From the NCBI GenBank assembly GCA_029392055.1, contig CP113928.1, positions 17,501 through 81,500 of the forward strand: a DNA stretch of 64,000 nucleotides, read 5' to 3'. Of this stretch, positions 1-64,000 are shown in pieces (the stretch's first letter is position 1; each line of letters starts with the position of its first letter). The notes beneath the pieces were generated by a model that did no database searches, had not been told where the DNA came from, and was given only the letters and a program-made list of their open reading frames with translations. The position numbers and the translations under genes are program-made. Source of the stretch: Leuconostocaceae bacterium ESL0723 (GTDB taxonomy: Bacteria > Bacillota > Bacilli > Lactobacillales > Lactobacillaceae).

Positions 1-1
1 T

Positions 2-916
2 GTTTTAGAAGTTCTGGTCATTATTATGGTCGGCTTTTGCCTGGCTAAGCGGGGTTGGTTTGATCATAAAACCTCGCGCTTGATTGCGAAGTTGGTAACC
101 CAAGTTGCCTTACCAGCATCAATGATTGCGACAATTACCAAGAACTTTACGGCCGAGGTTTTGATTCGGACTTTACCGGACCTGCGTTTTCCACTGCTGT
201 CGATGGCTATTTTATTTGGGATTGCCATTGCTGTCGCCCATGTTTTGCGGATTCGCAGCGGTGAGCGTGGGCTTTTTGAGTCGATGTTTTTAAACTCGAA
301 TACGATTTTTATTGGTCTGCCAATTAACATGGCCCTCTTTGGCGTACCCAGCCTGCCCTATGTCCTGGTCTACTACATGGCCAATACGACCATCTTTTGG
401 ACCCTGGGTGTCTACCTGATACAGCGTGATGGTGATCAGGGGACTAAGATTAAGGCCCTAGACGTGGCTAAAAAAGTTTTCTCACCACCCCTGTTGGGCT
501 TTATACTAGGGGTGATTCTGGTTTTATTCCGGATTCAGTTACCAGTATTTTTGAACAAGAGTTTAACCGACTTGGGTAACATGACCGTGCCCCTGTCGAT
601 GATCTTTATTGGGATTGCCATTTCGCGGACCAAGTTGTCAGACATTCGTTTCTCACGGAAGATTGTTGGCGTCCTGCTGGGTCGCTTTGTGGTAGCGCCC
701 TTGCTGATGGCAGCCCTGGTCATTCCAACTGACTTACCAGTTTTGATGAAACAGGTTTTCATCATGCAGGCCGCCATGCCAGTCATGACGAATGCCCCCG
801 TGGTTTCTGAACTTTACGGGGCTGACGACCGCTATGCCGCGGTTGCGGTTGCCGAAACCACGGTATTAAGTCTGGTAATTGTGCCGATCCTGATGCTCTT
901 GTCCCAGCATATTTAG
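2..916 (+). CDS. AEC-family (auxin efflux carrier type) permease, 5' end outside window
   Basis: The reading frame is open from the first bases, so the start lies upstream of the window; the visible part is about 304 residues. It consists of alternating hydrophobic segments with short charged loops, as expected for the roughly ten-span AEC transporters that move organic acids such as malate in lactic acid bacteria. The half with 'ALPASMIATI' near the start and 'MTNAPVVSELYGAD' near the end matches the family's paired core layout. Substrate cannot be told from sequence. It ends 9 nt before the next gene, whose RBS overlaps its stop region, so the two are probably co-transcribed. Confidence 0.8.
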   Translation, partial: VLEVLVIIMVGFCLAKRGWFDHKTSRLIAKLVTQVALPASMIATITKNFTAEVLIRTLPDLRFPLLSMAILFGIAIAVAHVLRIRSGERGLFESMFLNSNTIFIGLPINMALFGVPSLPYVLVYYMANTTIFWTLGVYLIQRDGDQGTKIKALDVAKKVFSPPLLGFILGVILVLFRIQLPVFLNKSLTDLGNMTVPLSMIFIGIAISRTKLSDIRFSRKIVGVLLGRFVVAPLLMAALVIPTDLPVLMKQVFIMQAAMPVMTNAPVVSELYGADDRYAAVAVAETTVLSLVIVPILMLLSQHI

Positions 917-925
917 GAGGTTAGT

Positions 926-2122
926 GTGGATAACTCGGCCCTGAAAAAATTTAACATTGGTCAACTTTCGGACCAACAGGCCCAGTTGTTACAGGAAATA
1001 AATACTTATATCCAGCAAGGTTTAAAAGAACCTGGTCACCATGTGGCGGTCTTAGAAGGAGCGGCTGGTACGGGGAAAAGTGTCATCCTAACTAAGCTTT
1101 TTCAACAATTAATGAACGGTGCCCATGACGAAAACAGTCCCTACTATCAGACCCGGGATGTCTTCACGGTTAACCACCCGGAGCTGCTCAAGGTGTACCA
1201 GGAAATGAGTTTGGGCTTACCCGGTATTCGTAAAAAGGATTATGTGCGGCCAACGTCGTTAATTAATGCGGCCCATAAAAAACAGGAATCCTACGACGTG
1301 GTCCTAATTGATGAGGGCCATCTCTTGTTGACGAAGCCCGAACCCTATGTAAAGTTTAACCAGCAAAATCAGTTGGCAGAAATTATTAAGTTGGCCAAGG
1401 TAGTCGTGGTGGTCTTTGACTTTAAGCAGGTAATGCAAAGCAAGATGTATTGGAGTCGGGACCTGCTGGAAAAGGTTTTGTCACCTTATCCACACCGCTA
1501 CTTCCAACTGGGTCAGCAATACCGGATGAAGGCGCCCCAGGCCGTGATGGATTGGCTGGATGAGCTGTCTAATGGCATCTTAAAACCGGTACCAAAGAAC
1601 CGAGGTCACTATGACCTGGAAATCATGGACCGGGCGGCTGATATCTTTGAAAAGATTAAGCAAAAGGACCAGGAAGTGGGTCTATCGCGGATGGTGGCCA
1701 CGACCGGTTTTCGCCGGGGGCCTCACCAGGAGCACCACATTATCATGGATGACTTTGACCAGCCCTGGGATGAGTTAGACATGCAGACTACCCCCTGGGC
1801 TGAACGGCCCGAGTCGATTAATGAGGTTGGTTCCATCTACACTGTCCAAGGTTTTGACCTGAACTATGTTGGGGTCCTACTGGGGCCACCCTTCGAGTAC
1901 GATGCTGAGCACGACCGGATGGTGGTGAATCCAGACAAGGTCACCCACCGCGAAATCTATAAGCGCTCACCCCTGTTAAAGGATCCAAAGCAGATTAAGG
2001 CCTTCCAGGCCGAAGTGATGTTTAACTGCTTAAATATCTTATTGAAGCGTGGTATTTTGGGCACCTATATTACCGCGGCCGATGACCGCCTGCGAGCCCG
2101 TCTGCTCGAACTAGCGCATTAA
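926..2122 (+). CDS. DUF2075-type P-loop ATPase/helicase-like protein
   Basis: This 398-residue soluble protein has a Walker A motif (GAAGTGKS, residues 45-52) and a Walker B-like segment (VVLIDEGH, about 125-132). The sequence 'LGQQYRMK' and a late 'VQGFDLNYVGVLLGPP' segment resemble the superfamily 1 helicase-like DUF2075 family. The role in bacteria is undefined; nucleic-acid remodelling or a stress role is inference. The start is GTG at 926, chosen because an aggagg box ends 5 nt upstream at 920. It follows the AEC permease closely and ends in a bidirectional terminator. Confidence 0.75.
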   Translation: MDNSALKKFNIGQLSDQQAQLLQEINTYIQQGLKEPGHHVAVLEGAAGTGKSVILTKLFQQLMNGAHDENSPYYQTRDVFTVNHPELLKVYQEMSLGLPGIRKKDYVRPTSLINAAHKKQESYDVVLIDEGHLLLTKPEPYVKFNQQNQLAEIIKLAKVVVVVFDFKQVMQSKMYWSRDLLEKVLSPYPHRYFQLGQQYRMKAPQAVMDWLDELSNGILKPVPKNRGHYDLEIMDRAADIFEKIKQKDQEVGLSRMVATTGFRRGPHQEHHIIMDDFDQPWDELDMQTTPWAERPESINEVGSIYTVQGFDLNYVGVLLGPPFEYDAEHDRMVVNPDKVTHREIYKRSPLLKDPKQIKAFQAEVMFNCLNILLKRGILGTYITAADDRLRARLLELAH

Positions 2123-2147
2123 AAAAAGCACCCGGTAGGGTGCTTTT
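2122..2147. terminator. Bidirectional rho-independent terminator
   Basis: Inverted repeat AAAAGCACCC / GGGTGCTTTT with A and T runs on both sides. It separates the convergent ATPase gene and HAD phosphatase gene. Confidence 0.85.
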
Positions 2148-2919
2148 AAAATGTCCAGGCATCAAGATCTGGCCGGGTGTGGGTTGGCTGGGTGTCCACC
2201 TCGGCAATTTGTTCAGGGGTGGAAACGCCGGTGTAAACCAGAAGGGTGTCAATGCCAGCGTTGATACCGGCAAGGATGTCGGTGTTGTAGTTGTCACCGA
2301 CCATGACGGGGTGCTTAGGGTGACCCAGGCGGGCCAGGGCCCCTTCCATAATCGGCAGGGCTGGTTTAGCAATAATGGTTGGGTCGGTTTGGGTAGCGGT
2401 CTTAACGGCGCTAACCAGGGTACCAGCGCCAGGCAGCATACCGCGTTCATTGGGCAGGTTGGTATCAGCGTTAGTGGCGATAAATTGGGCGCCTTGTTGG
2501 ATGGCCAGGGTCGCAGTTACTAATTTCTCATAGTTAAACTGGCGGTCGAGACCAACCACGACAAAGTCCGCGGGGGTGTCATTGACCAGTTCAAAACCTG
2601 CATCGTCTAAGGCCACCTTTAAGCCTTCTTCCCCAATCATATAGACTGAGTGCTGCTGGTCATCGGTGTGCTGATCCAGGTAATCGGCCGTAGCCAGGGC
2701 ACTGGTATAGACCTGCTGGGGACTGGTGGGGATGTCATGGTTGACTGAAAGGTTATAGGCCACTTCGGCCGGCGTTTTGGTCGCATTGTTGGTGACAAAA
2801 AGATAGGGGATATTGGCTGCCTGCAGGCGTTCGATGAAACGTTTGGCAGCCGGAATCTTATTTTTACCTTGGTAAATGGTGCCATCCAGGTCAATGAGAT
2901 ATGCATCGTATTGCGTCAT
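2146..2919 (-). CDS. HAD-IIA (NagD/YutF-like) sugar-phosphate phosphatase
   Basis: This 257-residue protein begins with the HAD motif I DLDGT (nucleophile Asp near residue 10), has motif II-like 'FVTNNATKT' around residue 60 and the acidic motif 'MVGDNYNTD' near residue 207. That is the NagD/p-nitrophenyl phosphatase subclass with a C2 cap. These enzymes dephosphorylate small phosphorylated metabolites and serve housecleaning or nucleotide turnover; the precise substrate is unknown. The ATG is preceded by an aggaaaa RBS. A TATAAT -10 box lies on the minus strand at 2960-2965. Confidence 0.85.
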   Translation of the reverse strand: MTQYDAYLIDLDGTIYQGKNKIPAAKRFIERLQAANIPYLFVTNNATKTPAEVAYNLSVNHDIPTSPQQVYTSALATADYLDQHTDDQQHSVYMIGEEGLKVALDDAGFELVNDTPADFVVVGLDRQFNYEKLVTATLAIQQGAQFIATNADTNLPNERGMLPGAGTLVSAVKTATQTDPTIIAKPALPIMEGALARLGHPKHPVMVGDNYNTDILAGINAGIDTLLVYTGVSTPEQIAEVDTQPTHTRPDLDAWTF

Positions 2920-2959
2920 AATTTTCCTGCCTTGCTTAATTTTAATTTAACTTTCACCC

Positions 2960-2988
2960 ATTATAGTACAGTCATCAACAAAAGTTGA
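2960..2988 (-). promoter_or_regulatory. Promoter of HAD phosphatase with small palindrome
   Basis: TATAAT is read on the minus strand at 2960-2965. A short palindrome (TCAAC-AAAA-GTTGA, 2974-2987) covers the expected -35 to spacer region, so a regulator site is possible. No clear -35 hexamer is visible. Confidence 0.4.
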
Positions 2989-3075
2989 TAGTTAACGAAT
3001 CAACGGACAGATATAGGTTCCTATTCTCCCTCTACAATTATTTTAATCTCCCAATTAAATTAAATCCCTGGTCCG

Positions 3076-3099
3076 CCCGCAAGTGATTGCGGGTTTTCG
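3076..3099 (+). terminator. Orphan rho-independent terminator-like hairpin
   Basis: Stem CCCGCAA / TTGCGGG with a GTGA loop is followed by TTTTCGTTT. No protein-coding gene ends upstream on this strand, so it may end a short untranslated transcript or attenuate the Ser-rich gene downstream. Confidence 0.55.
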
Positions 3100-3165
3100 T
3101 TTGCACAGAAAAGCGCCGGCACCTAGCGCGATTTGGTAGAATAGAGGGTATTGAGGAAGGTTAAC

Positions 3166-3552
3166 ATGGTCAAGCAAAAACCCCATAAAAAGCAAAAATT
3201 ACGGCAGGTGGCGCCCTTTTTGACCCCAGCTGCCATCGTTTCCCTGGTGGTGGCAATTTCGGCTGCCAACATTGCCGTGAACGTGGCCACTGGCACCCGT
3301 GAAGGGGGCAAGGTCAGCTCGGTCTCGACCAGCATTAGCAGTCACAGCGAGTCTAGTCAGAGTAGCAGCTCCCACGAAAGCAGTAGTGAGCACAGCGAAA
3401 GTAGTTCTAGCTCTAGTAGCCACGATGAGAGCAGTGCTGAAAGCTCTAGCAGTAACAGTGAGCAAAGTTCTAGTCAGGCCGGCGCCAGCAGCAGTTCGGT
3501 CAAGGCTAGTGACGCAGTTAGTCGGGTAGCCAACCCAACGACCACGCATTAA
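3166..3552 (+). CDS. Small membrane-anchored Ser/Glu/His-rich protein
   Basis: Predicted 128 residues: a very basic N-terminus (KQKPHKKQKLRQ), one hydrophobic helix at about residues 17-38 (signal anchor, with A-A-N-I-A-V but no lipobox), then about 60 residues of almost pure Ser with Glu, His and Gln. No sortase motif is seen. Topology by the positive-inside rule puts the Ser-rich tail outside. The start at 3166 is preferred over an upstream TTG because gaggaagg (3153-3160) sits 5 nt before it. An extended -10 (TGGTAGAAT) lies at 3134-3142. The low-complexity tail may be glycosylated or act as a spacer in the wall; function unknown. It probably forms an operon with the next gene (12-nt gap). 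Confidence 0.65.
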   Translation: MVKQKPHKKQKLRQVAPFLTPAAIVSLVVAISAANIAVNVATGTREGGKVSSVSTSISSHSESSQSSSSHESSSEHSESSSSSSSHDESSAESSSSNSEQSSSQAGASSSSVKASDAVSRVANPTTTH

Positions 3553-3564
3553 GGGGTAAGGTAG

Positions 3565-4362
3565 ATGCTTGCGCTATTAGATTTAATTAACAGTTACATG
3601 GCCTACTTTACCGCCAACACCAAGACCAAGGGCCGGATTTACACGGTGGTTGGCTTTGTGGGGGTTTGGTACTTACTTTACCTAGCCTACCGCTTTTTTG
3701 AAAACGGGCGCCTGCTGCGTTCGGCCATCCTGGTTGCTATTTTCTTAGTGCTCCTGTATTTTTCAGTTTTAAACCTGATCTATTACTTTACTAAGAAGGC
3801 GGTTAAGTGGGATATATCCCGTAACATTGCCAAAGTTTTGGGTACCAGCGCTAATGATGATCTTAAGGGTCAAACGGCCATCGTGCCCGCCAACGGTTTG
3901 TACGAGAAAAAAGACGTCGTCAACGCTGAGGTAAGTCTGGATGCTAGTCAGGCCGACCGGCTAAACGCCTTGGCTAAGCAGCTAAGTGGTTTAGGCCTTT
4001 GGCACCATGAATATGGTCGGCTCAGCCGGGCGGCTCAAAGGCAGGTAATTGCTGAAAAAGGGAGCATCGCGGCTAACTATCCCGGTACCCTTCTGCCCTA
4101 TTTTGATTTAAAGCAGGTTCCCGGTGACCACCTGGTAATCATGGGTGGGGTTAACCAGCTCGAGGCCCAAAACATTGCGACCGTGGACCGGGTGGGGTTG
4201 ATGCCCACGCACCAGGCCCAAGCCGATTACCGGCTGGCCCTAGCTTCGGTGGTGGTGACTGGTGGCCTGTCTAAGATGCAGGGCCGCAAGGGGATTGTCG
4301 AAGTGAAACAGCCCTACCGGTTAAAAGTTGAGATGGCCTACCAGAAGCGGGACCCAGCCTAG
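3565..4362 (+). CDS. Conserved membrane protein (DUF6681-like), envelope-associated
   Basis: This 265-residue protein has two or three N-terminal hydrophobic helices (about residues 24-75) followed by a soluble domain of about 170 residues with 'LGTSANDDLKGQTAIVPANGLY' features and no catalytic motif I recognise. It resembles a Lactobacillales-restricted membrane family (possibly DUF6681); this name is from memory and tentative. An AAGGGG RBS precedes the ATG by 8 nt. It sits between a Ser-rich anchored protein and an LTA synthase, so a cell-envelope role is a reasonable inference only. Confidence 0.6.
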   Translation: MLALLDLINSYMAYFTANTKTKGRIYTVVGFVGVWYLLYLAYRFFENGRLLRSAILVAIFLVLLYFSVLNLIYYFTKKAVKWDISRNIAKVLGTSANDDLKGQTAIVPANGLYEKKDVVNAEVSLDASQADRLNALAKQLSGLGLWHHEYGRLSRAAQRQVIAEKGSIAANYPGTLLPYFDLKQVPGDHLVIMGGVNQLEAQNIATVDRVGLMPTHQAQADYRLALASVVVTGGLSKMQGRKGIVEVKQPYRLKVEMAYQKRDPA

Positions 4363-4385
4363 GAAGTAACTAGGTTGGGTTTTAT
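4352..4385 (+). terminator. Rho-independent terminator overlapping the end of the upstream gene
   Basis: Stem ACCCAGCCTAG / CTAGGTTGGGT (4352-4362 and 4370-4380) followed by TTTAT. The left arm contains the stop codon of the membrane protein gene. Confidence 0.75.
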
Positions 4386-4387
4386 AG

Positions 4388-4400
4388 TATAATGAAGTTT
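4388..4400 (+). promoter_or_regulatory. -10 box immediately before the LTA synthase start
   Basis: TATAAT at 4388-4393 lies 7 nt before the ATG at 4401 and overlaps an upstream in-frame ATG at 4392. There is no Shine-Dalgarno sequence. This arrangement suggests a leaderless mRNA starting at or near 4401. Confidence 0.45.
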
Positions 4401-6584
4401 ATGAAAAGTTACGTTGGGCATATTTGGCAAAAAACATTAGCGCCTAAAAATTGGGGAAACCAGTTAAACACCCGGTCTGGTTTTTTTATTTGGGTCTTAA
4501 TTCTTTTAGTCCTAAAGACGATTCTGGCTTACGGCTGGGATTTTGACTGGTTGCATGTTAGTGACGTTGCCCAGGTTTTTTTGGTCTTAATTAACCCAAT
4601 TGGCTTTAGTATGGTGGTCTTGAGCCTGACCCTCTTTATTAAGCGGCGTCAGCTATATTACGGGGCCATTCTGATTGTTGATGCCGTTTTGACCCTCCTG
4701 CTCTATATCAACGTGGTTTATTTCCGGGAGTTCTCGGACTACATGTCGGTTAACACCATGCTGGGTTACAGTACCGTGAACCAGGGTGGTAAGGCGGCCG
4801 GGGCGATTACCTGGGAGTGGCATGATGTCTTGTTTTGGGCCGACATTGTTATTCTCTTAGTCCTCTTGATTGTCCGTAAAATTAAAATGGACCGGCAGAC
4901 GGTAGGCGGCTGGCGGGCCTTTCGTTTTTTTAGTGTCGGTTGCCTGATCATGGTCTTTAACCTGATGGTGGCTGATATCGACCGTCCCCAGCTTTTAACC
5001 CGGCAGTTTGACCGGGAATACATGGTCAAGTACCTGGGTCTGGGACCCTTCACCATTTATGACGCCTATAATACCTATGAAACCGGGCAAGTGCGGAAGA
5101 GCGCCCGACCTGAACAGTTGGCTCAAGTGCAGGCCTATGTTAAGGATCACTATGCGGCCATTAATCCAACTTTCTACGGGCTGGCTAAGGGTAAGAATGT
5201 GGTTGTCATTCACCTGGAGAGCTTCCAGCAGGTCTCGATTGACCGGGTGGTCAACGGGCAGCCGGTGACGCCCTTTTTGAACAGTATTTACCACGATAAG
5301 AGCACGATTGCCTTTGATAACTTCTTTAACCAGGTGGGCCAGGGTAAGACTTCCGATGCCGAAAACATGTTGGAGACCTCAACCTTTGGTCTGCCCCAAG
5401 GTTCGCTCTTCTCCAAGTTGGGTAATGACCAGACCTTCCAGGCTATGCCAGCGATTTTGGATCAGCGGGCGGGTTATTCGAGCGCGGTTTTCCACGGCAA
5501 CACCGGGACCTTCTGGAACCGGAGTAATGTCTACCGGCGGATGGGTTACCAGAACTGGATTTCGGGGGAATACTTTGATGTCACTGGTAAGAAGGCCACT
5601 TCCTGGGGACTAAAGGATAAGCTCCTTTTCCGGGACTCAATTCCTTACTTGGAGCGGCTGCAGCAGCCATTTTATGTTAAGTATTTGACGGTTACCAACC
5701 ACACCCCCTTTGACATTGATAAGCAGGACCAAGACCCCAACTTTGTTACGACCAACAGTGGCTCCAAGTACGTCGATAACTACTGGGTTACCAACCATTA
5801 CTTGGATCAGGCCCTGCGCGAGTTCTTTGACTACTTAAAGAAGAGTGGGCTCTATGACAACACGATGGTGGTGATGTACGGGGATCACTATGGCATTTCG
5901 AATACCGAAAGTCGTTATCTAGCACCAATTTTGGGCAAGACCGATGGTAACTGGACTGATTTGGATAATGCCAACCTGCAGCGGACACCGCTAATGATTC
6001 ATATTCCAGGCTACCAGGACGGCCATATTGACCACACCTATGGTGGTGAAATTGACGTCATGCCAACCTTAGAGCACCTGCTTGGGATTAGCACGAAGCG
6101 TTATATACAGCTTGGTCAAGACTTGTTGAGCAATGAGCGCAGCCAGCTGGTGGTCTTCCGTGATAAGGATTGGATTACACCGGATTATGCCAGTTTGGCT
6201 GGGGTAATCTGGGACGTGCGGACCGGTCAGCGGATTGATAATCCAACCCCTGACCAGGAGAAGCTTTTCCAGAAACTGCAAAGCCAGGCCATGGAACAGT
6301 TGCAGGTATCGGATAATTTGAACCAGAAGAACCTGCTGCGTTTCTACACCCCTAAGGACTTTAAGGCGGTGAACGAGCGGGACTATGACTACAGTAAGTC
6401 CGCCACGGTCAAGCGGCTACGCGACGAGAGCAATAGTAAAAAATCAACCAGTCTGTACAGTAAGAATGGTCACCATTCCACGGTATCCGACTACATCACT
6501 GACGCTCCCGAGCTCAATGATGCCCGCGGTAGCACCACCCGGGTGCTGCCACGTGGTTCGGATGACTTCAGTGGGGATGACTAA
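4401..6584 (+). CDS. ltaS: LTA synthase family / sulfatase-fold glycerol-phosphate transferase
   Basis: The protein has five N-terminal transmembrane helices (about residues 27-190), then an extracellular sulfatase-fold domain. Visible catalytic elements are the metal-binding Glu in 'VVIHLESFQ' (about residue 273), the nucleophile Thr in 'GQGKTSDAEN' (about 317), and 'YGDHYGI' late in the domain. LtaS polymerises glycerol phosphate from phosphatidylglycerol onto a lipid anchor to make lipoteichoic acid outside the membrane. At 727 residues it is longer than the usual 620-650; the extra part is a hydrophilic C-terminal tail of about 100 residues. A 730-residue version starting at 4392 is possible, but that ATG overlaps the -10 box. 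A terminator follows. Confidence 0.85.
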   Translation: MKSYVGHIWQKTLAPKNWGNQLNTRSGFFIWVLILLVLKTILAYGWDFDWLHVSDVAQVFLVLINPIGFSMVVLSLTLFIKRRQLYYGAILIVDAVLTLLLYINVVYFREFSDYMSVNTMLGYSTVNQGGKAAGAITWEWHDVLFWADIVILLVLLIVRKIKMDRQTVGGWRAFRFFSVGCLIMVFNLMVADIDRPQLLTRQFDREYMVKYLGLGPFTIYDAYNTYETGQVRKSARPEQLAQVQAYVKDHYAAINPTFYGLAKGKNVVVIHLESFQQVSIDRVVNGQPVTPFLNSIYHDKSTIAFDNFFNQVGQGKTSDAENMLETSTFGLPQGSLFSKLGNDQTFQAMPAILDQRAGYSSAVFHGNTGTFWNRSNVYRRMGYQNWISGEYFDVTGKKATSWGLKDKLLFRDSIPYLERLQQPFYVKYLTVTNHTPFDIDKQDQDPNFVTTNSGSKYVDNYWVTNHYLDQALREFFDYLKKSGLYDNTMVVMYGDHYGISNTESRYLAPILGKTDGNWTDLDNANLQRTPLMIHIPGYQDGHIDHTYGGEIDVMPTLEHLLGISTKRYIQLGQDLLSNERSQLVVFRDKDWITPDYASLAGVIWDVRTGQRIDNPTPDQEKLFQKLQSQAMEQLQVSDNLNQKNLLRFYTPKDFKAVNERDYDYSKSATVKRLRDESNSKKSTSLYSKNGHHSTVSDYITDAPELNDARGSTTRVLPRGSDDFSGDD

Positions 6585-6589
6585 GTTAA

Positions 6590-6613
6590 AACCAGCCCTC
6601 GGGCTGGTTTTTT
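6590..6613 (+). terminator. Rho-independent terminator after LTA synthase
   Basis: AACCAGCCC-TC-GGGCTGGTT with a run of T (6590-6613). Confidence 0.85.
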
Positions 6614-6632
6614 AGGCTAAAGGGGCAGTGTG

Positions 6633-7547
6633 ATGTGGTTTGTAGAAAAGAAAATACCGGCCAACCCGGCTCAGTTAACCATTAAAGATTATCTGAAATC
6701 CTGGCACGTGCCTAAACACTTGCGGGGCAGTTTGCGGCAAAACCAGCGGGTTGCTCTTAATGGTCGGGTCGTGCCCGTCAATCATGTTCCGGTTGCTGGT
6801 GACGTACTGCAGCTAACCATGGTGGCAACTAATTTTGCCAATCGTGGTCAGGGGGTTCAACCAGTGAGTGGGCCAGCCCTGTCCTACTACTATGAGGATG
6901 AAGATTTAGTGGTAGTGGCCAAGCCGGCGGGGATGAAAATGCACGCCCATTCGCCGACTGAGACGGACACCTTGCTCAACTTTGTGGCTGCGGATTTGGC
7001 TGAGCATCAGACTACCTCTCGCGGTGCCCCGGCTGGGGCTTACATGGTGCACCGCTTGGACCGGGCCACTTCTGGCTTGGTGGTGGTTGCCAAGAACCCA
7101 ATCGTGGTGCCCGCCTTAAATTGGCAGCTCAGTCAAAAGACGATGCAACGCACTTACTGGGCCTGGGTTAGCGGTCAGATGCCAGCAGAGAGTGGCATGA
7201 TTGACCAGCCAATTGGTCGTCACCACATTGACTCCCGTCGTCGGCAGGTTAATGGCCCCCAAGCCCAAGCGGCCCTGACCCACTGGCGCTGCCTAAAGCA
7301 AACTAGAGACGCTAGTCTACTGGGGCTCACTCTATCAACCGGACGGATGCACCAGCTGCGGGTCCACTTAGCCAGTCTGGGCCATCCGATCATTGGCGAT
7401 GATCTTTATGGCGGTTCGCCGGCGGACCGGCTCTACTTAGATGCTCGCCAGATCGAGTTCCAACAACCATGGGGCGGCCCTGAACAAAGGGTGGTTTATC
7501 CGGGACCAACCAACTTTGCCCAACCCGATTTTTTAAATAGCAACTAA
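6633..7547 (+). CDS. RluD/RluA-family pseudouridine synthase
   Basis: Predicted 304 residues. An N-terminal S4-like region (about 15-65) is followed by the catalytic domain with the signature 'HRLDRATSGLVVVAK', whose Asp is the catalytic residue, and later 'GRMHQLRVHLASLGHPIIGD' elements typical of the family. These enzymes isomerise uridine to pseudouridine in rRNA or tRNA. The exact RNA target (RluA, RluC, RluD or YjbO type) cannot be assigned. The start at 6633 is preferred because AAAGGGG (6619-6625) sits 7 nt upstream; GTG at 6630 is the alternative. It ends in a terminator shared with the convergent aquaporin gene. Confidence 0.85.
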   Translation: MWFVEKKIPANPAQLTIKDYLKSWHVPKHLRGSLRQNQRVALNGRVVPVNHVPVAGDVLQLTMVATNFANRGQGVQPVSGPALSYYYEDEDLVVVAKPAGMKMHAHSPTETDTLLNFVAADLAEHQTTSRGAPAGAYMVHRLDRATSGLVVVAKNPIVVPALNWQLSQKTMQRTYWAWVSGQMPAESGMIDQPIGRHHIDSRRRQVNGPQAQAALTHWRCLKQTRDASLLGLTLSTGRMHQLRVHLASLGHPIIGDDLYGGSPADRLYLDARQIEFQQPWGGPEQRVVYPGPTNFAQPDFLNSN

Positions 7548-7577
7548 AAAAGCCCTGCTACTTAGCAGGGCTTTTTT
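7546..7577. terminator. Bidirectional rho-independent terminator
   Basis: AAGCCCTGCTA / TAGCAGGGCTT with flanking A and T runs between the convergent pseudouridine synthase and aquaporin genes. Confidence 0.9.
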
Positions 7578-7582
7578 GGTGA

Positions 7583-8284
7583 TTATAGTTTATTTTGAGA
7601 GTGGTCATAGGTCGCAACCAGTCCAGCTAGGGCACCAGCCAGAAATTCAGCAACCAGGTAAACCAGGGCCAAAATCCAGGAAGGATTGCCACCAAAGAAG
7701 AGTGGTGCCAAAACTCGGACGGGGTTTAAGGCCCCGCCAGTCATTGGATAGGCCACAAACATAGCCAGGGTTAAGACAATTCCAACCAGAACCGGTGCGG
7801 TGGCCTTTTTCTCAGACAACACTTTAAGGGTCACATAAACCACCAGAAAAGTTAGCAGGAGTTCGACGGCAAAGGTGTAGGGGCCCACACTAGTGGTGCT
7901 GGTGGGCCGAAGGGCACTGAGAATCTCAGTGGTGCCCAGGGTTTGTCCCTGGGTAACCTTTTGCCCATTGACAATGCCGTTAATACTAGCAATAGTTAGA
8001 GCCATACCAACCAGCGCTCCGACCAGCTGGGCCAGCATGTAGCCCAGGCCAGTCTGCCAGGAAATCTTCCGCTGAACCATAGCCCCCAAGGTTACGGCGG
8101 GGTTGTAGTAACCACCATTTGACCACGAGCCAAAGAGATAGGTAGTCACACCGACAGCCAGGCCAAAGATTAACATGATGTCAAAGACCTGTGAAAGCTG
8201 GAAGGCAGTCATATAAACCAGGCTGGTGCTAACAAAGAAGATAAATAGGAGGGTGCCAATAAATTCACCCAGATACTTACGCAT
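7583..8284 (-). CDS. MIP-family aquaporin / glycerol facilitator
   Basis: A 233-residue, six-helix channel. The first half-helix motif is canonical ('YYNPAVTLG', about residues 60-68). The second reads 'ALNPVRVLAP', so NPA has become NPV while the following pore Arg is kept. MIP channels pass water, glycerol or other small neutral solutes such as lactic acid or dihydroxyacetone; which applies here cannot be read directly. A Gly/Asn-rich 'SWSNGGYYNPAVT' precedes the first motif. RBS aaaggag sits before the ATG. It stands alone between the pseudouridine synthase and the copper ATPase. Confidence 0.85.
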   Translation of the reverse strand: MRKYLGEFIGTLLFIFFVSTSLVYMTAFQLSQVFDIMLIFGLAVGVTTYLFGSWSNGGYYNPAVTLGAMVQRKISWQTGLGYMLAQLVGALVGMALTIASINGIVNGQKVTQGQTLGTTEILSALRPTSTTSVGPYTFAVELLLTFLVVYVTLKVLSEKKATAPVLVGIVLTLAMFVAYPMTGGALNPVRVLAPLFFGGNPSWILALVYLVAEFLAGALAGLVATYDHSQNKL

Positions 8285-8349
8285 AATAAAACTCCTTTTA
8301 AATAATGCAGCAAGACTTATTATACGGGTTTTTACCGCACTGCGGGGTC

Positions 8350-10800
8350 TTATTTGCGTAACAGCATGGCGTTAACCGCCACAATGACCGTTGATAGCGA
8401 CATAACAATCGCCCCAATCATGGGGTTTAATGTAATGCCAGCAAAGGCAAAGACGCCGGCGGCTGCTGGGATGGCAATGATGTTATAGCCAGCTCCCCAG
8501 CAAAGGTTTTCAACCTGTTTGCGGCTGGCGTGCCGGCTGAGGCTAATCAGGTCACTAATCTTAGTCAGACTAGGGGAAATCAAAACGGCATCGGCTGAAG
8601 CTTGGGCCACCTTGGTTCCGGCTCCGATGGCCACACTGAGGTTGGCCTGGGCTAGGGCTGGGGCATCATTGATACCATCTCCAATCATCATGACAGGGCC
8701 CTTGGCCTGGTATTCCTTGACCAGCTTGATCTTATCTTGAGGTGAAACCTGGGACTTAACCTCGGTGATGCTCAGTTGCTGGGCTACCCGGTTAGCCGTG
8801 GTCTGGTTGTCACCGGTCACCAAGACGGGGATGATGTGGTCGCGCTTGAGGCTGTCAATGAAGGCTTGGGCTGAATCCTTGATGGTGTCTCCCTGGGCAA
8901 TGGCGGCCAGCACCTGGCGACCATCAGTTAGGTAAGAAACCGTGGCATCACTCTTGAGAGGTTGATAATCAATGTGGTGTTCGTCTAGGTACTTATTTGA
9001 AACCAGGGCGTAATCCTGGTCCTTAATTTCACCGGTAATCCCATAGCCTGGTAGGGCTTTAACGTTCTCGGCAGTAGCGGGTGTAACCTGTTGATCCTTA
9101 GCATAGTTCAAAATTGACTGGGCCAGGGGATGACTGGATTGTTGGTCCAGACCACTCATGATGGCCAGGACCTGGTTGCGGTCAAAGTCCTGGTAAGTCG
9201 TTAGGTCCTGGACGCTGAAGTTACCATTGGTTAAGGTACCGGTTTTATCCATCAGGGCGTACTTAATGGTCTTGCTGCTAGATAGGACCGCCTGGTTATT
9301 CTTAATTAAAATACCATCCTTGGCCGCAATGGCCTTAGTCCGCTGGATAACCATTGGTACGGCCAGCCCCAGGGCGTGGGGGCAGGCAATCACCAGGGTG
9401 GTAACGGCAATGTTAATGGCATAAGAAAAACCGTTGATTGGTGTCCAGATAATCAAGGCGCCAATGGCAAAGACCAGGGCCACCCAGAACAGCCAGGAAG
9501 CCACCCGGCTGGCCAGGGTTTCTACCACTGACTTACTAGTTTGTGATGCTAGTAGGGTAGCCTGCAGCTGGCCGACAAAGCTTTGGTTACCGACCTTGTT
9601 GAGCTTGACGAGGACGGTGCCGTCGCCGTTGATGCTACCACCAATGACTGGGTCACCGACTTTTTTACTAATTAACTTACTCTCACCGGTCATCAGGGAC
9701 TCATCGACCTGGGTTTGACCGCTTTGAATTTCGCCATCGGCTGGGAAAGATTCACCGGCCTGGACTTGTACGACCATGCCGTTTTCCAACTGGCTGGCCG
9801 GCATGTCCATGAAGGTGTCGCCGTGTTTTACGTGGGCGGTATCCGGCATCAACTTCCGCAGTTCGGCGGTGGCATCACCGGCCCGCATGGTTGCAGACAT
9901 TTCAATCAAGTGGCCCAGGAGCATGATGACCGTTAAGGTCGCAAACTCCCAGAAGTAGTCCATTACGTGGGCGCCGAGGAAGGCGTTGGCCAAGAGGGCG
10001 TAAATGGAATACCAGAAGGTTACCAGCAGACCCATGCTAATCAGGCTCATCATGGCTGGCTTGTGACTTTTCAGTTCGCTCACGGCCCCGTCAAAGAAGG
10101 GCTTGGTGCCAATTAAGTAGAGAGCAATCGACAAAACGGCGGTCACCCACTGGCTACCAGGGAAGGTGATTGTGAAAGGTAAAATCATGCCCATAAAGGG
10201 AGTGATGATGACGATAATGACCATCAGACTCAGGGACCACCAGAAGCGGCGGCGCATGTCACCCATATTCATGCCGGCCATACCAGCCATGCCATGCATC
10301 CCGTGCATGCCACCCATGTCGTGACCCATGTCCATGCCACTCATATCATGACCGCCATGCTGGTCCATATCCATCCCGCCCATGTCATGGTCACCGGAAT
10401 GGTTCATGTCCATGTTGCTCATGTCATGACTGCCAGAATGAGAATGCTGCATGTTCATGCCATTCATGTCGTGGCTACCATGTTGTTCCATGTTCATGTT
10501 ACCCATGTCATGGTCGTTTTTCTGGGTACCTTGCTGGTGCTGGCCCATGTCACCGTGGTCATGATTCATGTTCATGTTGCTCATGTCATGGTGACTGTCG
10601 TGGCCCATGTCCATGCCAGCCATGTGATTGTGATGATTAGCGGAAGCATCATGGTCCGAACTGTTTTTATGGTTCATGTCCATCTGCCCGTGATGGTCAG
10701 CATCCTGGTGCTGGGCCATTTGGTCACTGCTAAGGTCGTGGACGTCTTGGGACTTTTGGTCATCCATCCCCGGCATCTGATCTATATCTTTTTTGGTCAT
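8350..10800 (-). CDS. copB: CopB-type copper-translocating P1B ATPase with Met/His-rich N-terminus
   Basis: This 816-residue membrane ATPase has all P-type landmarks: TGES actuator loop, the membrane metal site CPH ('ACPHALGLAVP'), the phosphorylation motif DKTGTLT, the P1B-specific 'SSHPLA' and the hinge 'GDGINDAPAL'. CPH rather than CPC marks the CopB-like (P1B-3) subclass that exports copper or silver from the cytoplasm. There is no CXXC heavy-metal domain. Instead about 180 N-terminal residues consist of repeats such as GMDMGHD and HDMSNMNM, which should bind Cu(I) through Met and His. RBS ggaaagg lies 8 nt before the ATG. No CopY-like operator or copZ is seen nearby. Confidence 0.92.
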   Translation of the reverse strand: MTKKDIDQMPGMDDQKSQDVHDLSSDQMAQHQDADHHGQMDMNHKNSSDHDASANHHNHMAGMDMGHDSHHDMSNMNMNHDHGDMGQHQQGTQKNDHDMGNMNMEQHGSHDMNGMNMQHSHSGSHDMSNMDMNHSGDHDMGGMDMDQHGGHDMSGMDMGHDMGGMHGMHGMAGMAGMNMGDMRRRFWWSLSLMVIIVIITPFMGMILPFTITFPGSQWVTAVLSIALYLIGTKPFFDGAVSELKSHKPAMMSLISMGLLVTFWYSIYALLANAFLGAHVMDYFWEFATLTVIMLLGHLIEMSATMRAGDATAELRKLMPDTAHVKHGDTFMDMPASQLENGMVVQVQAGESFPADGEIQSGQTQVDESLMTGESKLISKKVGDPVIGGSINGDGTVLVKLNKVGNQSFVGQLQATLLASQTSKSVVETLASRVASWLFWVALVFAIGALIIWTPINGFSYAINIAVTTLVIACPHALGLAVPMVIQRTKAIAAKDGILIKNNQAVLSSSKTIKYALMDKTGTLTNGNFSVQDLTTYQDFDRNQVLAIMSGLDQQSSHPLAQSILNYAKDQQVTPATAENVKALPGYGITGEIKDQDYALVSNKYLDEHHIDYQPLKSDATVSYLTDGRQVLAAIAQGDTIKDSAQAFIDSLKRDHIIPVLVTGDNQTTANRVAQQLSITEVKSQVSPQDKIKLVKEYQAKGPVMMIGDGINDAPALAQANLSVAIGAGTKVAQASADAVLISPSLTKISDLISLSRHASRKQVENLCWGAGYNIIAIPAAAGVFAFAGITLNPMIGAIVMSLSTVIVAVNAMLLRK
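10270..10720 (-). repeat. Met/His/Asp-rich repeats encoding the copper ATPase N-terminus
   Basis: DNA repeats built around catgtc/catgtcatg (plus strand) encode degenerate units such as HDMSGMDMGHD and HSGDHDMGGMD on the minus strand. The repeat is imperfect and in frame, so unit number could vary between strains. Confidence 0.7.
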
Positions 10801-11018
10801 TACTGTGCCTTTCCTTGCGTTAAAATTGAATTTTCCTATAAACTGGTATGGTTGATAAGTTTGGGGGTGAAAACCCGGTTAAAAACTGAACAGCCAAACC
10901 ACTAACCCATCTCTCAAAATTGATATATGGACAAGTGGTACACCAGTCCTAACAACAAGACCTAGTTTACAACGGTGACCCTTAAAACACAAATTGGTTG
11001 AAATGGTATGATAGGAAC
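10801..11018. promoter_or_regulatory. Divergent intergenic region copB / menE
   Basis: About 218 bp between divergent genes. Toward menE there is an extended -10 (TGGTATGAT, 11004-11012) that ends 6 nt before the ATG, with a weak TTAAAA at 10982. No TACANNTGTA CopY box is visible. No small gene is supported. Confidence 0.5.
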
Positions 11019-12455
11019 ATGGAAAATTGGTTAACAAAGCGGGTTAATTTAACGCCAGCGCGCCCGGCGGTCACTTTTGAAGACCAGGTTCTGACCTTTG
11101 CGGAGGTGGCTAAAAAGGCTAATGACTTGGCGGCTAAAGTCAGTCCTCTCAGTGACCAGCCGCGGATTGGCCTAGTTATTAAAAATGATTTAGCCAGTTA
11201 CCTGACCATTCTAGCTGTTTTACAAACTGGGAAAACCATTGTTTTTTTCAACCGTCGCTTGGCAGCGCCTGAAATTGACCAGCAAATCCAAGATGCCAAT
11301 CTTGACCTGGTGATTACTGATGATGACTACTCGGTTGACTTAGCTGTTAGACAACAACTAACCTTAGAGGAATTAAGGACCAATCCTGCCAACCCGGACT
11401 TTGCCCCCGTTAAAAATTATGAACCAGAAGCCATTGCCAGCGTGATGTACACCTCTGGTACTACTGGTAAGCCCAAGGGCGTCTTGCAGAGCTTTGCCAA
11501 CCATTTTTATTCAGCGATGGGGAGCGCCTTAAACCTGGGTCTCCAGGCCGATGATGCCTGGCTAACCGTGGTGCCGCTCTTTCATATTTCTGGTTTTTCA
11601 ATTATGATGCGGCAACTGCTCTATGGCATGCGGCTGGATTTGATGGCCAAGTTTGATGCCCACGCAGTCAACCAACGCCTCCTAACAAAGCCGGTAAGCC
11701 ATATTTCCGTGGTGCCGGTCATGCTTCAGGAAATGTTGGCTGATTTAAAACCAGGCCAGGTCTACCAGGATAAGTTCCGGGTCCTCTTGTTAGGGGGCGG
11801 TCCCAGTAGCAAGGCCATGCTCCAGGCGGCCCAAGACCACCAAATTCCAGTGGTGCAGTCTTATGGGATGACCGAAACCGCTTCCCAGGTAGTCGCCTTA
11901 GATCCACAAATGGCGCTGGCTAAGCTGGGTTCGGTTGGTAAGCCCCTCTTCCCGGTCAGTCTAAAATTAGTTGATGACCAGGGCCAACCCAGCCAGGTCG
12001 GCCAGGTTTGGCTACAGACTCCGACCCTAAGCCCCGGTTATTTGAACCAAGCTAAGCGCGCAACCGGGCCAGATGCCTGGTTTGACACTGGTGATTATGG
12101 TCACCTAGATGAAGATGGCTTCCTATATATAGCCGGTCGGCGCGGGGACATGATCAGTTCCGGTGGCGAAAATGTCTTTCCCCAGGAAGTGGAAGAGGTC
12201 CTCGGTCACTTCCCCGGACTTAATCAAGTCGTGGTGGTTGGACAACCGGATGCTAAGTGGGGGATGGTGCCGGTTGCTATCTTAGACCGGGATATTGATA
12301 TCAAGGACTTGCGGGCCTATGGGCGGACGCACTTAGCCCACTACAAGGCGCCCCAGCGTTTTTATTGGACTGATCACTGGCCCCGGACGGCTAGTGGCAA
12401 GATTAAGCGGCAGGCCCTCCAGGACCAGCTCAACCAGTTAAAGGAACTCAAATAA
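11019..12455 (+). CDS. menE: o-succinylbenzoate-CoA ligase (menaquinone biosynthesis)
   Basis: An ANL-superfamily adenylating enzyme of about 478 residues. Seen: the P-loop 'MYTSGTTGKPKGV', the A5 motif 'QSYGMTETAS', the A7 'FDTGDYGHLDEDGF' and the A10 lysine region 'RTASGKIKRQAL'. MenE activates o-succinylbenzoate to its CoA thioester in the cytoplasm. Identity as MenE rather than another acyl-CoA ligase is supported by the overlapping menG gene. ATG at 11019 is chosen because the -10 box at 11007-11012 would make an upstream TTG (10998) untranscribed; the message may be leaderless. It overlaps menG by one base. Confidence 0.82.
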   Translation: MENWLTKRVNLTPARPAVTFEDQVLTFAEVAKKANDLAAKVSPLSDQPRIGLVIKNDLASYLTILAVLQTGKTIVFFNRRLAAPEIDQQIQDANLDLVITDDDYSVDLAVRQQLTLEELRTNPANPDFAPVKNYEPEAIASVMYTSGTTGKPKGVLQSFANHFYSAMGSALNLGLQADDAWLTVVPLFHISGFSIMMRQLLYGMRLDLMAKFDAHAVNQRLLTKPVSHISVVPVMLQEMLADLKPGQVYQDKFRVLLLGGGPSSKAMLQAAQDHQIPVVQSYGMTETASQVVALDPQMALAKLGSVGKPLFPVSLKLVDDQGQPSQVGQVWLQTPTLSPGYLNQAKRATGPDAWFDTGDYGHLDEDGFLYIAGRRGDMISSGGENVFPQEVEEVLGHFPGLNQVVVVGQPDAKWGMVPVAILDRDIDIKDLRAYGRTHLAHYKAPQRFYWTDHWPRTASGKIKRQALQDQLNQLKELK

Positions 12456-13171
12456 TGGTACGTTCTCCTAAAAACACCAACGTGGCCGGTCTCTTTGACC
12501 ACATTGCCCCTGAATATGACAAGATGAATAACATTATCAGCCTGGGCAATCACCAGCACTGGCGCCGGCAGGTCATGGCTCAGATTCAATTACCGGCTGC
12601 CGGTCATTTTCTGGATGTTGCAACCGGCACAGCTGACTGGGCCCTGGCTTTGGCTCAGGCCAGCGACGCCAATAGTCGGGTAGTCGGCTTAGACTTTAGT
12701 GCCCAGATGCTGGCTGTCGGTCAAAAAAAGGTGGCGGCCAGTCCAGTGGCGGCCAAAATCCAGCTGGTTCAGGGGGATGCCATGCACCTACCCTTTGAGG
12801 ACCAAAGTTTTGACCTGGTGACGATTGGCTTTGGCCTGCGCAACCTGCCCGACCCTAAACAAGGTCTAATGGAAATGTACCGGGTCTTAAAGCCGGGTGG
12901 TCAGTTAATGATTTTGGAAACCTCCCAGCCCACTAATCCAATTATTAAACCCTTTTGGCGCCTCTACGTAGGTAAATTGATGCCGTGGTTTGGTCAGGTC
13001 TTTGCCCATGGTAAGGGTTCAGCCTACCAGTACCTGGATGAAACCACCGAGCACTTTATGGACTACCAGGCCCTTTCCCAGCTTTTGGCAAATCTGGGAT
13101 ATCAGGATGTAACGGTTAAGCGCTTTAGTTTTGGGGCCGCGGCGGCCCACTTTGCCCGCAAACCAGATTGA
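12455..13171 (+). CDS. menG: Demethylmenaquinone methyltransferase
   Basis: A class I SAM-dependent methyltransferase of 238 residues. It has the UbiE/MenG N-terminal signature ('VAGLFDHIAPEYDKMNNIIS'), the SAM-binding 'LDVATGTADWA' and the second signature 'TIGFGLRNLPDPKQGLMEMYRVLKPGG'. It converts demethylmenaquinone to menaquinone. The TAATG junction with menE indicates translational coupling; aaagga at 12441 serves as RBS. Only menE and menG are here, so the remaining men genes are elsewhere or the cell uses an external precursor. Confidence 0.9.
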   Translation: MVRSPKNTNVAGLFDHIAPEYDKMNNIISLGNHQHWRRQVMAQIQLPAAGHFLDVATGTADWALALAQASDANSRVVGLDFSAQMLAVGQKKVAASPVAAKIQLVQGDAMHLPFEDQSFDLVTIGFGLRNLPDPKQGLMEMYRVLKPGGQLMILETSQPTNPIIKPFWRLYVGKLMPWFGQVFAHGKGSAYQYLDETTEHFMDYQALSQLLANLGYQDVTVKRFSFGAAAAHFARKPD

Positions 13172-13188
13172 ATTTAGGAGGCCTGCTT

Positions 13189-14487
13189 ATGCAGCCTAGC
13201 GAAGCAACGGTATTAAAACATGTTAAAAACCAGGCACCCCAGTGGGCCGCCCTTTTAATTGCGACCGTGGTGGTTGGCGCGGTGGTCGGTTTGAGTTCCG
13301 CCCTCCTGTCCGAATTTTTGGGCGTGGTGGAACGCTTCTTCCTGCACTTTCACGAAAGTTTACACCAGCCTGTTGCGAGTTCGGTGCCATCGTTGCGCCG
13401 TCTGGGTGCCGTCTTTTTAGGGGGCTTAATTGCGGCTGCTGTCTGGTGGTGGCAGCGGAACCGGCTGCGGCCCTTTGTGGGCATTAAGGGCGCCTTGCAG
13501 GGGAAAACCATGCCAGTTGGCAGCACGGTGGTCAATGTTTTGACCCAGATTTTCTATGTTGGGACCGGCGGTTCGGTTGGACGGGAATTAGCGCCCCGGC
13601 AGGCCGGAGTAATGCTGGCCCAACGCTGGGAAATGCTCAGTCAAAAAATCGGCCTGGCCGAACTCAGTGATACCGACCGTAAGTTGATTTTAGCTTCGGC
13701 GGCCGGCGCTGGTTTTGCTGGGGTTTATATTGCCCCCTTTACCGGCATGCTCTTTGCCGTTGAAATGTTATTGAAAAAAATTACGGTAAAAACTGTTTCG
13801 ATTAGTCTGGTAATGTCGGTAGTAGCCATGGCGGTCGGTGCCCTGGCCAAGGGTTATGGTCCTTACTATTCTCTAGCGGACATGCACTTTTCCCACGCGA
13901 CTTGGATCCTAGTGATTTTGCTAGGACCGCTGGCCGGACTCCTCGGCGGTCTGGGCCGCCGGGCCTTCGCCTGGGCTGAAGCGTACCAAACCCAGGGTCG
14001 GGGAATTTTTTGGCAGTTGCCCCTAGCGGCCGGTCTGACCAGCTTGATTGCCATGGCCTTTCCAGCCATCATGGGTAACGGTCGGGGGATTGTGCAACTC
14101 GCCATCGACAGTCATCCGGCCGTGGTTGGTATCTTACTAGTTGGTGGACTGGCTAAGCTGGTCATGACGGTCGGGACGATTCGGGCCGGCGCAGCCGGCG
14201 GGACCTTGACTCCGGCCATTGCCCTGGGGGCAGTCGTGGGTGTGGCAGCGCTTACCCTGGTCCACCCTTGGTTTATGGCCGTGCCTTTTGGACAGGCGGC
14301 CATCTTGGGTGGGGCCTGTTTCCTAGCGGCTTCTCAACAGGCACCGCTGATGGCCATGTTGATGATGTTTGAAATTACCCACCTGGACTATTCCGCCATG
14401 ATGCCCCTTAGCCTGGGCGTTGCTCTGGCTACACTGGCTTCCCAGCTAGTAGTTGCGCCACAAGAACGGTTACGCTGGTGGGGTTAA
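13189..14487 (+). CDS. ClC-family chloride channel/transporter
   Basis: About 432 residues with ten or more hydrophobic segments. The ClC core is visible: 'GTGGSVGRELAPRQAG' (about residues 125-140) replaces the usual GREGP filter loop with GRELAP, and 'GAAGGTLTPAIALGA' matches the GxFxP region. Such proteins move Cl- or F- or exchange Cl-/H+; the departure from GREGP makes ion selectivity uncertain. The start at 13189 follows an aggagg box by 7 nt; the upstream TTG is disfavoured. It lies 17 nt after menG and may be in the same operon. Confidence 0.8.
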   Translation: MQPSEATVLKHVKNQAPQWAALLIATVVVGAVVGLSSALLSEFLGVVERFFLHFHESLHQPVASSVPSLRRLGAVFLGGLIAAAVWWWQRNRLRPFVGIKGALQGKTMPVGSTVVNVLTQIFYVGTGGSVGRELAPRQAGVMLAQRWEMLSQKIGLAELSDTDRKLILASAAGAGFAGVYIAPFTGMLFAVEMLLKKITVKTVSISLVMSVVAMAVGALAKGYGPYYSLADMHFSHATWILVILLGPLAGLLGGLGRRAFAWAEAYQTQGRGIFWQLPLAAGLTSLIAMAFPAIMGNGRGIVQLAIDSHPAVVGILLVGGLAKLVMTVGTIRAGAAGGTLTPAIALGAVVGVAALTLVHPWFMAVPFGQAAILGGACFLAASQQAPLMAMLMMFEITHLDYSAMMPLSLGVALATLASQLVVAPQERLRWWG

Positions 14488-14583
14488 ATTCGCAAACAGC
14501 GGACTAGTATTCAATTGTCTTTACGATTTTTAGTGGGCGGCTACTCGCTAAAATTACAAGTTAAATTCATCATTTGAGCCTAA

Positions 14584-14600
14584 TTTACAGCCTAATTACA
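14584..14600 (-). promoter_or_regulatory. WalR-like direct repeat overlapping a terminator
   Basis: Read on the minus strand: TGTAAT-TAGGC-TGTAAA, an exact fit to TGTWAH-N5-TGTWAH. Its left half on the plus strand also forms the left arm of the terminator hairpin at 14590-14635, so the match may be fortuitous. It lies about 130 nt upstream of the surface protein gene. Confidence 0.25.
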
Positions 14601-14635
14601 CCAAGATTAAACCTTGATGTAATTAGGCTTTTTTA
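14590..14635 (+). terminator. Rho-independent terminator after ClC gene
   Basis: GCCTAATTACA (14590-14600) pairs with TGTAATTAGGC (14618-14628), followed by six T. Confidence 0.85.
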
Positions 14636-14726
14636 ATTGAACTTTCAGACTCCTCAGTAAATAATAAGGTCAAGCGTCAGCTTGGCATAATTGACATGTT
14701 GGCCTGACGAGAGGAGGTAGACAAGA

Positions 14727-15557
14727 GTGAAAACAGATATCAAGAATTCGGTTGTACCCAAGGCGGTCTGCCCGACGGTCCTAGCTGCTTTGTTTGGGCT
14801 GTCTTTGATGACATCCACGCCAGTAAAGGCCGACGATACCAAGGATTTACAGCCCTTTAATGCGGATACTTCAGCCAGTTCATCGGCTGCTTTGCAGCCC
14901 TTTACAGCTGATAGTGGCGTGAATACCAGTGTGACCGTTACCAATGCGCAACTGGCAAGGGCTCGTGCTGCTAGTTCCAGTAAAGCGACGGTACCAGCCC
15001 AGGGCCCTGCTGTGACCCAATCAGTGCGGCCTGACACCTCAGCTAATTCAACGCAACCAGCTGCTACGGCAGCTCAACCAGTCCAGTCGCTAGCCCAAAG
15101 TGGTTTAACTAGTGGCCCCTTGCCCAGTGTGTTAACTGGTCTGGATAGCTTTAATAATCAGGCTGAAGATAGGCTAAATCAGTTTGCTGCCGCCACCCAG
15201 GGACAGGGTAAGGGCACAATTAATCCTGCTTCAGTAAACACAGATGGTTTGGTTCACTCGCAAATTGGCAGTCAGGGTGCCAAGGTTGATCAATTTTATA
15301 ATCCAGTAACCAAGTCACTGAGCCTGGTTTTGAATGGCCGGCTAGTAACGATTAATAATGGCGATTATGCCGTTGTTGTGGGAACCGATGGTAAGCGTTA
15401 CCGGGTCTTTAATCCTGGTAGTGGTAATGCGGCCGTTCAAGAGATTCCTGCGCCTGACGATCAGCCAACCAGTGGTGGGTATGATTCAGTGGCTAAGACC
15501 AATCAGGGTGTGGCTATATTAAGCCTTATTCGGATGCACCCTTCGAGAACTTCTTGA
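14727..15557 (+). CDS. Secreted repeat-domain surface protein, N-terminal part before a frameshift
   Basis: 276 residues as it stands. GTG start with gaggagg 9 nt upstream. A Sec signal peptide covers about residues 1-35 (ending near PVKADD), followed by two copies of an (L/I)QPFxAD(S/T) motif, a Ser/Ala/Thr-rich linker and one copy of a ~55-residue domain ('DQFYNPVTKSLSLVLNG ... VFNPGSGNA'). The last 15 or so residues are out of frame. Alignment to the paralogue at 19516 shows one base missing between 15509 and 15510: the paralogue's GSGY codons would be restored by one extra A. The original product ran on into the frame that ends at 19165. Either a pseudogene, a phase-variable or programmed shift, or a sequencing error. 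Confidence 0.8.
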   Translation: MKTDIKNSVVPKAVCPTVLAALFGLSLMTSTPVKADDTKDLQPFNADTSASSSAALQPFTADSGVNTSVTVTNAQLARARAASSSKATVPAQGPAVTQSVRPDTSANSTQPAATAAQPVQSLAQSGLTSGPLPSVLTGLDSFNNQAEDRLNQFAAATQGQGKGTINPASVNTDGLVHSQIGSQGAKVDQFYNPVTKSLSLVLNGRLVTINNGDYAVVVGTDGKRYRVFNPGSGNAAVQEIPAPDDQPTSGGYDSVAKTNQGVAILSLIRMHPSRTS

Positions 15558-18500
15558 CGGATGCCAGTAATTTCTTTGGTGATCAAAAAGTTACCAATAA
15601 CCAGTCAAATGGGGTAGTTGCCAATCCAAGGCACTTTTCTAATAACCTGGAGGCGGCTAACAGTCTGCGACTGACCCGTCCCATCGATAAGATGGTTTTG
15701 GGCGCGGCCCAGCTGATGGGGGATGTAAAGCAGCCAGCTAATACAAAGGGGCAAGACTCAGTTAAGCCAGCCACCTATGCCATTACCGATTTAGGTAACA
15801 ACAGTAAAAACTTAGTTAGTGGCCAGTTTAATAATCCAAATTTGGTGCACACCAACTTGGTCAATCAGGGTGTTCCGATGGAACAGTACTTTGACCCCAG
15901 TACCAAGGCGCTAAGTTTGGTCATGAACGGCCGGGCCGTGACGATTAGTGACGGCGATTACACGGTTGTGGATGGATCAAACGGCATCAAGTACATGGTC
16001 TTTAATCCAGGAACTGGCAGTGCGCTCTTACAAGATGCCAGCTTCGCAGAGCAAAAGGCCGCCGCTGACCAAACTGAAATTAGTGTTGCGAATAACTTCC
16101 TACCTAGTATCGGTGTTTCGGCAATTTTGACGGTTGATAGCGTGCTACAGGCAATTAGTAATGTCACCATTGGTGCCATTGACGCTGCTTGGACGGCACT
16201 GAACGTGGTAGGCTTTGGCATTGGAACTTTCTTTAGTGGCCTGGGCGATACTTTCTGGATTGGTGTGCCAATTCAATCTGCGGTTATGGCTTCTTTTGCG
16301 GCTCAAGTTGCCTTCCGTGAGGCATGGCGTTTGGCTGACAATGCCCGTCGTGCTGCGCTTTATAGTTTGATTGGTGGCATTGTAGGGCCTTCATATGTGG
16401 CGCAGGTAGCCAATAACTACAACACCAACCGGATTGCTAATGGTACTAAACAGGACAATGACGCAGCTCTTGCAGCTACGCGCCAACCAACCCCCCAGAT
16501 TTCGAGCCTTGGCAGCTCGGCACAGCCTTACGGCGCTGGTGGGGCTAACGACCCTGCAAAAAACACTAGCCTGAAGCCTACGACTCTGGCTAACGGTAAT
16601 ACGCCGATTAACCAGTACTTTGACCCTCAGAGCAAGGCTTTGACGCTGACCCTAAACGGGCAACAGGTCACGATTCCAAATGGAAGTGTCATCACTGTTG
16701 CGGGCCCTAATGGTCAGCAGTATCAAATTGGCAATCCGGGAACTGGTAATGCGATGTTAAACACTGGTAAGCCAGGAACGCAGCCAGGTTCGACGCCAAC
16801 ATCCACTAATCCTCAATCGAATAATGGCCAAGGGAACAATCCGATGACTAGTGAATCTAGTTCAGGAAATAGTCAGCCAAACGGTGGTATTGCGAACCCA
16901 ACTAGTAATGGTGCTGAGCCAAGTGGTAATGGAGCCAGTGGTCAGCCCAATACACCAGCTGGCAACCCCACTACACCTAGTGGTAATGCAGGAAGTCCTA
17001 GTGGACAGCCTGGATCTCCGGCCGGCAGCCTAGGGAACCCTGGCAGTTCGAACACGTCAAATGGAACTCCAGGTAATCCTAACGGTCAACCCGGCGCACC
17101 AAGTGGCACTCCCGGAGTGCCAAACGGAAATCCTGGCACATCAGCCGGGAATGGCCCACAGCCTAACGGTAGCGGGTCAAATAGTAACAATCCAGCTGGA
17201 CCTAGTGCCGGCATGCCATCTGGGAATGGCCAGGGCAGTAGCCAGTCAAACGGTAGTGCGACAACACCGAATGGCAGCAATGCCCAGCCTGGTGGTACGG
17301 GATTAAATGGTAATCCGGCTGGACCTGGTGCAAGCGGTAATGCCGGTAGCCCATCTGGAAACGGACAAAGCAGCAATCCGGCTGGCGGACCTGGTTCTGG
17401 AAATGAGCCCAATGGTGGCAATCCAACCCCAACTGGTAGCGAATCAACTGGTCAACCTGGAATGTCTGGTAGTAACCTGGGCACCCCAAGTGGCCAACCA
17501 GTGGCACCAAACGGTAATGCGGGAGCTCCCGGAGGAAATCCCGGCAACCCTGCTGGCCGACCCGGTAATCCTGGAACACCAAGTGGCCAACCAGTGGCAC
17601 CAAATGGTAACCCAGGTACTGCTGGTAGTCCTAGCACTCCAAGTGGTAATCCTGGAACGTCAAGTGGCCAACCGGTGACACCAAACGGTAACGCGGGAAC
17701 GCCTGGAGGAAATCCCGGTAACCCTGCTAGCCAACCCGGAAACTCAGGAACACCCGGTGGACAGCCAAGCACTCCAGGTGGTAATCCGGGAACGCCATCA
17801 ATTCCTGGTGGTACATCCGGCACCCCTGGCGGCAATCCTGGAACACCAAGTGGCCAACCAGTGACACCAAATGGCAACCCAGGTAACGCTGGTACTCCTG
17901 GTAACCCTAGTGGTCAGCCAAGCGCGCCGGATGGTAATTCGGTTACACCATCAACCCCAGGCGGTGTACCAGAAACTCCTAATGGTCAACCGGGTGCACC
18001 GAGTGGTACCCCTGGAACGCCAGGCGGAAATCCAAGCATCCCAAGTGGTAACCCCGCAGTACCAGGCAGTCAACCTAGCACGCCGGGCGGAATCCCCGGC
18101 ACCCCTGCTGGCCAACCAGGACTCCCAGCCAGCAACCCAGGAACACCTGGTGGACAACCAAACACCCCAGCCGGCAACCCAGGACTACCAGGCGGAAATC
18201 CAAGCGTCCCAAGTGGCAACCCCGTAATACCGGGTAGTAACCCTGGCACGCCGGGCGGAAACCCCGGAGTTCCCGCTGGCCAACCAGGAATTCCAGGCGG
18301 AAACTCAGGAACACCAGGCGGACTACCTGGCACCACAAGTGGCCAACCAGGACTACCAGGAGGCATCCCCGGTACCCCAGGTGGAACCCCTGGAATACCC
18401 GCAGTACCAGGCGGCGTAACCCCTGGCGTACCAACCATTCCAGGCGCCCCAGTTGTGCCAGGCACTCCCGGCATTCCAGCCGTACCTGGCGGTGTCCCTG

Positions 18501-19165
18501 GAATCCCAGCTGTACCAAATATCCCGGCTGTACCAGGTGCACCGGTTGTGCCGGTTATTCCGGGTGTTCCAACGGTACCTGGCCTGCCTAATATTCCAAG
18601 CGCTAATTGGATTCCAATGCAACCATTGGTACCAATGGTGCCTGGCGCACCAGCTCTTCCCGGTGTGCCAACAGTTCCAGGAATCCCTGCGGTTCCAGGT
18701 ATCCCGGCCATTCCAGGACTACCGATTACAATTCCAGCAACGGTTAACAAGCTTGCGGGTCAGGCAACTGGAACGGTCCTGATTGACGGCGCCTTAATTG
18801 CTTCCTATCTGGCTGGTGATACCCTGGCTAATGCCGCTAGTGAGGCTGTTTGGCTGCCGTTAAATGCGGCGGTCGATGGGGCTACTTTAGCTTCAGGAAT
18901 TGGCGCTGCTGTCTTTGGTAACTTTGACTGGAGTCTGGGCTACATTGCTGAGCCAACTTTGGGACCTCTGACCATCGCTGGTATGATTGCTGGTTCGGCA
19001 CTTTATGACGCTGAAAACGTAGTTGATGACGCCCGACGCTTGGCTGAAAAGACCGCTTTGATTAGCGCTTTAACGGTCACAAACACGGCCCGTCTAATTC
19101 AAATGTATGATACCGTTGTTAATGCAGCGAATACAGGCAACGCAGTCGTATCTATGTTAGTTTAA
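15554..19165 (+). CDS. Surface protein body with Pro/Gly heptad repeats (frameshift-separated part)
   Basis: 1203 residues from an internal ATG, without a signal peptide or RBS of its own, so probably not translated separately. Order: a '[18 protein letters not shown]' segment shared with the paralogue; a second ~55-residue domain (about residues 95-165); an Ala/Ile/Val-rich helical stretch (about 175-300); a third copy of the domain (about 330-400); about 640 residues of Pro/Gly repeats; and a hydrophobic helical C-terminus of about 150 residues that again matches the paralogue. No LPXTG, LysM, SLH or GW module is seen, so how it attaches is unknown. No named family recognised. Confidence 0.75.
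16934..18735 (+). repeat. Pro/Gly-rich 7-residue repeats turning into Pro-every-third triplets
   Basis: From about 16934 to 18400 the protein is built of 21-nt units coding for a heptad of the form (G/S/A/N)G(N/Q)PGTP, for example [21 protein letters not shown]. From about 18380 to 18735 it changes to a three-residue period with Pro in every triplet (IPA-VPG-IPA). It resembles collagen-like proteins at first sight but lacks strict Gly-X-Y. Confidence 0.85.
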
Positions 19166-19208
19166 TAAATAGGGTTCATTATTCTCTTAGATGACACCCT
19201 TAAAAGAT

Positions 19209-19242
19209 CACTCCTACTATTAATGGTGGGAGTGGTTTTTTA
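19209..19242 (+). terminator. Rho-independent terminator after repeat protein
   Basis: CACTCCTACTATT pairs with AATGGTGGGAGTG (including G-U pairs), followed by GTTTTTTATT. Confidence 0.8.
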
Positions 19243-19337
19243 TTGAATTTCATTAGCGTGGTCCGAAAGCAGTTGGTTTGTACACAACTGAATTAGCATT
19301 GCCGAACTTTTACACGCTTATCCACGACTTAGTTCGG

Positions 19338-19366
19338 AGCCCGGTTATTAAAACCGGGCTTTTTAA
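19338..19366 (+). terminator. Second, orphan terminator
   Basis: AGCCCGGTT-ATTAA-AACCGGGCT followed by TTTT, about 95 bp beyond the first terminator and with no gene between them. Confidence 0.7.
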
Positions 19367-19515
19367 TTTAGAATCGGCAAAAAGTTCAAAATACTTGAAC
19401 GTAAAGCCCTTTATTTGAAAAATATGTAGGTTAAATCGTTGTATATTTCACCAAAGTTGTGTGATAATAAGGTAAGTGCTTTAGGGTAAAGCACAAAAGA
19501 ATTTAGGAGGAAATT

Positions 19516-21192
19516 ATGGGGGCAATCAAAGCTGTTTCTAAAACAGCGCTTGTAGCCTTGCTAGGTTTCGGCCTGTTTGCATCTGTGCAAGCTAGTGCCG
19601 ATTCTGGCGATTTGCAGCCCTTCACTGCGGATTCGACTTCGAATCCTTTGCAGGAAATCAAGCCTTTCTCGGCTGATACTGCCGGTGATAACACTGCATA
19701 CGCTACGCCTGATACTACCGCCCAGTCTTCAGCAACAACTACTGCTGCTAAGACTAACCAAGGTAGTGGTTATACCAAGCCCGATTCAGATGTTCCATAT
19801 GAGAATATCTTGACTAGTGCAAGTAACTTCTTTGGTGATCCAAAGGTTACGAACAACCAGTCAAACGGCGTGGTAACTAACCCCAAGTCATACAGCAACG
19901 ATGTTGACGCCGCGAACGACTTACGTCAAGTTCAACCCGTCGACACTGCTACGTTGGCCGTAGGTAACTTGCTTGGTGATGTCAAGAATCTTGACAGCAA
20001 CAACAAGCAAACCACTGTTAACAAGGCACCGTTTGCTGTCACTGGATTAGGTGCTAACAGTAAAGACTTAAGCGCAAGTCAATTTAACACTGCTGGCTTG
20101 ACCCATACACAATTGAGTAACAATGGTGGAACTGCTGTTGATCAGTACTATGATCCAGCAACGAAGGCATTGAGCTTAGTTATGAATGGTAAGGTTGTTA
20201 CCATTAGTAACGGTGACTACACTGTAGTTAGCGGTTCTGATGGTAAGCAGTACAAGGTGTTCAATCCAGGTACTGGTAGTGCACTAGTACAGGATGAGAG
20301 CTTTGCGGAAAAGAAGGCCGCTGCTTCTGAAGCAGAGACCATGGTCGCAAACAACATCTTGCCTAAGGCTGCCGTTACTGGCATCCTGCTCTTGGATAGT
20401 GCTATCCAAGTTGTTTCAAACATCGCAATTGGAGTTATCGATGCAGTCTGGACTGCTATCAACTCAGTTGCCTTTGCAATCGCAAGTATTGCAACGGGAA
20501 CTTGGTTCGGTGCATTGGGAGGAATCCCAGCCCAGGCAATCATCGGAATTTCATTTGCCGCTCAGGTAGCATTCCGTGAAGCATGGCGTGCGGCTGATGA
20601 AGCCCGTCGTGCAGCACTGTATGCCCTGATTCCAGCCCTGATTGGTCCAGCATATACTGCCCAGCTTATTAACAACTACAACACTAACCGTGTTGCAAAT
20701 GGTACTAAGCAGGACAACGAAGCTGCTACTGCAGCAAATGCTTCAACCAAGGCAATCACTGAGCCAAACACTGTTAACAAGGAAGCTGAGAAGGCTTCAG
20801 CTGCAACTATCGCAGATGCAACCTTTATCACTTCTTACCTCGTTGGTGACACCATCGCTAATACTATTGGCGAAGTTGCTAACGTAACTACTAACGTTGC
20901 TTTGGCCGGTGCAACCGGTGTTGTTGGTGCCGTGACCGCAGGTCTTGGTGCTATCCCTATCGCCGGTGCTGTTGCTCAGGCAATTGGTGCACCTATCGCT
21001 ATCGCTGGTGACATCGCTGGTTCTGTACTCTATGATGCACAGAACGTTGTTGGTGACACTCGCCGCGCTATCGAAAAGGCATACCTCATCGGTTCACTTT
21101 GGGCTACTAACACTGGCCGCGTTGCTGATATGTATCACGACGTAATCGATGCAGCTAACAACGGTCAAGCTACTGTTTACAAGTTGGCTTAA
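19516..21192 (+). CDS. Secreted surface protein, repeat-less paralogue
   Basis: 558 residues. Signal peptide at about residues 1-29 (…VQASADSG), two (L/I)(Q/K)PFxAD motifs, the '[18 protein letters not shown]' segment, one ~55-residue domain ('[17 protein letters not shown] … [12 protein letters not shown]', about residues 205-260), then two Ala/Ile/Val-rich amphipathic or membrane-prone stretches separated by a short linker. It is colinear with the broken protein encoded from 14727 but lacks the Pro/Gly repeat and two domain copies. Codons are strongly of the preferred set (GCT/GCA, GTT, AAC, ACT), as in phosphoketolase, suggesting very high expression. RBS aggagg 5 nt before ATG. No anchor motif. 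Function unknown. Confidence 0.8.
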   Translation: MGAIKAVSKTALVALLGFGLFASVQASADSGDLQPFTADSTSNPLQEIKPFSADTAGDNTAYATPDTTAQSSATTTAAKTNQGSGYTKPDSDVPYENILTSASNFFGDPKVTNNQSNGVVTNPKSYSNDVDAANDLRQVQPVDTATLAVGNLLGDVKNLDSNNKQTTVNKAPFAVTGLGANSKDLSASQFNTAGLTHTQLSNNGGTAVDQYYDPATKALSLVMNGKVVTISNGDYTVVSGSDGKQYKVFNPGTGSALVQDESFAEKKAAASEAETMVANNILPKAAVTGILLLDSAIQVVSNIAIGVIDAVWTAINSVAFAIASIATGTWFGALGGIPAQAIIGISFAAQVAFREAWRAADEARRAALYALIPALIGPAYTAQLINNYNTNRVANGTKQDNEAATAANASTKAITEPNTVNKEAEKASAATIADATFITSYLVGDTIANTIGEVANVTTNVALAGATGVVGAVTAGLGAIPIAGAVAQAIGAPIAIAGDIAGSVLYDAQNVVGDTRRAIEKAYLIGSLWATNTGRVADMYHDVIDAANNGQATVYKLA

Positions 21193-21235
21193 TTCCTTAA
21201 GTTAATTTACGGCGCTAGTTAACCTAGTTAGTTAG

Positions 21236-21269
21236 AACCGCTCCTACCTTTCGGTGGGGGCGGTTTTTT
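21236..21269 (+). terminator. Strong rho-independent terminator
   Basis: A 13-bp stem AACCGCTCCTACC / GGTGGGGGCGGTT (with G-U pairs), loop TTTC, then T6. It follows the surface protein by about 40 nt. Confidence 0.9.
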
Positions 21270-21345
21270 GTGTTAAAATATAACCACTCTGGGGATGTGC
21301 AGGCGATACCCAAACCAAGATTGCCGTTGATGGAAAGGTGTTTTT

Positions 21346-22014
21346 ATGCGCATTAATGTTTTGCAACATACCCCAAACGAAGGTCCGGGAGCCATTCAAA
21401 CCTGGGCCGATCAACGCGGTCACGAGGTCTTCATTTACCATCCCTACCAGTTCGGTAAGCTGCCCAGTGCTGATGAAACTGATTTCTTGGTGGTCTTAGG
21501 TGGACCCATGGGTCCCAACGATGACCTTCCCTGGATTAAGGCTGAGCGCGACCTGATTAAAACCCTCTTAGACCAGGGTAAATCAATCTATGGGGCCTGC
21601 TTTGGCGCCCAGCAAATTGCTAAAACCCTGGGTGCGAAGATTGGCAAGGCCCCAGTCAAGGAAGTTGGCTGGGCCCCGGTTTACCGTGAAACTGATGCCA
21701 TTCCGGGCCTGCCTGAAAAGGCCCTGGCCCTCCACTGGCATGAAGAGACCTTTGACCTGCCGGCTGGCAGTCAGCTTCTCTTTAGCAGCGACTTGTTGAA
21801 GAACCAGGGCTTTGTGATTGGTCATCAGGCAATTGGCCTGCAGTTCCACTTGGAACCCCAGGCAACCAACCTGCGGGAAATGGTGGTTAATGATGGCCAG
21901 TACGCCCTCGACCACAATGACCTCCACCAGGGCCCAGCTGACATTCTGGATCAACCGGTCCCAGCTGAGAACCCGGCAATCATGTTCACCCTCTTAGATT
22001 ATTTAGCCCAGTAA
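21346..22014 (+). CDS. Class I glutamine amidotransferase-like protein
   Basis: 222 residues. Class I GATase fold: oxyanion strand 'VVLGGPMGPND', nucleophile elbow 'YGACFGAQQ' (Cys about residue 85) and catalytic His in 'GLQFHLE' (about 168). These stand-alone proteins resemble the GMP synthase glutaminase half and often act on gamma-glutamyl compounds; the substrate is not evident. RBS ggaaaggtg lies before ATG 21346. Monocistronic between terminators. Confidence 0.85.
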   Translation: MRINVLQHTPNEGPGAIQTWADQRGHEVFIYHPYQFGKLPSADETDFLVVLGGPMGPNDDLPWIKAERDLIKTLLDQGKSIYGACFGAQQIAKTLGAKIGKAPVKEVGWAPVYRETDAIPGLPEKALALHWHEETFDLPAGSQLLFSSDLLKNQGFVIGHQAIGLQFHLEPQATNLREMVVNDGQYALDHNDLHQGPADILDQPVPAENPAIMFTLLDYLAQ

Positions 22015-22043
22015 AAAAGACCACCGTTCGGTGGTCTTTTCTT
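22015..22043. terminator. Bidirectional terminator
   Basis: AAGACCACCG-TT-CGGTGGTCTT with A and T runs on each side, between convergent amidotransferase and adcA genes. Confidence 0.9.
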
Positions 22044-22935
22044 ATTGATTTAAGATGGCTTGAATCTGTTTGAGTTCGCTCAGTTTCCAGTCGACATAGG
22101 GCTGGTTTTCAGGGCTGGTTTCGGTGACCTTAACAATTGGAATGTTGTTTTTCTTAGCTAGGTCGACAATGTTTGTCACCGTGCTACTGGTGGTCTGGGT
22201 GTTATCAACCAGGAAGGCCATTTGATGGTTCTCAATGTCAGACCGGAGACTGGCCAGGACAGCTGGTGAAGGATCATTGCCTTCTTCAACCGCTTCGGCA
22301 AAATCCTCGTTGGTAATCTGGACACCGAGGGCGTTTAACATGTATTCAAAGACTGGTTCAGTTTCAGTGACTTTCAGGTCGCTAGTCTTAGGCTTGAGCT
22401 CGGCTACCAGGTTGGTAACTGGCTTGAGCGACTGAACGTAACTGTCCGCGTTCTTCTGGTAATCGCTGCGATGCTTAGGGTCTTTTTTACTGAGGACGTC
22501 GGCCAGGTAGTGGGCCGTTTTGGCCATGTTCTCGGGGTCGTTCCAGAGATGAGGGTTGGCACCGTCTTTTAGACCCAAGACATCGGAACCGACCTGGACG
22601 AGTTGCACCTTGGTGTTGGCCTTAGCCAACTTGTTTAGCCAGGCATCATAACCCAGGCCGTTAGCCACCACCACTTGGGCCTGGCTGACTTCGTGGGCGA
22701 CTGCGCTGGTTGGTTCGTAGTCCTCTGGGGAAACGTTTTGCTCGGTGATGACGGCTGAAACGTCGGCGTGGTCGCCGGCCACGGCCTTAGCCACCTGGGC
22801 GTAAACGCTGGTGGAAGTGACGATTTTGATTTTGTCACTTTGATTAGGCTGGTTCTGGGGCTTAAATACCGCCCAGCCGACGGTACCGATTACAATGAGG
22901 GCGAGGATGCTGATTAACCAGATTGTGCGTTTCAT
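22042..22935 (-). CDS. adcA: Zinc ABC transporter substrate-binding protein (AdcA/ZnuA type)
   Basis: 297 residues of the cluster A-I metal-binding family ('KIKIVTSTSVYAQVAKAV', 'NPHLWNDPENM', a late 'NIPIVKVTET'). The partner gene adcR and the AdcR operator indicate zinc. Odd points: the N-terminus is an uncleaved-looking hydrophobic helix (about residues 5-23) with no lipobox Cys, so it may be membrane-tethered rather than a lipoprotein. The usual 'PHxYEP' first ligand region reads 'SPEDYEPT', without the His. No His-rich loop. Permease and ATPase genes (adcB, adcC) are not in the window. It overlaps adcR by 4 nt. Confidence 0.82.
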   Translation of the reverse strand: MKRTIWLISILALIVIGTVGWAVFKPQNQPNQSDKIKIVTSTSVYAQVAKAVAGDHADVSAVITEQNVSPEDYEPTSAVAHEVSQAQVVVANGLGYDAWLNKLAKANTKVQLVQVGSDVLGLKDGANPHLWNDPENMAKTAHYLADVLSKKDPKHRSDYQKNADSYVQSLKPVTNLVAELKPKTSDLKVTETEPVFEYMLNALGVQITNEDFAEAVEEGNDPSPAVLASLRSDIENHQMAFLVDNTQTTSSTVTNIVDLAKKNNIPIVKVTETSPENQPYVDWKLSELKQIQAILNQ

Positions 22936-23375
22936 AAGGAATCCTTTCCAAGATCTTGGTTTAACTGCTTGAGAAACTGAGTAATGGTTTGCTGCTGGTC
23001 GGGGTCAAAGTTAGCCAGGGTATTTTGAATTTGGTTCACCATTTGCTGGTGAGCGTCCTGGTGGGCCAGCGCCAACTCCTGCCCACTGGGTGTCAGCTGA
23101 TAAACAACCCGCCGGCGATCATCAGCCGCCGGGTGCCCGGTAATAAATTTGGCCTGCATCAGCAGTTTAATCGCCTTGGTGATGGCCGGTTTGCTGAGGT
23201 GCATGTGGGCTGCCAGTTCACCGTTGCTGAGTGGATGGCCATCCAAAAGCATTAAGATATGGGCCTGGGTTGCGTTGGTATCAGCACGCCGGTCCTGGTT
23301 AATGACTTCGGCCTGCTGGGCAAAGTGCTGGACTAAGACATTTAGGTCAGCTAAAATTTCTTGACTGGTATGCAT
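22932..23375 (-). CDS. adcR: Zinc-responsive MarR-family repressor
   Basis: 147 residues with a winged helix-turn-helix: 'LSNGELAAHMHLSKPAITKAIKLL' is the recognition region and 'ADDRRRVVYQLTPSG' the wing. It has His-rich stretches (HLS, AHQDAHQQ) fitting zinc sensing by AdcR. In streptococci and lactococci AdcR/ZitR with Zn represses zinc uptake genes. The assignment is strongly supported by tandem TTAACNNGTTAA boxes over its own promoter and by translational overlap with adcA. Confidence 0.88.
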   Translation of the reverse strand: MHTSQEILADLNVLVQHFAQQAEVINQDRRADTNATQAHILMLLDGHPLSNGELAAHMHLSKPAITKAIKLLMQAKFITGHPAADDRRRVVYQLTPSGQELALAHQDAHQQMVNQIQNTLANFDPDQQQTITQFLKQLNQDLGKDSL

Positions 23376-23383
23376 GTGGCCCC

Positions 23384-23431
23384 CTAACTAGTTAACCAGT
23401 TAACTATATCGGAAAAAGAAGGTCCTGTCAA
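23384..23431 (-). promoter_or_regulatory. adcRA promoter with two overlapping AdcR boxes
   Basis: Minus strand: TTGACA at 23426-23431, 17-bp spacer, TATAGT at 23403-23408. Immediately downstream lie TTAACTGGTTAA (23392-23403, exact) and TTAACTAGTTAG (23384-23395), overlapping by 4 bp. This matches the TTAACYRGTTAA AdcR operator and would block the -10 and transcription start. Confidence 0.88.
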
Positions 23432-23442
23432 CGGACCAAACC

Positions 23443-24789
23443 TTAATCAACGTAGCGCCAGCGTTTGTCAAAGAGGACCCGGGCGACTAGGAGACCAAGG
23501 GGCAGCATCAGGATAATTAAGCCCGCTTGGGCTAACCAGTAGGCACCGGTGCCGACCTGGTTAAAGCCAAGATTGTAAATGCCCCGGTAAATATAGAGAC
23601 CGGGAATCATGATGACAATGGCCGGCACGGTTAGGGCAATCCGGGGAAAGCCGGTGTAGTGGTTTACCGCCGAAGCTAGGATGCCAGCGATTAGGGCACC
23701 AATCAGGGCGGCGGCTGCACCCGGAACCTGGCCGAGGTTAATTAGCTCCAACCGGCAGGTATTGGCAATTGCGCCAACAAAACCAGCGGTGATGGCCATC
23801 TTTTGAGGGCTGTTAAACATGACCGAAAAGCCATAGACCCCGGCAAAGCTGGCCAGGAGACGGATGATAATGAGGGGGAGGAGGCCAAGCCCCTGGGGTG
23901 AGAAATTAGCCGGGTGCAAGCCAGTGAGACTAGCCACTAGCCAACCAACTGAAGTAGCCGATAGGGTAATCAGCAGGGCGTAGGTCAGCCGTTCCAACCC
24001 AGAGCGCATGTCTAACTTGGCAATGTCTAGCATGCTGGTAATGAAAGGAAAACCAGGAATAACAAAGAGCATGGCCCCGATGTAACCAGCACTGTGACGG
24101 GGATTAATTTGCCAGCCCATGCGGAGGGCGGTAAAAATCAAAAAGTAGGTCAAGCAAGCAGCGGCCACGCCCAGGCCGGTATTAATCACGGTCGTCAGGT
24201 GGTGGTCAATCAGCCGGCGTCGGACGTAGTTGCCGACACTAGCTCCGCCAAAACAACCCAACATTTCCAACCAGCTACCACCCAGCAAGAAGATAAAGCC
24301 AGCGCAGGCCAGGCCAGCCGCTAGACTAACTGACCAGGCGGGGTAGTGGTGACTGGCTGCTTGGAGTTGATCCAAGTCGCGGTGAATTTGGTGGAGGGAT
24401 TCTTGTGCAGTTTCTTGATTGAAGTGGGCGACGAAGTTTTCCACGTCATCCAACTGGGCAGTATTAACGCCGGTGTTGGCCAGGGCGATGGTTTGGCTGT
24501 CACTTTCGGGCCCGTCAAAACCAGTTAAGGTGATGGTCGTTAGGCCAATGTCAGCCGTCACGGCCAGTCCGAGCACCTGGGCCACCGTATTCATGCTGTC
24601 ACGGACCTGCCAGGCCCCGGTGCCACCGGCTAAGAGTTGGCGCCCGATTCGAGCTACTAGGGCAGTCCGAGCCTTCAAACTGGCCTGGCTAGCGGGTCCT
24701 TCTTCGTCTTGAAGGTACTGCTGCCAGGGAGCGTTCATGTGGTGGTGCTGGGATAAGTTGTTAGATAAAAAATTAGGGTTAGACGGCAT
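23443..24789 (-). CDS. Threonine/serine exporter (ThrE family, fused halves)
   Basis: 448 residues. The N-terminal ~130 residues are a soluble cap; two blocks of hydrophobic helices follow (about 150-270 and 290-445), matching the ThrP/YjjP-like (DUF1212) and ThrB/YjjB-like (DUF3815) halves joined as in corynebacterial ThrE. Key text: 'AALASRIGRQLLAGGTGAWQ'-like cap region and 'MLFVIPGFPFITSMLDIAK'. It exports threonine/serine or related compounds by proton motive force. RBS agaagg precedes the ATG. Its stop codon is only 11 nt from the adcR -35 box. Confidence 0.82.
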   Translation of the reverse strand: MPSNPNFLSNNLSQHHHMNAPWQQYLQDEEGPASQASLKARTALVARIGRQLLAGGTGAWQVRDSMNTVAQVLGLAVTADIGLTTITLTGFDGPESDSQTIALANTGVNTAQLDDVENFVAHFNQETAQESLHQIHRDLDQLQAASHHYPAWSVSLAAGLACAGFIFLLGGSWLEMLGCFGGASVGNYVRRRLIDHHLTTVINTGLGVAAACLTYFLIFTALRMGWQINPRHSAGYIGAMLFVIPGFPFITSMLDIAKLDMRSGLERLTYALLITLSATSVGWLVASLTGLHPANFSPQGLGLLPLIIIRLLASFAGVYGFSVMFNSPQKMAITAGFVGAIANTCRLELINLGQVPGAAAALIGALIAGILASAVNHYTGFPRIALTVPAIVIMIPGLYIYRGIYNLGFNQVGTGAYWLAQAGLIILMLPLGLLVARVLFDKRWRYVD

Positions 24790-24852
24790 GGGCCGGCCTT
24801 CTTTCTAAAGAGACGGGTAGGATTGCTTGTCTCTTAGATTAGTAGATTCTCT

Positions 24853-24890
24853 TTAAAAAAACCATCCTACTATAATATAATAGGATGGTT
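24853..24890 (-). terminator. Terminator of rpiA
   Basis: AACCATCCTA / TAGGATGGTT hairpin with an A-run on the left (T-run in the minus-strand transcript). Confidence 0.85.
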
Positions 24891-24911
24891 TGGTAAGTCG
24901 GTGTTTGCGCA

Positions 24912-25586
24912 CTAGCCGGGACGCTGGAAAGCCTCTTCGGTGTTACCAACTAGGAGTTCGTCACAGATATTCATAAACAGGCCGTGTTCCACGACCCCGG
25001 TTAGGCCCTTTAGGCGGCGGGTTAGCTCGCCCAAATCTTCAACCTTGCTGATATCGATATCAATGATAAAGTTATTGGAATCCGTTAGCAGGCGCTGAGA
25101 AAAGTTAGCCATCCGGTAACTAGGCTTTAGGCCATGGCGGTCCAGGTAGTTATAAACGTGCTGGGAACCAAAGCGGATGACTTCGACCGGCAGCTTAACG
25201 GCCCCCAACTTGCGGTGCTGCTTACTGCTGTCAACCACCCAGATATTGTGCTTGGAGTTGGTTGCGACCACCTTTTCAAAGAGCAGGGCCGCGCCGCCGC
25301 CCTTGATGCCGTTGAGGTTGCCATCAACCTCATCGGCACCATCGACGGTGATATCGACCTGGTCGACATCGTCGATGTCCACGACGCGTAAGCCCAGGGT
25401 CAGGCCCAGGTTTTGGGTTTGGTGGGAAGTCGCCACACAGGTGATTTCCATGCCGGTCTTATGGACTTTTTTAGCCAGGAGTTCGATGAAAACCGAGGCA
25501 GTTGACCCAGACCCCAAGCCAACAATGGCGTGGTCGGGGATGCGCTCTAAGGCCATCCGGGCTGCTTTAAATTTATCGTTATCCAC
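24912..25586 (-). CDS. rpiA: Ribose-5-phosphate isomerase A
   Basis: 224 residues, full length. Visible family motifs: 'AIVGLGSGSTASVFIELLA' phosphate-binding loop, 'DITVDGADEVD' with catalytic Asp, and 'KGGGAALLFEKVVA' with the catalytic Glu. It interconverts ribose-5-P and ribulose-5-P, linking nucleotide synthesis to the phosphoketolase pathway encoded elsewhere in this window. Divergent from ribokinase, with which it shares a 110-bp intergenic region. RBS aaaggagcg before the ATG. Confidence 0.95.
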   Translation of the reverse strand: MDNDKFKAARMALERIPDHAIVGLGSGSTASVFIELLAKKVHKTGMEITCVATSHQTQNLGLTLGLRVVDIDDVDQVDITVDGADEVDGNLNGIKGGGAALLFEKVVATNSKHNIWVVDSSKQHRKLGAVKLPVEVIRFGSQHVYNYLDRHGLKPSYRMANFSQRLLTDSNNFIIDIDISKVEDLGELTRRLKGLTGVVEHGLFMNICDELLVGNTEEAFQRPG

Positions 25587-25696
25587 AAGGCGCTCCTTTG
25601 GTATGGTGAATATAATCTTTCGCTTAATATTATAGCAAATATAACCGTTTCCGGAATGGGACTTCTCCTGGCCGGCGGGAATTGAGGATAGTAGAA

Positions 25697-26635
25697 ATGG
25701 TAGAAAAAATAGTTGTTGTCGGTTCCACTAACATTGATCGGGTGACCCGGGTGCCGCGCTTTGCCCGTCCCGGGGAAACCCTGCCGATTGGCGAGCCGAT
25801 GGTCAGCGTCATGGGTGGCAAGGGCTTAAACCAGGCCGTTGCCTCGGCCCGCAGTGGTGTTCGGACCATCATGGTCACCAAGGTCGGGGCTGGCTTTGAC
25901 CTTGGTCGAAACATGTCGGTTTCCAACCTGCAAACCGATCACGTGATTTCCTCTAACACCGCTGAAACTGGTCAGGCCTACATTCAGGTATCCGCGGAGA
26001 CCGGTGAAAACATGATTTATATTTACGGTGGGGCGAACCAGGAGCTCGGTTCTACGGACGTGGTCCAACATGCCGATGCCATTAAGACTGCCGATGTCGT
26101 TATGGCCCAGTTGGAAATTCCACTTACTGCGGTCCTGGCTGCCTTTGAAATTGCCCACCAGGCCGGCGTCACTACTATCTTAAATCCGGCCCCAGCACCC
26201 CACGATGATCAGCTACCTGATGAGCTCTTGGCCCTGACTGACATCTTGGTTCCCAACCGGCCTGAGAGTCACCTGCTGACTGGGATTGAAGTCAGTGACT
26301 TGGACAGCTTAACCCAAAGTGCGGACTACTTCTTTCGTAAGGGCGTTAAGGCGGTGGTGATTACCTTGGGTTCCCAGGGCGCCTTTTACATGCAGGCCGG
26401 TGGTCAACCGGTTGAACTGCCCGCCTTTAAGGTGGCGGCCGTTGATACCACGGCGGCCGGCGACACCTTTATTGGTGGCATGGCCAGTTACTGGGACGGC
26501 AATTTTAAAAACTTGGAACCTGCCATCCGCTACGGAATGGCGGCCTCGGCGATTAGCGTGACCCGGCCTGGTGCCCAGCCAAGCATTCCTACGCAAAAAG
26601 AGGTGCAGGCCTTTTTGGCCAACCAACAGGCATAA
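25697..26635 (+). CDS. rbsK: Ribokinase
   Basis: 312 residues, PfkB family. Signature 1 region 'VMGGKGLNQAVASAR' and signature 2 'DTTAAGDTFIGGMA' (catalytic Asp, anion hole GAGD as AAGD) are clear. N-terminal 'VVVGSTNIDRVTRVPR' fits ribokinase, with D for ribose binding. It phosphorylates ribose to ribose-5-P, the substrate of the divergent rpiA. ATG at 25697 has gagga 8 nt upstream; an earlier TTG is disfavoured. It ends 9 nt before a small co-transcribed gene. Confidence 0.9.
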   Translation: MVEKIVVVGSTNIDRVTRVPRFARPGETLPIGEPMVSVMGGKGLNQAVASARSGVRTIMVTKVGAGFDLGRNMSVSNLQTDHVISSNTAETGQAYIQVSAETGENMIYIYGGANQELGSTDVVQHADAIKTADVVMAQLEIPLTAVLAAFEIAHQAGVTTILNPAPAPHDDQLPDELLALTDILVPNRPESHLLTGIEVSDLDSLTQSADYFFRKGVKAVVITLGSQGAFYMQAGGQPVELPAFKVAAVDTTAAGDTFIGGMASYWDGNFKNLEPAIRYGMAASAISVTRPGAQPSIPTQKEVQAFLANQQA

Positions 26636-26644
26636 GGAGGCAAG

Positions 26645-26941
26645 ATGGATATTAAGGCAGTTCAGTTGAAGCGGCGGGACTACTGGGTTAACGTCCGGGC
26701 TGACCAGGACCCGGCCCCCGAATGGGATTTCCGGGTACCGGCCTTCACCTACGAAGATAACCTAGTCATTTCCTGGGACCAGGCCTATCCGGGTCCTTAT
26801 CCGACCGATGTTTTGCCGGTCTTATACACAGCCGAAAATGTGCAGGACTTAGCAGACGACCATGGCCAGCTGCGCTTCCGCACGGTGGGCCTCGATCACA
26901 AGACAGTCTACCAGGTGATGATTGATACCAACCGGCCCTAG
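26645..26941 (+). CDS. Small protein of unknown function
   Basis: 98 residues, acidic, rich in Trp, Tyr and Pro (for example 'YWVNVRADQDPAPEWDF'), no signal peptide, no membrane helix and no motif I recognise. A strong aggaggc RBS precedes the ATG. It sits between rbsK and signal peptidase, probably in one transcription unit. The size and composition suggest a compact beta domain; this is only an impression. Confidence 0.6.
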   Translation: MDIKAVQLKRRDYWVNVRADQDPAPEWDFRVPAFTYEDNLVISWDQAYPGPYPTDVLPVLYTAENVQDLADDHGQLRFRTVGLDHKTVYQVMIDTNRP

Positions 26942-26989
26942 GATTGGCCTTTAAAAACCGTGTTAGTTAACCAGCCAAGGGGATTGCTG

Positions 26990-27604
26990 ATGAAGAAATT
27001 TTTAACAGGCTATGTAATTCCAATCGCGTTTTGGCTAACGGTAATCTTCTTCTTTGTCCGGTACGTTTTTACCACGGCCCATATCTACGGTGATTCTATG
27101 CAACCCAACCTGCTTAACCAGCAGTGGGTTGGTGTCAGTCGGATTACCCAACTAAAACGGGGGGATGTCATTATTTTTGATGCCCGTGGTGAGGATGCCC
27201 ACCTCCAACCAGGCGAAGACGACTATGTGAAGCGCATCATCGGCGTTCCAGGCGACACCGTGTCCTATCAGGACGGCCAGCTCTTTGTGGATGGCCGCTT
27301 GGTGAACCAGGATTACATTAGTCCGGCTGAACAGGGAGCGGGGACGGCGGCTAGTTTTGGCAACACCTGGTCGTTAGCCACTTTATCGGCCAACCAGGGC
27401 TGGCCGGCGACCGAACGGAACCAGACGGTGGTACCCGCCAATGCTTACTTTGTCCTGGGCGATCACCGTTCAATTTCCAATGACAGTCGCTACTTTGGCT
27501 TTGTGGACCGCAGCCATATTCTAGGTCAGATAATTGTGCCCTTCTGGTACAGTCAGCAGGTTCGCAATAACGTGAATTTTGAGAGCCAGGATTTCTTTAA
27601 TTAA
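26990..27604 (+). CDS. lepB: Signal peptidase I
   Basis: About 204 residues. One N-terminal transmembrane helix (about 5-27) is followed by the catalytic serine motif 'GDSMQPNL' (Ser about residue 39) and the catalytic lysine in 'DDYVKRIIGVPGD' (about 85); the C-terminal 'GDHRSISNDSRYFGFVD' box completes the family pattern. It cleaves Sec signal peptides on the outer face of the membrane. ATG 26990 has AAGGGGA 6-7 nt upstream. An in-frame ATG-less extension upstream is not supported. A terminator follows. Confidence 0.92.
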   Translation: MKKFLTGYVIPIAFWLTVIFFFVRYVFTTAHIYGDSMQPNLLNQQWVGVSRITQLKRGDVIIFDARGEDAHLQPGEDDYVKRIIGVPGDTVSYQDGQLFVDGRLVNQDYISPAEQGAGTAASFGNTWSLATLSANQGWPATERNQTVVPANAYFVLGDHRSISNDSRYFGFVDRSHILGQIIVPFWYSQQVRNNVNFESQDFFN

Positions 27605-27632
27605 AAAAGCAGCGCTGATGCGCTGCTTTTTT
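27603..27632. terminator. Bidirectional terminator
   Basis: AAGCAGCG / CGCTGCTT hairpin with flanking A and T runs between convergent lepB and the DUF536-like gene. Confidence 0.85.
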
Positions 27633-28137
27633 AATTGGATTCTTCTTTGTTTTTCTTACTGCGCTGCCACCAGTGTTTTTTTTGTTCATCGGCCATTTCA
27701 ATCCGTTGAACCCGGCTGGTAACCTTGTCGAGCTGTTGCAGGGTGGCCAGCTGTAAGTGCTGCTGCTGGTCAACTGAAGTTTGGGTCTTAGAAAGGTTCT
27801 CTTCGGCCTGGGCCAGGGAGCCTTTCAAGGTTTCGATGTGCTGCTTGCGGTCATCGAGCTGCTGATCCTTAAAGCCGATTTCGCTCTCTAGCATCTTGAG
27901 CTTCATCTTTAAAATCTCAATTTCGGCCTCGGACTCAGTATTGAGCTGTCCCAGGGCACTGTCTTTTTCGGGTTTGAGGGCAGTCAGATCTTCCTCGGTG
28001 TAGGTGCCGTTTAAATCAATGCCCTTGACCTTGGCCCGGTGGTAGAGGGTAGTCCGCTCGACCCCTAGGAATAAGCTTAGCTCAGTGACTGAGGCAAAGC
28101 TGTAGTAATCTTTCATGTTCTCCCGTTTAATTTTCAC
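27631..28137 (-). CDS. DUF536-like coiled-coil protein with N-terminal HTH
   Basis: 168 residues. N-terminal ~55 residues look like a helix-turn-helix ('SVTELSLFLGVERTTLYHRAK'), followed by a long coiled coil (about 70-145, Glu/Gln/Leu-rich) and a basic Trp-containing tail ('KKHWWQRSKKNKEESN'). This layout fits the DUF536 proteins found beside replication genes of lactic plasmids, here on a chromosome. DNA binding is inferred. GTG start at 28137 has ggagg 8 nt upstream; the inner ATG at 28116 has a poorly spaced RBS. Confidence 0.65.
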   Translation of the reverse strand: MKIKRENMKDYYSFASVTELSLFLGVERTTLYHRAKVKGIDLNGTYTEEDLTALKPEKDSALGQLNTESEAEIEILKMKLKMLESEIGFKDQQLDDRKQHIETLKGSLAQAEENLSKTQTSVDQQQHLQLATLQQLDKVTSRVQRIEMADEQKKHWWQRSKKNKEESN

Positions 28138-28374
28138 AGTGAGATCCTCCAGAATGTCGTATAGGGCCTATTATACCGATAATTAACCGAAATTGCGCTA
28201 GCTAAGCCTCTTAAGTCAAGGATTTTTTGTCTTTTTTAAAATTTTAGGCAATTTAATTGTTGAAATTTGCCGGTCAAATTTTCCTGCAGCTGGATGAATT
28301 ATGATAAAATTAATATATCTTTAGAGAATGTTAAACATTTAAAAAAATCTTACTAGATAAGGGGGAGATGTTGG

Positions 28375-29508
28375 TTGGCAGTCGCTGCCAGGGATGCTAA
28401 GCGGGCAGCAAATCAATATCAAAGTACTATGGATTCTACAGAATTTCACCAAACAAGTCAGTCAACTTCCACGTCTAGTTCAATCGCTGACAGTATCAGC
28501 ACCCAGATTGCCCATTCCGAGACCGGCAGCACCAGTGTTTCGGACTCAGCCCTGGTAGCCCTACAGCAAAGTCAGCAAAACAGCTACTCCGAGGCCTTTG
28601 AATCGACCCGTTTTTCAACTGGTCAAAGCACCGAGGACAGTCTGTCAGCGGGTAACAGCCAGGTTGATTCGGTTTCAGCGAACTACCGGGCTCACTCTGA
28701 ACAAAGCTCGACCGTTGCCTTGAGTACCAGTACCAGTAGTGCTCAGAGCCAGTCCCAGGCTAGCAGCCAAGTACATTCTTTGGCCGATGAAGTTGCCAGC
28801 CGTTCAACGGCTGAGTACGACCGGCAGAGTGCTAGTCAATCCGAGATTGACAGTCAGTCGACTGCTGTTGTTACCAGCCAGAGTCAAAGCACCAGCCAGT
28901 CCGTGACCCAGTCCCAGGTTGGTAGCTTTGGGGAATCAGCCCAGGCCTCATTGACCAGCCTTTCCCAGAAAAATTCGCAGCTGTCTGAGCAAAGTAGCCA
29001 GAGCCAGTCAACCAGCTTGATTACTAGCACGGACCAGTCGAGTGCGGATTCAACTAATAGTTTGAGCAACTTGATTGACAGTCAGTTCGACTCCCTCAGT
29101 ACCCGTTCCTCCCAGGACGGGTCCCGTGCCAGCCTACGGGCCTCTGATAGTGCCAGCCAGGCCAGCTTGAGCACCAGCACTAGCGATAGTTCGAGTCAGT
29201 CGACTTCCGAACAGGATGAGCTAGACGATGACCAGGATTACTACGATGGTGACGGTCCCCGTGACATTCACGAGCAAAACCGGACTGGTACGGCAGCCAC
29301 GACTGCTCAACCGGAGAGCTACTGGGATGATGACCAGGTCGAAGCGGATCATCGACCAGCGGAAAGTGATAGCGCTGGGAATTCAGCAGCTGAAGTTCAG
29401 TCTACTTACCAGCCACCGCACCACCAGGTTGAGTCAGCCCTGAGTGAAGGTTTTGCAAATTTCACCATGTCAGCCGCGGCCTTCTTCAAGAAACACCAAT
29501 ATAATTAA
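28375..29508 (+). CDS. Ser/Gln/Thr-rich protein without visible export signal
   Basis: 377 residues, dominated by Ser in SQS, STS and SAS patterns from residue 20 to 280, then an acidic stretch ('DELDDDQDYYDGDGP') and a C-terminal 'FANFTMSAAAFFKKHQYN'. It looks like a serine-rich adhesin repeat region, but the N-terminus ('AVAARDAKRAANQYQS') has no signal peptide or membrane helix and there is no anchor at the C-terminus. TTG start with gggggag 7 nt upstream; an ATG at 28368 opens a different frame that stops after ten codons. The gene could be intact and intracellular, or a remnant that lost its secretion region. Confidence 0.6.
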   Translation: MAVAARDAKRAANQYQSTMDSTEFHQTSQSTSTSSSIADSISTQIAHSETGSTSVSDSALVALQQSQQNSYSEAFESTRFSTGQSTEDSLSAGNSQVDSVSANYRAHSEQSSTVALSTSTSSAQSQSQASSQVHSLADEVASRSTAEYDRQSASQSEIDSQSTAVVTSQSQSTSQSVTQSQVGSFGESAQASLTSLSQKNSQLSEQSSQSQSTSLITSTDQSSADSTNSLSNLIDSQFDSLSTRSSQDGSRASLRASDSASQASLSTSTSDSSSQSTSEQDELDDDQDYYDGDGPRDIHEQNRTGTAATTAQPESYWDDDQVEADHRPAESDSAGNSAAEVQSTYQPPHHQVESALSEGFANFTMSAAAFFKKHQYN

Positions 29509-29536
29509 AAAAAGCTGCCCGCGGGCAGCTTTTTTA
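29508..29536. terminator. Bidirectional terminator
   Basis: AAAGCTGCCC-GC-GGGCAGCTTT with A and T runs on the two sides. Confidence 0.9.
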
Positions 29537-30058
29537 TTTACGGACTGGCAACTCAATACTAGCTTGGCCGAGAACTAGGCCTGGGGTTTGTAGGGCATGG
29601 CGTAATTGGTTAAGGAAGAAACCAGCCGGTAGGTCAACTGATTGCCGCAGGGCATAAACGGTCAGAGTGTAATCGTGGTCCTGGTTAGGTGGCATCGGAC
29701 CTTCATAGCCTTGAATGTACTCGGTGCGGTCCTCGCTCACAAAGTGGGAGTACAGGCTATTGCTACCGGGGATGAAGTTTTGGTTGCGGCCGGTTTGGGC
29801 CAGGTTTTCCGGAATGGTGACGGTCGTGTCGTGCACTGGATAGTTGGCTGCTAACCAGTGAATCCAGACAAAGCCGGCCACTGGTACGGAATCAAAGTCA
29901 ACCAGGGTCCAGGCCAGGTAGTGGGTGCCCGCCGGCAAGTCACTAACGGTAAAGGGGAAGGAGATGTTGGGATAGCCATCCGACATTTCCTCTGGTTGGG
30001 CGTGTTTAGTGTAACGGTCAGGTAGGAAACCTTCGTTTAAGTTGGTTGTGACTTGCAT
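29534..30058 (-). CDS. YbhB/YbcL family (PEBP-like) protein
   Basis: 174 residues. PEBP-fold features: 'PEEMSDGYPNISFPF', 'LAWTLVDFDSVPVAGFVWIHW' (the DPDxP/HW ligand region, here DFDSVP…HW) and 'YEGPMPPNQDHDYTLTVYAL' (GPxPP..H.Y). Bacterial members are cytoplasmic proteins of uncertain role, related to eukaryotic Raf kinase inhibitor protein. The ATG at 30058 is chosen because aaaggagg lies 7 nt upstream; a longer version is not supported. Confidence 0.85.
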   Translation of the reverse strand: MQVTTNLNEGFLPDRYTKHAQPEEMSDGYPNISFPFTVSDLPAGTHYLAWTLVDFDSVPVAGFVWIHWLAANYPVHDTTVTIPENLAQTGRNQNFIPGSNSLYSHFVSEDRTEYIQGYEGPMPPNQDHDYTLTVYALRQSVDLPAGFFLNQLRHALQTPGLVLGQASIELPVRK

Positions 30059-30169
30059 GGGCAGTCCTCCTTTACAGGATTGTTTTGCGGTCATTATAGC
30101 ACAGGGGGCTCTTTACTGGTGGGTGTGGTATATTAAAGAGGAATTATTTCGTGGAAAGGACCTTGGTAA

Positions 30170-30667
30170 ATGTTTGGGAATGTATTACTTAACTCTCTTT
30201 GGGTAGGCTTTTTGGCCGGTATGATTTCAGGTATGGTTAAGATTGGCTGGGAGGCCATGTTCCCACCTCGTAATAAGGCCCGCAATGCGGTTAACCCACC
30301 GCAACGGCTCCTGCAACAGATGGGCGTGCCTGCCAGTGTAACCCATGCCACGGTGACCGAGGCCGAGGACCAGGAGGTTCCTTACGTGGCCCTAATCATG
30401 CACTTTGGTTTCTCGGTGGCCTTTGCCATTCTCTTTGTTTTCCTGGCTAATTTCTGGGGCTGGGTAACCTATGGCCAGGGTTCTCTGTATGGAATCGTAA
30501 TCTGGATTGCCTTTCACTGGATTATCCTGCCGGCCCTAGGCACGATTCCACCAGCCTGGAAGCAGCCATTATACGAAAACTTGTCTGAGTTCTTCGGCCA
30601 CATTGTCTGGGCCTGGACGATTTACATTGTTGCCCTGGCCTTGCCAGTCAGTGGTGTGTATTTTTAA
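30170..30667 (+). CDS. YagU-like (DUF1440) inner-membrane protein
   Basis: 165 residues with about four membrane helices. The start 'LLNSLWVGFLAGMISGMVKIGWEAMFPPR' and the later 'FHWIILPALGTIPPAWKQP … EFFGHIVWAW' match the YagU family, whose E. coli member contributes to acid resistance. A role in acid tolerance would suit a lactic acid bacterium, but is inference. Promoter TGGTATATT at about 30127 and RBS ggaaagg at 30151-30157. A terminator follows. Confidence 0.8.
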   Translation: MFGNVLLNSLWVGFLAGMISGMVKIGWEAMFPPRNKARNAVNPPQRLLQQMGVPASVTHATVTEAEDQEVPYVALIMHFGFSVAFAILFVFLANFWGWVTYGQGSLYGIVIWIAFHWIILPALGTIPPAWKQPLYENLSEFFGHIVWAWTIYIVALALPVSGVYF

Positions 30668-30679
30668 AATTTAGTCAGT

Positions 30680-30714
30680 AAAAAAGCTAGCTGATATATC
30701 AGCTAGCTTTTTCG
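30680..30714. terminator. Bidirectional terminator
   Basis: Near-perfect AAAGCTAGCTGATA / TATCAGCTAGCTTT hairpin between convergent yagU-like and zwf genes. Confidence 0.9.
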
Positions 30715-30724
30715 TTGTATTTAA

Positions 30725-32188
30725 TTAGCCTTGGAAAACCCAGTGGTCACCGTTACGGGCGAGCAGCTCATCCGCGGCCTTAGGTCCCATGGAACCAGAA
30801 GGGTAGGTTTCCAAAGGTGCCTTGTTCTCGGCATAAACCTTGGAAATAGCATCGGTAAACTTCCAAGCCGTGGCCACGCCGTGCCAGTCGGCAAAGTTTG
30901 AACCGTTGCCGTCCATGGCGTCGTGAATCATCCGCTCATAAGGGGCTGGAGTAGCAGCCTTTTCGGCGGCAGTTGGCTCCCAGTCCAAGTCGATCAGGTG
31001 GGTGCTGTAAGTGTCGGAGACGTCCTTGGCATTCAGGGTCATCTGAATCTTTTCGTCGGGTGAAACCACGATGGTCAGGACCGTTTCCTGAGGCTCTTGG
31101 GCAGCGCCCAATGGCAGGGTACCAGCCTTGAAGACTACGTCAACGCGGGTTGTCTTCTTGGCCATCCGCTTACCAGAACGGACATAGAACGGTACGCCTT
31201 CCCAACGTGGCATGTTGAACTGCAATTCACCGGCGATGTAGGTGTTGTTCTTGGAATCGGCCGGAACATCGGGCTCCTGGGTATAGGCCTTTTGGTCAGG
31301 GGACTGACCGGCACCGTACTGGCCGCGGACGAAGTAGCGGTTCACTTCAGCTTCATCATAAATCTTTAGTGAGCTAAAGGCCGCGTTCTTAGCATCCCGG
31401 ATGTCCTGGTCCTTAAAGGATTTAGGCGTCTCCATGGCCAACCAGCCAACGATTTGCATGGCGTGGTTTTGAATCATGTCTAGCAGGGCACCGGCCGTAT
31501 CGTAGTAACCGGCCCGTTCTTCAACGCCCAAGGTTTCAGCCAGGGTAACCTGGACATTCTTGATGAAATCCTTGTTCCAAGCCGCCGCTAGGACTGGGTT
31601 ACCAAAGCGGATTGGCGCGATGTTTAAGACCATCTCCTTACCAAGGAAGTGGTCAATTCGGTAAAGCTGGTCGTCATTGAAGGCTGCTTCCAGTTCGTTT
31701 TGCAGTGCCTCAGCAGTTTCATAAGAAGTACCGAAGGGCTTCTCAATCATTAGGCGGTTAAAGCCTTGCTTGGCCAAAAGATCTTCGGACTTGAGGTACT
31801 GGGCAATGGTACCGAAGAAGCGGGGTGCCACTGACATGTAGAAAATCCGGTTACCGGGAATGTCAAATTCCTTCTCAGCCGCGTCGATGGTGGCCCGAAG
31901 GTCGTGGTAGCCACTAGCCTCGGTGACATCACTGGCACAGTAAGAGAAGTGCTTGAGGAAGTCGTTGACCTGGGCTGAGTCCTGCTTACCATCCGCATCA
32001 ATCGAGTGACGGACCATCTCACGGAACTCGTCAGTGGTAATGTCTTGGCGGGCTGTACCAACAACGGCAAAGTGCTTTTGCAGGTAACCCTTCTTATAAA
32101 GGTTAAAGACCGCTGGATAGAGCATCCGCTTGGCCAGGTCACCGGTTGCACCGAAAAAAGTTATTAAAGTTTGAATTTCAGAAGCCAT
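30725..32188 (-). CDS. zwf: Glucose-6-phosphate 1-dehydrogenase
   Basis: 487 residues, the usual length for lactic acid bacteria. Visible: NADP/NAD-binding 'FFGATGDLAKRMLYPA' and the active-site 'RIDHFLGKEMV' with catalytic His. It oxidises glucose-6-P to 6-phosphogluconolactone, the entry to the phosphoketolase pathway whose key enzyme is encoded at 40475. The Leuconostoc enzyme is known to use NAD as well as NADP; this one cannot be judged by eye. Monocistronic between a terminator and a divergent MFS gene. Confidence 0.96.
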   Translation of the reverse strand: MASEIQTLITFFGATGDLAKRMLYPAVFNLYKKGYLQKHFAVVGTARQDITTDEFREMVRHSIDADGKQDSAQVNDFLKHFSYCASDVTEASGYHDLRATIDAAEKEFDIPGNRIFYMSVAPRFFGTIAQYLKSEDLLAKQGFNRLMIEKPFGTSYETAEALQNELEAAFNDDQLYRIDHFLGKEMVLNIAPIRFGNPVLAAAWNKDFIKNVQVTLAETLGVEERAGYYDTAGALLDMIQNHAMQIVGWLAMETPKSFKDQDIRDAKNAAFSSLKIYDEAEVNRYFVRGQYGAGQSPDQKAYTQEPDVPADSKNNTYIAGELQFNMPRWEGVPFYVRSGKRMAKKTTRVDVVFKAGTLPLGAAQEPQETVLTIVVSPDEKIQMTLNAKDVSDTYSTHLIDLDWEPTAAEKAATPAPYERMIHDAMDGNGSNFADWHGVATAWKFTDAISKVYAENKAPLETYPSGSMGPKAADELLARNGDHWVFQG

Positions 32189-32339
32189 GCGTTTCCCCTT
32201 TAATTAGTTCTTAATTTCACACTCTATTATAGCGTAAATAGGCCGTAAAAATAAGGGCGTCGACTTAATTTTTAAGCCAGTTCGGTGCCGATTTAGGTCG
32301 TGCTATACTGGTTAAGAAATAAAGCAGGGAGAAGGCAAC

Positions 32340-33542
32340 ATGCAAACCAAACCAGCCCCGCGGGGGCTCAACGAGCGCTGGCTGCTCTTAGGCGTTTTAC
32401 TGTCTAACACGGGCAACTCGATGATTTGGCCGATTACAACTTTATATATGACTGGTCCTCTCCACCAAAGCTTTACGGCAGCTGGCCTGGTCTTAATGGT
32501 CGGTTCCCTGATTAGCATTGTGGGGGCCTATTTAGGTGGGTGGCTTTTTGACCACTGGTATCCCCGGCTGGCCCTGGCATTGGCAGCTGGGATTGCTGGT
32601 CTAGCCCTGTTAGCGATTGTGATTTGGAACAGTTGGCCGGTTTATGCCATCTTGCTTTGGATCAGTGTCTTTGGGATGGGGATGATTCAGACCCTGATTA
32701 ACGCCTACGGAACCAAGATTGACGGTCCGAAAACCCGGGTTGTCTTTAATAATATGTACATTGTCCTAAATATCGGCGTGGTGCTAGGTACGCTGGCGGT
32801 GGGCTATCTCTTTGACTATGGTTTTACTTATTTAATGGCCCTGGCAGGCCTGATTTACCTGGCCTTGTTGGTCCTAAGCCTCTGTGTTTTTCGGATTAAT
32901 CCAGCGGGCCAAAGTCAAAGCTCACCGGAACCAGCTGATGCTGCCAAGGGGCGTCCCGCCCAAAAGGAGCGCTTCCGCCTAACTCCCTTACTAGTTTGGA
33001 TTGGGGCCCTCCTATTTATCATGTACCTGTCCTACATGCTCTGGGAATCGGTGATGGCGCCGCACATGCGTAACCTGGGGATGCCCACCAGTAACTTCGC
33101 AGATTTGTGGATGATAAATGGTATAACCATTATTGTCTTCCAAAAGTTTGTATCTAATTGGGCTAACCGGCGACCCTACCGGATTTCGGTCCTGTTGGGC
33201 AGTGTCATCTTTGCCAGCAGTTTTTTCTTCCTAGTCTTTACCGAGCAGTTCTGGCAAATCGTGATTGTCTTTGAGCTGCTGACGGTGGGGGAGATGCTAG
33301 CCAGTCCCCAGTTGCCGGCCTGGGTTGCTCAAATTACGCCGGCCAGTGTGGCCGGTCAGGCCCAGGGCTTTGTCTCGATGATGATTAGTGCTGGCCGTGT
33401 CGTTGGACCGGTTTATGCCGGCGTGATGATGGACGCTGGCATGATGAACACGCTTTTCTTGTCGGTTCTGGTGGCCATGTTAGTGGTCTGCCTGGGACTT
33501 TATTGGATTAGCAGACCAAATAAAACGTCAAAAGATTCGTGA
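32340..33542 (+). CDS. MFS transporter
   Basis: 400 residues with twelve predicted helices and a central hydrophilic loop (about 195-215). The N-terminal half has 'GGWLFDHWYPRLAL', the MFS loop 2-3 motif (GxLaDrxGrk-like). Probably a drug/proton antiporter or sugar exporter; substrate unknown. A TATACT box (about 32302-32307) and an RBS 'gggagaagg' precede the ATG. No regulator is adjacent. Confidence 0.82.
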   Translation: MQTKPAPRGLNERWLLLGVLLSNTGNSMIWPITTLYMTGPLHQSFTAAGLVLMVGSLISIVGAYLGGWLFDHWYPRLALALAAGIAGLALLAIVIWNSWPVYAILLWISVFGMGMIQTLINAYGTKIDGPKTRVVFNNMYIVLNIGVVLGTLAVGYLFDYGFTYLMALAGLIYLALLVLSLCVFRINPAGQSQSSPEPADAAKGRPAQKERFRLTPLLVWIGALLFIMYLSYMLWESVMAPHMRNLGMPTSNFADLWMINGITIIVFQKFVSNWANRRPYRISVLLGSVIFASSFFFLVFTEQFWQIVIVFELLTVGEMLASPQLPAWVAQITPASVAGQAQGFVSMMISAGRVVGPVYAGVMMDAGMMNTLFLSVLVAMLVVCLGLYWISRPNKTSKDS

Positions 33543-33590
33543 GGAATGGTTGCCTCTTCGTATTATGAGTTAGGTGGAAGTCAGCTGGGC

Positions 33591-33620
33591 TTGAAAGTTG
33601 GCGGCTATTTGTAGTATGAT
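33591..33620 (+). promoter_or_regulatory. Promoter of rpsF-ssb-rpsR
   Basis: TTGAAA (33591-33596), 18-bp spacer, TATGAT (33615-33620). Confidence 0.75.
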
Positions 33621-33628
33621 ACCTAGAT

Positions 33629-33697
33629 GTGAGTGCACAGGATGCACGCACTCCTTGCAGCAACCGCTGCCAGAGACCAAAAGGAGGAATAAACGAC
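33629..33697 (+). promoter_or_regulatory. Structured 5' leader of rpsF (possible S6:S18 autoregulatory RNA)
   Basis: Two consecutive hairpins lie between the promoter and the RBS: GTGAGTGCA/TGCACGCAC (33629-33651, one A-G mismatch) and GCAGC-AACC-GCTGC (33657-33670). rpsF operons in many bacteria carry an S6:S18-binding leader with a CCG-containing loop; the AACCG here is compatible, but I cannot run a covariance model. Confidence 0.5.
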
Positions 33698-33994
33698 ATG
33701 GCTACATCATACGAACTAACTTACATTGTTCGCCCTGATTTGGATGCAGATGCCAAGAAGGCGTTGGTAGAACGCTTCGACGGTATCCTGACTAAGAACG
33801 GTGCCAATATTGCTAAGTCAGCTGATTGGGCTACGCGTCGCTTCGCATATGAAATTGCTGGTTACCGTGAAGGTACTTACCACATTGTTAATTTCACTGC
33901 CGATGACGACCAAGCTGCCAATGAATTTGATCGTTTGGCTAAGATTTCTGGCGAAATCTTGCGTCAAATGATTGTTAAGCGCGACGCTGAATAA
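33698..33994 (+). CDS. rpsF: 30S ribosomal protein bS6
   Basis: 98 residues: '[24 protein letters not shown]', '[23 protein letters not shown]' and '[17 protein letters not shown]' are the three conserved parts of S6. The ATG at 33698 follows aaaggagg by about 9 nt; upstream in-frame codons belong to the leader. First gene of the rpsF-ssb-rpsR operon. Binds 16S rRNA with S18. Confidence 0.97.
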
Positions 33995-34024
33995 TCCCAT
34001 TCCACCGGGAAAGGACCTGTAATC

Positions 34025-34597
34025 ATGATTAATAGAGTTGTATTAATTGGGCGGCTGACCCGAGATGTGGAATTGCGTTATACTCAGTCCGGCGTTGCCG
34101 TGGGATCATTTACCCTGGCCGTTAACCGGCAGTTTACGAACAGTAATGGTGAACGGGAAGCCGATTTCATCAACTGTGTCATCTGGCGTAAGTCAGCTGA
34201 AAACTTTGCCAACTTCACTGGGAAGGGCGCGCTAGTGGCCGTCGAAGGTCGCTTGCAAACTCGTAATTACGAGAACAACCAAGGTCAACGAGTTTACGTG
34301 ACCGAGGTTGTGGTTGATAATTTCTCCCTGCTGGAGTCCAAGCAAGAAAGTGAACGTCGTCGGGCCCAAAACGGCAGTGGCCAGGGAGACGACTTTAACG
34401 GTAACAATAACTTTAATAATCAAAGTCAGGGCGGTTTTGATAACGTTGATCCCTTTGCCAGCAATGGTGCTGCGGGCAACCACCAAAACGCCAACGACAA
34501 CCAGGCTTCATCACGGAATAACGATAACGCGGCCAACCCCTTTGCGGCTGGTAAAGGCGGCGAAATCGACATTTCTGATGACGACCTACCATTTTAA
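34025..34597 (+). CDS. ssb: Single-stranded DNA-binding protein
   Basis: 190 residues. An OB-fold at residues 1-110 ('[22 protein letters not shown]', '[18 protein letters not shown]') is followed by a long Asn/Gly/Gln-rich linker and the conserved acidic tip 'DISDDDLPF', which recruits repair and replication proteins. Sits between rpsF and rpsR as in other Firmicutes. Confidence 0.97.
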
Positions 34598-34628
34598 AAC
34601 ATCACTCTAATAGAAGGGAGTTAGAACT

Positions 34629-34889
34629 ATGCCTGAACAAAATTCACGTCCCCGTCGTCGTCCACAGGGCGGTAACCGTCGTCGCCGTAAGGTTGACTAC
34701 ATTGCTGCTAACCACATTGAATACGTGGACTACAAGGACACGGAATTACTGGAGCGTTTCATTTCCGAACGTGGTAAGATCTTGCCTCGTCGTGTTACGG
34801 GAACTTCAGCTAAGAACCAACGTAAAGTAACCACTGCAATCAAGCGTGCACGGATTATGGCTTTGCTGCCATTCGTTGCCGAAGATTAA
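34629..34889 (+). CDS. rpsR: 30S ribosomal protein bS18
   Basis: 86 residues, somewhat longer than the usual 75-80 because of a basic N-terminus ([15 protein letters not shown]). Conserved '[32 protein letters not shown]' is the S18 signature region. Last gene of the operon, followed by a terminator. Confidence 0.97.
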
Positions 34890-34897
34890 GGTGTGGC

Positions 34898-34929
34898 AAA
34901 GGCCCGGGACTAAGTCCTAGGCCTTTTTC
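34898..34929 (+). terminator. Terminator after rpsR
   Basis: AAAGGCC-GGGAC / GTCC-AGGCCTTT hairpin with a T-run. Confidence 0.85.
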
Positions 34930-35004
34930 TTATCGACTGGTCGCGACTTATTGAAAGCCTAGCTGTGGTAAAATGGGAGGTAGCTTCATTCGGGAGAGTA
35001 ATTT

Positions 35005-37038
35005 ATGAAACGACTTTGGGATTCCATTCATTTACCCAATTTTATCAAGCGGTCGCAGTTTGGTGCGGTCCACCTATTCTTATTTATCATTAGCATCGTC
35101 AGTGTCATCTTCGCCCTAGCCCTTAATCTCTTACTGGGGATTATTTGGCTGGGCATCGTGGCCATTGTTTTAAGTTTGACGGTTCAAAACATTAAGTCCA
35201 CCACTCAGAGCATGGAAGCCTATTTGAGCGATCTGACCTATCGAATTGGTCGGACCGAGCAGGAAGCCTTAATTGACATGCCCCTGGGGATTATCCTCTT
35301 AGATGACCAGCAGCACGTTGACTGGGTCAACCCCTACCTGCAGTCTTACCTCGGTAAGGAGGAAGTCATTGGGATGCCCTTGGCTGAGTTGGATGGTCAG
35401 TTTGAGGCCGAGATGAAAAATGAGGCCGAAGGGGAGCCCCTGCAGACCATTAACTGGCTGGGCCGGACCTTTTCGATTCTTATCCAGGAAAACCTCCACG
35501 TGATTTACCTGCTGGATGTTACGGCATCTGCTGATATCAAGCGTGACTTTGATGACCACCGCTTAGTAGGTGGTTTAATCTCAGTTGATAACTACGAAGA
35601 AGTGACCGATGGCCTGAGTGAATCTGAGACCTCTAAGCTACGGACCTATGTCACTAGCGAGCTGTCTGATTGGGCCCTGGATAACGGCTTCTACCTGCGG
35701 CGCTTAAGCCCGGTTTCTTATATTGCCTTTGGTTACCAGACCAGTCTGAAGTCGGCTGAAGATGGTAAGTTCGGTGTGGTTAAAAAGATTCGGGAAGCCA
35801 CTGCCCAGCAGAATTCACCGCTGACCCTGTCGATGGGTATCAGTTATGGTGAAGAGGACATTAACGAGCTAATTCACCTGGCCCAGACCAACCTAGACCT
35901 GGCCTTAGGTCGTGGTGGTGACCAGGTGGTGGTTAAGGCGGAGAATGCGCCAGCCCGTTTCTACGGTGGTACTACTAACCCAATGGAAAAGCGGACCCGG
36001 GTCCGGGCCCGCGTGATTTCGCAGACGATTGCCGAGCTGATGGACCAGTCCGACCGGATTATGGTGGTTGGCCACAGCACGCCTGACCTGGATGCGGTTG
36101 GCGCTGCCCTTGGGATTTGGCGTTTTGCCCAAACCCGTAATAAGCCGGCCTTTGTCATTGTCGACGAGGACCACGTTTACAGCGATATCAAATTGCTGCT
36201 GACGGAGCTACGGCGGAATGAGTCCGAGGACCCAACCCCCGGACGCACGATTAAGGAGTCCTTAATTGATGAGTCCCAGGCCCTGAAGTTGGCTGATGAT
36301 CGGACCTTGCTGGTCCTAGTTGATCATGCCAAGGCCAGCCTGTCCGGTGCTCCTAAGCTCTTAGAAGAACTCAGCCACCGGATTGTGGTCATTGACCACC
36401 ACCGTTTGGCCGAGCAGGGTCTGGAAGAAAAGCCACTCCTTTCTTACATTGAGCCCTATGCTTCTTCAACATCTGAGTTGATTACTGAGTTACTGCAGTA
36501 CCAAAACCAGAGCGATGCCCCAATCACCAAGATTGAAGCGACGGCCATGTTGGGTGGTATCCAAGTCGATACGAAGAATTTCACTCTGCGGACTGGTTCG
36601 CGGACCTTTGATGCGGCTAGTTACCTGCGGGCCAACGGGGCTGATAGTAACCTGATTCAGTCCTTCATGAAGGAGAAGTTCAGTGACTTTAAGGCCCGGA
36701 CGCACTTAATTAATATGGCTGAGATTGAGCACCATTCTGCCATTGTTACCGGTGAAAATGATGAGGTTTATTCCGGTTTGATTACTGCCCAGGCAGCCGA
36801 TGAGCTCTTGCAAATTAGTGGCGTGGATGCATCCTTTGTCATTACCAAGCGCCAGGATGGTCGGGTTGGTATTTCAGCCCGTTCAACGGGTACCCGTAAC
36901 GTCCAGACCGTGATGGAAGCCCTTGGTGGCGGTGGTCACCTATCGAACGCGGCCACCCAGATGACTGATGTTACCACCGATGAAGCCCGGGAGCAGTTGG
37001 TCCAGGCCATTGCTGAACAGGCGGAAAACGAAGAATAA
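35005..37038 (+). CDS. gdpP: Cyclic-di-AMP phosphodiesterase
   Basis: 677 residues. Two transmembrane helices (about 17-60), a PAS-like domain (about 85-180), a degenerate GGDEF domain (about 190-310) and a DHH/DHHA1 phosphodiesterase module. Catalytic residues are seen in 'GHSTPDLDAVGAA', 'VLVDHAKA', 'VVIDHHR' and the C-terminal 'GGGGHLSNAATQM'. GdpP hydrolyses c-di-AMP to pApA and controls osmolyte balance, wall stress and beta-lactam tolerance. It is followed after 9 nt by rplI, a widespread Firmicutes arrangement. Promoter TGGTAAAAT at about 34966. Confidence 0.95.
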   Translation: MKRLWDSIHLPNFIKRSQFGAVHLFLFIISIVSVIFALALNLLLGIIWLGIVAIVLSLTVQNIKSTTQSMEAYLSDLTYRIGRTEQEALIDMPLGIILLDDQQHVDWVNPYLQSYLGKEEVIGMPLAELDGQFEAEMKNEAEGEPLQTINWLGRTFSILIQENLHVIYLLDVTASADIKRDFDDHRLVGGLISVDNYEEVTDGLSESETSKLRTYVTSELSDWALDNGFYLRRLSPVSYIAFGYQTSLKSAEDGKFGVVKKIREATAQQNSPLTLSMGISYGEEDINELIHLAQTNLDLALGRGGDQVVVKAENAPARFYGGTTNPMEKRTRVRARVISQTIAELMDQSDRIMVVGHSTPDLDAVGAALGIWRFAQTRNKPAFVIVDEDHVYSDIKLLLTELRRNESEDPTPGRTIKESLIDESQALKLADDRTLLVLVDHAKASLSGAPKLLEELSHRIVVIDHHRLAEQGLEEKPLLSYIEPYASSTSELITELLQYQNQSDAPITKIEATAMLGGIQVDTKNFTLRTGSRTFDAASYLRANGADSNLIQSFMKEKFSDFKARTHLINMAEIEHHSAIVTGENDEVYSGLITAQAADELLQISGVDASFVITKRQDGRVGISARSTGTRNVQTVMEALGGGGHLSNAATQMTDVTTDEAREQLVQAIAEQAENEE

Positions 37039-37047
37039 GGAGGCACC

Positions 37048-37500
37048 ATGAAAGTTGTATTTTTAGAAGACGTTAAAGGTCGTGGTAAGAAGGGGGAAGT
37101 CAAGGACGTCCCCGATGGCTATGCCAATAACTTCTTGATTAAAAACCACAAGGCCGAAGCGGCCACTGGTAAAAACTTGGGTGCCGTAAAGGGCCGTAAG
37201 CGGGCCGAAGAAAAGCAGGCCGCTGAGGAACTTAAGCAGGCCAAAGACCTCCGGGACTTCTTTGAAGATGAGAAGACGGTGGTCGAACTCAAGGGTAAGT
37301 CTGGGGCTGATGGCCGGCTGTTTGGTGCCATTTCAACCAAGCAAATTGTCAGCGCCCTGGCGGATCAGTACAAGGTTAAGTTAGACAAGCGCAAGATGGA
37401 GCTCAATCAGCCCATCCACTCCTTGGGCTATGTAGACGTGCCCGTTAAGCTGCACCACCAGGTGACGGCCAATTTGCGGGTACATGTAAGTGAGGGTTAA
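37048..37500 (+). CDS. rplI: 50S ribosomal protein bL9
   Basis: 150 residues: N-terminal '[30 protein letters not shown]' is the L9 rRNA-binding domain, followed by the long charged connecting helix and the C-terminal domain. RBS aaggagg before ATG. Co-transcribed with gdpP and dnaB (9 and 2-nt gaps). Confidence 0.97.
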
Positions 37501-37502
37501 TA

Positions 37503-38978
37503 ATGGATAATAGTCTGATGGGCAATGAGTACCGTCAGCCACCGCAAGATATTGATGCCGAGCGGGCGGTCTTAGGTGCCATTTTCTTTGATGTGAATTC
37601 GGACGCAGCCCTGGTGGCTGCTCAGGCCATCTTGAGTGCCGATGATTTTTACCGGCAGGCCCATCAAACCATTTTCAAGGCCATGGAAAGTCTGGTTGAT
37701 GAGCAGCGGCCCATCGACATGCTGACCCTGCAAGACAAGCTCAACAGCATGCAGGAGTTGGAGAACGTGGGCGGCATGGCCTACCTTGCTGAGATTTCTG
37801 AGTCGATTGCCTCAGCCGCTAACCTGCGCCACTACGCTAACATTGTTCATGAAAAGGCCACTTTGCGGCGGATGATTGGGGACTTAACCCAGACGATGTC
37901 ACTGGCCTATGACAGCAGTGATGACAGTGAAAATCTGATGGAAAACCTCAGCCACCAACTGGACCAGTTGGCTGAGAACCGTGGTGACGACGACCTGCGG
38001 GCCATCAAGGATGTCTTGCAGGAATTCCAGGAAAACCTGGATAATGCGGCCGCCAATGAGGATGATGTGGTTGGACTAGCGACCGGCTATCCCGAGTTGG
38101 ACAAGTTGACCCACGGCTTCCGTGAGGATCAGATGATTGTTATCGGGGCCCGGCCAGCGGTTGGTAAGACGGCCTTTGCCTTAAACGTGGCTAAGAATGC
38201 CGCCAAAAACGACCAGAAACCAGTGGTGGTCTTCAGTCTGGAGATGGGGGCCGTTGATTTGGTTACCCGTCTGGTGGCGGCCGAAGGTGGGATTGATGCC
38301 AACCACCTAACAACCGGGCAAATGGACCGGGAGGACTGGCAGTCATTGACGGTGGCCATGCAATCCCTGGCGCGAATGCAGATTTACCTGGATGACACAC
38401 CCGGCATCCGGATGAATCAGATTAGTGCCAAGCTGCGTAAGCTAGAAAAGGACTTACTCGGTAAGATGACGGTTGAGGAACGGGACGAAAATCCCCACCC
38501 CCTTGGCCTGGTCCTAATTGATTACCTGGGCCTGATTGAGTCCAACAACACCGAGAGCCGGCAGCAGGCAGTTTCTGAGACCTCCCGTTCGATTAAGAAG
38601 CTGGCCAAGGAGTTGCATACACCGATCGTGGCCCTGGCCCAGCTAAGTCGTGGCGTTGAACAGCGCCAGGATAAGCGGCCCCTACTTTCGGACCTGCGTG
38701 AATCTGGTTCGATTGAACAAGATGCCGACATTGTGGCCTTCCTGTACCGGGAAGATTACTACCGCAATGAGGGGGAAGACGGCGAGTACGGCCAGGAAGA
38801 GCCGGAACAAGAGGCGGTCCCAATTGAGGTTATCTTAGAGAAAAACCGGGCCGGTGCCCGGGGTAAGGCAACCTTGATGTTTAACAAGCCGACCTTTAAG
38901 TTCAGCCCAATGGCACCCGGCTACTTGTCAGCGCCTAGTCAACCCCAACCTACTCCAGATATTAGTAATGGCTGGTAA
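37503..38978 (+). CDS. dnaB: Replicative DNA helicase DnaB (DnaC of Bacillus)
   Basis: 491 residues. N-terminal DnaB domain (about 15-120), RecA-like ATPase core with Walker A 'GARPAVGKTAFALNVA', Walker B 'VLIDYLGLIE', 'QLSRGVEQRQDKRP' and 'LRESGSIEQDADIV'. No intein. Unwinds DNA ahead of the replication fork. Extra C-terminal Glu-rich/Pro tail. The gene follows rplI directly and ends at a terminator. Confidence 0.97.
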   Translation: MDNSLMGNEYRQPPQDIDAERAVLGAIFFDVNSDAALVAAQAILSADDFYRQAHQTIFKAMESLVDEQRPIDMLTLQDKLNSMQELENVGGMAYLAEISESIASAANLRHYANIVHEKATLRRMIGDLTQTMSLAYDSSDDSENLMENLSHQLDQLAENRGDDDLRAIKDVLQEFQENLDNAAANEDDVVGLATGYPELDKLTHGFREDQMIVIGARPAVGKTAFALNVAKNAAKNDQKPVVVFSLEMGAVDLVTRLVAAEGGIDANHLTTGQMDREDWQSLTVAMQSLARMQIYLDDTPGIRMNQISAKLRKLEKDLLGKMTVEERDENPHPLGLVLIDYLGLIESNNTESRQQAVSETSRSIKKLAKELHTPIVALAQLSRGVEQRQDKRPLLSDLRESGSIEQDADIVAFLYREDYYRNEGEDGEYGQEEPEQEAVPIEVILEKNRAGARGKATLMFNKPTFKFSPMAPGYLSAPSQPQPTPDISNGW

Positions 38979-38979
38979 A

Positions 38980-39010
38980 CAAAAAAGCACCCATGCGGGT
39001 GCTTTTTTAT
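38980..39010. terminator. Bidirectional terminator
   Basis: AAGCACCC-ATGC-GGGTGCTT with A and T runs between convergent dnaB and ebsC. Confidence 0.9.
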
Positions 39011-39501
39011 TCGGTTAAATCAGCAAAATGACCATCCACTAAGTGGGCAATGTCTTTGGGGTTAACCTGATCGGAGTGGTTTAACTCGCCGGCGCTGACC
39101 AGAAAATATTCCCGGTCCTCGGCGCTCTGGTCCAAGTAGATAGGGAACTTCTTGTTTTGCCAAATGCCGACTGGGTTGTTAGCCCCGTGGATGTAGCCGG
39201 TGGTCTTTTGCAGGTCCTTTAAGGGCAGCATGTGGGCCTTCTTATTACCCGAAACTGCTGCTAATTTTTTAAGTGACAGGTGCTCAGTAATTGGTAAGAC
39301 TGCCACTAGGGGTCCGGTCTTGTCGCCGTTCGCCGCTAGGGTTTTATAAATGTCGGTATCCTTTAAGCCTAAGGGTGCCAGGGTGGCGGCCCGCTCAGAC
39401 GCACTCTGATCCATGACGTTTAAGGACCAGGGGGTATAGGCAATCCCGTGCTGGTCTAAGACCTGCTCGGGCAAGGTTTTCTTAGATTTTTTCTTAGCCA
39501 T
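39007..39501 (-). CDS. ybaK: YbaK/EbsC family Cys-tRNA(Pro) deacylase
   Basis: 164 residues. Typical fold landmarks: 'VLDQHGIAYTPWSLN', 'LAPLGLKDTDIYKTLAANG' with the YxTL motif, and the catalytic Lys region 'SGNKKAHMLPLKDLQKTTGYIHGANNPVG'. It hydrolyses mischarged Cys-tRNA(Pro) in trans. The minus-strand promoter TGGTAAACT has its -10 only 6 nt before the ATG, so the mRNA is probably leaderless; there is no usable Shine-Dalgarno. Divergent from gntR. Confidence 0.85.
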   Translation of the reverse strand: MAKKKSKKTLPEQVLDQHGIAYTPWSLNVMDQSASERAATLAPLGLKDTDIYKTLAANGDKTGPLVAVLPITEHLSLKKLAAVSGNKKAHMLPLKDLQKTTGYIHGANNPVGIWQNKKFPIYLDQSAEDREYFLVSAGELNHSDQVNPKDIAHLVDGHFADLTE

Positions 39502-39573
39502 GGCCCCAGTTTACCACAATTACTGCTGGTTGACGCAGCTGGTCAGACCAGTTTGTGGTAAACTGACCCTACT
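39502..39573. promoter_or_regulatory. Divergent promoters of ybaK and gntR with operator-like palindrome
   Basis: Extended -10 boxes TGGTAAACT occur on both strands: minus strand with TAAACT at 39508-39513, and plus strand with TAAACT at 39559-39564, each 6-9 nt from its ATG. Between them lies CTGGTCAGACCAG (39539-39551), a 13-bp palindrome like GntR/HutC operators of the type GGTCTAGACC, so autoregulation by the adjacent GntR protein is likely. Confidence 0.6.
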
Positions 39574-40302
39574 ATGTCAGAAGCAATTTATGCCACGGTG
39601 CAAGCCGATATCAAACAAAAAATTTACCAGGGTGAGTTCCCCGACCTCAAGTTGCCGGACGAACGGACCCTGGCCGACCACTACCATGTATCCCGCTCCT
39701 CAATCAAGCGGGCCCTTAATGTGCTAGTTCAGCAGGGAATTATCTTTAAAAAGCGGGGTAGCGGTACTTTCGTGAACCCGCTCTATCTAAAAAATCAGGC
39801 CATTTTCCAGCACGAGGGCTCTAATTTAGGGGTTTCGGACTCCTTCCGGATTAATGGCGAGGCACCTAGCATCGAACTCCTGGACTTTCAGGTGATTCCA
39901 GCCACACCGGAACTTCAACAGGCCCTCTTTTTAAATGAAGGGGACTTTGTTTACGAGATTAAGCGCCTGCGGCGGCTAGGGGATGTGCCCTTTATGATTG
40001 AAAAAGGTTACGTGCCCATCAGTCTTTTGCCAGGGTTAAATCGAGAAATCGTGGCCAAGTCAATTTATGAATACATCGAGCAAAGCAAGTCCCGCACGGT
40101 GACCAAGTCCTTTATGACCGTCATGGCCGAGCCCAGTGGTTCCGAGGATCAAGAATTACTCAAGCTCAAAGAAAACGAGCCGGTGGGTATCATGGAAGGA
40201 ATCTTCTTCATGGACGACGGCACACCCCTGGAATTCTCCACGATGCGCCTGCATTATCGCTACCTCCGCTACAATGCTTTCGTGAGTTTAGACTCCGAAT
40301 AA
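39574..40302 (+). CDS. GntR/HutC-family transcriptional regulator
   Basis: 242 residues. N-terminal winged HTH ('LPDERTLADHYHVSRSSIKRALNVLVQQGII', then 'KRGSGTFVNP') and a C-terminal UTRA ligand-binding domain (about 90-235). HutC-subfamily members usually sense phosphorylated sugars or related small molecules. Its neighbour downstream is the phosphoketolase gene, so control of pentose or sugar metabolism is possible but unproven. The -10 lies 9 nt before the ATG, so the transcript may be leaderless. Confidence 0.85.
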   Translation: MSEAIYATVQADIKQKIYQGEFPDLKLPDERTLADHYHVSRSSIKRALNVLVQQGIIFKKRGSGTFVNPLYLKNQAIFQHEGSNLGVSDSFRINGEAPSIELLDFQVIPATPELQQALFLNEGDFVYEIKRLRRLGDVPFMIEKGYVPISLLPGLNREIVAKSIYEYIEQSKSRTVTKSFMTVMAEPSGSEDQELLKLKENEPVGIMEGIFFMDDGTPLEFSTMRLHYRYLRYNAFVSLDSE

Positions 40303-40321
40303 TTGGACCGGTCCAATTATT
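40298..40321. promoter_or_regulatory. Perfect 24-bp palindrome at the end of gntR
   Basis: Left arm AATAATTGGACC (40298-40309) is exactly repeated in inverse at 40310-40321 and includes the gntR stop codon. It is about 55 bp upstream of the phosphoketolase -35. It could be an operator (no loop, which is unusual for a hairpin) or part of a terminator, since TTATTTTA follows. Confidence 0.5.
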
Positions 40322-40351
40322 TTATGGAAGCAACCAAAATACTGATAAACC

Positions 40352-40372
40352 AGGCCCAATCGGGCCTTTTTG
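40352..40372 (+). terminator. Terminator of gntR
   Basis: AGGCCC-AATC-GGGCCT followed by TTTTTG. Confidence 0.8.
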
Positions 40373-40373
40373 C

Positions 40374-40402
40374 TTGAAGAAGCCCAGGGCTTTCGTTATA
40401 CT
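40374..40402 (+). promoter_or_regulatory. Promoter of phosphoketolase
   Basis: TTGAAG (40374-40379), 17-bp spacer, TATACT (40397-40402). The 5' leader of about 65 nt has a hairpin ATTCGT/ACGAAT (40425-40441) and an AAGGAG RBS 12 nt from the ATG. Confidence 0.8.
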
Positions 40403-40474
40403 ATGAGGTGTAAATAACGGAAAGATTCGTGGTTTACGAATTCTGTAAGTATCGATAAGGAGTACTGAATTTTT

Positions 40475-42928
40475 ATGGTTGATTACAATTCAAAAGAGTA
40501 CTTGGAAACGGTCGACAAGTGGTGGCGTGCTACTAACTACTTGTCAGCTGGGATGATCTTCTTGAAGAGCAACCCCCTTTTCTCAGTTACTAAGACGCCA
40601 ATCCAACCAGAAGACGTTAAAGTTAAGCCAATTGGACACTGGGGAACGATCTCAGGTCAAACTTTCTTGTATGCTCACGCTAACCGCCTGATCAACAAGT
40701 ATGACTTGAACATGTTCTACATTGGTGGTCCTGGACACGGTGGCCAGGTAATGGTTACCAACGCTTACCTGGATGGTGAGTATACTGAAGACTATCCTGA
40801 AGTTACCCAAGACTTGAAGGGTATGTCAATCTTGTTCAAGCGCTTCTCATTCCCAGGTGGAATTGGTTCGCACATGACTGCTCAGACCCCTGGTTCCCTC
40901 CACGAAGGTGGTGAATTGGGTTACTCACTGTCACACGGTTATGGTGCTATCTTGGATAACCCAGACCAGATTGCCTTTACGGTAGTTGGTGATGGTGAAT
41001 CTGAAACTGGTCCATCAATGGGTTCATGGCACTCAATCAAGTTTATCAACCCTAAGAACGATGGTGCCGTTTTGCCAATCTTGGACTTGAACGGCTTCAA
41101 GATTTCTAACCCAACGGTCTTCTCACGGATGAGCGATGAAGAAATTTCAAAGTTCTTCGAAGGACTGGGCTACACGCCTCGCTTCATCGAAAACGATGAC
41201 ATCCATGACTACATGACCTACCACGAGAAGGCTGCTAAGGTCTTCGACCAGGCCATTGAAGATATCAAGGCCATCCAGAAGGATGCCCGTGAAAACAACA
41301 AGTACCAAGACGGTACGATTGCCCCATGGCCAGTAATCATTGCTCGCCTGCCTAAGGGCTGGGGTGGACCTCGCTTCGACCAGAAGGGTCTGCCAATCGA
41401 GAACTCATTCCGTTCTCACCAAGTGCCATTGCCTCTGTCACAAGGTGACTTGTCAACCTTGCCAGAGTTTGAAGAGTGGATGAACTCATACAAGCCAGAA
41501 GAACTCTTCAACGCTGATGGTTCATTGAAGGATGACGTTAAGGCTATCGCTCCTAAGGGTGACAAGCGGATGTCAGCTAACCCAATTACCAACGGTGGTC
41601 GTCCTCGCGGCGAAGAACTGAAGGACTTGGAGTTGCCTAACTGGCGTGACTACACCAACAAGATTACCCCTGACAACCGTGGTACTTTGTTGACGGACGC
41701 CAACCACAACATGGACATGTTCACTTTGTCGACTTACCTTGAAGAAGTCATGAAGAAGAACCCAACTTCATTCCGTGTCTTCGGACCTGATGAAACCATG
41801 TCAAACCGTTTGTGGAGTCTCTTTGACACCACTAACCGTCAGTGGATGGAAGAAGTTAAGGACCCTAACGACCAGTACGAAGCCCCAGTTGGCCGGATTT
41901 TGGATGCCCAGTTGTCTGAGCACCAGGCTGAAGGTTGGCTTGAAGGTTATACTTTGACTGGCCGTGTTGGAATCTTTGCTTCATACGAGTCATTCCTGCG
42001 CGTGGTAGATTCAATGATCACCCAGCACTTCAAGTGGTTGCGTCACGCTTCAGAACAGCCATGGCGTAATGATTACCCATCATTGAACTTGATTTCAACT
42101 TCAACTGCCTTCCAGCAGGACCACAACGGTTATACTCACCAGGATCCTGGTATGCTGACGCACTTGGCTGAAAAGAAGGCTAACTTCATTCGCCAGTACC
42201 TGCCAGCCGATGGAAACTCAGCCTTGGCCGTTATGGAACGTGCCTTCAGCGAGCACTCAAAGGTTAACCACATGGTTATCTCTAAGCAGCCTCGTCAACA
42301 GTGGTTTACCGCTGATGAAGCTGATGAATTGGCTAGCGAAGGTTTGAAGGTTATCGACTGGGCCTCAACTGCACCTTCTGGCAAGGTTGATATTACCTTC
42401 GCCTCAGCTGGTACGGAACCAACGATTGAAACGTTGGCTGCCCTTTGGTTGGTTAACCAGGAGTTCCCAGATGTTAAGTTCCGTTACGTTAACATCGTTG
42501 AATTGCTCCGTTTGCAGAAGAAGTCAGAAGCAGCTGGTAACGACGAGCGTGAGCTTCCTGATGCAGACTTTGACAAGTTCTTCCAAGCTGATACACCAGT
42601 TATCTTTGGTTACCACGGCTTTGAAGACTTGGTTGAGTCATTCTTCTTCGAGCGTAAGTTCCGCGGTGACGTCTATGTTCACGGCTACCGTGAAGATGGT
42701 GACATCACGACTACTTACGACATGCGTGTGTACTCACACCTTGATCGTTTCCACCAGGCTGCTGAAGCCGTTAGCGTTTTGGCTGACCGCGGTGTTGTCG
42801 ATCAGGCCGCTGCTGATACCTTCATCACTAAGATGAACGATATCTTGGCAAAGCACTTCAAGGTTACCCGTGAAGAAGGACGCGATATTCCTGAATTCAC
42901 TGACTGGAAGTGGACTGCTCTGCGTTAA
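40475..42928 (+). CDS. xpkA: Xylulose-5-phosphate/fructose-6-phosphate phosphoketolase
   Basis: 817 residues, full length. Conserved blocks: '[16 protein letters not shown]', '[17 protein letters not shown]' (ThDP site), '[20 protein letters not shown]', '[11 protein letters not shown]', and '[17 protein letters not shown]'. It cleaves xylulose-5-P with phosphate to acetyl-P and glyceraldehyde-3-P, the key step of heterolactic fermentation. Codon use is strongly biased to a small preferred set, implying very high expression. It has its own promoter and terminator. The preceding GntR gene may or may not regulate it. Confidence 0.97.
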
Positions 42929-42952
42929 GCTTGGCTTACCTCAGCGGAAGAA

Positions 42953-42982
42953 AAAGAATCGGCCTCGGCCGGTTCTTTTTTT
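42953..42982 (+). terminator. Terminator of phosphoketolase
   Basis: AAAGAATCGGCC-TC-GGCCGGTTCTTT then T-run. Confidence 0.9.
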
Positions 42983-43030
42983 ATCAGACAGCGGTCTCAG
43001 GGCCGCAGCTAATCAGTGACGGAGAAGATA

Positions 43031-43843
43031 ATGAGTGAGATTAAAATTGCTTCAATTGATATTGATGGAACCTTGTTAAACGATAACCGTGAAATCACCC
43101 CAGCCGTTAAGCAGGCCATTGCGGAAGCTGAGGCTAAGGGGGTAAAGGTGGTCATCACCACCGGCCGTCCCCTCAGTGGTGTTAAAAAAATTCTGGATGA
43201 ATTGGGCATGGATGGTGATGATCAGTTCGTGATTACCCACAACGGTGGTCTGATTGAGTCAGCTAGTGGGAAGCGGACCCTTTTTCGGGCAGAGCTGTCC
43301 CTGGCCCAGTTTAAGGTGATTCAGGACTTCATGGATGCCCACGATACCTACGTGCAAGTCGAAAGCGCTGACCGGGCCTACACGATTGACCACAAGATTG
43401 GCTACTGGGCCAGCTACGAAAACGTCCTAGTAGACCTGCCCTTGCAAGTCTTTGAAAACCTGGATGAGATGGCCCACGTTGAGTTTATTAAGGCGATTGC
43501 CATGGCTAACAAGGATGACTTAGACAAGGTCCAGGCTGACGTTCCTGCATCCATCAAGGACGACGTCGCCGTTGTCCGTTCAACCGCTCAGAACTTGGAG
43601 TTTATGAATAAGACCGCCTCGAAGGGGAATGCCTTGATGGCCCTGGCTAAGGAACTGGGGGTTAATCCTAAGGATACGCTGGCCATTGGTGACCAGGAAA
43701 ACGATCATTCTATGATTGAGGCCGCCGGTATCGGGGTGGCCATGGGTAATGCCGTTCCTGGTATTAAGGCGGCAGCTAACGTCGAAACGACCGATAATAA
43801 CCACGATGGGGTCGCGGAAGCTTTGAAAAAGTACGTCCTCTAA
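43031..43843 (+). CDS. Cof-type HAD phosphatase (YidA-like)
   Basis: 270 residues. HAD motif I 'IDIDGTLLND' (residues 9-18), motif II 'ITTGRP', Lys motif III region and motif IV 'AIGDQENDHSMIEAAG'. C2-capped Cof subfamily that hydrolyses sugar phosphates and related metabolites. ATG 43031 follows ggagaag by 5 nt; an upstream GTG at 43016 is disfavoured. No terminator is evident after it before the peptide promoter. Confidence 0.88.
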   Translation: MSEIKIASIDIDGTLLNDNREITPAVKQAIAEAEAKGVKVVITTGRPLSGVKKILDELGMDGDDQFVITHNGGLIESASGKRTLFRAELSLAQFKVIQDFMDAHDTYVQVESADRAYTIDHKIGYWASYENVLVDLPLQVFENLDEMAHVEFIKAIAMANKDDLDKVQADVPASIKDDVAVVRSTAQNLEFMNKTASKGNALMALAKELGVNPKDTLAIGDQENDHSMIEAAGIGVAMGNAVPGIKAAANVETTDNNHDGVAEALKKYVL

Positions 43844-43863
43844 GAAAATTTTTAAAACGCTAA

Positions 43864-43880
43864 TGTAACAATAATGCAAT
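43864..43880 (+). promoter_or_regulatory. WalR-like box upstream of peptide 1
   Basis: TGTAAC-AATAA-TGCAAT: first half exact, second half one mismatch from TGTWAH. It lies 13 bp upstream of the -35. Confidence 0.45.
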
Positions 43881-43893
43881 CCCTGAAATATAT

Positions 43894-43922
43894 TTGACAT
43901 ATAAAGGAATCCATTATACAAT
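43894..43922 (+). promoter_or_regulatory. Strong promoter of peptide 1
   Basis: TTGACA (43894-43899), exact 17-bp spacer, TACAAT (43917-43922). Confidence 0.85.
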
Positions 43923-43955
43923 GTAGTCATCAAGTAGAGAAAGGAGCTAGTTCAC

Positions 43956-44078
43956 ATGTTCTCATTAGATTTCTGGCACATCTTGCCTGGTTCATCAAAC
44001 ACTACTCACGTAAGCAACTCAAACAACAGCCCATTGGCTAACGTATTTGCTTTCTTGCTGCGTTTGTTTGGCAAGTAA
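43956..44078 (+). CDS. 40-residue peptide 1 of a tandem triplet, function unknown
   Basis: Forty residues: an amphipathic aromatic N-terminus (MFSLDFWHILPG), an invariant polar core (NTTHVSNSNN at 15-24) and a cationic amphipathic C-terminal helix (…FLLRLFGK). Too short for default ORF cut-offs, but well supported: AAAGGAG RBS 8 nt upstream, consensus promoter, own terminator, preferred codons, and two paralogues downstream that differ mainly at synonymous sites. There is no GG leader and no signal peptide. Small leaderless bacteriocin, membrane-active peptide or signalling peptide are possible; I recognise no family. All three copies precede an ABC exporter. Confidence 0.8.
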   Translation: MFSLDFWHILPGSSNTTHVSNSNNSPLANVFAFLLRLFGK

Positions 44079-44108
44079 GATTAAATTCTAGTTATTAAGA
44101 CTAGGTTA

Positions 44109-44140
44109 AGAATTGGGCTTTTTGGGTCCAATTCTTTTAT
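44109..44140 (+). terminator. Terminator of peptide 1
   Basis: AGAATTGG (44109-44116) pairs with CCAATTCT (44128-44135), then TTTTAT. Confidence 0.8.
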
Positions 44141-44155
44141 TATATTGGCCTTATG

Positions 44156-44185
44156 TTGCCATTTCTACTAATTTAATGGTATAAT
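44156..44185 (+). promoter_or_regulatory. Promoter of peptide 2
   Basis: TTGCCA (44156-44161), 18-bp spacer, extended TGGTATAAT ending at 44185. No WalR-like box is obvious here. Confidence 0.8.
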
Positions 44186-44217
44186 TAGCCTATCTTGTAG
44201 AGAAAGGAGCTAAACAC

Positions 44218-44340
44218 ATGTTTTCATTGGATTTCTGGCACATCTTGCCTGGTTCAGCTAACACTACTCACGTAAGCAACTCAAACAACAGCCCATTGGC
44301 TAACGTTTTCGCATTTGTTTTGCGTTTGTTCGGTAAGTAA
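44218..44340 (+). CDS. 40-residue peptide 2 of the tandem triplet
   Basis: Same length and layout as peptide 1, differing at only two residues (Ser14 to Ala, Leu34 to Val) against nine synonymous codon changes, which indicates selection on the protein. The 5' leader shares a GTAGAGAAAGGAGCTA block with peptide 1, including the RBS. It has its own promoter and terminator, so it can be expressed independently. Predicted net charge slightly positive. No cysteine, so no disulfide or lanthionine bridge is possible. Confidence 0.8.
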   Translation: MFSLDFWHILPGSANTTHVSNSNNSPLANVFAFVLRLFGK

Positions 44341-44375
44341 GATTTACTTACTGGTGTTAACTAACACTAATAATG

Positions 44376-44403
44376 CTGGACCCTTTATGGGTCCGGTTTT
44401 TTA
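44376..44403 (+). terminator. Terminator of peptide 2
   Basis: CTGGACCC-TTTAT-GGGTCCGG followed by TTTTTTATT. Confidence 0.85.
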
Positions 44404-44411
44404 TTACTTTT

Positions 44412-44428
44412 TGTAACAATTCTGTAAT
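44412..44428 (+). promoter_or_regulatory. WalR-like box upstream of peptide 3
   Basis: TGTAAC-AATTC-TGTAAT, an exact fit to TGTWAH-N5-TGTWAH, 6 bp upstream of the -35 region. Confidence 0.5.
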
Positions 44429-44434
44429 TTGAAA

Positions 44435-44464
44435 TTTACAAATTAGCATGTTAAGCTTTAATAT
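44435..44464 (+). promoter_or_regulatory. Promoter of peptide 3
   Basis: TTTACA (44435-44440), 18-bp spacer, TAATAT (44459-44464); weaker than the other two. Confidence 0.6.
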
Positions 44465-44490
44465 ATTCTGTTGAAAGGAGATAAATATAC

Positions 44491-44613
44491 ATGTTTTCAA
44501 TTGATTTCTGGCACATCTTGCCTGGTTCATCAAACACTACTCACGTAAGTAACTCAAACAACGCCCCATTGGCTAACGTTGGTGCATTCATCCTGCGTTT
44601 GTTCGGCAAGTAA
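44491..44613 (+). CDS. 40-residue peptide 3 of the tandem triplet
   Basis: Most divergent copy: relative to peptide 1 it has Leu4 to Ile, Ser25 to Ala, Phe31 to Gly and Leu34 to Ile. Across the three copies 35 of 40 positions are invariant, including Trp7, His8, Pro11, His18, the Asn/Ser core, Arg36 and Lys40. RBS AAAGGAG about 11 nt upstream. The immediate 3' sequence after the stop (TAAGATT) is shared by all copies. Own promoter with a WalR-like box and own terminator. Confidence 0.8.
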   Translation: MFSIDFWHILPGSSNTTHVSNSNNAPLANVGAFILRLFGK

Positions 44614-44646
44614 GATTTACTTTCTTGATTTGAACCTTCATAAAAG

Positions 44647-44677
44647 AACTAGCGCCCTCGGGTGTTAGTTTTTTTTA
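44647..44677 (+). terminator. Terminator of peptide 3
   Basis: AACTAGCGCCC-TC-GGGTGTTAGTT (11 pairs with G-U) then eight T. Confidence 0.88.
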
Positions 44678-44713
44678 TTGAAATAATTACGCTCCTGTTA
44701 ACTTATTTAATCA

Positions 44714-44745
44714 GTGCTAGCAAGGCTCAGGCCTAAGGCTAGCAC
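44714..44745. promoter_or_regulatory. Inverted repeat upstream of the ABC exporter
   Basis: GTGCTAGC (44714-44721) and GCTAGCAC (44738-44745) flank an inner AGGC/GCCT pairing. No T-run follows on either strand, so an operator is more likely than a terminator. It lies about 28 bp upstream of the -10. Confidence 0.45.
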
Positions 44746-44770
44746 GGGAAAACTCAAAGCAGGTCTGACC

Positions 44771-44779
44771 TGTTATAAT
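44771..44779 (+). promoter_or_regulatory. Extended -10 promoter of the ABC exporter
   Basis: TGTTATAAT (44771-44779) ends 7 nt before the ATG. No Shine-Dalgarno sequence follows, so the mRNA is probably leaderless. Confidence 0.6.
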
Positions 44780-44786
44780 ACATAGT

Positions 44787-46427
44787 ATGGAAAACCAATC
44801 CGGCTTAATTGCCTTTATTAAAAAATATGCGGGGATAAACTTTAAACAATTCTACCTCGCCTTATTCTTGACAGTCTTTGCCTCCCTAAACGCCCTGCTT
44901 TTTAGTTCAACCCTAAAGGGCCTAGTCGACGGCTTCTTAAACGGTAACCGGGCTGGGCTGCCGATTGCCCTGCCGATTACCCTGCTGGTCCTAGACTTAG
45001 TGACCGGTGTAATCTCTTACTACATGCTGGGGAACGTGGCCAACCAGGCCGTCCGGCACATCCGTGAAAAATTGTGGCAACGTTATAATTATTTCTCATA
45101 TAAAAACCTCAACGAAAACTCTTCTGGTGTCTTAGCTAGCCGCTTAGTCAATGATACGAATTTGATTTACGAAGTTCTTTCAAGTTCGATGCCCCAATTA
45201 ATCACCGGTCTGATTACCATCGTGGGTTCCTTTGCCATGCTGGTCTATCTCAACGCCAAGTTGACCCTGACTCTGATTATTTTAATTCCGATACTGGCCT
45301 TCTTAGTGGCCACGATTTCGCGGAAGATTTCGGGTTACTTCTCTCAGACCCAAAAGTTAACCGCCGATGCCAACCAGATGGCGGTCAGCATTCTTCAGTC
45401 TGACATCGTGATTAAGTCTTATGGGGCTGAGCCCAAGACGACCCAGCTCGGGGACCAAATCTTTGACAAGATTTACCGGGTGGCGCAAAAGCAGCTCCGC
45501 CTGATTGCCCTCCTAAACCCCCTGGTGAACATCATCATGATGATGGCCCTCTTTGCCATTATCGGCCTGGGTGGTCTCTCAATCGCCAACAAGTCGATGA
45601 CCGTCGGGGCCCTGGTGGCCTACGTGATGTATACCTTCCAGTTGATTTCGCCAATCAGCAGTTTGACGGGGAACTACACCAACATGGCCAAGGTTCGTGA
45701 CGTTATCAAGAACTTGGACCGCCTCTTTAACCTGCCAATTGAAACTGCCCGGCCGGATCAGATTGACATTAAGGAAATCGAGTCCGTTGAAATTGATGAC
45801 GGCTCCTTCTCCTATCCAAGTGGACAGGGACTCTACATTCCCCACCTGAAAATCAGTGCGGGTGAACTGGTCCGCCTTCGCGGTAAGAACGGGAGTGGTA
45901 AGTCGACCATCCTAAAGATTCTATCGGGCATGTACGACCTTAATCGGGGTCACTTTTACATCAACGGGATTGACCGCAACGAGGTCGATATCTTCACCTT
46001 CCGTAAGCACCTGGCCTTTGTTGACCAAAACAGCTCCCTGCTGCCAGGAACCATCCGGGACAACCTGCTTTTAGGCTTTGACCAGCCTAACCAGGTACCG
46101 GATGCTGACATCTGGGATGCCCTGCATAAGGTTAAGATGGACTGGTTTGTCCAGGACCTGCCCAACCAGCTAGATACTGAGGTGGCCGAAAACGGGGACA
46201 ACTTCTCCGGTGGTCAGCGCCAGCGCCTGGCGATTGCCCGGGCCTTGATTGCTGACTGTGATTTCTACTTCTTTGATGAAATCACCTCCGACCTGGACGC
46301 CCAAACCAAGGAAATCATCATGTCCTTGATGGCCTACCTGCACCAGGACCGGCACAAGACAGTGGTCTACATTGACCACGATGATTTAACGATTCCGGGC
46401 GAACGGACCGTTACGGTCAATACCTGA
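44787..46427 (+). CDS. ABC transporter, fused permease-ATPase (exporter type)
   Basis: 546 residues: six-helix ABC exporter membrane domain (about 20-310) and a nucleotide-binding domain with Walker A 'LRGKNGSGKSTILKIL', signature 'FSGGQRQRLAIARAL', Walker B 'FYFFDEITSDLD' and H-loop 'VYIDHDD'. No N-terminal C39 peptidase domain, so it would not process a double-glycine leader. It is a half transporter and should work as a homodimer to export a peptide, lipid or drug. It follows the three leaderless peptides directly; leaderless bacteriocin loci typically carry such exporters for export or immunity. That link is inference from position. Confidence 0.85.
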   Translation: MENQSGLIAFIKKYAGINFKQFYLALFLTVFASLNALLFSSTLKGLVDGFLNGNRAGLPIALPITLLVLDLVTGVISYYMLGNVANQAVRHIREKLWQRYNYFSYKNLNENSSGVLASRLVNDTNLIYEVLSSSMPQLITGLITIVGSFAMLVYLNAKLTLTLIILIPILAFLVATISRKISGYFSQTQKLTADANQMAVSILQSDIVIKSYGAEPKTTQLGDQIFDKIYRVAQKQLRLIALLNPLVNIIMMMALFAIIGLGGLSIANKSMTVGALVAYVMYTFQLISPISSLTGNYTNMAKVRDVIKNLDRLFNLPIETARPDQIDIKEIESVEIDDGSFSYPSGQGLYIPHLKISAGELVRLRGKNGSGKSTILKILSGMYDLNRGHFYINGIDRNEVDIFTFRKHLAFVDQNSSLLPGTIRDNLLLGFDQPNQVPDADIWDALHKVKMDWFVQDLPNQLDTEVAENGDNFSGGQRQRLAIARALIADCDFYFFDEITSDLDAQTKEIIMSLMAYLHQDRHKTVVYIDHDDLTIPGERTVTVNT

Positions 46428-46444
46428 TACAAATTTTGAATAGA

Positions 46445-46482
46445 AACCGGACCGGTAAAATTACTGGTCCGGTTCTTTTTTT
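46445..46482 (+). terminator. Terminator of ABC exporter
   Basis: AACCGGACC / GGTCCGGTT with a further inner stem (GTAA/TTAC) and a seven-T run. Confidence 0.9.
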
Positions 46483-46546
46483 GGTAAATTTACTGTTATA
46501 ATAAGTTGATATAGAGTACTAGGGAATGTGGTGAACTGGAGTCAAT

Positions 46547-47530
46547 ATGCCGAATTCAAAGTTAAAATTGTTTTCACTGAGTGCCAACCGGCCGTTAGCT
46601 GAAAAGATTGCTGCCGAAGTCGGGGTGCCCCTCAGTGATATTTCAGTGAATCGCTTTGCCGATGGGGAAGTTCAAATTAACATCGAGGAGAGTGTCCGTG
46701 GTAGTGACGTCTTTGTCATCCAGCCCACTTCCTCACCGGTGAATGATAACTTGATGGAGCTGCTAATCATGATTGATGCCCTGCGCCGGGCCAGTGCTGA
46801 TCAGATTAACGTGGTCCTGCCTTACTATGGTTACGCCCGCCAGGACCGTAAGGCCCGCTCGCGGGAACCAATTACGGCCAAGTTGGTCGCTAACATGCTC
46901 GAGCGGGCTGGCGCTACCCGGGTGATGGCCCTGGACCTGCACGCCGCCCAAATCCAGGGATTCTTTGATATCCCTATGGATCACTTGCAGGGGGCACCGC
47001 TCCTGGCTGACTACCTGATTGAGGCCGGTATTGCTGATAAGAAGAACGCTGTGGTGGTTTCACCCGACCACGGTGGTATGACCCGGGCGCGGAACCTGAA
47101 CAACATGCTCGGCTTGGAAGCGCCGGTTGCCGTGATTGATAAGCGCCGACCCCGTCCTAACGTGGCCGAAGTCGGTAGTATTGTCGGGGATGTCCGCGGT
47201 AAGACGGCCATCATGGTCGATGACATCATTGACACGGCTGGAACGATTACCCAAGGCGGTCGCCTAGTGATGGAGCACGGGGCCAAGGAAGTCTACGTTG
47301 CAGCTTCCCACGCGGTCTTCTCTGGACCAGCAGTGGAGCGCCTCAGTAACTCTGACTTTACCAAAGTGATTGTGACCGACTCCATCAACTTGCCTGAAAG
47401 CAAGAAGTTCCCGAACCTAGAGATTGTTTCAGTCGGCGAGCTGATTGGAGAAGCCATCCGGCGGATTAGTATGAATGAGGCCATTAGCCCCTTGTTCAAG
47501 CACCGTTTCCACCGGCGCAACCGCCCATAA
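46547..47530 (+). CDS. prs: Ribose-phosphate pyrophosphokinase
   Basis: 327 residues. Class I PRPP synthase: '[19 protein letters not shown]', '[19 protein letters not shown]', '[18 protein letters not shown]' and the PRPP-binding '[13 protein letters not shown]'-like loop ([12 protein letters not shown]). Converts ribose-5-P and ATP to PRPP for nucleotide, His and Trp synthesis. Promoter TGTTATAAT at about 46493-46501, RBS ctggag upstream of ATG. Confidence 0.96.
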
Positions 47531-47547
47531 GAAACAGACAAAGCAAG

Positions 47548-47576
47548 GCCGTCAGCCCATGGTTGACGGCTTTTTT
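47548..47576 (+). terminator. Terminator of prs
   Basis: GCCGTCA / TGACGGC hairpin followed by six T. Confidence 0.85.
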
Positions 47577-47638
47577 GCGTATGTACAGGGCCGGTATGGT
47601 ATACTTATCGTGAGTAATTGGGTGAAATAGGAGTAGAT

Positions 47639-48349
47639 ATGAATAAAATTTTAGTCGTCGATGATGAAAAGCCTATCTCAGACATTATTAAATTTAATTT
47701 AACCAAGGAAGGCTACGATGTGATTACTGCTGCCGATGGGCAGGAGGCCTTGGATTTATATAATGAAGAAAACCCGGACCTGGTCCTCTTGGATCAGATG
47801 TTGCCAGAGGTGGATGGTATTGAAGTTTTGCGGCAAATTCGCTCAAAGAACGAGACACCAATTATCATGGTAACGGCCAAGGACAGCGAAATCGACAAGG
47901 TCCTGGGACTGGAAATGGGCGCCGATGACTATGTCACCAAGCCATTTTCAAACCGGGAACTAGTAGCTCGAGTTAAGGCTAATTTGCGGAGCCGGCGGGT
48001 CGTTTCGCCTAACCCAGACGAACCGGTGGTTAGCACCGAAGATATCGTCTTGGGTGATTTGACCATTCACTCCCAGGCCTACATGGTTTCTAAGGGTGGT
48101 CAAGACATTGAATTGACCCACCGTGAGTTCGAGCTGCTCTTCTACCTGGCCCAACACATTGGCCAGGTGATGACCCGTGAGCACCTGCTCCAGCAGGTCT
48201 GGGGTTATGACTACTTCGGGGATGTCCGTACGGTTGATGTGACCGTTCGTCGTCTCCGTGAAAAGATTGAAGATAACTCTAGCCATCCAACTTGGCTGGT
48301 AACCCGTCGTGGGGTTGGTTACTACTTGCGCGCTTCTGAAGATTCATAA
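47639..48349 (+). CDS. walR: Response regulator WalR (YycF)
   Basis: 236 residues. Receiver domain with '[11 protein letters not shown]', phosphoacceptor Asp in '[14 protein letters not shown]' and Lys in '[15 protein letters not shown]'; C-terminal OmpR-type winged helix ('[49 protein letters not shown]'-like region). WalR controls peptidoglycan hydrolases and is usually essential. Start ATG 47639 has ataggag 6-7 nt upstream; extended -10 TGGTATACT at 47597-47605. First gene of walRKHI. Confidence 0.96.
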
Positions 48350-48412
48350 GCGTTGCTTTCCACTTGACCTAAGTAGCTAAGCGGAACCATTCAGTCAGTT
48401 GGGATTCAAACT

Positions 48413-50290
48413 ATGGAAGTCATTACAAAGTTTGTCCAATCTATCCGTTTTCGAATCGCCCTTGTGTTCGTGATGTTTCTGCTGTTTACACTCGAATCCT
48501 TGGGTGTCTTTTTCGTGCACCAAATGGAGCGCCAGGACCTGATTGCCTTCCAGGATCAGATTACCCTACCTAAGTACGTGACTGACCGGGTTAAGCAGGC
48601 CCTAGAAGACCCGGATACTTCTGCCGGTAATGATAAGATTCAAGAAATCTTAGCTGGCTATAATAACAACGTCATTCAAAACGTTCAGATTATTGATAAG
48701 TCTGGCAATATCCGCGGTAGCTTGGTTGATGGCCAGCAGACCCGCGGCCAAAAAACCGAAGATACCAACGCCCTAAAGGCCCTGGCCAATGACCCGAACT
48801 ATTTAAAGACGCGTAACGTCAGCAAGGACAGTGAACGTCAGGAAATCATGACCACGCCCCTGGAGATTACGACCAAGGGCAACGGCCGGGAAGTAATTGG
48901 GGTCGCCATCGTCGATGCCAGCCTCAAACGGGTCTATGAGAACATCAACAAGATCATGTGGCTCTTTATCATTGCCGGATTGATTGCCCTGATGGCTAGT
49001 ATCCTGCTGGCCCTGTTCCTGGCCCGCACGATTACCCGCCCCATTGAAATTATCAACAAGCAGACGACCCGGATTGCGGCCGGGGATTATACGACTGTTA
49101 ACCACATTTTTGGTAGTGATGAATTGGGTCAGTTGGGACGCTCGGTTAACGAACTGTCCCAGCGCATTGAAGATTCAACCGAAACGGTCAATGCCGAACG
49201 AAACCGGTTAACTTCGGTGCTAACACACATGGCCGATGGGGTGCTGCTGGCCAACCGCCAGGGGCAAATCACCATCATTAACCAGTCGGCCGCCAAGTTC
49301 ATTGGCATTGATCCGCAAAAGGCCCTTAATCAAAGTATTATTGAAATTTTAGGTCTATCTGGGGAGAAGACCCTGGCTGATCTCTTAGATGACCAGACCG
49401 ACTTTCAAATTAACCTATCTAGCGGCGGCCGGGACCTAATTGTTCAGGCCTACGTTTCTTTGATTCGTCGTAAATCCGGTTTGATTAGTGGAATTGTCAT
49501 GGTCCTTCACGATATCACCGAGCAGGAGAAGATTGATGCTGAGCGGCGGATGTTTGTTTCTAATGTGTCCCACGAGTTGCGGACACCGCTGACGTCTGTG
49601 CGTTCCTACGTCGATGCCCTGGCCGATGGTGCCGTTGATGATAAACGAATGGCCCAGAACTTCCTGGCCGTGGTCCAGGATGAAACCGAGCGGATGAGTC
49701 GGATGATAAACGACCTGCTGGAATTATCCCGCCTGGACCAGGGGACCATGGAGGTTCGCTCCGAGCTAGTGAACCTGAATTCTCTCTTTGGCTTTGTCCT
49801 CGACCGGTTTGACATGATTTTGGAAAACCAGGCCGCCGATGGCCAGCGCCCAGGCAAGCCGTATCGGATTGTCCGTAAGTTTGCTAACGAAGATATCTGG
49901 GTTGAGGTTGACCCTGACAAGTTCACCCAGGTCCTCGATAACCTGATGAATAATGCCCTTAAGTACTCGCCTGACGGCGGCACGATTACCGTCACCCTTA
50001 AGCGGGTCGGGCAGGAAGCCATTATTAGTATTAGCGACCAGGGGCTGGGCATTCCAGCCAAGGACTTGGAGAACGTCTTCAATCGCTTTTTCCGGGTGGA
50101 CAAGTCCCGGTCTCGCCGTCAGGGTGGGACTGGTTTGGGCTTGGCTATTTCCAAGGAAATGGTTGAGCGCTTCAACGGTCGCATTTGGGTGGAATCGGTT
50201 GAAAACCAAGGTTCGACCTTCTACATTGCCCTGAAAATTGTTGATGATGATCTGATTGACGCAGGGGAGGACTGGAATGAAGAAGGATAA
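48413..50290 (+). CDS. walK: Sensor histidine kinase WalK (YycG)
   Basis: 625 residues. N-terminal TM helix (about 18-38), extracellular PAS-like sensor (about 40-180), second TM (about 183-207), HAMP, cytoplasmic PAS ('GVLLANRQGQITIINQSAAKFIG'), HisKA with phosphoacceptor His in 'NVSHELRTPLTSVRS' and HATPase with 'NNALKYSPDG', 'DQGLGIP', 'GGTGLGLAIS'. Autophosphorylates and signals to WalR according to wall synthesis status. Overlaps walH by 14 nt. Confidence 0.96.
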   Translation: MEVITKFVQSIRFRIALVFVMFLLFTLESLGVFFVHQMERQDLIAFQDQITLPKYVTDRVKQALEDPDTSAGNDKIQEILAGYNNNVIQNVQIIDKSGNIRGSLVDGQQTRGQKTEDTNALKALANDPNYLKTRNVSKDSERQEIMTTPLEITTKGNGREVIGVAIVDASLKRVYENINKIMWLFIIAGLIALMASILLALFLARTITRPIEIINKQTTRIAAGDYTTVNHIFGSDELGQLGRSVNELSQRIEDSTETVNAERNRLTSVLTHMADGVLLANRQGQITIINQSAAKFIGIDPQKALNQSIIEILGLSGEKTLADLLDDQTDFQINLSSGGRDLIVQAYVSLIRRKSGLISGIVMVLHDITEQEKIDAERRMFVSNVSHELRTPLTSVRSYVDALADGAVDDKRMAQNFLAVVQDETERMSRMINDLLELSRLDQGTMEVRSELVNLNSLFGFVLDRFDMILENQAADGQRPGKPYRIVRKFANEDIWVEVDPDKFTQVLDNLMNNALKYSPDGGTITVTLKRVGQEAIISISDQGLGIPAKDLENVFNRFFRVDKSRSRRQGGTGLGLAISKEMVERFNGRIWVESVENQGSTFYIALKIVDDDLIDAGEDWNEEG

Positions 50291-51560
50291 TTGGCAATTA
50301 CGCCTCATCCGCATGCTGCTGCTTCTGAGTATCCTGGTCTCCATCGTTTTGACTGCCGCTGTTTTCAAAGCTTCGGGTAGCCGGGCCCTTCCGAATCGTG
50401 GCAGTGATCAGGTCACTACGCCCCAGGCCTTCTGGGCTGCCCAGTACCTGGTTAATGATAGCAAGGGGAACACCGACTTAGTTCAGGGAATCAGTGCCCA
50501 CAATCTAAAGGCGGTTAATCAGCTGCTCAATACGGCCGACCTGGCCAACGGTAAGGTGACCACGGTCAGTACTAGCACCCTTGATAATAAGCTAAAGACG
50601 CCAGATACCATGGTTCTTCGCTATGCGGACCTGGTGCCGGTCAAGTACTTTACCAAGATTAGTGGGTCCAACCTGAGTAAGGGTTTTAACTTTGACTACG
50701 TGGTCCTGCCCCTAAAACACGGGCACGTGGCCCAGTTTATTGACAGTCGCCACCAAACGGTGACCACGGTTGGCTTTCGCTCCTTTGACTATGCCCAGGC
50801 TCAGCGCCTGTCCCAGCATTTAGGGAATGAGTATCCGGCCGAATTTAAAAAATTAAACAACCAGCTAATGGTGAGTTTGCCCAAGGAAATTCGCTTAAAA
50901 ACCTACGTTTACCGGTCCCAGCAGGGCAATGTTGACCAATTCAACGCCCAGCTGCTGGGGACGGCCAGCCAGTTTACGACCCGCCAAATTGAGAGTGGCA
51001 CCGAGTATGTTCACAAGTACGGTGGTCAAAAGACTACCTATGACAGTGTTCACCAGCTTCTGACCTTCCAGGACCACCTGCCAGGGGCTGGGCTGAGTTC
51101 CTACCAACAGCGCCTGGACACGGCGGCTGACCAACTGAAACTCTTTAAGCAGATTCTACCTAAGGTTAGCTTCTTTGAATCCCGGCAGAACGGGACGGCC
51201 TTTGATTTCAGGACCTATATCGACCAGGTGCCGGTTTTCTACGATGGCGACCAGGCTGCTGCCACGGTGGCCCTAAATACCAAGGACGCTGCCATTACGG
51301 CGACTTACCGTCTGACGACCCTGGGATTGCCCCTGCCTAGTGACCAGCAAAAGGTTACCCTGCCTAGTACTGATGCGGTTGTTTCCCAGCTCGATAAGGC
51401 GGGTCAAGGCAGCAATTACCAGCAACTGATCGTGGCCTACCACTGGCAGGATATTGGGGACGGTGTGGTTGAACTGAAGCCAGTTTGGATGGTGGCCGGT
51501 AACGACCAGCACTGGTACACCCTGTCCCAATTCCTGGATCAGGCCCATGCTAGCCATTAG
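50277..51560 (+). CDS. walH: WalH (YycH) regulatory membrane protein
   Basis: About 427 residues. One N-terminal TM helix (about 12-34) and a large extracellular domain, as in YycH, which with YycI binds and modulates WalK in the membrane. Identity comes mainly from its position between walK and walI and from the matching topology and length, plus 'QAFWAAQYLVNDSKGNTDLVQG'-like text. ATG 50277 follows ggggagg; the gene overlaps walK, suggesting translational coupling. Confidence 0.88.
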   Translation: MKKDNWQLRLIRMLLLLSILVSIVLTAAVFKASGSRALPNRGSDQVTTPQAFWAAQYLVNDSKGNTDLVQGISAHNLKAVNQLLNTADLANGKVTTVSTSTLDNKLKTPDTMVLRYADLVPVKYFTKISGSNLSKGFNFDYVVLPLKHGHVAQFIDSRHQTVTTVGFRSFDYAQAQRLSQHLGNEYPAEFKKLNNQLMVSLPKEIRLKTYVYRSQQGNVDQFNAQLLGTASQFTTRQIESGTEYVHKYGGQKTTYDSVHQLLTFQDHLPGAGLSSYQQRLDTAADQLKLFKQILPKVSFFESRQNGTAFDFRTYIDQVPVFYDGDQAAATVALNTKDAAITATYRLTTLGLPLPSDQQKVTLPSTDAVVSQLDKAGQGSNYQQLIVAYHWQDIGDGVVELKPVWMVAGNDQHWYTLSQFLDQAHASH

Positions 51561-51576
51561 AAAGGAGGTCTGACGC

Positions 51577-52356
51577 ATGCAATTCAAGCGAATGCTGATT
51601 TTAATGCTGGGGCTCTTTGTCGCCCTTGACCTCTTTTTATACGTTTCCTGGCAGCAAGGTTTCCAGAATAATGTCGACGTGAATGCGCCTAGTTCGGACA
51701 TTATCCAGGAAATGAAAAAGCAAAATATTACCCTGCCCCGGGTCAGCCAAAAGACCTATGAGATGAGTTACATGGCGGCCGAATCGGATACCAACCTGAG
51801 TGGTTCGGCCAGGCTCTACGGTGGGATGCTTAACTATAATATTAAGGACGGGGCCTTAAACCTGAACTTCCGTGGGGATGGCCGTGGCAGTCTGGAGAGT
51901 GGCGATAACTACTACCGGGCTGAGATTGAGAAGTGGGGCTATCAGTACAACCACTTGCTCAGTCAGGCTAAGGACGTCCACGGTGGCCAGACCTATGCCG
52001 CCTACAACCAGACGGCCCTGGGCTGGCCCGTCTTAGCTAAGACCGGTCTCTTGGAAGTGACCTATGATCGGACTAGCCACCAGGGGACCGTGGTTCAACA
52101 CCGTTTAAGTGCTGTTGAGCGGCTGCGGGAGAGTGAAGATACGATTTCTGAGCAGGCGGCCATCGAAGACCTGTACCGCTACAATGTCTTAAACAGTGGT
52201 GACAAACTTTCGACTGGCGAACTGGGTTACGATGTGGCCGACCACTATGATGGTAAGGACATTTACCAGCCGGTTTGGTTATTTTTGAACACCAATAAAA
52301 ATGGGGATAAGAGCCTGCTCAAAGTGAACGCCTTTACCGGGGAACAGGTTGATTAA
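51577..52356 (+). CDS. walI: WalI (YycI) regulatory membrane protein
   Basis: 259 residues. A short N-terminal TM helix ('MLILMLGLFVALDLFLYVS', about 5-23) followed by an extracellular beta-rich domain; partner of WalH in regulating WalK. RBS aaaggagg 7 nt before the ATG, 16 nt after walH. In many Firmicutes walJ (yycJ, metallo-beta-lactamase) comes next; here htrA follows directly. Confidence 0.88.
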   Translation: MQFKRMLILMLGLFVALDLFLYVSWQQGFQNNVDVNAPSSDIIQEMKKQNITLPRVSQKTYEMSYMAAESDTNLSGSARLYGGMLNYNIKDGALNLNFRGDGRGSLESGDNYYRAEIEKWGYQYNHLLSQAKDVHGGQTYAAYNQTALGWPVLAKTGLLEVTYDRTSHQGTVVQHRLSAVERLRESEDTISEQAAIEDLYRYNVLNSGDKLSTGELGYDVADHYDGKDIYQPVWLFLNTNKNGDKSLLKVNAFTGEQVD

Positions 52357-52362
52357 GCTTTA

Positions 52363-52391
52363 ATGTAAACTTAATCCCAAATGACTATAAT
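52363..52391 (+). promoter_or_regulatory. Promoter of htrA
   Basis: TATAAT at 52386-52391 with no clear -35. A half-match to a WalR box (TGTAAA at 52364-52369, second half TCCCAA poor) covers the -35 position, which would fit activation by a response regulator. Confidence 0.4.
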
Positions 52392-52424
52392 GACAGACAA
52401 CTAGATGCGCGGAGTTAAGTAACC

Positions 52425-53561
52425 ATGAAAACTACTTTAACCAATACCATGGCCATTGGGGCTGCCGCCGGTTTGATTGGCGGGGGCGGGGTCTTAGTTG
52501 GCCAGCAGGTCTGGGACAACTATCAAAGTAACAACAGCCCAGTGCGGGTTAAGTCGGTGAATTCGGCTAAAATTCCGAGTGGTGATACGGCGACAACGGC
52601 CTATAACAAGGTCGCCAATGCCGTGGTTTCCGTGCTGAACTTTAAACAGGTATCAAGTAACAACTTCCAGGAGTCCTCAGAAGGATCCGGAGTAGCCTAC
52701 AAGCGGGCTGATGGGGCAACCTTCATTGTCACCAACAACCACGTTATCTCCGGGGCTAGTAAGCTCCAAGTCATTACCCATGCGGGCAAGACCGTGAATG
52801 CGACCGTGGTCGGTAGTGATGCTCTGACTGATTTGGCCGTCCTCAAGGTCAATGCAGCTGACCTGACTGACACGGCTGCCTTTGGTGATTCCAGTAAGAT
52901 TGCCGTGGGTCAAAAGGTCCTAGCCATTGGGTCTCCATTGGGATCTGAATATGCTTCAACGCTGACTGAGGGAATCATTTCGGCCACCAAGCGTCTGGTT
53001 TCGGCGGCTAATGATAACAGTCAAACTGGCATCGGCTCAACCGTTATTCAGACCGATGCGGCCATTAACCCGGGAAACTCGGGTGGTCCCCTGATTAACT
53101 TTGCCGGTCAGGTGATTGGGATTAACTCGATGAAGCTGTCATCTTCTGAATCTGGGGCCTCGGTGGAAGGGATTGGTTTTGCCATTCCTTCCGACCAAGT
53201 TGTCGATGTCGTTAACAAGTTGGTTAAGGACGGTAAAATTACGCGACCAGCCCTGGGCATTGAGATGGTTAACCTCTCCCAAATCCCTGGGGACGAGCAG
53301 ACTAAGACCTTGAAGTTGCCTAGCAGTGTCAGTGGTGGGGTCGTCATCATGAAGGTTAATGATGGTAGTCCGGCTAGTCGGGCCGGCTTGGCCCACTACG
53401 ATGTCATTGTTGGCATTGATGGTAAGCAGGTGCTGTCTGAGGCTGACCTGCGGGAGAACCTCTACAAGCACAGTGTCGGTGATAGCGTTAAGATTACCTA
53501 TTACCACAATGGTGCCAAGAAGACTGCTACCGTAAAACTGAATCAAGAACTCAAAAACTAA
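52425..53561 (+). CDS. htrA: HtrA/DegP serine protease
   Basis: 378 residues. N-terminal signal-anchor (about 7-27), trypsin-like protease domain with catalytic His in 'VTNNHVISGA', Asp in 'DALTDLAVLKV' and Ser in 'NPGNSGGPLIN', and one C-terminal PDZ domain (about 270-370). Surface quality-control protease acting on misfolded exported proteins. Its place after walI is common in Lactobacillales. Confidence 0.95.
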   Translation: MKTTLTNTMAIGAAAGLIGGGGVLVGQQVWDNYQSNNSPVRVKSVNSAKIPSGDTATTAYNKVANAVVSVLNFKQVSSNNFQESSEGSGVAYKRADGATFIVTNNHVISGASKLQVITHAGKTVNATVVGSDALTDLAVLKVNAADLTDTAAFGDSSKIAVGQKVLAIGSPLGSEYASTLTEGIISATKRLVSAANDNSQTGIGSTVIQTDAAINPGNSGGPLINFAGQVIGINSMKLSSSESGASVEGIGFAIPSDQVVDVVNKLVKDGKITRPALGIEMVNLSQIPGDEQTKTLKLPSSVSGGVVIMKVNDGSPASRAGLAHYDVIVGIDGKQVLSEADLRENLYKHSVGDSVKITYYHNGAKKTATVKLNQELKN

Positions 53562-53583
53562 CGCTTTGTCGTTAGTTTTTTTG
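53553..53583 (+). terminator. Terminator of htrA
   Basis: AAAAACTAACG / CGTTAGTTTTT, overlapping the stop codon, followed by T. Confidence 0.85.
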
Positions 53584-54086
53584 GTATAGTTGTTCCTTGG
53601 AATAAGGGGGCCACCGGGACCGTTTTCACAGTCAAAATTAGGGCCTGAAAATAGAAACTTTGTTCGCCTAGCAACCCTGAACTGGGAACAAATTTAGCAC
53701 TTATTGATTCCTTATTCGGAAATAAATTTTAAGATATTATTAAGAACTACCTACCAAGCGGTTTTGACCGCTTAACCATTTGCAAAGACGAACAAGTTGG
53801 CCGCTTGTGAGGACGAACAAATGTGCTTATGCACAGCTGTGTATAAAAGTGTGGATAAAGTGCTTAATAAAATCCACTTAGGGGTCAAGACTAGTGGTTG
53901 GGCCCTTCTATTTATCCACAAAATTGGGACTTATTACCAGAAAATGTGGATAACAGAGAATCAACTTGGCATAACCGCGTAATTATTGGCCTGAGCGGGG
54001 ACTAATGAAGGATAAACTTGTGGAAAACTGTGGATAACTCGGGTAATTATTTTAGGTTAAATTGGTCCAGTTAAACGGGGAGAAAA
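53584..54086. other. Intergenic region htrA-rlmH
   Basis: About 500 bp without a supported gene. It has an AT-rich stretch (53703-53748, including ATTTTAAGATATTATTAAG) followed by a cluster of DnaA boxes (53827-54037) and the rlmH RBS. The only ORF (53797-53982) is an artefact of the box sequences. Confidence 0.75.
53827..54037. other. DnaA-box cluster
   Basis: Six exact TTATNCACA boxes: 53827-53835 (+), 53838-53846 (-), 53850-53858 (-), 53912-53920 (+), 53945-53953 (-) and 54029-54037 (-), plus one near-match TTTTCCACA at 54019-54027 (-). An AT-rich stretch lies about 80 bp upstream. Genes on the left up to 33 kb, including ribosomal protein genes, read toward this site, which argues against it being the primary origin; a secondary DnaA-binding cluster is more likely. 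Confidence 0.85.
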
Positions 54087-54566
54087 ATGAAAGTTAAGAT
54101 TATTACAGTTGGTAAGTTAAAGGAAAAATACCTCAAGGCCGGCGTAGCTGAATACGTCAAACGCCTGCACCGTTTTGCCACGGTCGAACAGGTCGAACTG
54201 GCCGATGAGAAGACGCCAGAGGGTGCCAGTGAAGCTGAAAATGAGCAGATTATGGCCAAGGAGGGTGCCCGGATTATGCCAAAGATTGGCGACCGGGACT
54301 ATGTTGTGGTCTTAGCGATTGAGGGTCAGATGCTCAGCTCAGAGGCTTTAGCTAAGGATTTGTCCCAGGCCATGCTACAGGGCCACGGAACCCTGACCTT
54401 TATCATTGGTGGTTCGCTGGGTTTGGATCCGGCCATTAAAAAACGAGCTAATCTCTTACTGAGTTTTGGCCGATTAACCTTACCCCATCAATTAATGCGC
54501 CTGGTCCTAGTCGAGCAGATTTACCGGGCCTTCATGATTCAGGCCGGTTCGCCTTACCACAAATAA
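54087..54566 (+). CDS. rlmH: 23S rRNA (pseudouridine1915-N3)-methyltransferase
   Basis: 159 residues, SPOUT family. '[24 protein letters not shown]' at the start and '[45 protein letters not shown]' region at the end are typical. Methylates pseudouridine 1915 in helix 69 of 23S rRNA. RBS ggggag 5 nt before ATG. Corresponds to B. subtilis yydA, which also lies near the walRK block. Confidence 0.96.
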
Positions 54567-54589
54567 AAAACCTGGCTTAGGCCAGGTTT
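54564..54589. terminator. Bidirectional terminator
   Basis: AAACCTGGC-TTAG-GCCAGGTTT; the loop contains the stop codon of the convergent nnrE gene. Confidence 0.85.
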
Positions 54590-55269
54590 GCGGCTACCGG
54601 CTGGGTAGCGTTTGATTCATGGTGGTTTAGTGAGAATTCAAATTCAGGTGGGACAATCAGGCCGATATCCTTGTTAACAATATCACCGGCCAGTCCGCGG
54701 GCCGGGCGACGGTGTAGGCCTTGTTTGACAAAGCCTAGGCTGACCGTGGTGTGGGCCTTGAGGGCTGCGCCCTGGACCTTACCAGTGTCAGCGTCAATTC
54801 CTGTCGGAACATCGATGGCGACGACGGCATTGCCAATGTGGTTAGCCGCCCGGACCATCTTTTGGAGTCCTTCAGGGAGGGCCCGACTCAGCCCGGTGCC
54901 AAAGATGGCATCGATAATCAGACTAGCCTCCTTGAAATCACTCTTGTCAGCAGGTGTGAGGCCACATTCTTGGGCAATGGCCAGCTGGTGGCGAACACTG
55001 TCCTTAGCCCGGTTGAGGTTCCCTACAAATTGAAGGGTGACCGAAATCCCTTGGAGGTGCAACATCCGCGCCACGGCCACGCCGTCAGCCCCGTTGTTAC
55101 CTAGCCCAGCGAGGACGAGGACATGGTCTAAGGCGAAGTTGCCGGCCCCGATGACTTCCATCACAGCCAGGGCAGCACGTTCAATCAGGACTTCTTGGGG
55201 AACGCCGATTCGATTAAGTAAGTAAGATTCTAAATCGTGCATTTCCTCATTGCTGACAAGTTGTATCAT
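54577..55269 (-). CDS. nnrE: NAD(P)H-hydrate epimerase
   Basis: 230 residues, YjeF N-terminal domain only: 'ALDHVLVLAGLGNNGADGVAVARML' (GxGNNGxDG) and 'IDAIFGTGLSR' with catalytic Asp, plus 'VAIDVPTGIDADTGKV'. It interconverts R and S forms of damaged NAD(P)HX so that the dehydratase (not in this window) can repair them. RBS ggaagg before the ATG. Confidence 0.92.
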   Translation of the reverse strand: MIQLVSNEEMHDLESYLLNRIGVPQEVLIERAALAVMEVIGAGNFALDHVLVLAGLGNNGADGVAVARMLHLQGISVTLQFVGNLNRAKDSVRHQLAIAQECGLTPADKSDFKEASLIIDAIFGTGLSRALPEGLQKMVRAANHIGNAVVAIDVPTGIDADTGKVQGAALKAHTTVSLGFVKQGLHRRPARGLAGDIVNKDIGLIVPPEFEFSLNHHESNATQPVAANLA

Positions 55270-55363
55270 GATTACCTTCCGTTTTCTAGTATAATAACAG
55301 TTATTATATATAGTCTGTTTGAAAAATGCACGTAAAAAACGCTCAAATCAGTTGGGAGGCCTC

Positions 55364-55693
55364 ATGGATAGCTTAGACGTAGCTGAAGATTGGCAGCAGG
55401 TATTAGACCAGGTTGCCATCCTAAATGCCCGGGGACATGAAATCAGTGTTGATGAAGTGGCCGCGTTGACCTTAAAGCGCGGCCTGCAAGAAATCCTGGA
55501 CAACCGGACCGATGGGACCTTTTACACCGTGGCCTGGGACAGCGACGGTCAGCTAGCGGTTTATGACATCTACCGGGACCGGGCCGCCACTATCCATCCG
55601 AAAAGTGCCAGCCTGATCCAGGATTTTAAGGATAATGCCGCCGGGGTTTGGGACTACTTTAATGACCAGGCTCGCGCCTTGGTGGGCCGCTAA
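55364..55693 (+). CDS. Small conserved-looking protein of unknown function
   Basis: About 109 residues, acidic, no signal peptide or membrane helix. Sequence features are 'DVAEDWQQVLDQVAILNARGHEISVDEVAALTLKRGL', which may be helical, then a beta-rich 'FYTVAWDSDGQLAVYDIYRDRA' section. Start ATG 55364 follows gggagg by 5 nt; an ATG-extended version from 55319 is not supported by an RBS. No assignment. Confidence 0.6.
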   Translation: MDSLDVAEDWQQVLDQVAILNARGHEISVDEVAALTLKRGLQEILDNRTDGTFYTVAWDSDGQLAVYDIYRDRAATIHPKSASLIQDFKDNAAGVWDYFNDQARALVGR

Positions 55694-55744
55694 GTGGTTG
55701 CTTTAGGCCGTTGGTTTTGATATAGTATTATTTGTTGCGAAACT

Positions 55745-55831
55745 GGAGAAGTACTCAAGCGGCTGAAGAGGCGCCCTTGCTAAGGGTGTAGACGTGTTAA
55801 AGCGTGCGAGGGTTCGAATCCCTTCTTCTCC
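55745..55831 (+). tRNA. tRNA-Ser (GCT)
   Basis: Acceptor stem GGAGAAG (55745-55751) pairs with CTTCTCC (55825-55831). The anticodon loop CTTGCTAAG gives anticodon GCT (reads AGC/AGU). A long variable arm (GTAGACGTGTTAAAGCGTGC region) is typical of serine tRNA, and GGTTCGAATC is the T loop. The next base (discriminator) is A rather than the G common in bacterial tRNA-Ser; CCA is not encoded. Confidence 0.95.
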
Positions 55832-55838
55832 ACTCAGC

Positions 55839-55883
55839 AAAACCCCTACGCAGGTGTAAAAACTTGGTAGGGGTTTTATTTTG
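55839..55883 (+). terminator. Terminator after tRNA-Ser
   Basis: AAAACCCCTAC (55839-55849) pairs with GTAGGGGTTTT (55867-55877) across a 17-nt loop, then ATTTT. Confidence 0.8.
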
Positions 55884-55897
55884 ATTAAGGGGCAGCT

Positions 55898-56443
55898 ATG
55901 ATTTTAATTACCAGCCTGATTGCCTTTGTTAGTAGTAACGTCGACGACCTGCTTTTGCTTGCCGTCCTCTTTGCTCAGGCGAAATCTAAAAAAGAAAATC
56001 GGAACATCTTGATTGGCCAGTATGTCGGCATTTTGCTGCTCCTGCTGGTAAGTTATCTGATGGCGACGGTCTGGGTGCATGCTATCAACCTGCCGGTGCG
56101 CTGGCTAGGTGTCATCCCAATTTTGCTGGCCATCAAGCAGGTGCTGCCTAAAAAGGGTGACAGCCAACGGCAGCTAAGCCAGGTTAGTGCTGGTCAGGTG
56201 GCCTTGCTGACGATTGCCAGTGGTTCGGACAACATCGGTCTCTACGTGCCGATTATTGGCCAGCAGACCCTGGTGGAAACCTTACTCTCGGTGGGTGTCT
56301 TTATCTTGATTATCCCGCTCTGGTGGTGGCTGGGTCAGCGCCTGGGGGATGCCCCTGGCCTGCGGAGTTTAGTACAGCGTCACGGTTCAATCGTCGTGGC
56401 CGTCATTTACTTCCTACTAGGACTCTGGGTTCTCTTTGGATAA
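55898..56443 (+). CDS. CadD-family cadmium/cation transporter
   Basis: 181 residues, about five membrane helices. 'AFVSSNVDDLLLLAVLFAQ' near the N-terminus and 'LTIASGSDNIGLYVPI' in the middle repeat an SxxxD(N/D) motif, the hallmark of the CadD/LysE-like family. Members confer cadmium resistance or export other small cations. No regulator gene is next to it. RBS aagggg 7 nt before ATG. Confidence 0.8.
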   Translation: MILITSLIAFVSSNVDDLLLLAVLFAQAKSKKENRNILIGQYVGILLLLLVSYLMATVWVHAINLPVRWLGVIPILLAIKQVLPKKGDSQRQLSQVSAGQVALLTIASGSDNIGLYVPIIGQQTLVETLLSVGVFILIIPLWWWLGQRLGDAPGLRSLVQRHGSIVVAVIYFLLGLWVLFG

Positions 56444-56444
56444 C

Positions 56445-56479
56445 AAAAAAAGCAGCTGACTTAAGTCAGCTGCTTTTTA
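56445..56479. terminator. Bidirectional terminator
   Basis: Perfect 14-bp inverted repeat AAAGCAGCTGACTT / AAGTCAGCTGCTTT between convergent genes. Confidence 0.92.
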
Positions 56480-56989
56480 CTTAGCTTCCATGGTGGATTC
56501 GATTAGTGGATAACGTTCCTGCAGTTTCTCAAAGAGATAGGCAACTGCCGGCCGGACGATGAAGAGGTAGATGGGCACGGCCACAAAGTACGATTTCAAC
56601 CAGTTGTTGGTGTATCCCGGTAAGAAGTGGGGATAGAGCTTGTGGTGCATGTCAGTGAACCAAACCATCATCACCGAAACGTTAAACATAATCACGACCA
56701 TCGGCACGGTGAAGCGGGCCGGTACGTGGTCAGAAATGAAGTCCGGGAAATAACGGTGAATCCGCAGGGCTAATGGATAGGTAACCAGGGCCCGGAAGTA
56801 ATAAATAAAGATTACAATCAGCGGATAAACCACGAAGACCTGGGCAAACATTTTCTCAGACCAACCGTAGCGGATAAAGGTGTTGTAGCTGGTCATCAGG
56901 GCGACCATGATAACCGGGAACATCCAGGCCATGGTTTTGGGATGATGTAGTAATTTTTTGAAAAAATGACTTATCGGGTGCGATGACAT
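56477..56989 (-). CDS. DUF2798 membrane protein
   Basis: 170 residues, four membrane helices arranged as two related halves, each with a helix rich in Phe/Ile/Val ('FPVIMVALMTSYNTFIRYG' and 'VPMVVIMFNVSVMMVWFTD'). This repeat is the DUF2798 pattern. Function unknown. Short intergenic region to the permease; its own promoter region contains no clear boxes by eye. Confidence 0.7.
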   Translation of the reverse strand: MSSHPISHFFKKLLHHPKTMAWMFPVIMVALMTSYNTFIRYGWSEKMFAQVFVVYPLIVIFIYYFRALVTYPLALRIHRYFPDFISDHVPARFTVPMVVIMFNVSVMMVWFTDMHHKLYPHFLPGYTNNWLKSYFVAVPIYLFIVRPAVAYLFEKLQERYPLIESTMEAK

Positions 56990-57056
56990 ATAATACTCCT
57001 CATTTCCAGTGTATACCCACTGTCAATTTGAGGAAGCCCTTCACAATTTATCCCGG

Positions 57057-58445
57057 CTAATTATGATCCTTTTTACGGTAAATCAGGTAGCAGATGCCGC
57101 CAAAGACTACGACCCAGACAATGGCACCGAAGGCCGGAATCACATCGTTTTCGTTGGTAAACAGTGACAGGTAGGCCAGGAAGAAGGCCAGGATGGTCAG
57201 GGGACTGGCAATCTTATAGAAGGGCATTGTGAAGCCATCCGGTAAGAAGTCGCTGGACTCACGGTACTTGCGGTGGGCCAGCATGGTGAAGATATAAACC
57301 ACGATGAAGAGGTCGTTGGCCCCAGCACTGATAAACTGGAAGGCATCGTTGACGGCGGGGATGGAAGAAATCACTGGTGCCATTAGGAGCAAGATAACGG
57401 AGAAGACCACACCGCGAATCGGAATCCCGTTCTTGGCAATCTTACCGACTTCTTTAACGATTGGCAGTTCCACTTCCTTAGAAATCTGGTACAGGTGCCG
57501 GCCAGCTGAGAAAATCAGGCTGTTTAAGGCTGAGGTAGCCGAGGTCAGCACCACGAAGTTGATAACCGTGGCAGCGGCGGTGAAGCCGACAATTTGGAAG
57601 ACCTGGACGAAGGGACTCTTGCCCGGAATAACTGAGGTCCAAGGCATAACCGACATGATGACAAAGAGGGAGCCAATATAGAAAATCAGAATCCGGTAAA
57701 CAATTTGGTTAATGGCCTTTTTTAGGACTGGGCGAGGGTTCTTAGTTTCACCGATGGTGATTCCGACGAACTCCATGGCGATCAAGGAGAAGAAGACCAG
57801 GGAGATGGAACCAAAGAATCCCTTCAAACCGTGAGGGAACATAGTGAAGTCTTTGAACACGTTAGCAAAGGAAGCGTGAATGCCGGATGGCTCGCGGAAG
57901 TTCACCAGGACCATGAAGAGCCCGGTCACAATCAAAGAAACAATGGCGATGATCTTGATAATGGCAAACCAGAATTCAGTTTCACCAAAGACCCGAGCCG
58001 CAAAGATGTTTAGGGTCACCAGGAACAGGAGCACACAGAGCTGGATGATAGCGGCATTCCAGTGGGGGAACCAGTACTGGACAATGATGGCGATTCCAGT
58101 CAGTTCGGCCATGCCACAAAAGATTAGGCCTAACCAGTAGGTCACCCCGGCAAAGACCCCGGGGCCAAAGCCCATGTACTTGGTCACAAAGGCGACGAAG
58201 GTGTGCTCTTCGGGATGGGCGTAAAGCATTTCCCCGATGGCTCGCATCATGAAGAAAAAGACAATGCCAAGCAGGGCGTATAGGAACAGGATGGCGGGCC
58301 CCGCTAGCGAAATCGTAGTGCCTGACCCGACGAAGAGGCCGGTACCAATCGTGCCACCAATGGCAATCATTTGGATGTGACGATTGGTGAGGGTCCGCCG
58401 GGTACCATCCTGGTTCACGTCGGGGTTATGGGTTATATCTGCCAT
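57057..58445 (-). CDS. Amino-acid permease (APC superfamily, AAT type), copy 1
   Basis: 462 residues, twelve helices. Signature 'HIQMIAIGGTIGTGLFVGSG' in helix 1 and 'VFFSLIAMEFVGITIGETKNP' in helix 6 are classic for proton-coupled amino acid transporters of the AAT family. Substrate unclear; GABA, basic and aromatic amino acid permeases share these motifs. ATG 58445 follows ggaggaaag. It is a close paralogue of the next permease, arising by tandem duplication, with colinear residues along the whole length. Confidence 0.88.
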   Translation of the reverse strand: MADITHNPDVNQDGTRRTLTNRHIQMIAIGGTIGTGLFVGSGTTISLAGPAILFLYALLGIVFFFMMRAIGEMLYAHPEEHTFVAFVTKYMGFGPGVFAGVTYWLGLIFCGMAELTGIAIIVQYWFPHWNAAIIQLCVLLFLVTLNIFAARVFGETEFWFAIIKIIAIVSLIVTGLFMVLVNFREPSGIHASFANVFKDFTMFPHGLKGFFGSISLVFFSLIAMEFVGITIGETKNPRPVLKKAINQIVYRILIFYIGSLFVIMSVMPWTSVIPGKSPFVQVFQIVGFTAAATVINFVVLTSATSALNSLIFSAGRHLYQISKEVELPIVKEVGKIAKNGIPIRGVVFSVILLLMAPVISSIPAVNDAFQFISAGANDLFIVVYIFTMLAHRKYRESSDFLPDGFTMPFYKIASPLTILAFFLAYLSLFTNENDVIPAFGAIVWVVVFGGICYLIYRKKDHN

Positions 58446-58652
58446 AGGCTTTCCTCCATTTAGCAAGCAGTCGGCCGAATTTAGCGGTCCTGAGGGCTGG
58501 CTGGTTCTCGTCAATTAAGATTCGACCCATCTTTAAAATGAATCGTTGCTTACTAATATAATGGTAGCAATCCTGCTATCAGTTGATCTTGTCAAGAAAC
58601 ATTACAAATTTATGAGCAAAGTCTCATCAAAATCACTTATGATAACGACAAA

Positions 58653-58688
58653 ACAGACGCCTAAATCGCAAGCAATTTAGGCGTCTGT
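58653..58688 (-). terminator. Terminator between the two permeases
   Basis: ACAGACGCCTAAAT / ATTTAGGCGTCTGT, 14-bp perfect inverted repeat with an 8-nt loop; the minus-strand transcript of copy 2 ends here with TTTTG. Confidence 0.8.
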
Positions 58689-58723
58689 GGGAATGGAGGT
58701 GCTAAGACTTTAGCAAACCTAGG

Positions 58724-60118
58724 TTAATCGATTTCGTGGTTATGACCGCGATACATCAGGTAGCAGAAGCCACCGAAGATGATAATCCAAGCGACGGCAC
58801 CCACGGCGGGGATGACATCGTTAGGGTTGGTGAAGAGGGTCAAGAAGACGATGATAAAGGCTGTAATCGTCAGTGGACTAGAGATGTTATAGAAAGGCAT
58901 CTTGAAGCCGTTAGGCAAGAAGTCGCTGGACTGACGGAACTTCCGGTGAGCTAACATGGTAAGCACGTAGACAAAGAGGAAGAGATCACTGGCAGCGCCA
59001 CTGACAAACTGGAAGGCGTTGTTGATGGCTGGTACCGAGGAAATCACTGGGGCAAAGAACATCAGGGCAACTGAGAATAGGATGGCCGCGATTGGAATCC
59101 CGTTTTTAGCGATCTTACTCAGGGGCTTGATGGTCTTCCAGTTAACTTCTTCAGCAATCTGATAAAGGTGCCGACCACTCGAGAAAATCACACTGTTCAG
59201 TGATGAGGCGGCTGACGTCAGAACAACAAAGTTAATAATCGCTGCCGCAGCAGGTAGACCAGCTAACTTGAAAACTTGGACGAAAGGACTGCTGCTAGCC
59301 TGGATGGTGGTCCATGGCGTGATGGACATGATAATGAACAAAGCACCAATGTAGAAGAGCAAAATCCGGTAAACCGTTTGGTTAACGGCCTTCTTCAAAA
59401 CGGCCCGAGGGTTCTTAGTTTCACCAATGGTGATACCGATGAACTCCATGGCAATCAATGAGAAGAATACCAGTGGGATCGAACCGATAAAGGCGTTTAC
59501 CCCGTGAGGGAACATCTGGAAGTTGTGGAAGACGTTGCCAAAGCTAGCCTGGACTCCGTTGGGATCACGGAAACCAGTCAGGACCATGAAGATTCCAGTA
59601 ACAATCATGGAAATAATGGCCACAATTTTGATAATGGCAAACCAGAATTCGGTTTCACCAAAGATCTTGGCTGCCAGAACGTTTAGCAGGGCTAAGGCCA
59701 CCAGGAAAACAATCTGGATTACAGCGCTATTCCAATGTGGGAACCAGAACTTAACGTAGATTGCAATGGCGGTTAATTCGGCCATCCCGGTGAAAATCAA
59801 TCCTAACCAGTAAGTTACGCCGGCAAAGACCCCCTGGCTCATGCCAAGGTATTTGGTGATAAAGGCCACGAACGTGTGCTGCTCAGGGTGGGCGTAGAGC
59901 ATTTCACCGATGGACCGCATCATGAAGAAGAACACCATCCCTAAGAGGGCGTACAAAATCATAATGGAAGGTCCCGATTGGGAAATGGTACTACCTGAAC
60001 CGAGAAAGAGCCCGGTACCAATCGTGCCACCAATGGCGATCATTTGAACATGACGATTGGATAGGGTCCGCCGGGTACCGTCTTGGTTAACCTCGACGTT
60101 GTTGGTTGGTGCTGCCAT
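58724..60118 (-). CDS. Amino-acid permease (APC superfamily, AAT type), copy 2
   Basis: 464 residues with the same motifs ('HVQMIAIGGTIGTGLFLGSG', 'VFFSLIAMEFIGITIGETKNP') and nearly the same length as copy 1; most differences are conservative, more frequent in helices 1-5 and in the loops. RBS aggagg about 8 nt before the ATG. Divergent from the aminotransferase gene across 277 bp, so uptake and transamination of one amino acid may be coordinated (inference). Confidence 0.88.
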   Translation of the reverse strand: MAAPTNNVEVNQDGTRRTLSNRHVQMIAIGGTIGTGLFLGSGSTISQSGPSIMILYALLGMVFFFMMRSIGEMLYAHPEQHTFVAFITKYLGMSQGVFAGVTYWLGLIFTGMAELTAIAIYVKFWFPHWNSAVIQIVFLVALALLNVLAAKIFGETEFWFAIIKIVAIISMIVTGIFMVLTGFRDPNGVQASFGNVFHNFQMFPHGVNAFIGSIPLVFFSLIAMEFIGITIGETKNPRAVLKKAVNQTVYRILLFYIGALFIIMSITPWTTIQASSSPFVQVFKLAGLPAAAAIINFVVLTSAASSLNSVIFSSGRHLYQIAEEVNWKTIKPLSKIAKNGIPIAAILFSVALMFFAPVISSVPAINNAFQFVSGAASDLFLFVYVLTMLAHRKFRQSSDFLPNGFKMPFYNISSPLTITAFIIVFLTLFTNPNDVIPAVGAVAWIIIFGGFCYLMYRGHNHEID

Positions 60119-60395
60119 ATACTTATCCTCCCTTGGACATATGTATAACGAAAATAAATGACCTGGCGGTCATTTACGTTCGCCTTTATGTGAAGATTAC
60201 TTATAAATTACCATTTATCATTCGGAATGCAAGGAATATTTTGTCAGGAAACATGACAACTTAATAAGACTTTTCTCATTTATCCATGCTAACATTCGAG
60301 TCAAATCCAATCCGTCAGTGCGCACCAGGCGCACCAGTGCGGGCTTGGGTCGAAATTTCTCAGTGCTGGGCAGCCAGCATACGAAGGAGGCTTCT
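60119..60395. promoter_or_regulatory. Divergent region permease copy 2 / aminotransferase
   Basis: 277 bp. AT-rich on the permease side. Near 60318-60340 there is a hairpin GTGCGC-ACCAG-GCGCAC (with the motif GCGCACCAG repeated twice), then the AAGGAGG RBS. No T-box core (GGTGG…GCG) is seen. Confidence 0.4.
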
Positions 60396-61724
60396 ATGGC
60401 AACATCGGATATTAAGGCAGAGCAATTGGAATACGTGTTGCAACCGTGGGTTAAGCAAGCTGGCTTAGACCCGCTGGTCGTTACCAAGGGCGAAGGCGTC
60501 TACTTCTGGGATGACAAGGGTGAAAAGTACACCGACATGTCATCTCTTCTAATCAATAATAATATTGGCTTCAATAATCAGGAGGTCAATCAGGCGATTG
60601 CCGATCAGCTCAGTAAATTTGCCTTTGTATCACCGGTGTATGCCGCTGAATCCCGTTCAAAGCTGGCTAAGGCAATTATTGATAAGTTGCCTGACGAGTT
60701 TGGTAAAGTATTCTTCGCCAACGCCGGTACCGAAGCGAACGAAAGTGCTTTGAAAATTGCCCGGGCCTATACTGGTAAGCAAAAAGTGCTGTCCCGCTAC
60801 CGTTCTTACCACGGTGCAACCCAGGGTTCTGGTGGCTTAACTGGTGAACCACGGAAGCATTTCTCAGAACCCTTATCACCAGGATTTGTTAAGTTCTTTG
60901 ATCCTTACTTGTACCATGCACCGTTGAAGTTTAGCAGTGAAGAAGAAGCAACTGACTACTATCTAAAGACCCTGCGGGACCAAATTATTTATGAAGGCCC
61001 CGAAGATATCGCGGCCATCTGGTTGGAAACGATTACCGGATCAAACGGGGTAATTATTCCACCAAAGGGTTACTTGAAGGGTGTCCGTGAGCTCTGTGAC
61101 GAGTTCAACATTTTGATGGTCTGTGATGAAGTTATGGTTGGTTTCTACCGGACTGGTAAGCTCTTTGCCTTCCAGAACTTTGACGTGGTGCCTGACATTA
61201 TCACCTTTGCCAAGGGGGTTACCTCCGGTTACGTTCCCCTTGGTGGCGTGGTGGTCCAATCTAAGATTGCCGATTACTACAACGACAACCCCATGCCAAC
61301 TGGTTTGACTTATTCTGGCCACCCACTGGCCTGTGCGGCCGGCGTAGCTAGCATGAAGTTCTATGACGATCACAAGATTGGCGAACATGTCCAAGAGGTT
61401 GGTAAGGAACTCAAGGCTGCCCTCGAAGATTTGAAGAAAAAGCACCCAAGTGTGGGTGATATTCGTTCGATTGGTCTCTTTGCGGCGGTTGAATTTACGC
61501 GCAATCCAGAGACCCATGAACCATTGGTGCCTTATGGACGTGATCCGGAAGGTATTATGCCGAAGTTGGTTGCCGAATTGAAGAAGCGTCACTTCATGAC
61601 TTATTCCCATGAAAGTGTTATCTTTGTGGCACCACCATTGATTATCACCAGCGAAGAGCTAGCGGCTGAATTCCCTAAGCTCGACGAAGTGATGTCAATT
61701 GCTGATGAGATTGTTGCTGGATAA
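60396..61724 (+). CDS. Class III (PLP-dependent) aminotransferase
   Basis: 442 residues. Fold type I: 'FFANAGTEANESALKIARAYTG' (phosphate cup), 'AAIWLETITGSNGVIIPPKGY', the Asp in 'MVCDEVMVGFYRTGKL' and the PLP Lys in 'ITFAKGVTSGYVPLGG'. It belongs to the omega-amino acid:pyruvate / taurine / beta-alanine group rather than aspartate transaminases. ATG at 60396 has aaggagg 5 nt upstream; a longer 5' extension is unlikely. Co-transcribed with the tautomerase (13-nt gap), and close to two amino acid permeases. Substrate not assignable. Confidence 0.88.
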   Translation: MATSDIKAEQLEYVLQPWVKQAGLDPLVVTKGEGVYFWDDKGEKYTDMSSLLINNNIGFNNQEVNQAIADQLSKFAFVSPVYAAESRSKLAKAIIDKLPDEFGKVFFANAGTEANESALKIARAYTGKQKVLSRYRSYHGATQGSGGLTGEPRKHFSEPLSPGFVKFFDPYLYHAPLKFSSEEEATDYYLKTLRDQIIYEGPEDIAAIWLETITGSNGVIIPPKGYLKGVRELCDEFNILMVCDEVMVGFYRTGKLFAFQNFDVVPDIITFAKGVTSGYVPLGGVVVQSKIADYYNDNPMPTGLTYSGHPLACAAGVASMKFYDDHKIGEHVQEVGKELKAALEDLKKKHPSVGDIRSIGLFAAVEFTRNPETHEPLVPYGRDPEGIMPKLVAELKKRHFMTYSHESVIFVAPPLIITSEELAAEFPKLDEVMSIADEIVAG

Positions 61725-61737
61725 TTTGGAGGAATAG

Positions 61738-62112
61738 ATGCCATTAATTAAAGTTGATATCTTAAAGGGCCGTACGGAAGGTGAAATCCGTGGAATTTTG
61801 GATGCCATCCATGAAGCCGTTTTGGTTTCCTTTAAGGTGCCCGATCGTGACCGTTACCAAGTGGTGACCCAGCACGACCCTGATGAAATGATTATTGAAG
61901 ACACCGGCCTGGGTTATCCCCGGACTGATAAGGTGACGGTGATTTCGATTACGAGCAAGAAGCGCAGCGAGGAAGCTGTTCGCACCTTATATAAGGAAAT
62001 CGTGACCAATTTGTCGGAAAGTGGTTTGGTTCCGCCGGAAGATGTCATGATTAACATCACCTTTAACGAAACCTACTCATGGAGCTTTGGCCGTGGGGAA
62101 GTGATGGACTAG
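61738..62112 (+). CDS. Tautomerase superfamily protein
   Basis: 124 residues, starting MPLIKVDILKGR, so Pro1 would be exposed after Met removal and act as the catalytic base. Length and 'RYQVVTQHDPDEMIIEDTGLGYPRTDKV' resemble the MSAD-like/tautomerase 2 subgroup rather than the 60-residue 4-oxalocrotonate type. With the upstream aminotransferase it may act on an enol or 2-oxo acid formed by transamination (inference). A terminator follows. Confidence 0.85.
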   Translation: MPLIKVDILKGRTEGEIRGILDAIHEAVLVSFKVPDRDRYQVVTQHDPDEMIIEDTGLGYPRTDKVTVISITSKKRSEEAVRTLYKEIVTNLSESGLVPPEDVMINITFNETYSWSFGRGEVMD

Positions 62113-62130
62113 TGAGGTTTTACTAGCACA

Positions 62131-62158
62131 AAAAGCCCAGGATTGTCCTGGGTTTTTT
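62131..62158 (+). terminator. Terminator of aminotransferase-tautomerase operon
   Basis: AGCCCAGGA-TTG-TCCTGGG followed by TTTTTT. Confidence 0.88.
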
Positions 62159-62334
62159 GCTTGTTTTAGGGGGAAAACAAACGTTCTAGTTTGTTATTTA
62201 ACTGGTAAGGTTGAAAAATTTCTGTTAAATATGCCGGTAGAAAGTTCTAATAAAAAGCTTCTACTAGGGCATGGTTGTCCCTGGTTGAACCGGATCCCAT
62301 CCTGTGAAAAGGGCTTAAGGACGCCCTTGAACAG

Positions 62335-62487
62335 ATGTTTGGGGGTGATTTTTGTGAAAATTCGGACTATAATTTGGACAGCTATAACTGGGACCACTTT
62401 CAACTTGGTCCTGTGATTATGGGAATGGGTAATAATTCGGTCCGGGTTGGAACTTTGGCTGATGCCAGCCAGGGGTTTCTAAGCTGA
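62335..62487 (+). other. Possible gene relic or tiny ORF
   Basis: Fifty codons from ATG 62335 to TGA 62487, preceded in frame by further codons back to a TGA at 62306. The peptide has Tyr, Trp, Asp and Asn in a pattern that reads like folded protein (…DYNLDSYNWDHFQLGP…), but there is no RBS and no relative known to me. It may be the decayed end of a gene. Confidence 0.25.
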
Positions 62488-62584
62488 ACCGGGGGCGTCG
62501 GCCATTTAGTAACAAAGCAAAACCGCTTAAGGGCAACGTTTTGCTGCTGGGCCTTTAATCTTTTATTACAAATTTTAAGAATTT

Positions 62585-62601
62585 TTTACAATTATTTTAC
62601 A
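62585..62601 (-). promoter_or_regulatory. WalR-like box upstream of peptidoglycan hydrolase
   Basis: Plus strand TTTACA-ATTAT-TTTACA, that is TGTAAA-ATAAT-TGTAAA on the minus strand: an exact TGTWAH-N5-TGTWAH. It lies about 25 bp upstream of the -10, in the -35 region, where no -35 hexamer is present. Confidence 0.6.
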
Positions 62602-62667
62602 AATTCGCTGATGGATTTGATAGTATAGAATTCAGATACACTACTTTTCTTGGAGGACTTAGGAACT

Positions 62668-64000
62668 ATGAGGCCGAAACAAGTGCGGCAAAAGAAGGCT
62701 GCTAAACATTTTGTGAATGCGGGTGCCACAACGTTAATGGTGACTAGTGCGATGCTGCCGGCATCACTCCTAACGCAGTCTGCCCAAGTTAAGGCAGATG
62801 ACCGTCCCGGTTCTAAAAAAGATGGACAGAGTAACTGGGTCCAGAACACGGCTGACCAGGTCCGTGACCAGATTGCTCAGCAGGGTAAGCCAGCCGATGC
62901 GGCTGACTACCAGGTTCAGTGGGGTGATACCCTTGACACCATCGCTGCCAACTATGACACGACGGCTGCTGACTTGGCCCAGCGCTTCCACCTGCCTAAT
63001 GAGGGGATGATTCTTGCGGGCTATAAGCTTAGCGATCAGGCACAGGCTCAGGGTAACCTGGCTGATGCTGGCTACCAGGTCAGCAGCCAAAGCGTGGTGC
63101 CAGCCACTACTAGCGACGACCAGGGCAGCAAGCTCTTAGTTGTTGACCCTAACCAGGGTCTGGCAGCGCCAACTGAAGCAACGCCACAGGCCCAAGACGT
63201 GATGGCGGCTAATGCTAACGCTGGTAGTGCCAGTGCAAGTACGGCTGGCAGTGCTGCTGCATCAACTGCGGCTGATAACCAGGCTGCTAGCAGCCTGTCC
63301 GTGTCAACCTCAGCGGCTGCTTCCCAACAGGGTAGCCAGCAGGCTGCCGCTGCTGCGGCCCCTGCTTACCGTCTGCCAGCTGAAAGTGCCGCTGATAGTC
63401 AGGCTCAGGCACCAGTAACGCCAGTGGTAAACAGCCAGTCAAGCCAGTCTACTGCTGCTAAGCCAGTGGTAACTAACGTTGCAAGCAGTCAGAGCACTGC
63501 CCAGACGGTTGGTGACACGGCTGATCACACCGGGGTTAGCCAGGACTTGAACCAGATTTATGGTTCGATGAATGCCTCTGAAAGTGCCCAAACTACGGCC
63601 ACTTCTCAGGCTCAGTCAACGACCGCCAACCAGGCGGCTTCTGCCAGTCAGTCTGCCTCTCAGGCCAGCTACCAACAGCAGTCAGCTGCTAACAGCCAGG
63701 CTGCTCAGCAATCCGCAGCTGCGTCCCAGCAGGCCAGTCAGGCGGCAGCAAACAGCCAGTCAATCAGTGCCAGCCAGGCCGCTGCCGCAGCGGTACCAGC
63801 TTCGACTAGTACTACTGTCAGTGCCCACAAGGTTGACAATGATAAGTTGGTCAACTGGTTCTACAACAACGAAGGTAAGTTGACTTATAGTATGAGCGGT
63901 TCCCGGAATGGGACCGATGGCACGGCTGATTGTTCCGGTGCCATGACGGAGGCCCTTTACGAGGCCGGTGCTAGTCAACCTGCTTACTTATATAATACGG
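62668..64000 (+). CDS. Secreted LysM-type peptidoglycan hydrolase, 3' end outside window
   Basis: The frame is open for 444 codons to the end of the window. A long signal peptide with an Arg/Lys-rich start (MRPKQVRQKKAAKHFV) ends near residue 46 (QAQVKADD). A LysM domain follows at about 88-135 ('YQVQWGDTLDTIAANYDTTAADLAQRF'), then a 250-residue Ser/Ala/Gln-rich linker. The start of a catalytic domain comes last ('LVNWFYNNEGKLTYSMSGSRNGTDGTADCSGAM'), with a Cys in the ADCSG position like the Amidase_5/NlpC-P60-related phage endolysin family. It should cleave peptide bonds in the wall. RBS ggagga about 10 nt before ATG. A WalR-like box is in the promoter. Confidence 0.85.
   Translation, partial: MRPKQVRQKKAAKHFVNAGATTLMVTSAMLPASLLTQSAQVKADDRPGSKKDGQSNWVQNTADQVRDQIAQQGKPADAADYQVQWGDTLDTIAANYDTTAADLAQRFHLPNEGMILAGYKLSDQAQAQGNLADAGYQVSSQSVVPATTSDDQGSKLLVVDPNQGLAAPTEATPQAQDVMAANANAGSASASTAGSAAASTAADNQAASSLSVSTSAAASQQGSQQAAAAAAPAYRLPAESAADSQAQAPVTPVVNSQSSQSTAAKPVVTNVASSQSTAQTVGDTADHTGVSQDLNQIYGSMNASESAQTTATSQAQSTTANQAASASQSASQASYQQQSAANSQAAQQSAAASQQASQAAANSQSISASQAAAAAVPASTSTTVSAHKVDNDKLVNWFYNNEGKLTYSMSGSRNGTDGTADCSGAMTEALYEAGASQPAYLYNT

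Follow-up and report, generated by a model that had tools for sequence, protein, structure and literature searches.

A putatively secreted Lactobacillales protein family with a duplicated helical module, and its plain and stalked members at one locus

What kind of protein is encoded by two adjacent, related genes of Leuconostocaceae bacterium ESL0723 that no library family describes, and is the larger of the two still made? Both genes, here called S and L, lie on the plus strand of the window, a stretch of 64,000 nucleotides (contig CP113928.1, positions 17,501 to 81,500; coordinates below are window positions unless a locus is named). They occupy the interval between a ClC-type channel gene ending at 14487 and a glutamine-amidotransferase-like gene starting at 21346, both labels being assigned by reading the frames. 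The smaller gene, S, is intact and shows the complete architecture, with a low-complexity stretch between its paired motifs and its SNFFGD segment:

19516-21192, plus strand: gene S, 558 aa, intact single frame
19516-19599, plus strand: predicted signal peptide, cut after ASA, by eye; hydrophobic peak 1.77
19615-19677, plus strand: motifs QPFTAD (19615-19632) and KPFSAD (19660-19677)
19822-19875, plus strand: 18-residue segment with SNFFGD
20098-20295, plus strand: beta domain
20299-20718, plus strand: helical module HR1
20770-21189, plus strand: helical module HR2

The larger gene, L, contains the same parts with two further copies of the beta domain and a long stalk. The preliminary description of this DNA had treated it as one intact large protein; it is in fact split into two overlapping frames, the first of which stops shortly past a frame change that separates beta copy 1 from the SNFFGD segment:

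14727-15557, plus strand: N-terminal open frame of L, 276 aa, GTG start; signal peptide, two QPFxAD motifs, beta copy 1
15554-19165, plus strand: downstream open frame of L, 1203 aa, TTG start, without signal peptide
14727-14831, plus strand: predicted signal peptide, cut after VKA, by eye; hydrophobic peak 1.77
14850-14912, plus strand: two QPFxAD motifs (14850-14867, 14895-14912)
15249-15443, plus strand: beta domain copy 1
15497-15515 (approximate), plus strand: frame-change zone
15566-15619, plus strand: 18-residue segment with SNFFGD
15842-16036, plus strand: beta domain copy 2
16040-16459, plus strand: helical module HR1
16565-16762, plus strand: beta domain copy 3, adjoining the stalk
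16763-18733, plus strand: stalk, 657 residues, defined by composition and tandem repeats
18737-19162, plus strand: helical module HR2

Five alignments relate L to S (E = 1e-121, 1.4e-27, 4.4e-26, 7e-15 and 4.5e-6), more than chance would give. The first L frame matches S residues 5-80 at 39% and 126-263 at 43% identity, and the second matches S residues 80-409 at 59%. Because this second match already begins at 15497, upstream of the TTG start, L is one interrupted gene rather than two. The proposed insertion of the stalk between otherwise colinear halves is confirmed, with S residues 80-409 and 413-556 aligning to L on either side of it. The stalk, found in L only and lying between HR1 and HR2, is built of Gly, Pro, Asn, Ser and Thr (24.7% Gly, 23.1% Pro) with tandem repeats and a proline spacing of 3, 4 and 7. 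It is not collagen-like, since glycine at every third position runs for at most four triplets. At 16780-18690 its third-position GC is 0.74, as against 0.41 in S, and the long open frames on both strands there are accounted for by the repetitive composition. A row for the NCBIfam model GBS_IgA_bnd_BAC (26.8 bits against a cut-off of 1700) was set aside as compositional.

Signal peptides, judged by eye in all proteins, are predicted for both S and L, as had been suggested, each with an N-terminal hydrophobic peak of 1.77. A 19-residue hydropathy peak of at least 1.6 at the N-terminus is present in S, L, the Convivina protein and the remote members L038, L037 and L056 described below, and absent in L043 and L045. 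Both proteins also carry the SNFFGD segment ascribed to them. Of the two (L/I)QPFxAD motifs attributed to each, L has both (LQPFNAD and LQPFTAD) and S has LQPFTAD, but the second S motif reads IKPFSAD, that is, KPF. Neither LPXTG nor LysM nor another known anchor was found by pattern or Pfam cut-off, in agreement with the preliminary description: the only hits of a looser LPXTG pattern were LPASN, within the stalk, and LPKAA, within S, and in Pfam S touched no family at E up to 1 and L only a sub-threshold TagH_SH3-like model. The C-termini of the two proteins (TVYKLA and VVSMLV) are not of the sortase-anchor kind, although a sortase is encoded in the genome nonetheless.

The repeated domain is present in three copies in L and one in S, as first described, but measures about 65 residues, not about 55. 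L copies 1, 2 and 3 are 62, 71 and 47% identical to the S domain, and the position of the third beside the stalk had been missed. Structure prediction was informative for this domain alone (mean pLDDT 79, six short strands), the full-length model being unusable (pLDDT 31.6). Foldseek returned nothing better than E = 0.28, the PDB fold search gave no convincing match, and the best structural overlay was fibronectin type I (Z 5.2, rmsd 1.4, 44 residues), in a tool where Z below 8 may mean a common arrangement only. Fibronectin type I modules are held by disulfides, whereas the seven beta rows contain no cysteine. Beta profiles against PDB sequences produced weak or repeat-driven rows (best E = 1.5e-4), many of them 4-bit pieces of a designed repeat protein.

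Six family rows appeared for the beta copies, one member each, and all but that for TagH_SH3-like (PF22269) were taken as chance or composition. The third L copy aligns to positions 12-43 of this model with E = 4.9e-4 in the whole frame and 5.8e-6 alone, but the scores (20.7 and 25.6 bits) lie under the cut-off of 27, the model touches one of six beta copies at E up to 10, and no ABC ATPase accompanies it; 26 genomes, own included, held no PF22269 match over cut-off. A characterised family for the beta domain, which would have contradicted the description of the domain as new, was thus not found over cut-off, nor a convincing known fold.

The Ala-rich hydrophobic blocks downstream are a diverged duplication of one helical module of about 130 residues, a relationship that had escaped earlier notice. 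When an HR1 profile was compared with an HR2 profile, each built from seven proteins (L007, L009 and L056 left out), hhalign gave a probability of 97.7 and a score of 74.9, against a maximum of 15.4 in 100 column shuffles and 18.2 for the reversed profile. Taken protein by protein, the two modules outscored every one of 500 shuffles in five of the seven; within S, 2 of 500 shuffles were equal or better, and within L the signal was weak (8 of 500). The plainest case of duplication is L056, with a score of 134 and a shuffle maximum of 60 (n = 1000). The module core of the remote members comprises a hydrophobic helix-like stretch, a SAIPxxG-like turn, a second hydrophobic stretch and a section containing an RR pair, a pattern less clearly kept in S and L.

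Hydropathy peaks of 1.6-2.8 occur in the module region of seven of the eight proteins scanned, in both modules in six of them, in line with the earlier proposal that hydrophobic helical blocks may attach to or enter a membrane; such peaks are compatible with membrane contact rather than a demonstration of it. True transmembrane helices are doubtful in L, whose modules reach 1.6 in no 19-residue window (best 1.53, in HR1), and in the Convivina protein, which reaches it in HR2 only. Given the quality of the full-length model, helices are visible just in low-confidence secondary structure. No library match over cut-off covers HR1 or HR2, and the PDB sequence search returned nothing for HR1, E = 0.53 or worse for HR2 and one row at 0.13 for S. 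In three remote proteins the model DUF575 (PF04746) touches HR2 at its hydrophobic core, with E = 0.38, 1.1 and 2.4 (8.9 to 11.5 bits against a cut-off of 25), a lead and no match:

L037:859-2466: remote member touched by DUF575
L038:934-2583: remote member touched by DUF575
L056:1069-2274: remote member touched by DUF575

The family is larger than the two members first assigned to it, comprising S orthologues in three relatives and five remote members. With S as query, 4 of 301 genomes of the taxonomic family matched, own included; the orthologues are those of Lactobacillaceae bacterium L1_55_11 (96% identical), Convivina intestini and C. praedatoris (65 and 64%), and in all three S directly follows the ClC gene. 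The remote members, at about 20% identity, come from four Lactobacillales genomes: L038 and L043, 52% identical to each other, from G087; L037 from G716; L045, with two beta copies, from G750; and L056, which has no beta domain but the modules alone with acidic linkers, from G097. Three of the five have the same order of parts, and four keep the beta domain and both modules. The proteins thus share a signal peptide (by eye) and two homologous modules, the beta domain being optional. About 2 kb downstream of L056 (L067:10159-11508) there is a transposase-like gene.

The first links from S to G087 and G716 were weak (E = 4.5e-5 and 1e-4), and the two groups were compared by profile. For the beta domain, hhalign scored the S group against the remote group at 44.4 (probability 95.9), with at most 17.5 in 60 shuffles; for the modules at 48.8 (probability 89.3), with at most 21.9 in 60 shuffles; and for the whole at 79.5, where the shuffles peaked at 25.7. 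The modules matched crosswise, HR1 of one group to HR2 of the other, which repeats can do. The genome G097 was found at E = 1.8e-57 by a wider profile that did not contain its protein, though it already included four of the remote proteins.

Distribution is sparse. A profile of the beta domain, a kind of search proposed in the preliminary description, gave hits in 11 of 397 genomes of the family; a core profile matched 3 of 395 genomes of the order and the wider profile 9 of 395 at E up to 0.01, with 1 of 15 in the genus of G087 and 2 of 105 in the family of G716. These tallies include chance hits and rest on overlapping genome samples. In the phylum, 3 of 353 genomes responded, namely the source genome and two with weak, unrelated-looking hits (L070 and L071). 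These two were rejected as unrelated by their whole frames, as were, among other weak profile hits, L027, L029 and L031 (ABC transporter ATPases), L028 (ATPase-like), L057 and L058 (xanthine-permease-like) and L059 (phage tape-measure-like); the identities were assigned by frame reading, with L030, L032, L060 and L061 left out. Plasmids gave no match for S, L038 or L037, phages none for S, and scans of viral contigs none.

No Pfam model reached its cut-off for S, both L frames, L037, L038, L043, L045 or L056, and no NCBIfam model for S, both L frames, L037 or L038, which upholds the description of S and L as a predicted secreted family beyond the library models. Nothing convincing came from PHROGs for S, L037 and L038 or from PADLOC for S, L038 and L056, and literature searches by the terms used gave no paper recognisable as treating this two-module family. 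Chance or composition was taken to explain a row for SSL4 (11.2 bits, cut-off 485) in the first L frame, several in the acidic N-terminus of L037, TopJ and a lipase among them, and one in L038. For L045 the atypical Rib domain model (PF18938) gave a sub-threshold row (E = 0.0026; 18 bits, cut-off 27) made up of two stretches, of which the better, residues 77-109, adjoins the first of the protein's beta copies; neither S nor L touches the model at E up to 1.

In general kind the proteins are familiar, being of the sort of secreted surface proteins known from lactic acid bacteria, and the duplicated module is what is uncommon. L recalls surface proteins with LPXTG and a Pro-rich stalk in its signal peptide, repeats and long Pro-rich stalk, but both S and L are without LPXTG. 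Very large extracellular proteins are reported as a trait of fructophilic lactic acid bacteria (PMC12863079); these proteins resemble S and L in being secreted and repeated and in coming from hosts with small genomes. According to that paper they have 3,000-8,000 aa, a beta-solenoid and C-terminal DUF5776 domains, whereas S has 558 aa and L about 1,480, and no DUF5776 is listed for either.

L itself is confined to one of the four S-bearing loci. The orthologous site of L1_55_11 lacks the segment that contains it:

14488-19297 (ends approximate): segment holding L, absent from the L1_55_11 site

In L1_55_11 the ClC stop and the region upstream of S lie within one contig, with nothing that corresponds to window 14487 to about 19297-19327. 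The two Convivina species lack L as well, since about 136 bases separate the ClC frame from the start of S; the absence of L from all three orthologous sites opened had not been noted before. L is 57-60% identical to every S, and S differs by about 30% between the genera (core). At core sites that differ between genera, L splits 23 to 16 (two-sided p = 0.34) with 42 matching neither, and at such sites in HR2 it splits 20 to 11 with 20 matching neither. Neither these sites nor the tree place L, which may be an ancient paralogue that survives only in this genome, a recent copy that evolves fast, or an acquisition from outside. A CCGAACT...AGTTCGG inverted repeat with a terminator-like hairpin stands at the end of the L segment (window 19298-19362; L015 about 9781-9830) and is possibly a trace of the segment's coming or going.

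Compared with L1_55_11, S has a dN/dS of 0.26, which is 4-7 times the 0.04-0.07 of three neighbouring genes, and its dS of 0.10 (19516-21189) is the lowest of the four genes compared, the neighbours having 0.21-0.34. Judged by these ratios, S is under purifying selection but loosely constrained. The low dS may reflect codon bias in a well expressed gene. A promoter scan gave only weak consensus sites and nothing above them.

What might such a protein do? An envelope-associated role for S is the likeliest, given its signal peptide, the lack of an anchor motif and the two hydrophobic helical modules, and we tentatively favour S as a surface protein that these modules keep attached to or inserted in the membrane, with L as its stalked, diverged paralogue. 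S would then be encoded by a single gene, exported by the Sec route and located in the cell envelope, as a member of a sparse Lactobacillales family. After removal of the signal peptide, its low-complexity N-terminal part and small beta domain would lie outside the membrane, while the two C-terminal helix-rich modules, each combining a hydrophobic stretch with a terminal Arg-rich helix, would hold it in or on the membrane, so that no LPXTG or wall-binding domain would be needed; alternatively, HR1 and HR2 may pack with each other. S seems to work alone, as no common neighbour gene is evident across the four larger neighbourhoods examined. In L, two extra beta copies and the 657-residue Pro/Gly stalk between the modules could let the part with the beta domains and HR1 stand away from HR2. 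If both modules sat in a single membrane, the stalk would have to form a closed loop, an oddity that counts against this reading.

Two other roles for S are less probable. Its paired hydrophobic modules, together with the patchy distribution of the family and the loose constraint on S, would suit a secreted membrane-active antagonist, bacteriocin-like or pore-forming, whose modules enter the membrane of other cells while the N-terminus and beta domain bind the target; short hydrophobic frames of 66 aa before the L037 gene and 86 aa after the L056 gene could be read in the same sense. No immunity gene is evident beside S. We consider this role unlikely, however, because the frames in the gaps beside S are only 21-65 aa long and none evidently encodes a membrane protein, because the neighbourhoods examined share no small neighbour among frames of at least 60 aa, and because no toxin family exceeds its cut-off. 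Furthermore, S keeps its place across two genera, in contrast to most bacteriocins. A passive adhesive or matrix-forming protein, with modules that self-associate outside the cell without entering a membrane and a beta domain that binds a sugar or wall polymer, is a doubtful alternative, a little easier to imagine. The resemblances of the third L beta copy to TagH_SH3-like (5.8e-6 alone) and of L045 to atypical Rib (0.0026) point that way, but the former concerns one of six copies and both fall short of their cut-offs (for Rib, 18 of 27 bits). The very large extracellular proteins reported as a trait of fructophilic relatives (PMC12863079) may also fit an adhesive.

For L, the balance is about even on whether it matters at all, or is a pseudogene or the victim of a sequencing error that leaves only S of consequence. 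The frame-change zone at about 15497-15515 contains no base more than three times in a row, and all 18 genes of the sister genome L1_55_11 that were compared, S among them, are intact in the window (18 of the 26 frames of at least 120 aa at the sister locus, leaving out 2 cut by the locus ends and 6 overlapping longer genes), which makes a break of this kind unusual for the assembly. Together with the absence of L from the three orthologous sites, these observations suit a pseudogene or an error. Conversely, the downstream frame runs for 1203 aa without a stop, which implies that the break, if real, is recent or bypassed, and the frame change is seen in one assembly, that of the single L-bearing genome of the two in the genus. 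L appears to be a stalked paralogue in decay, bypassed or misread, and in the source genome its product may no longer arise as a single secreted protein. If it is made, its modules could act as tandem membrane-inserting hairpins between which the stalk bridges two membranes or surfaces, one module sitting in the producer's own membrane and the other with the beta domains at the tip. We regard such bridging as quite improbable.

Under the favoured reading of S as an envelope-associated protein, insertion of the modules into membranes would amount to an anchoring route in lactic acid bacteria that dispenses with sortase and wall-binding domains. Independently of function, the members scanned define a predicted secreted family for which neither Pfam nor NCBIfam has a model over cut-off and PHROGs has no convincing one. 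Its duplicated module can be tested on its own, and the natural pair of plain and stalked proteins shows how a surface protein is lengthened.

Elsewhere in the window, a heavy-metal P-type ATPase-like protein of 816 aa (8350-10800, minus strand) begins with a His/Met/Asp-rich low-complexity tail of about 170 residues, which is much shorter in its C. praedatoris relative.
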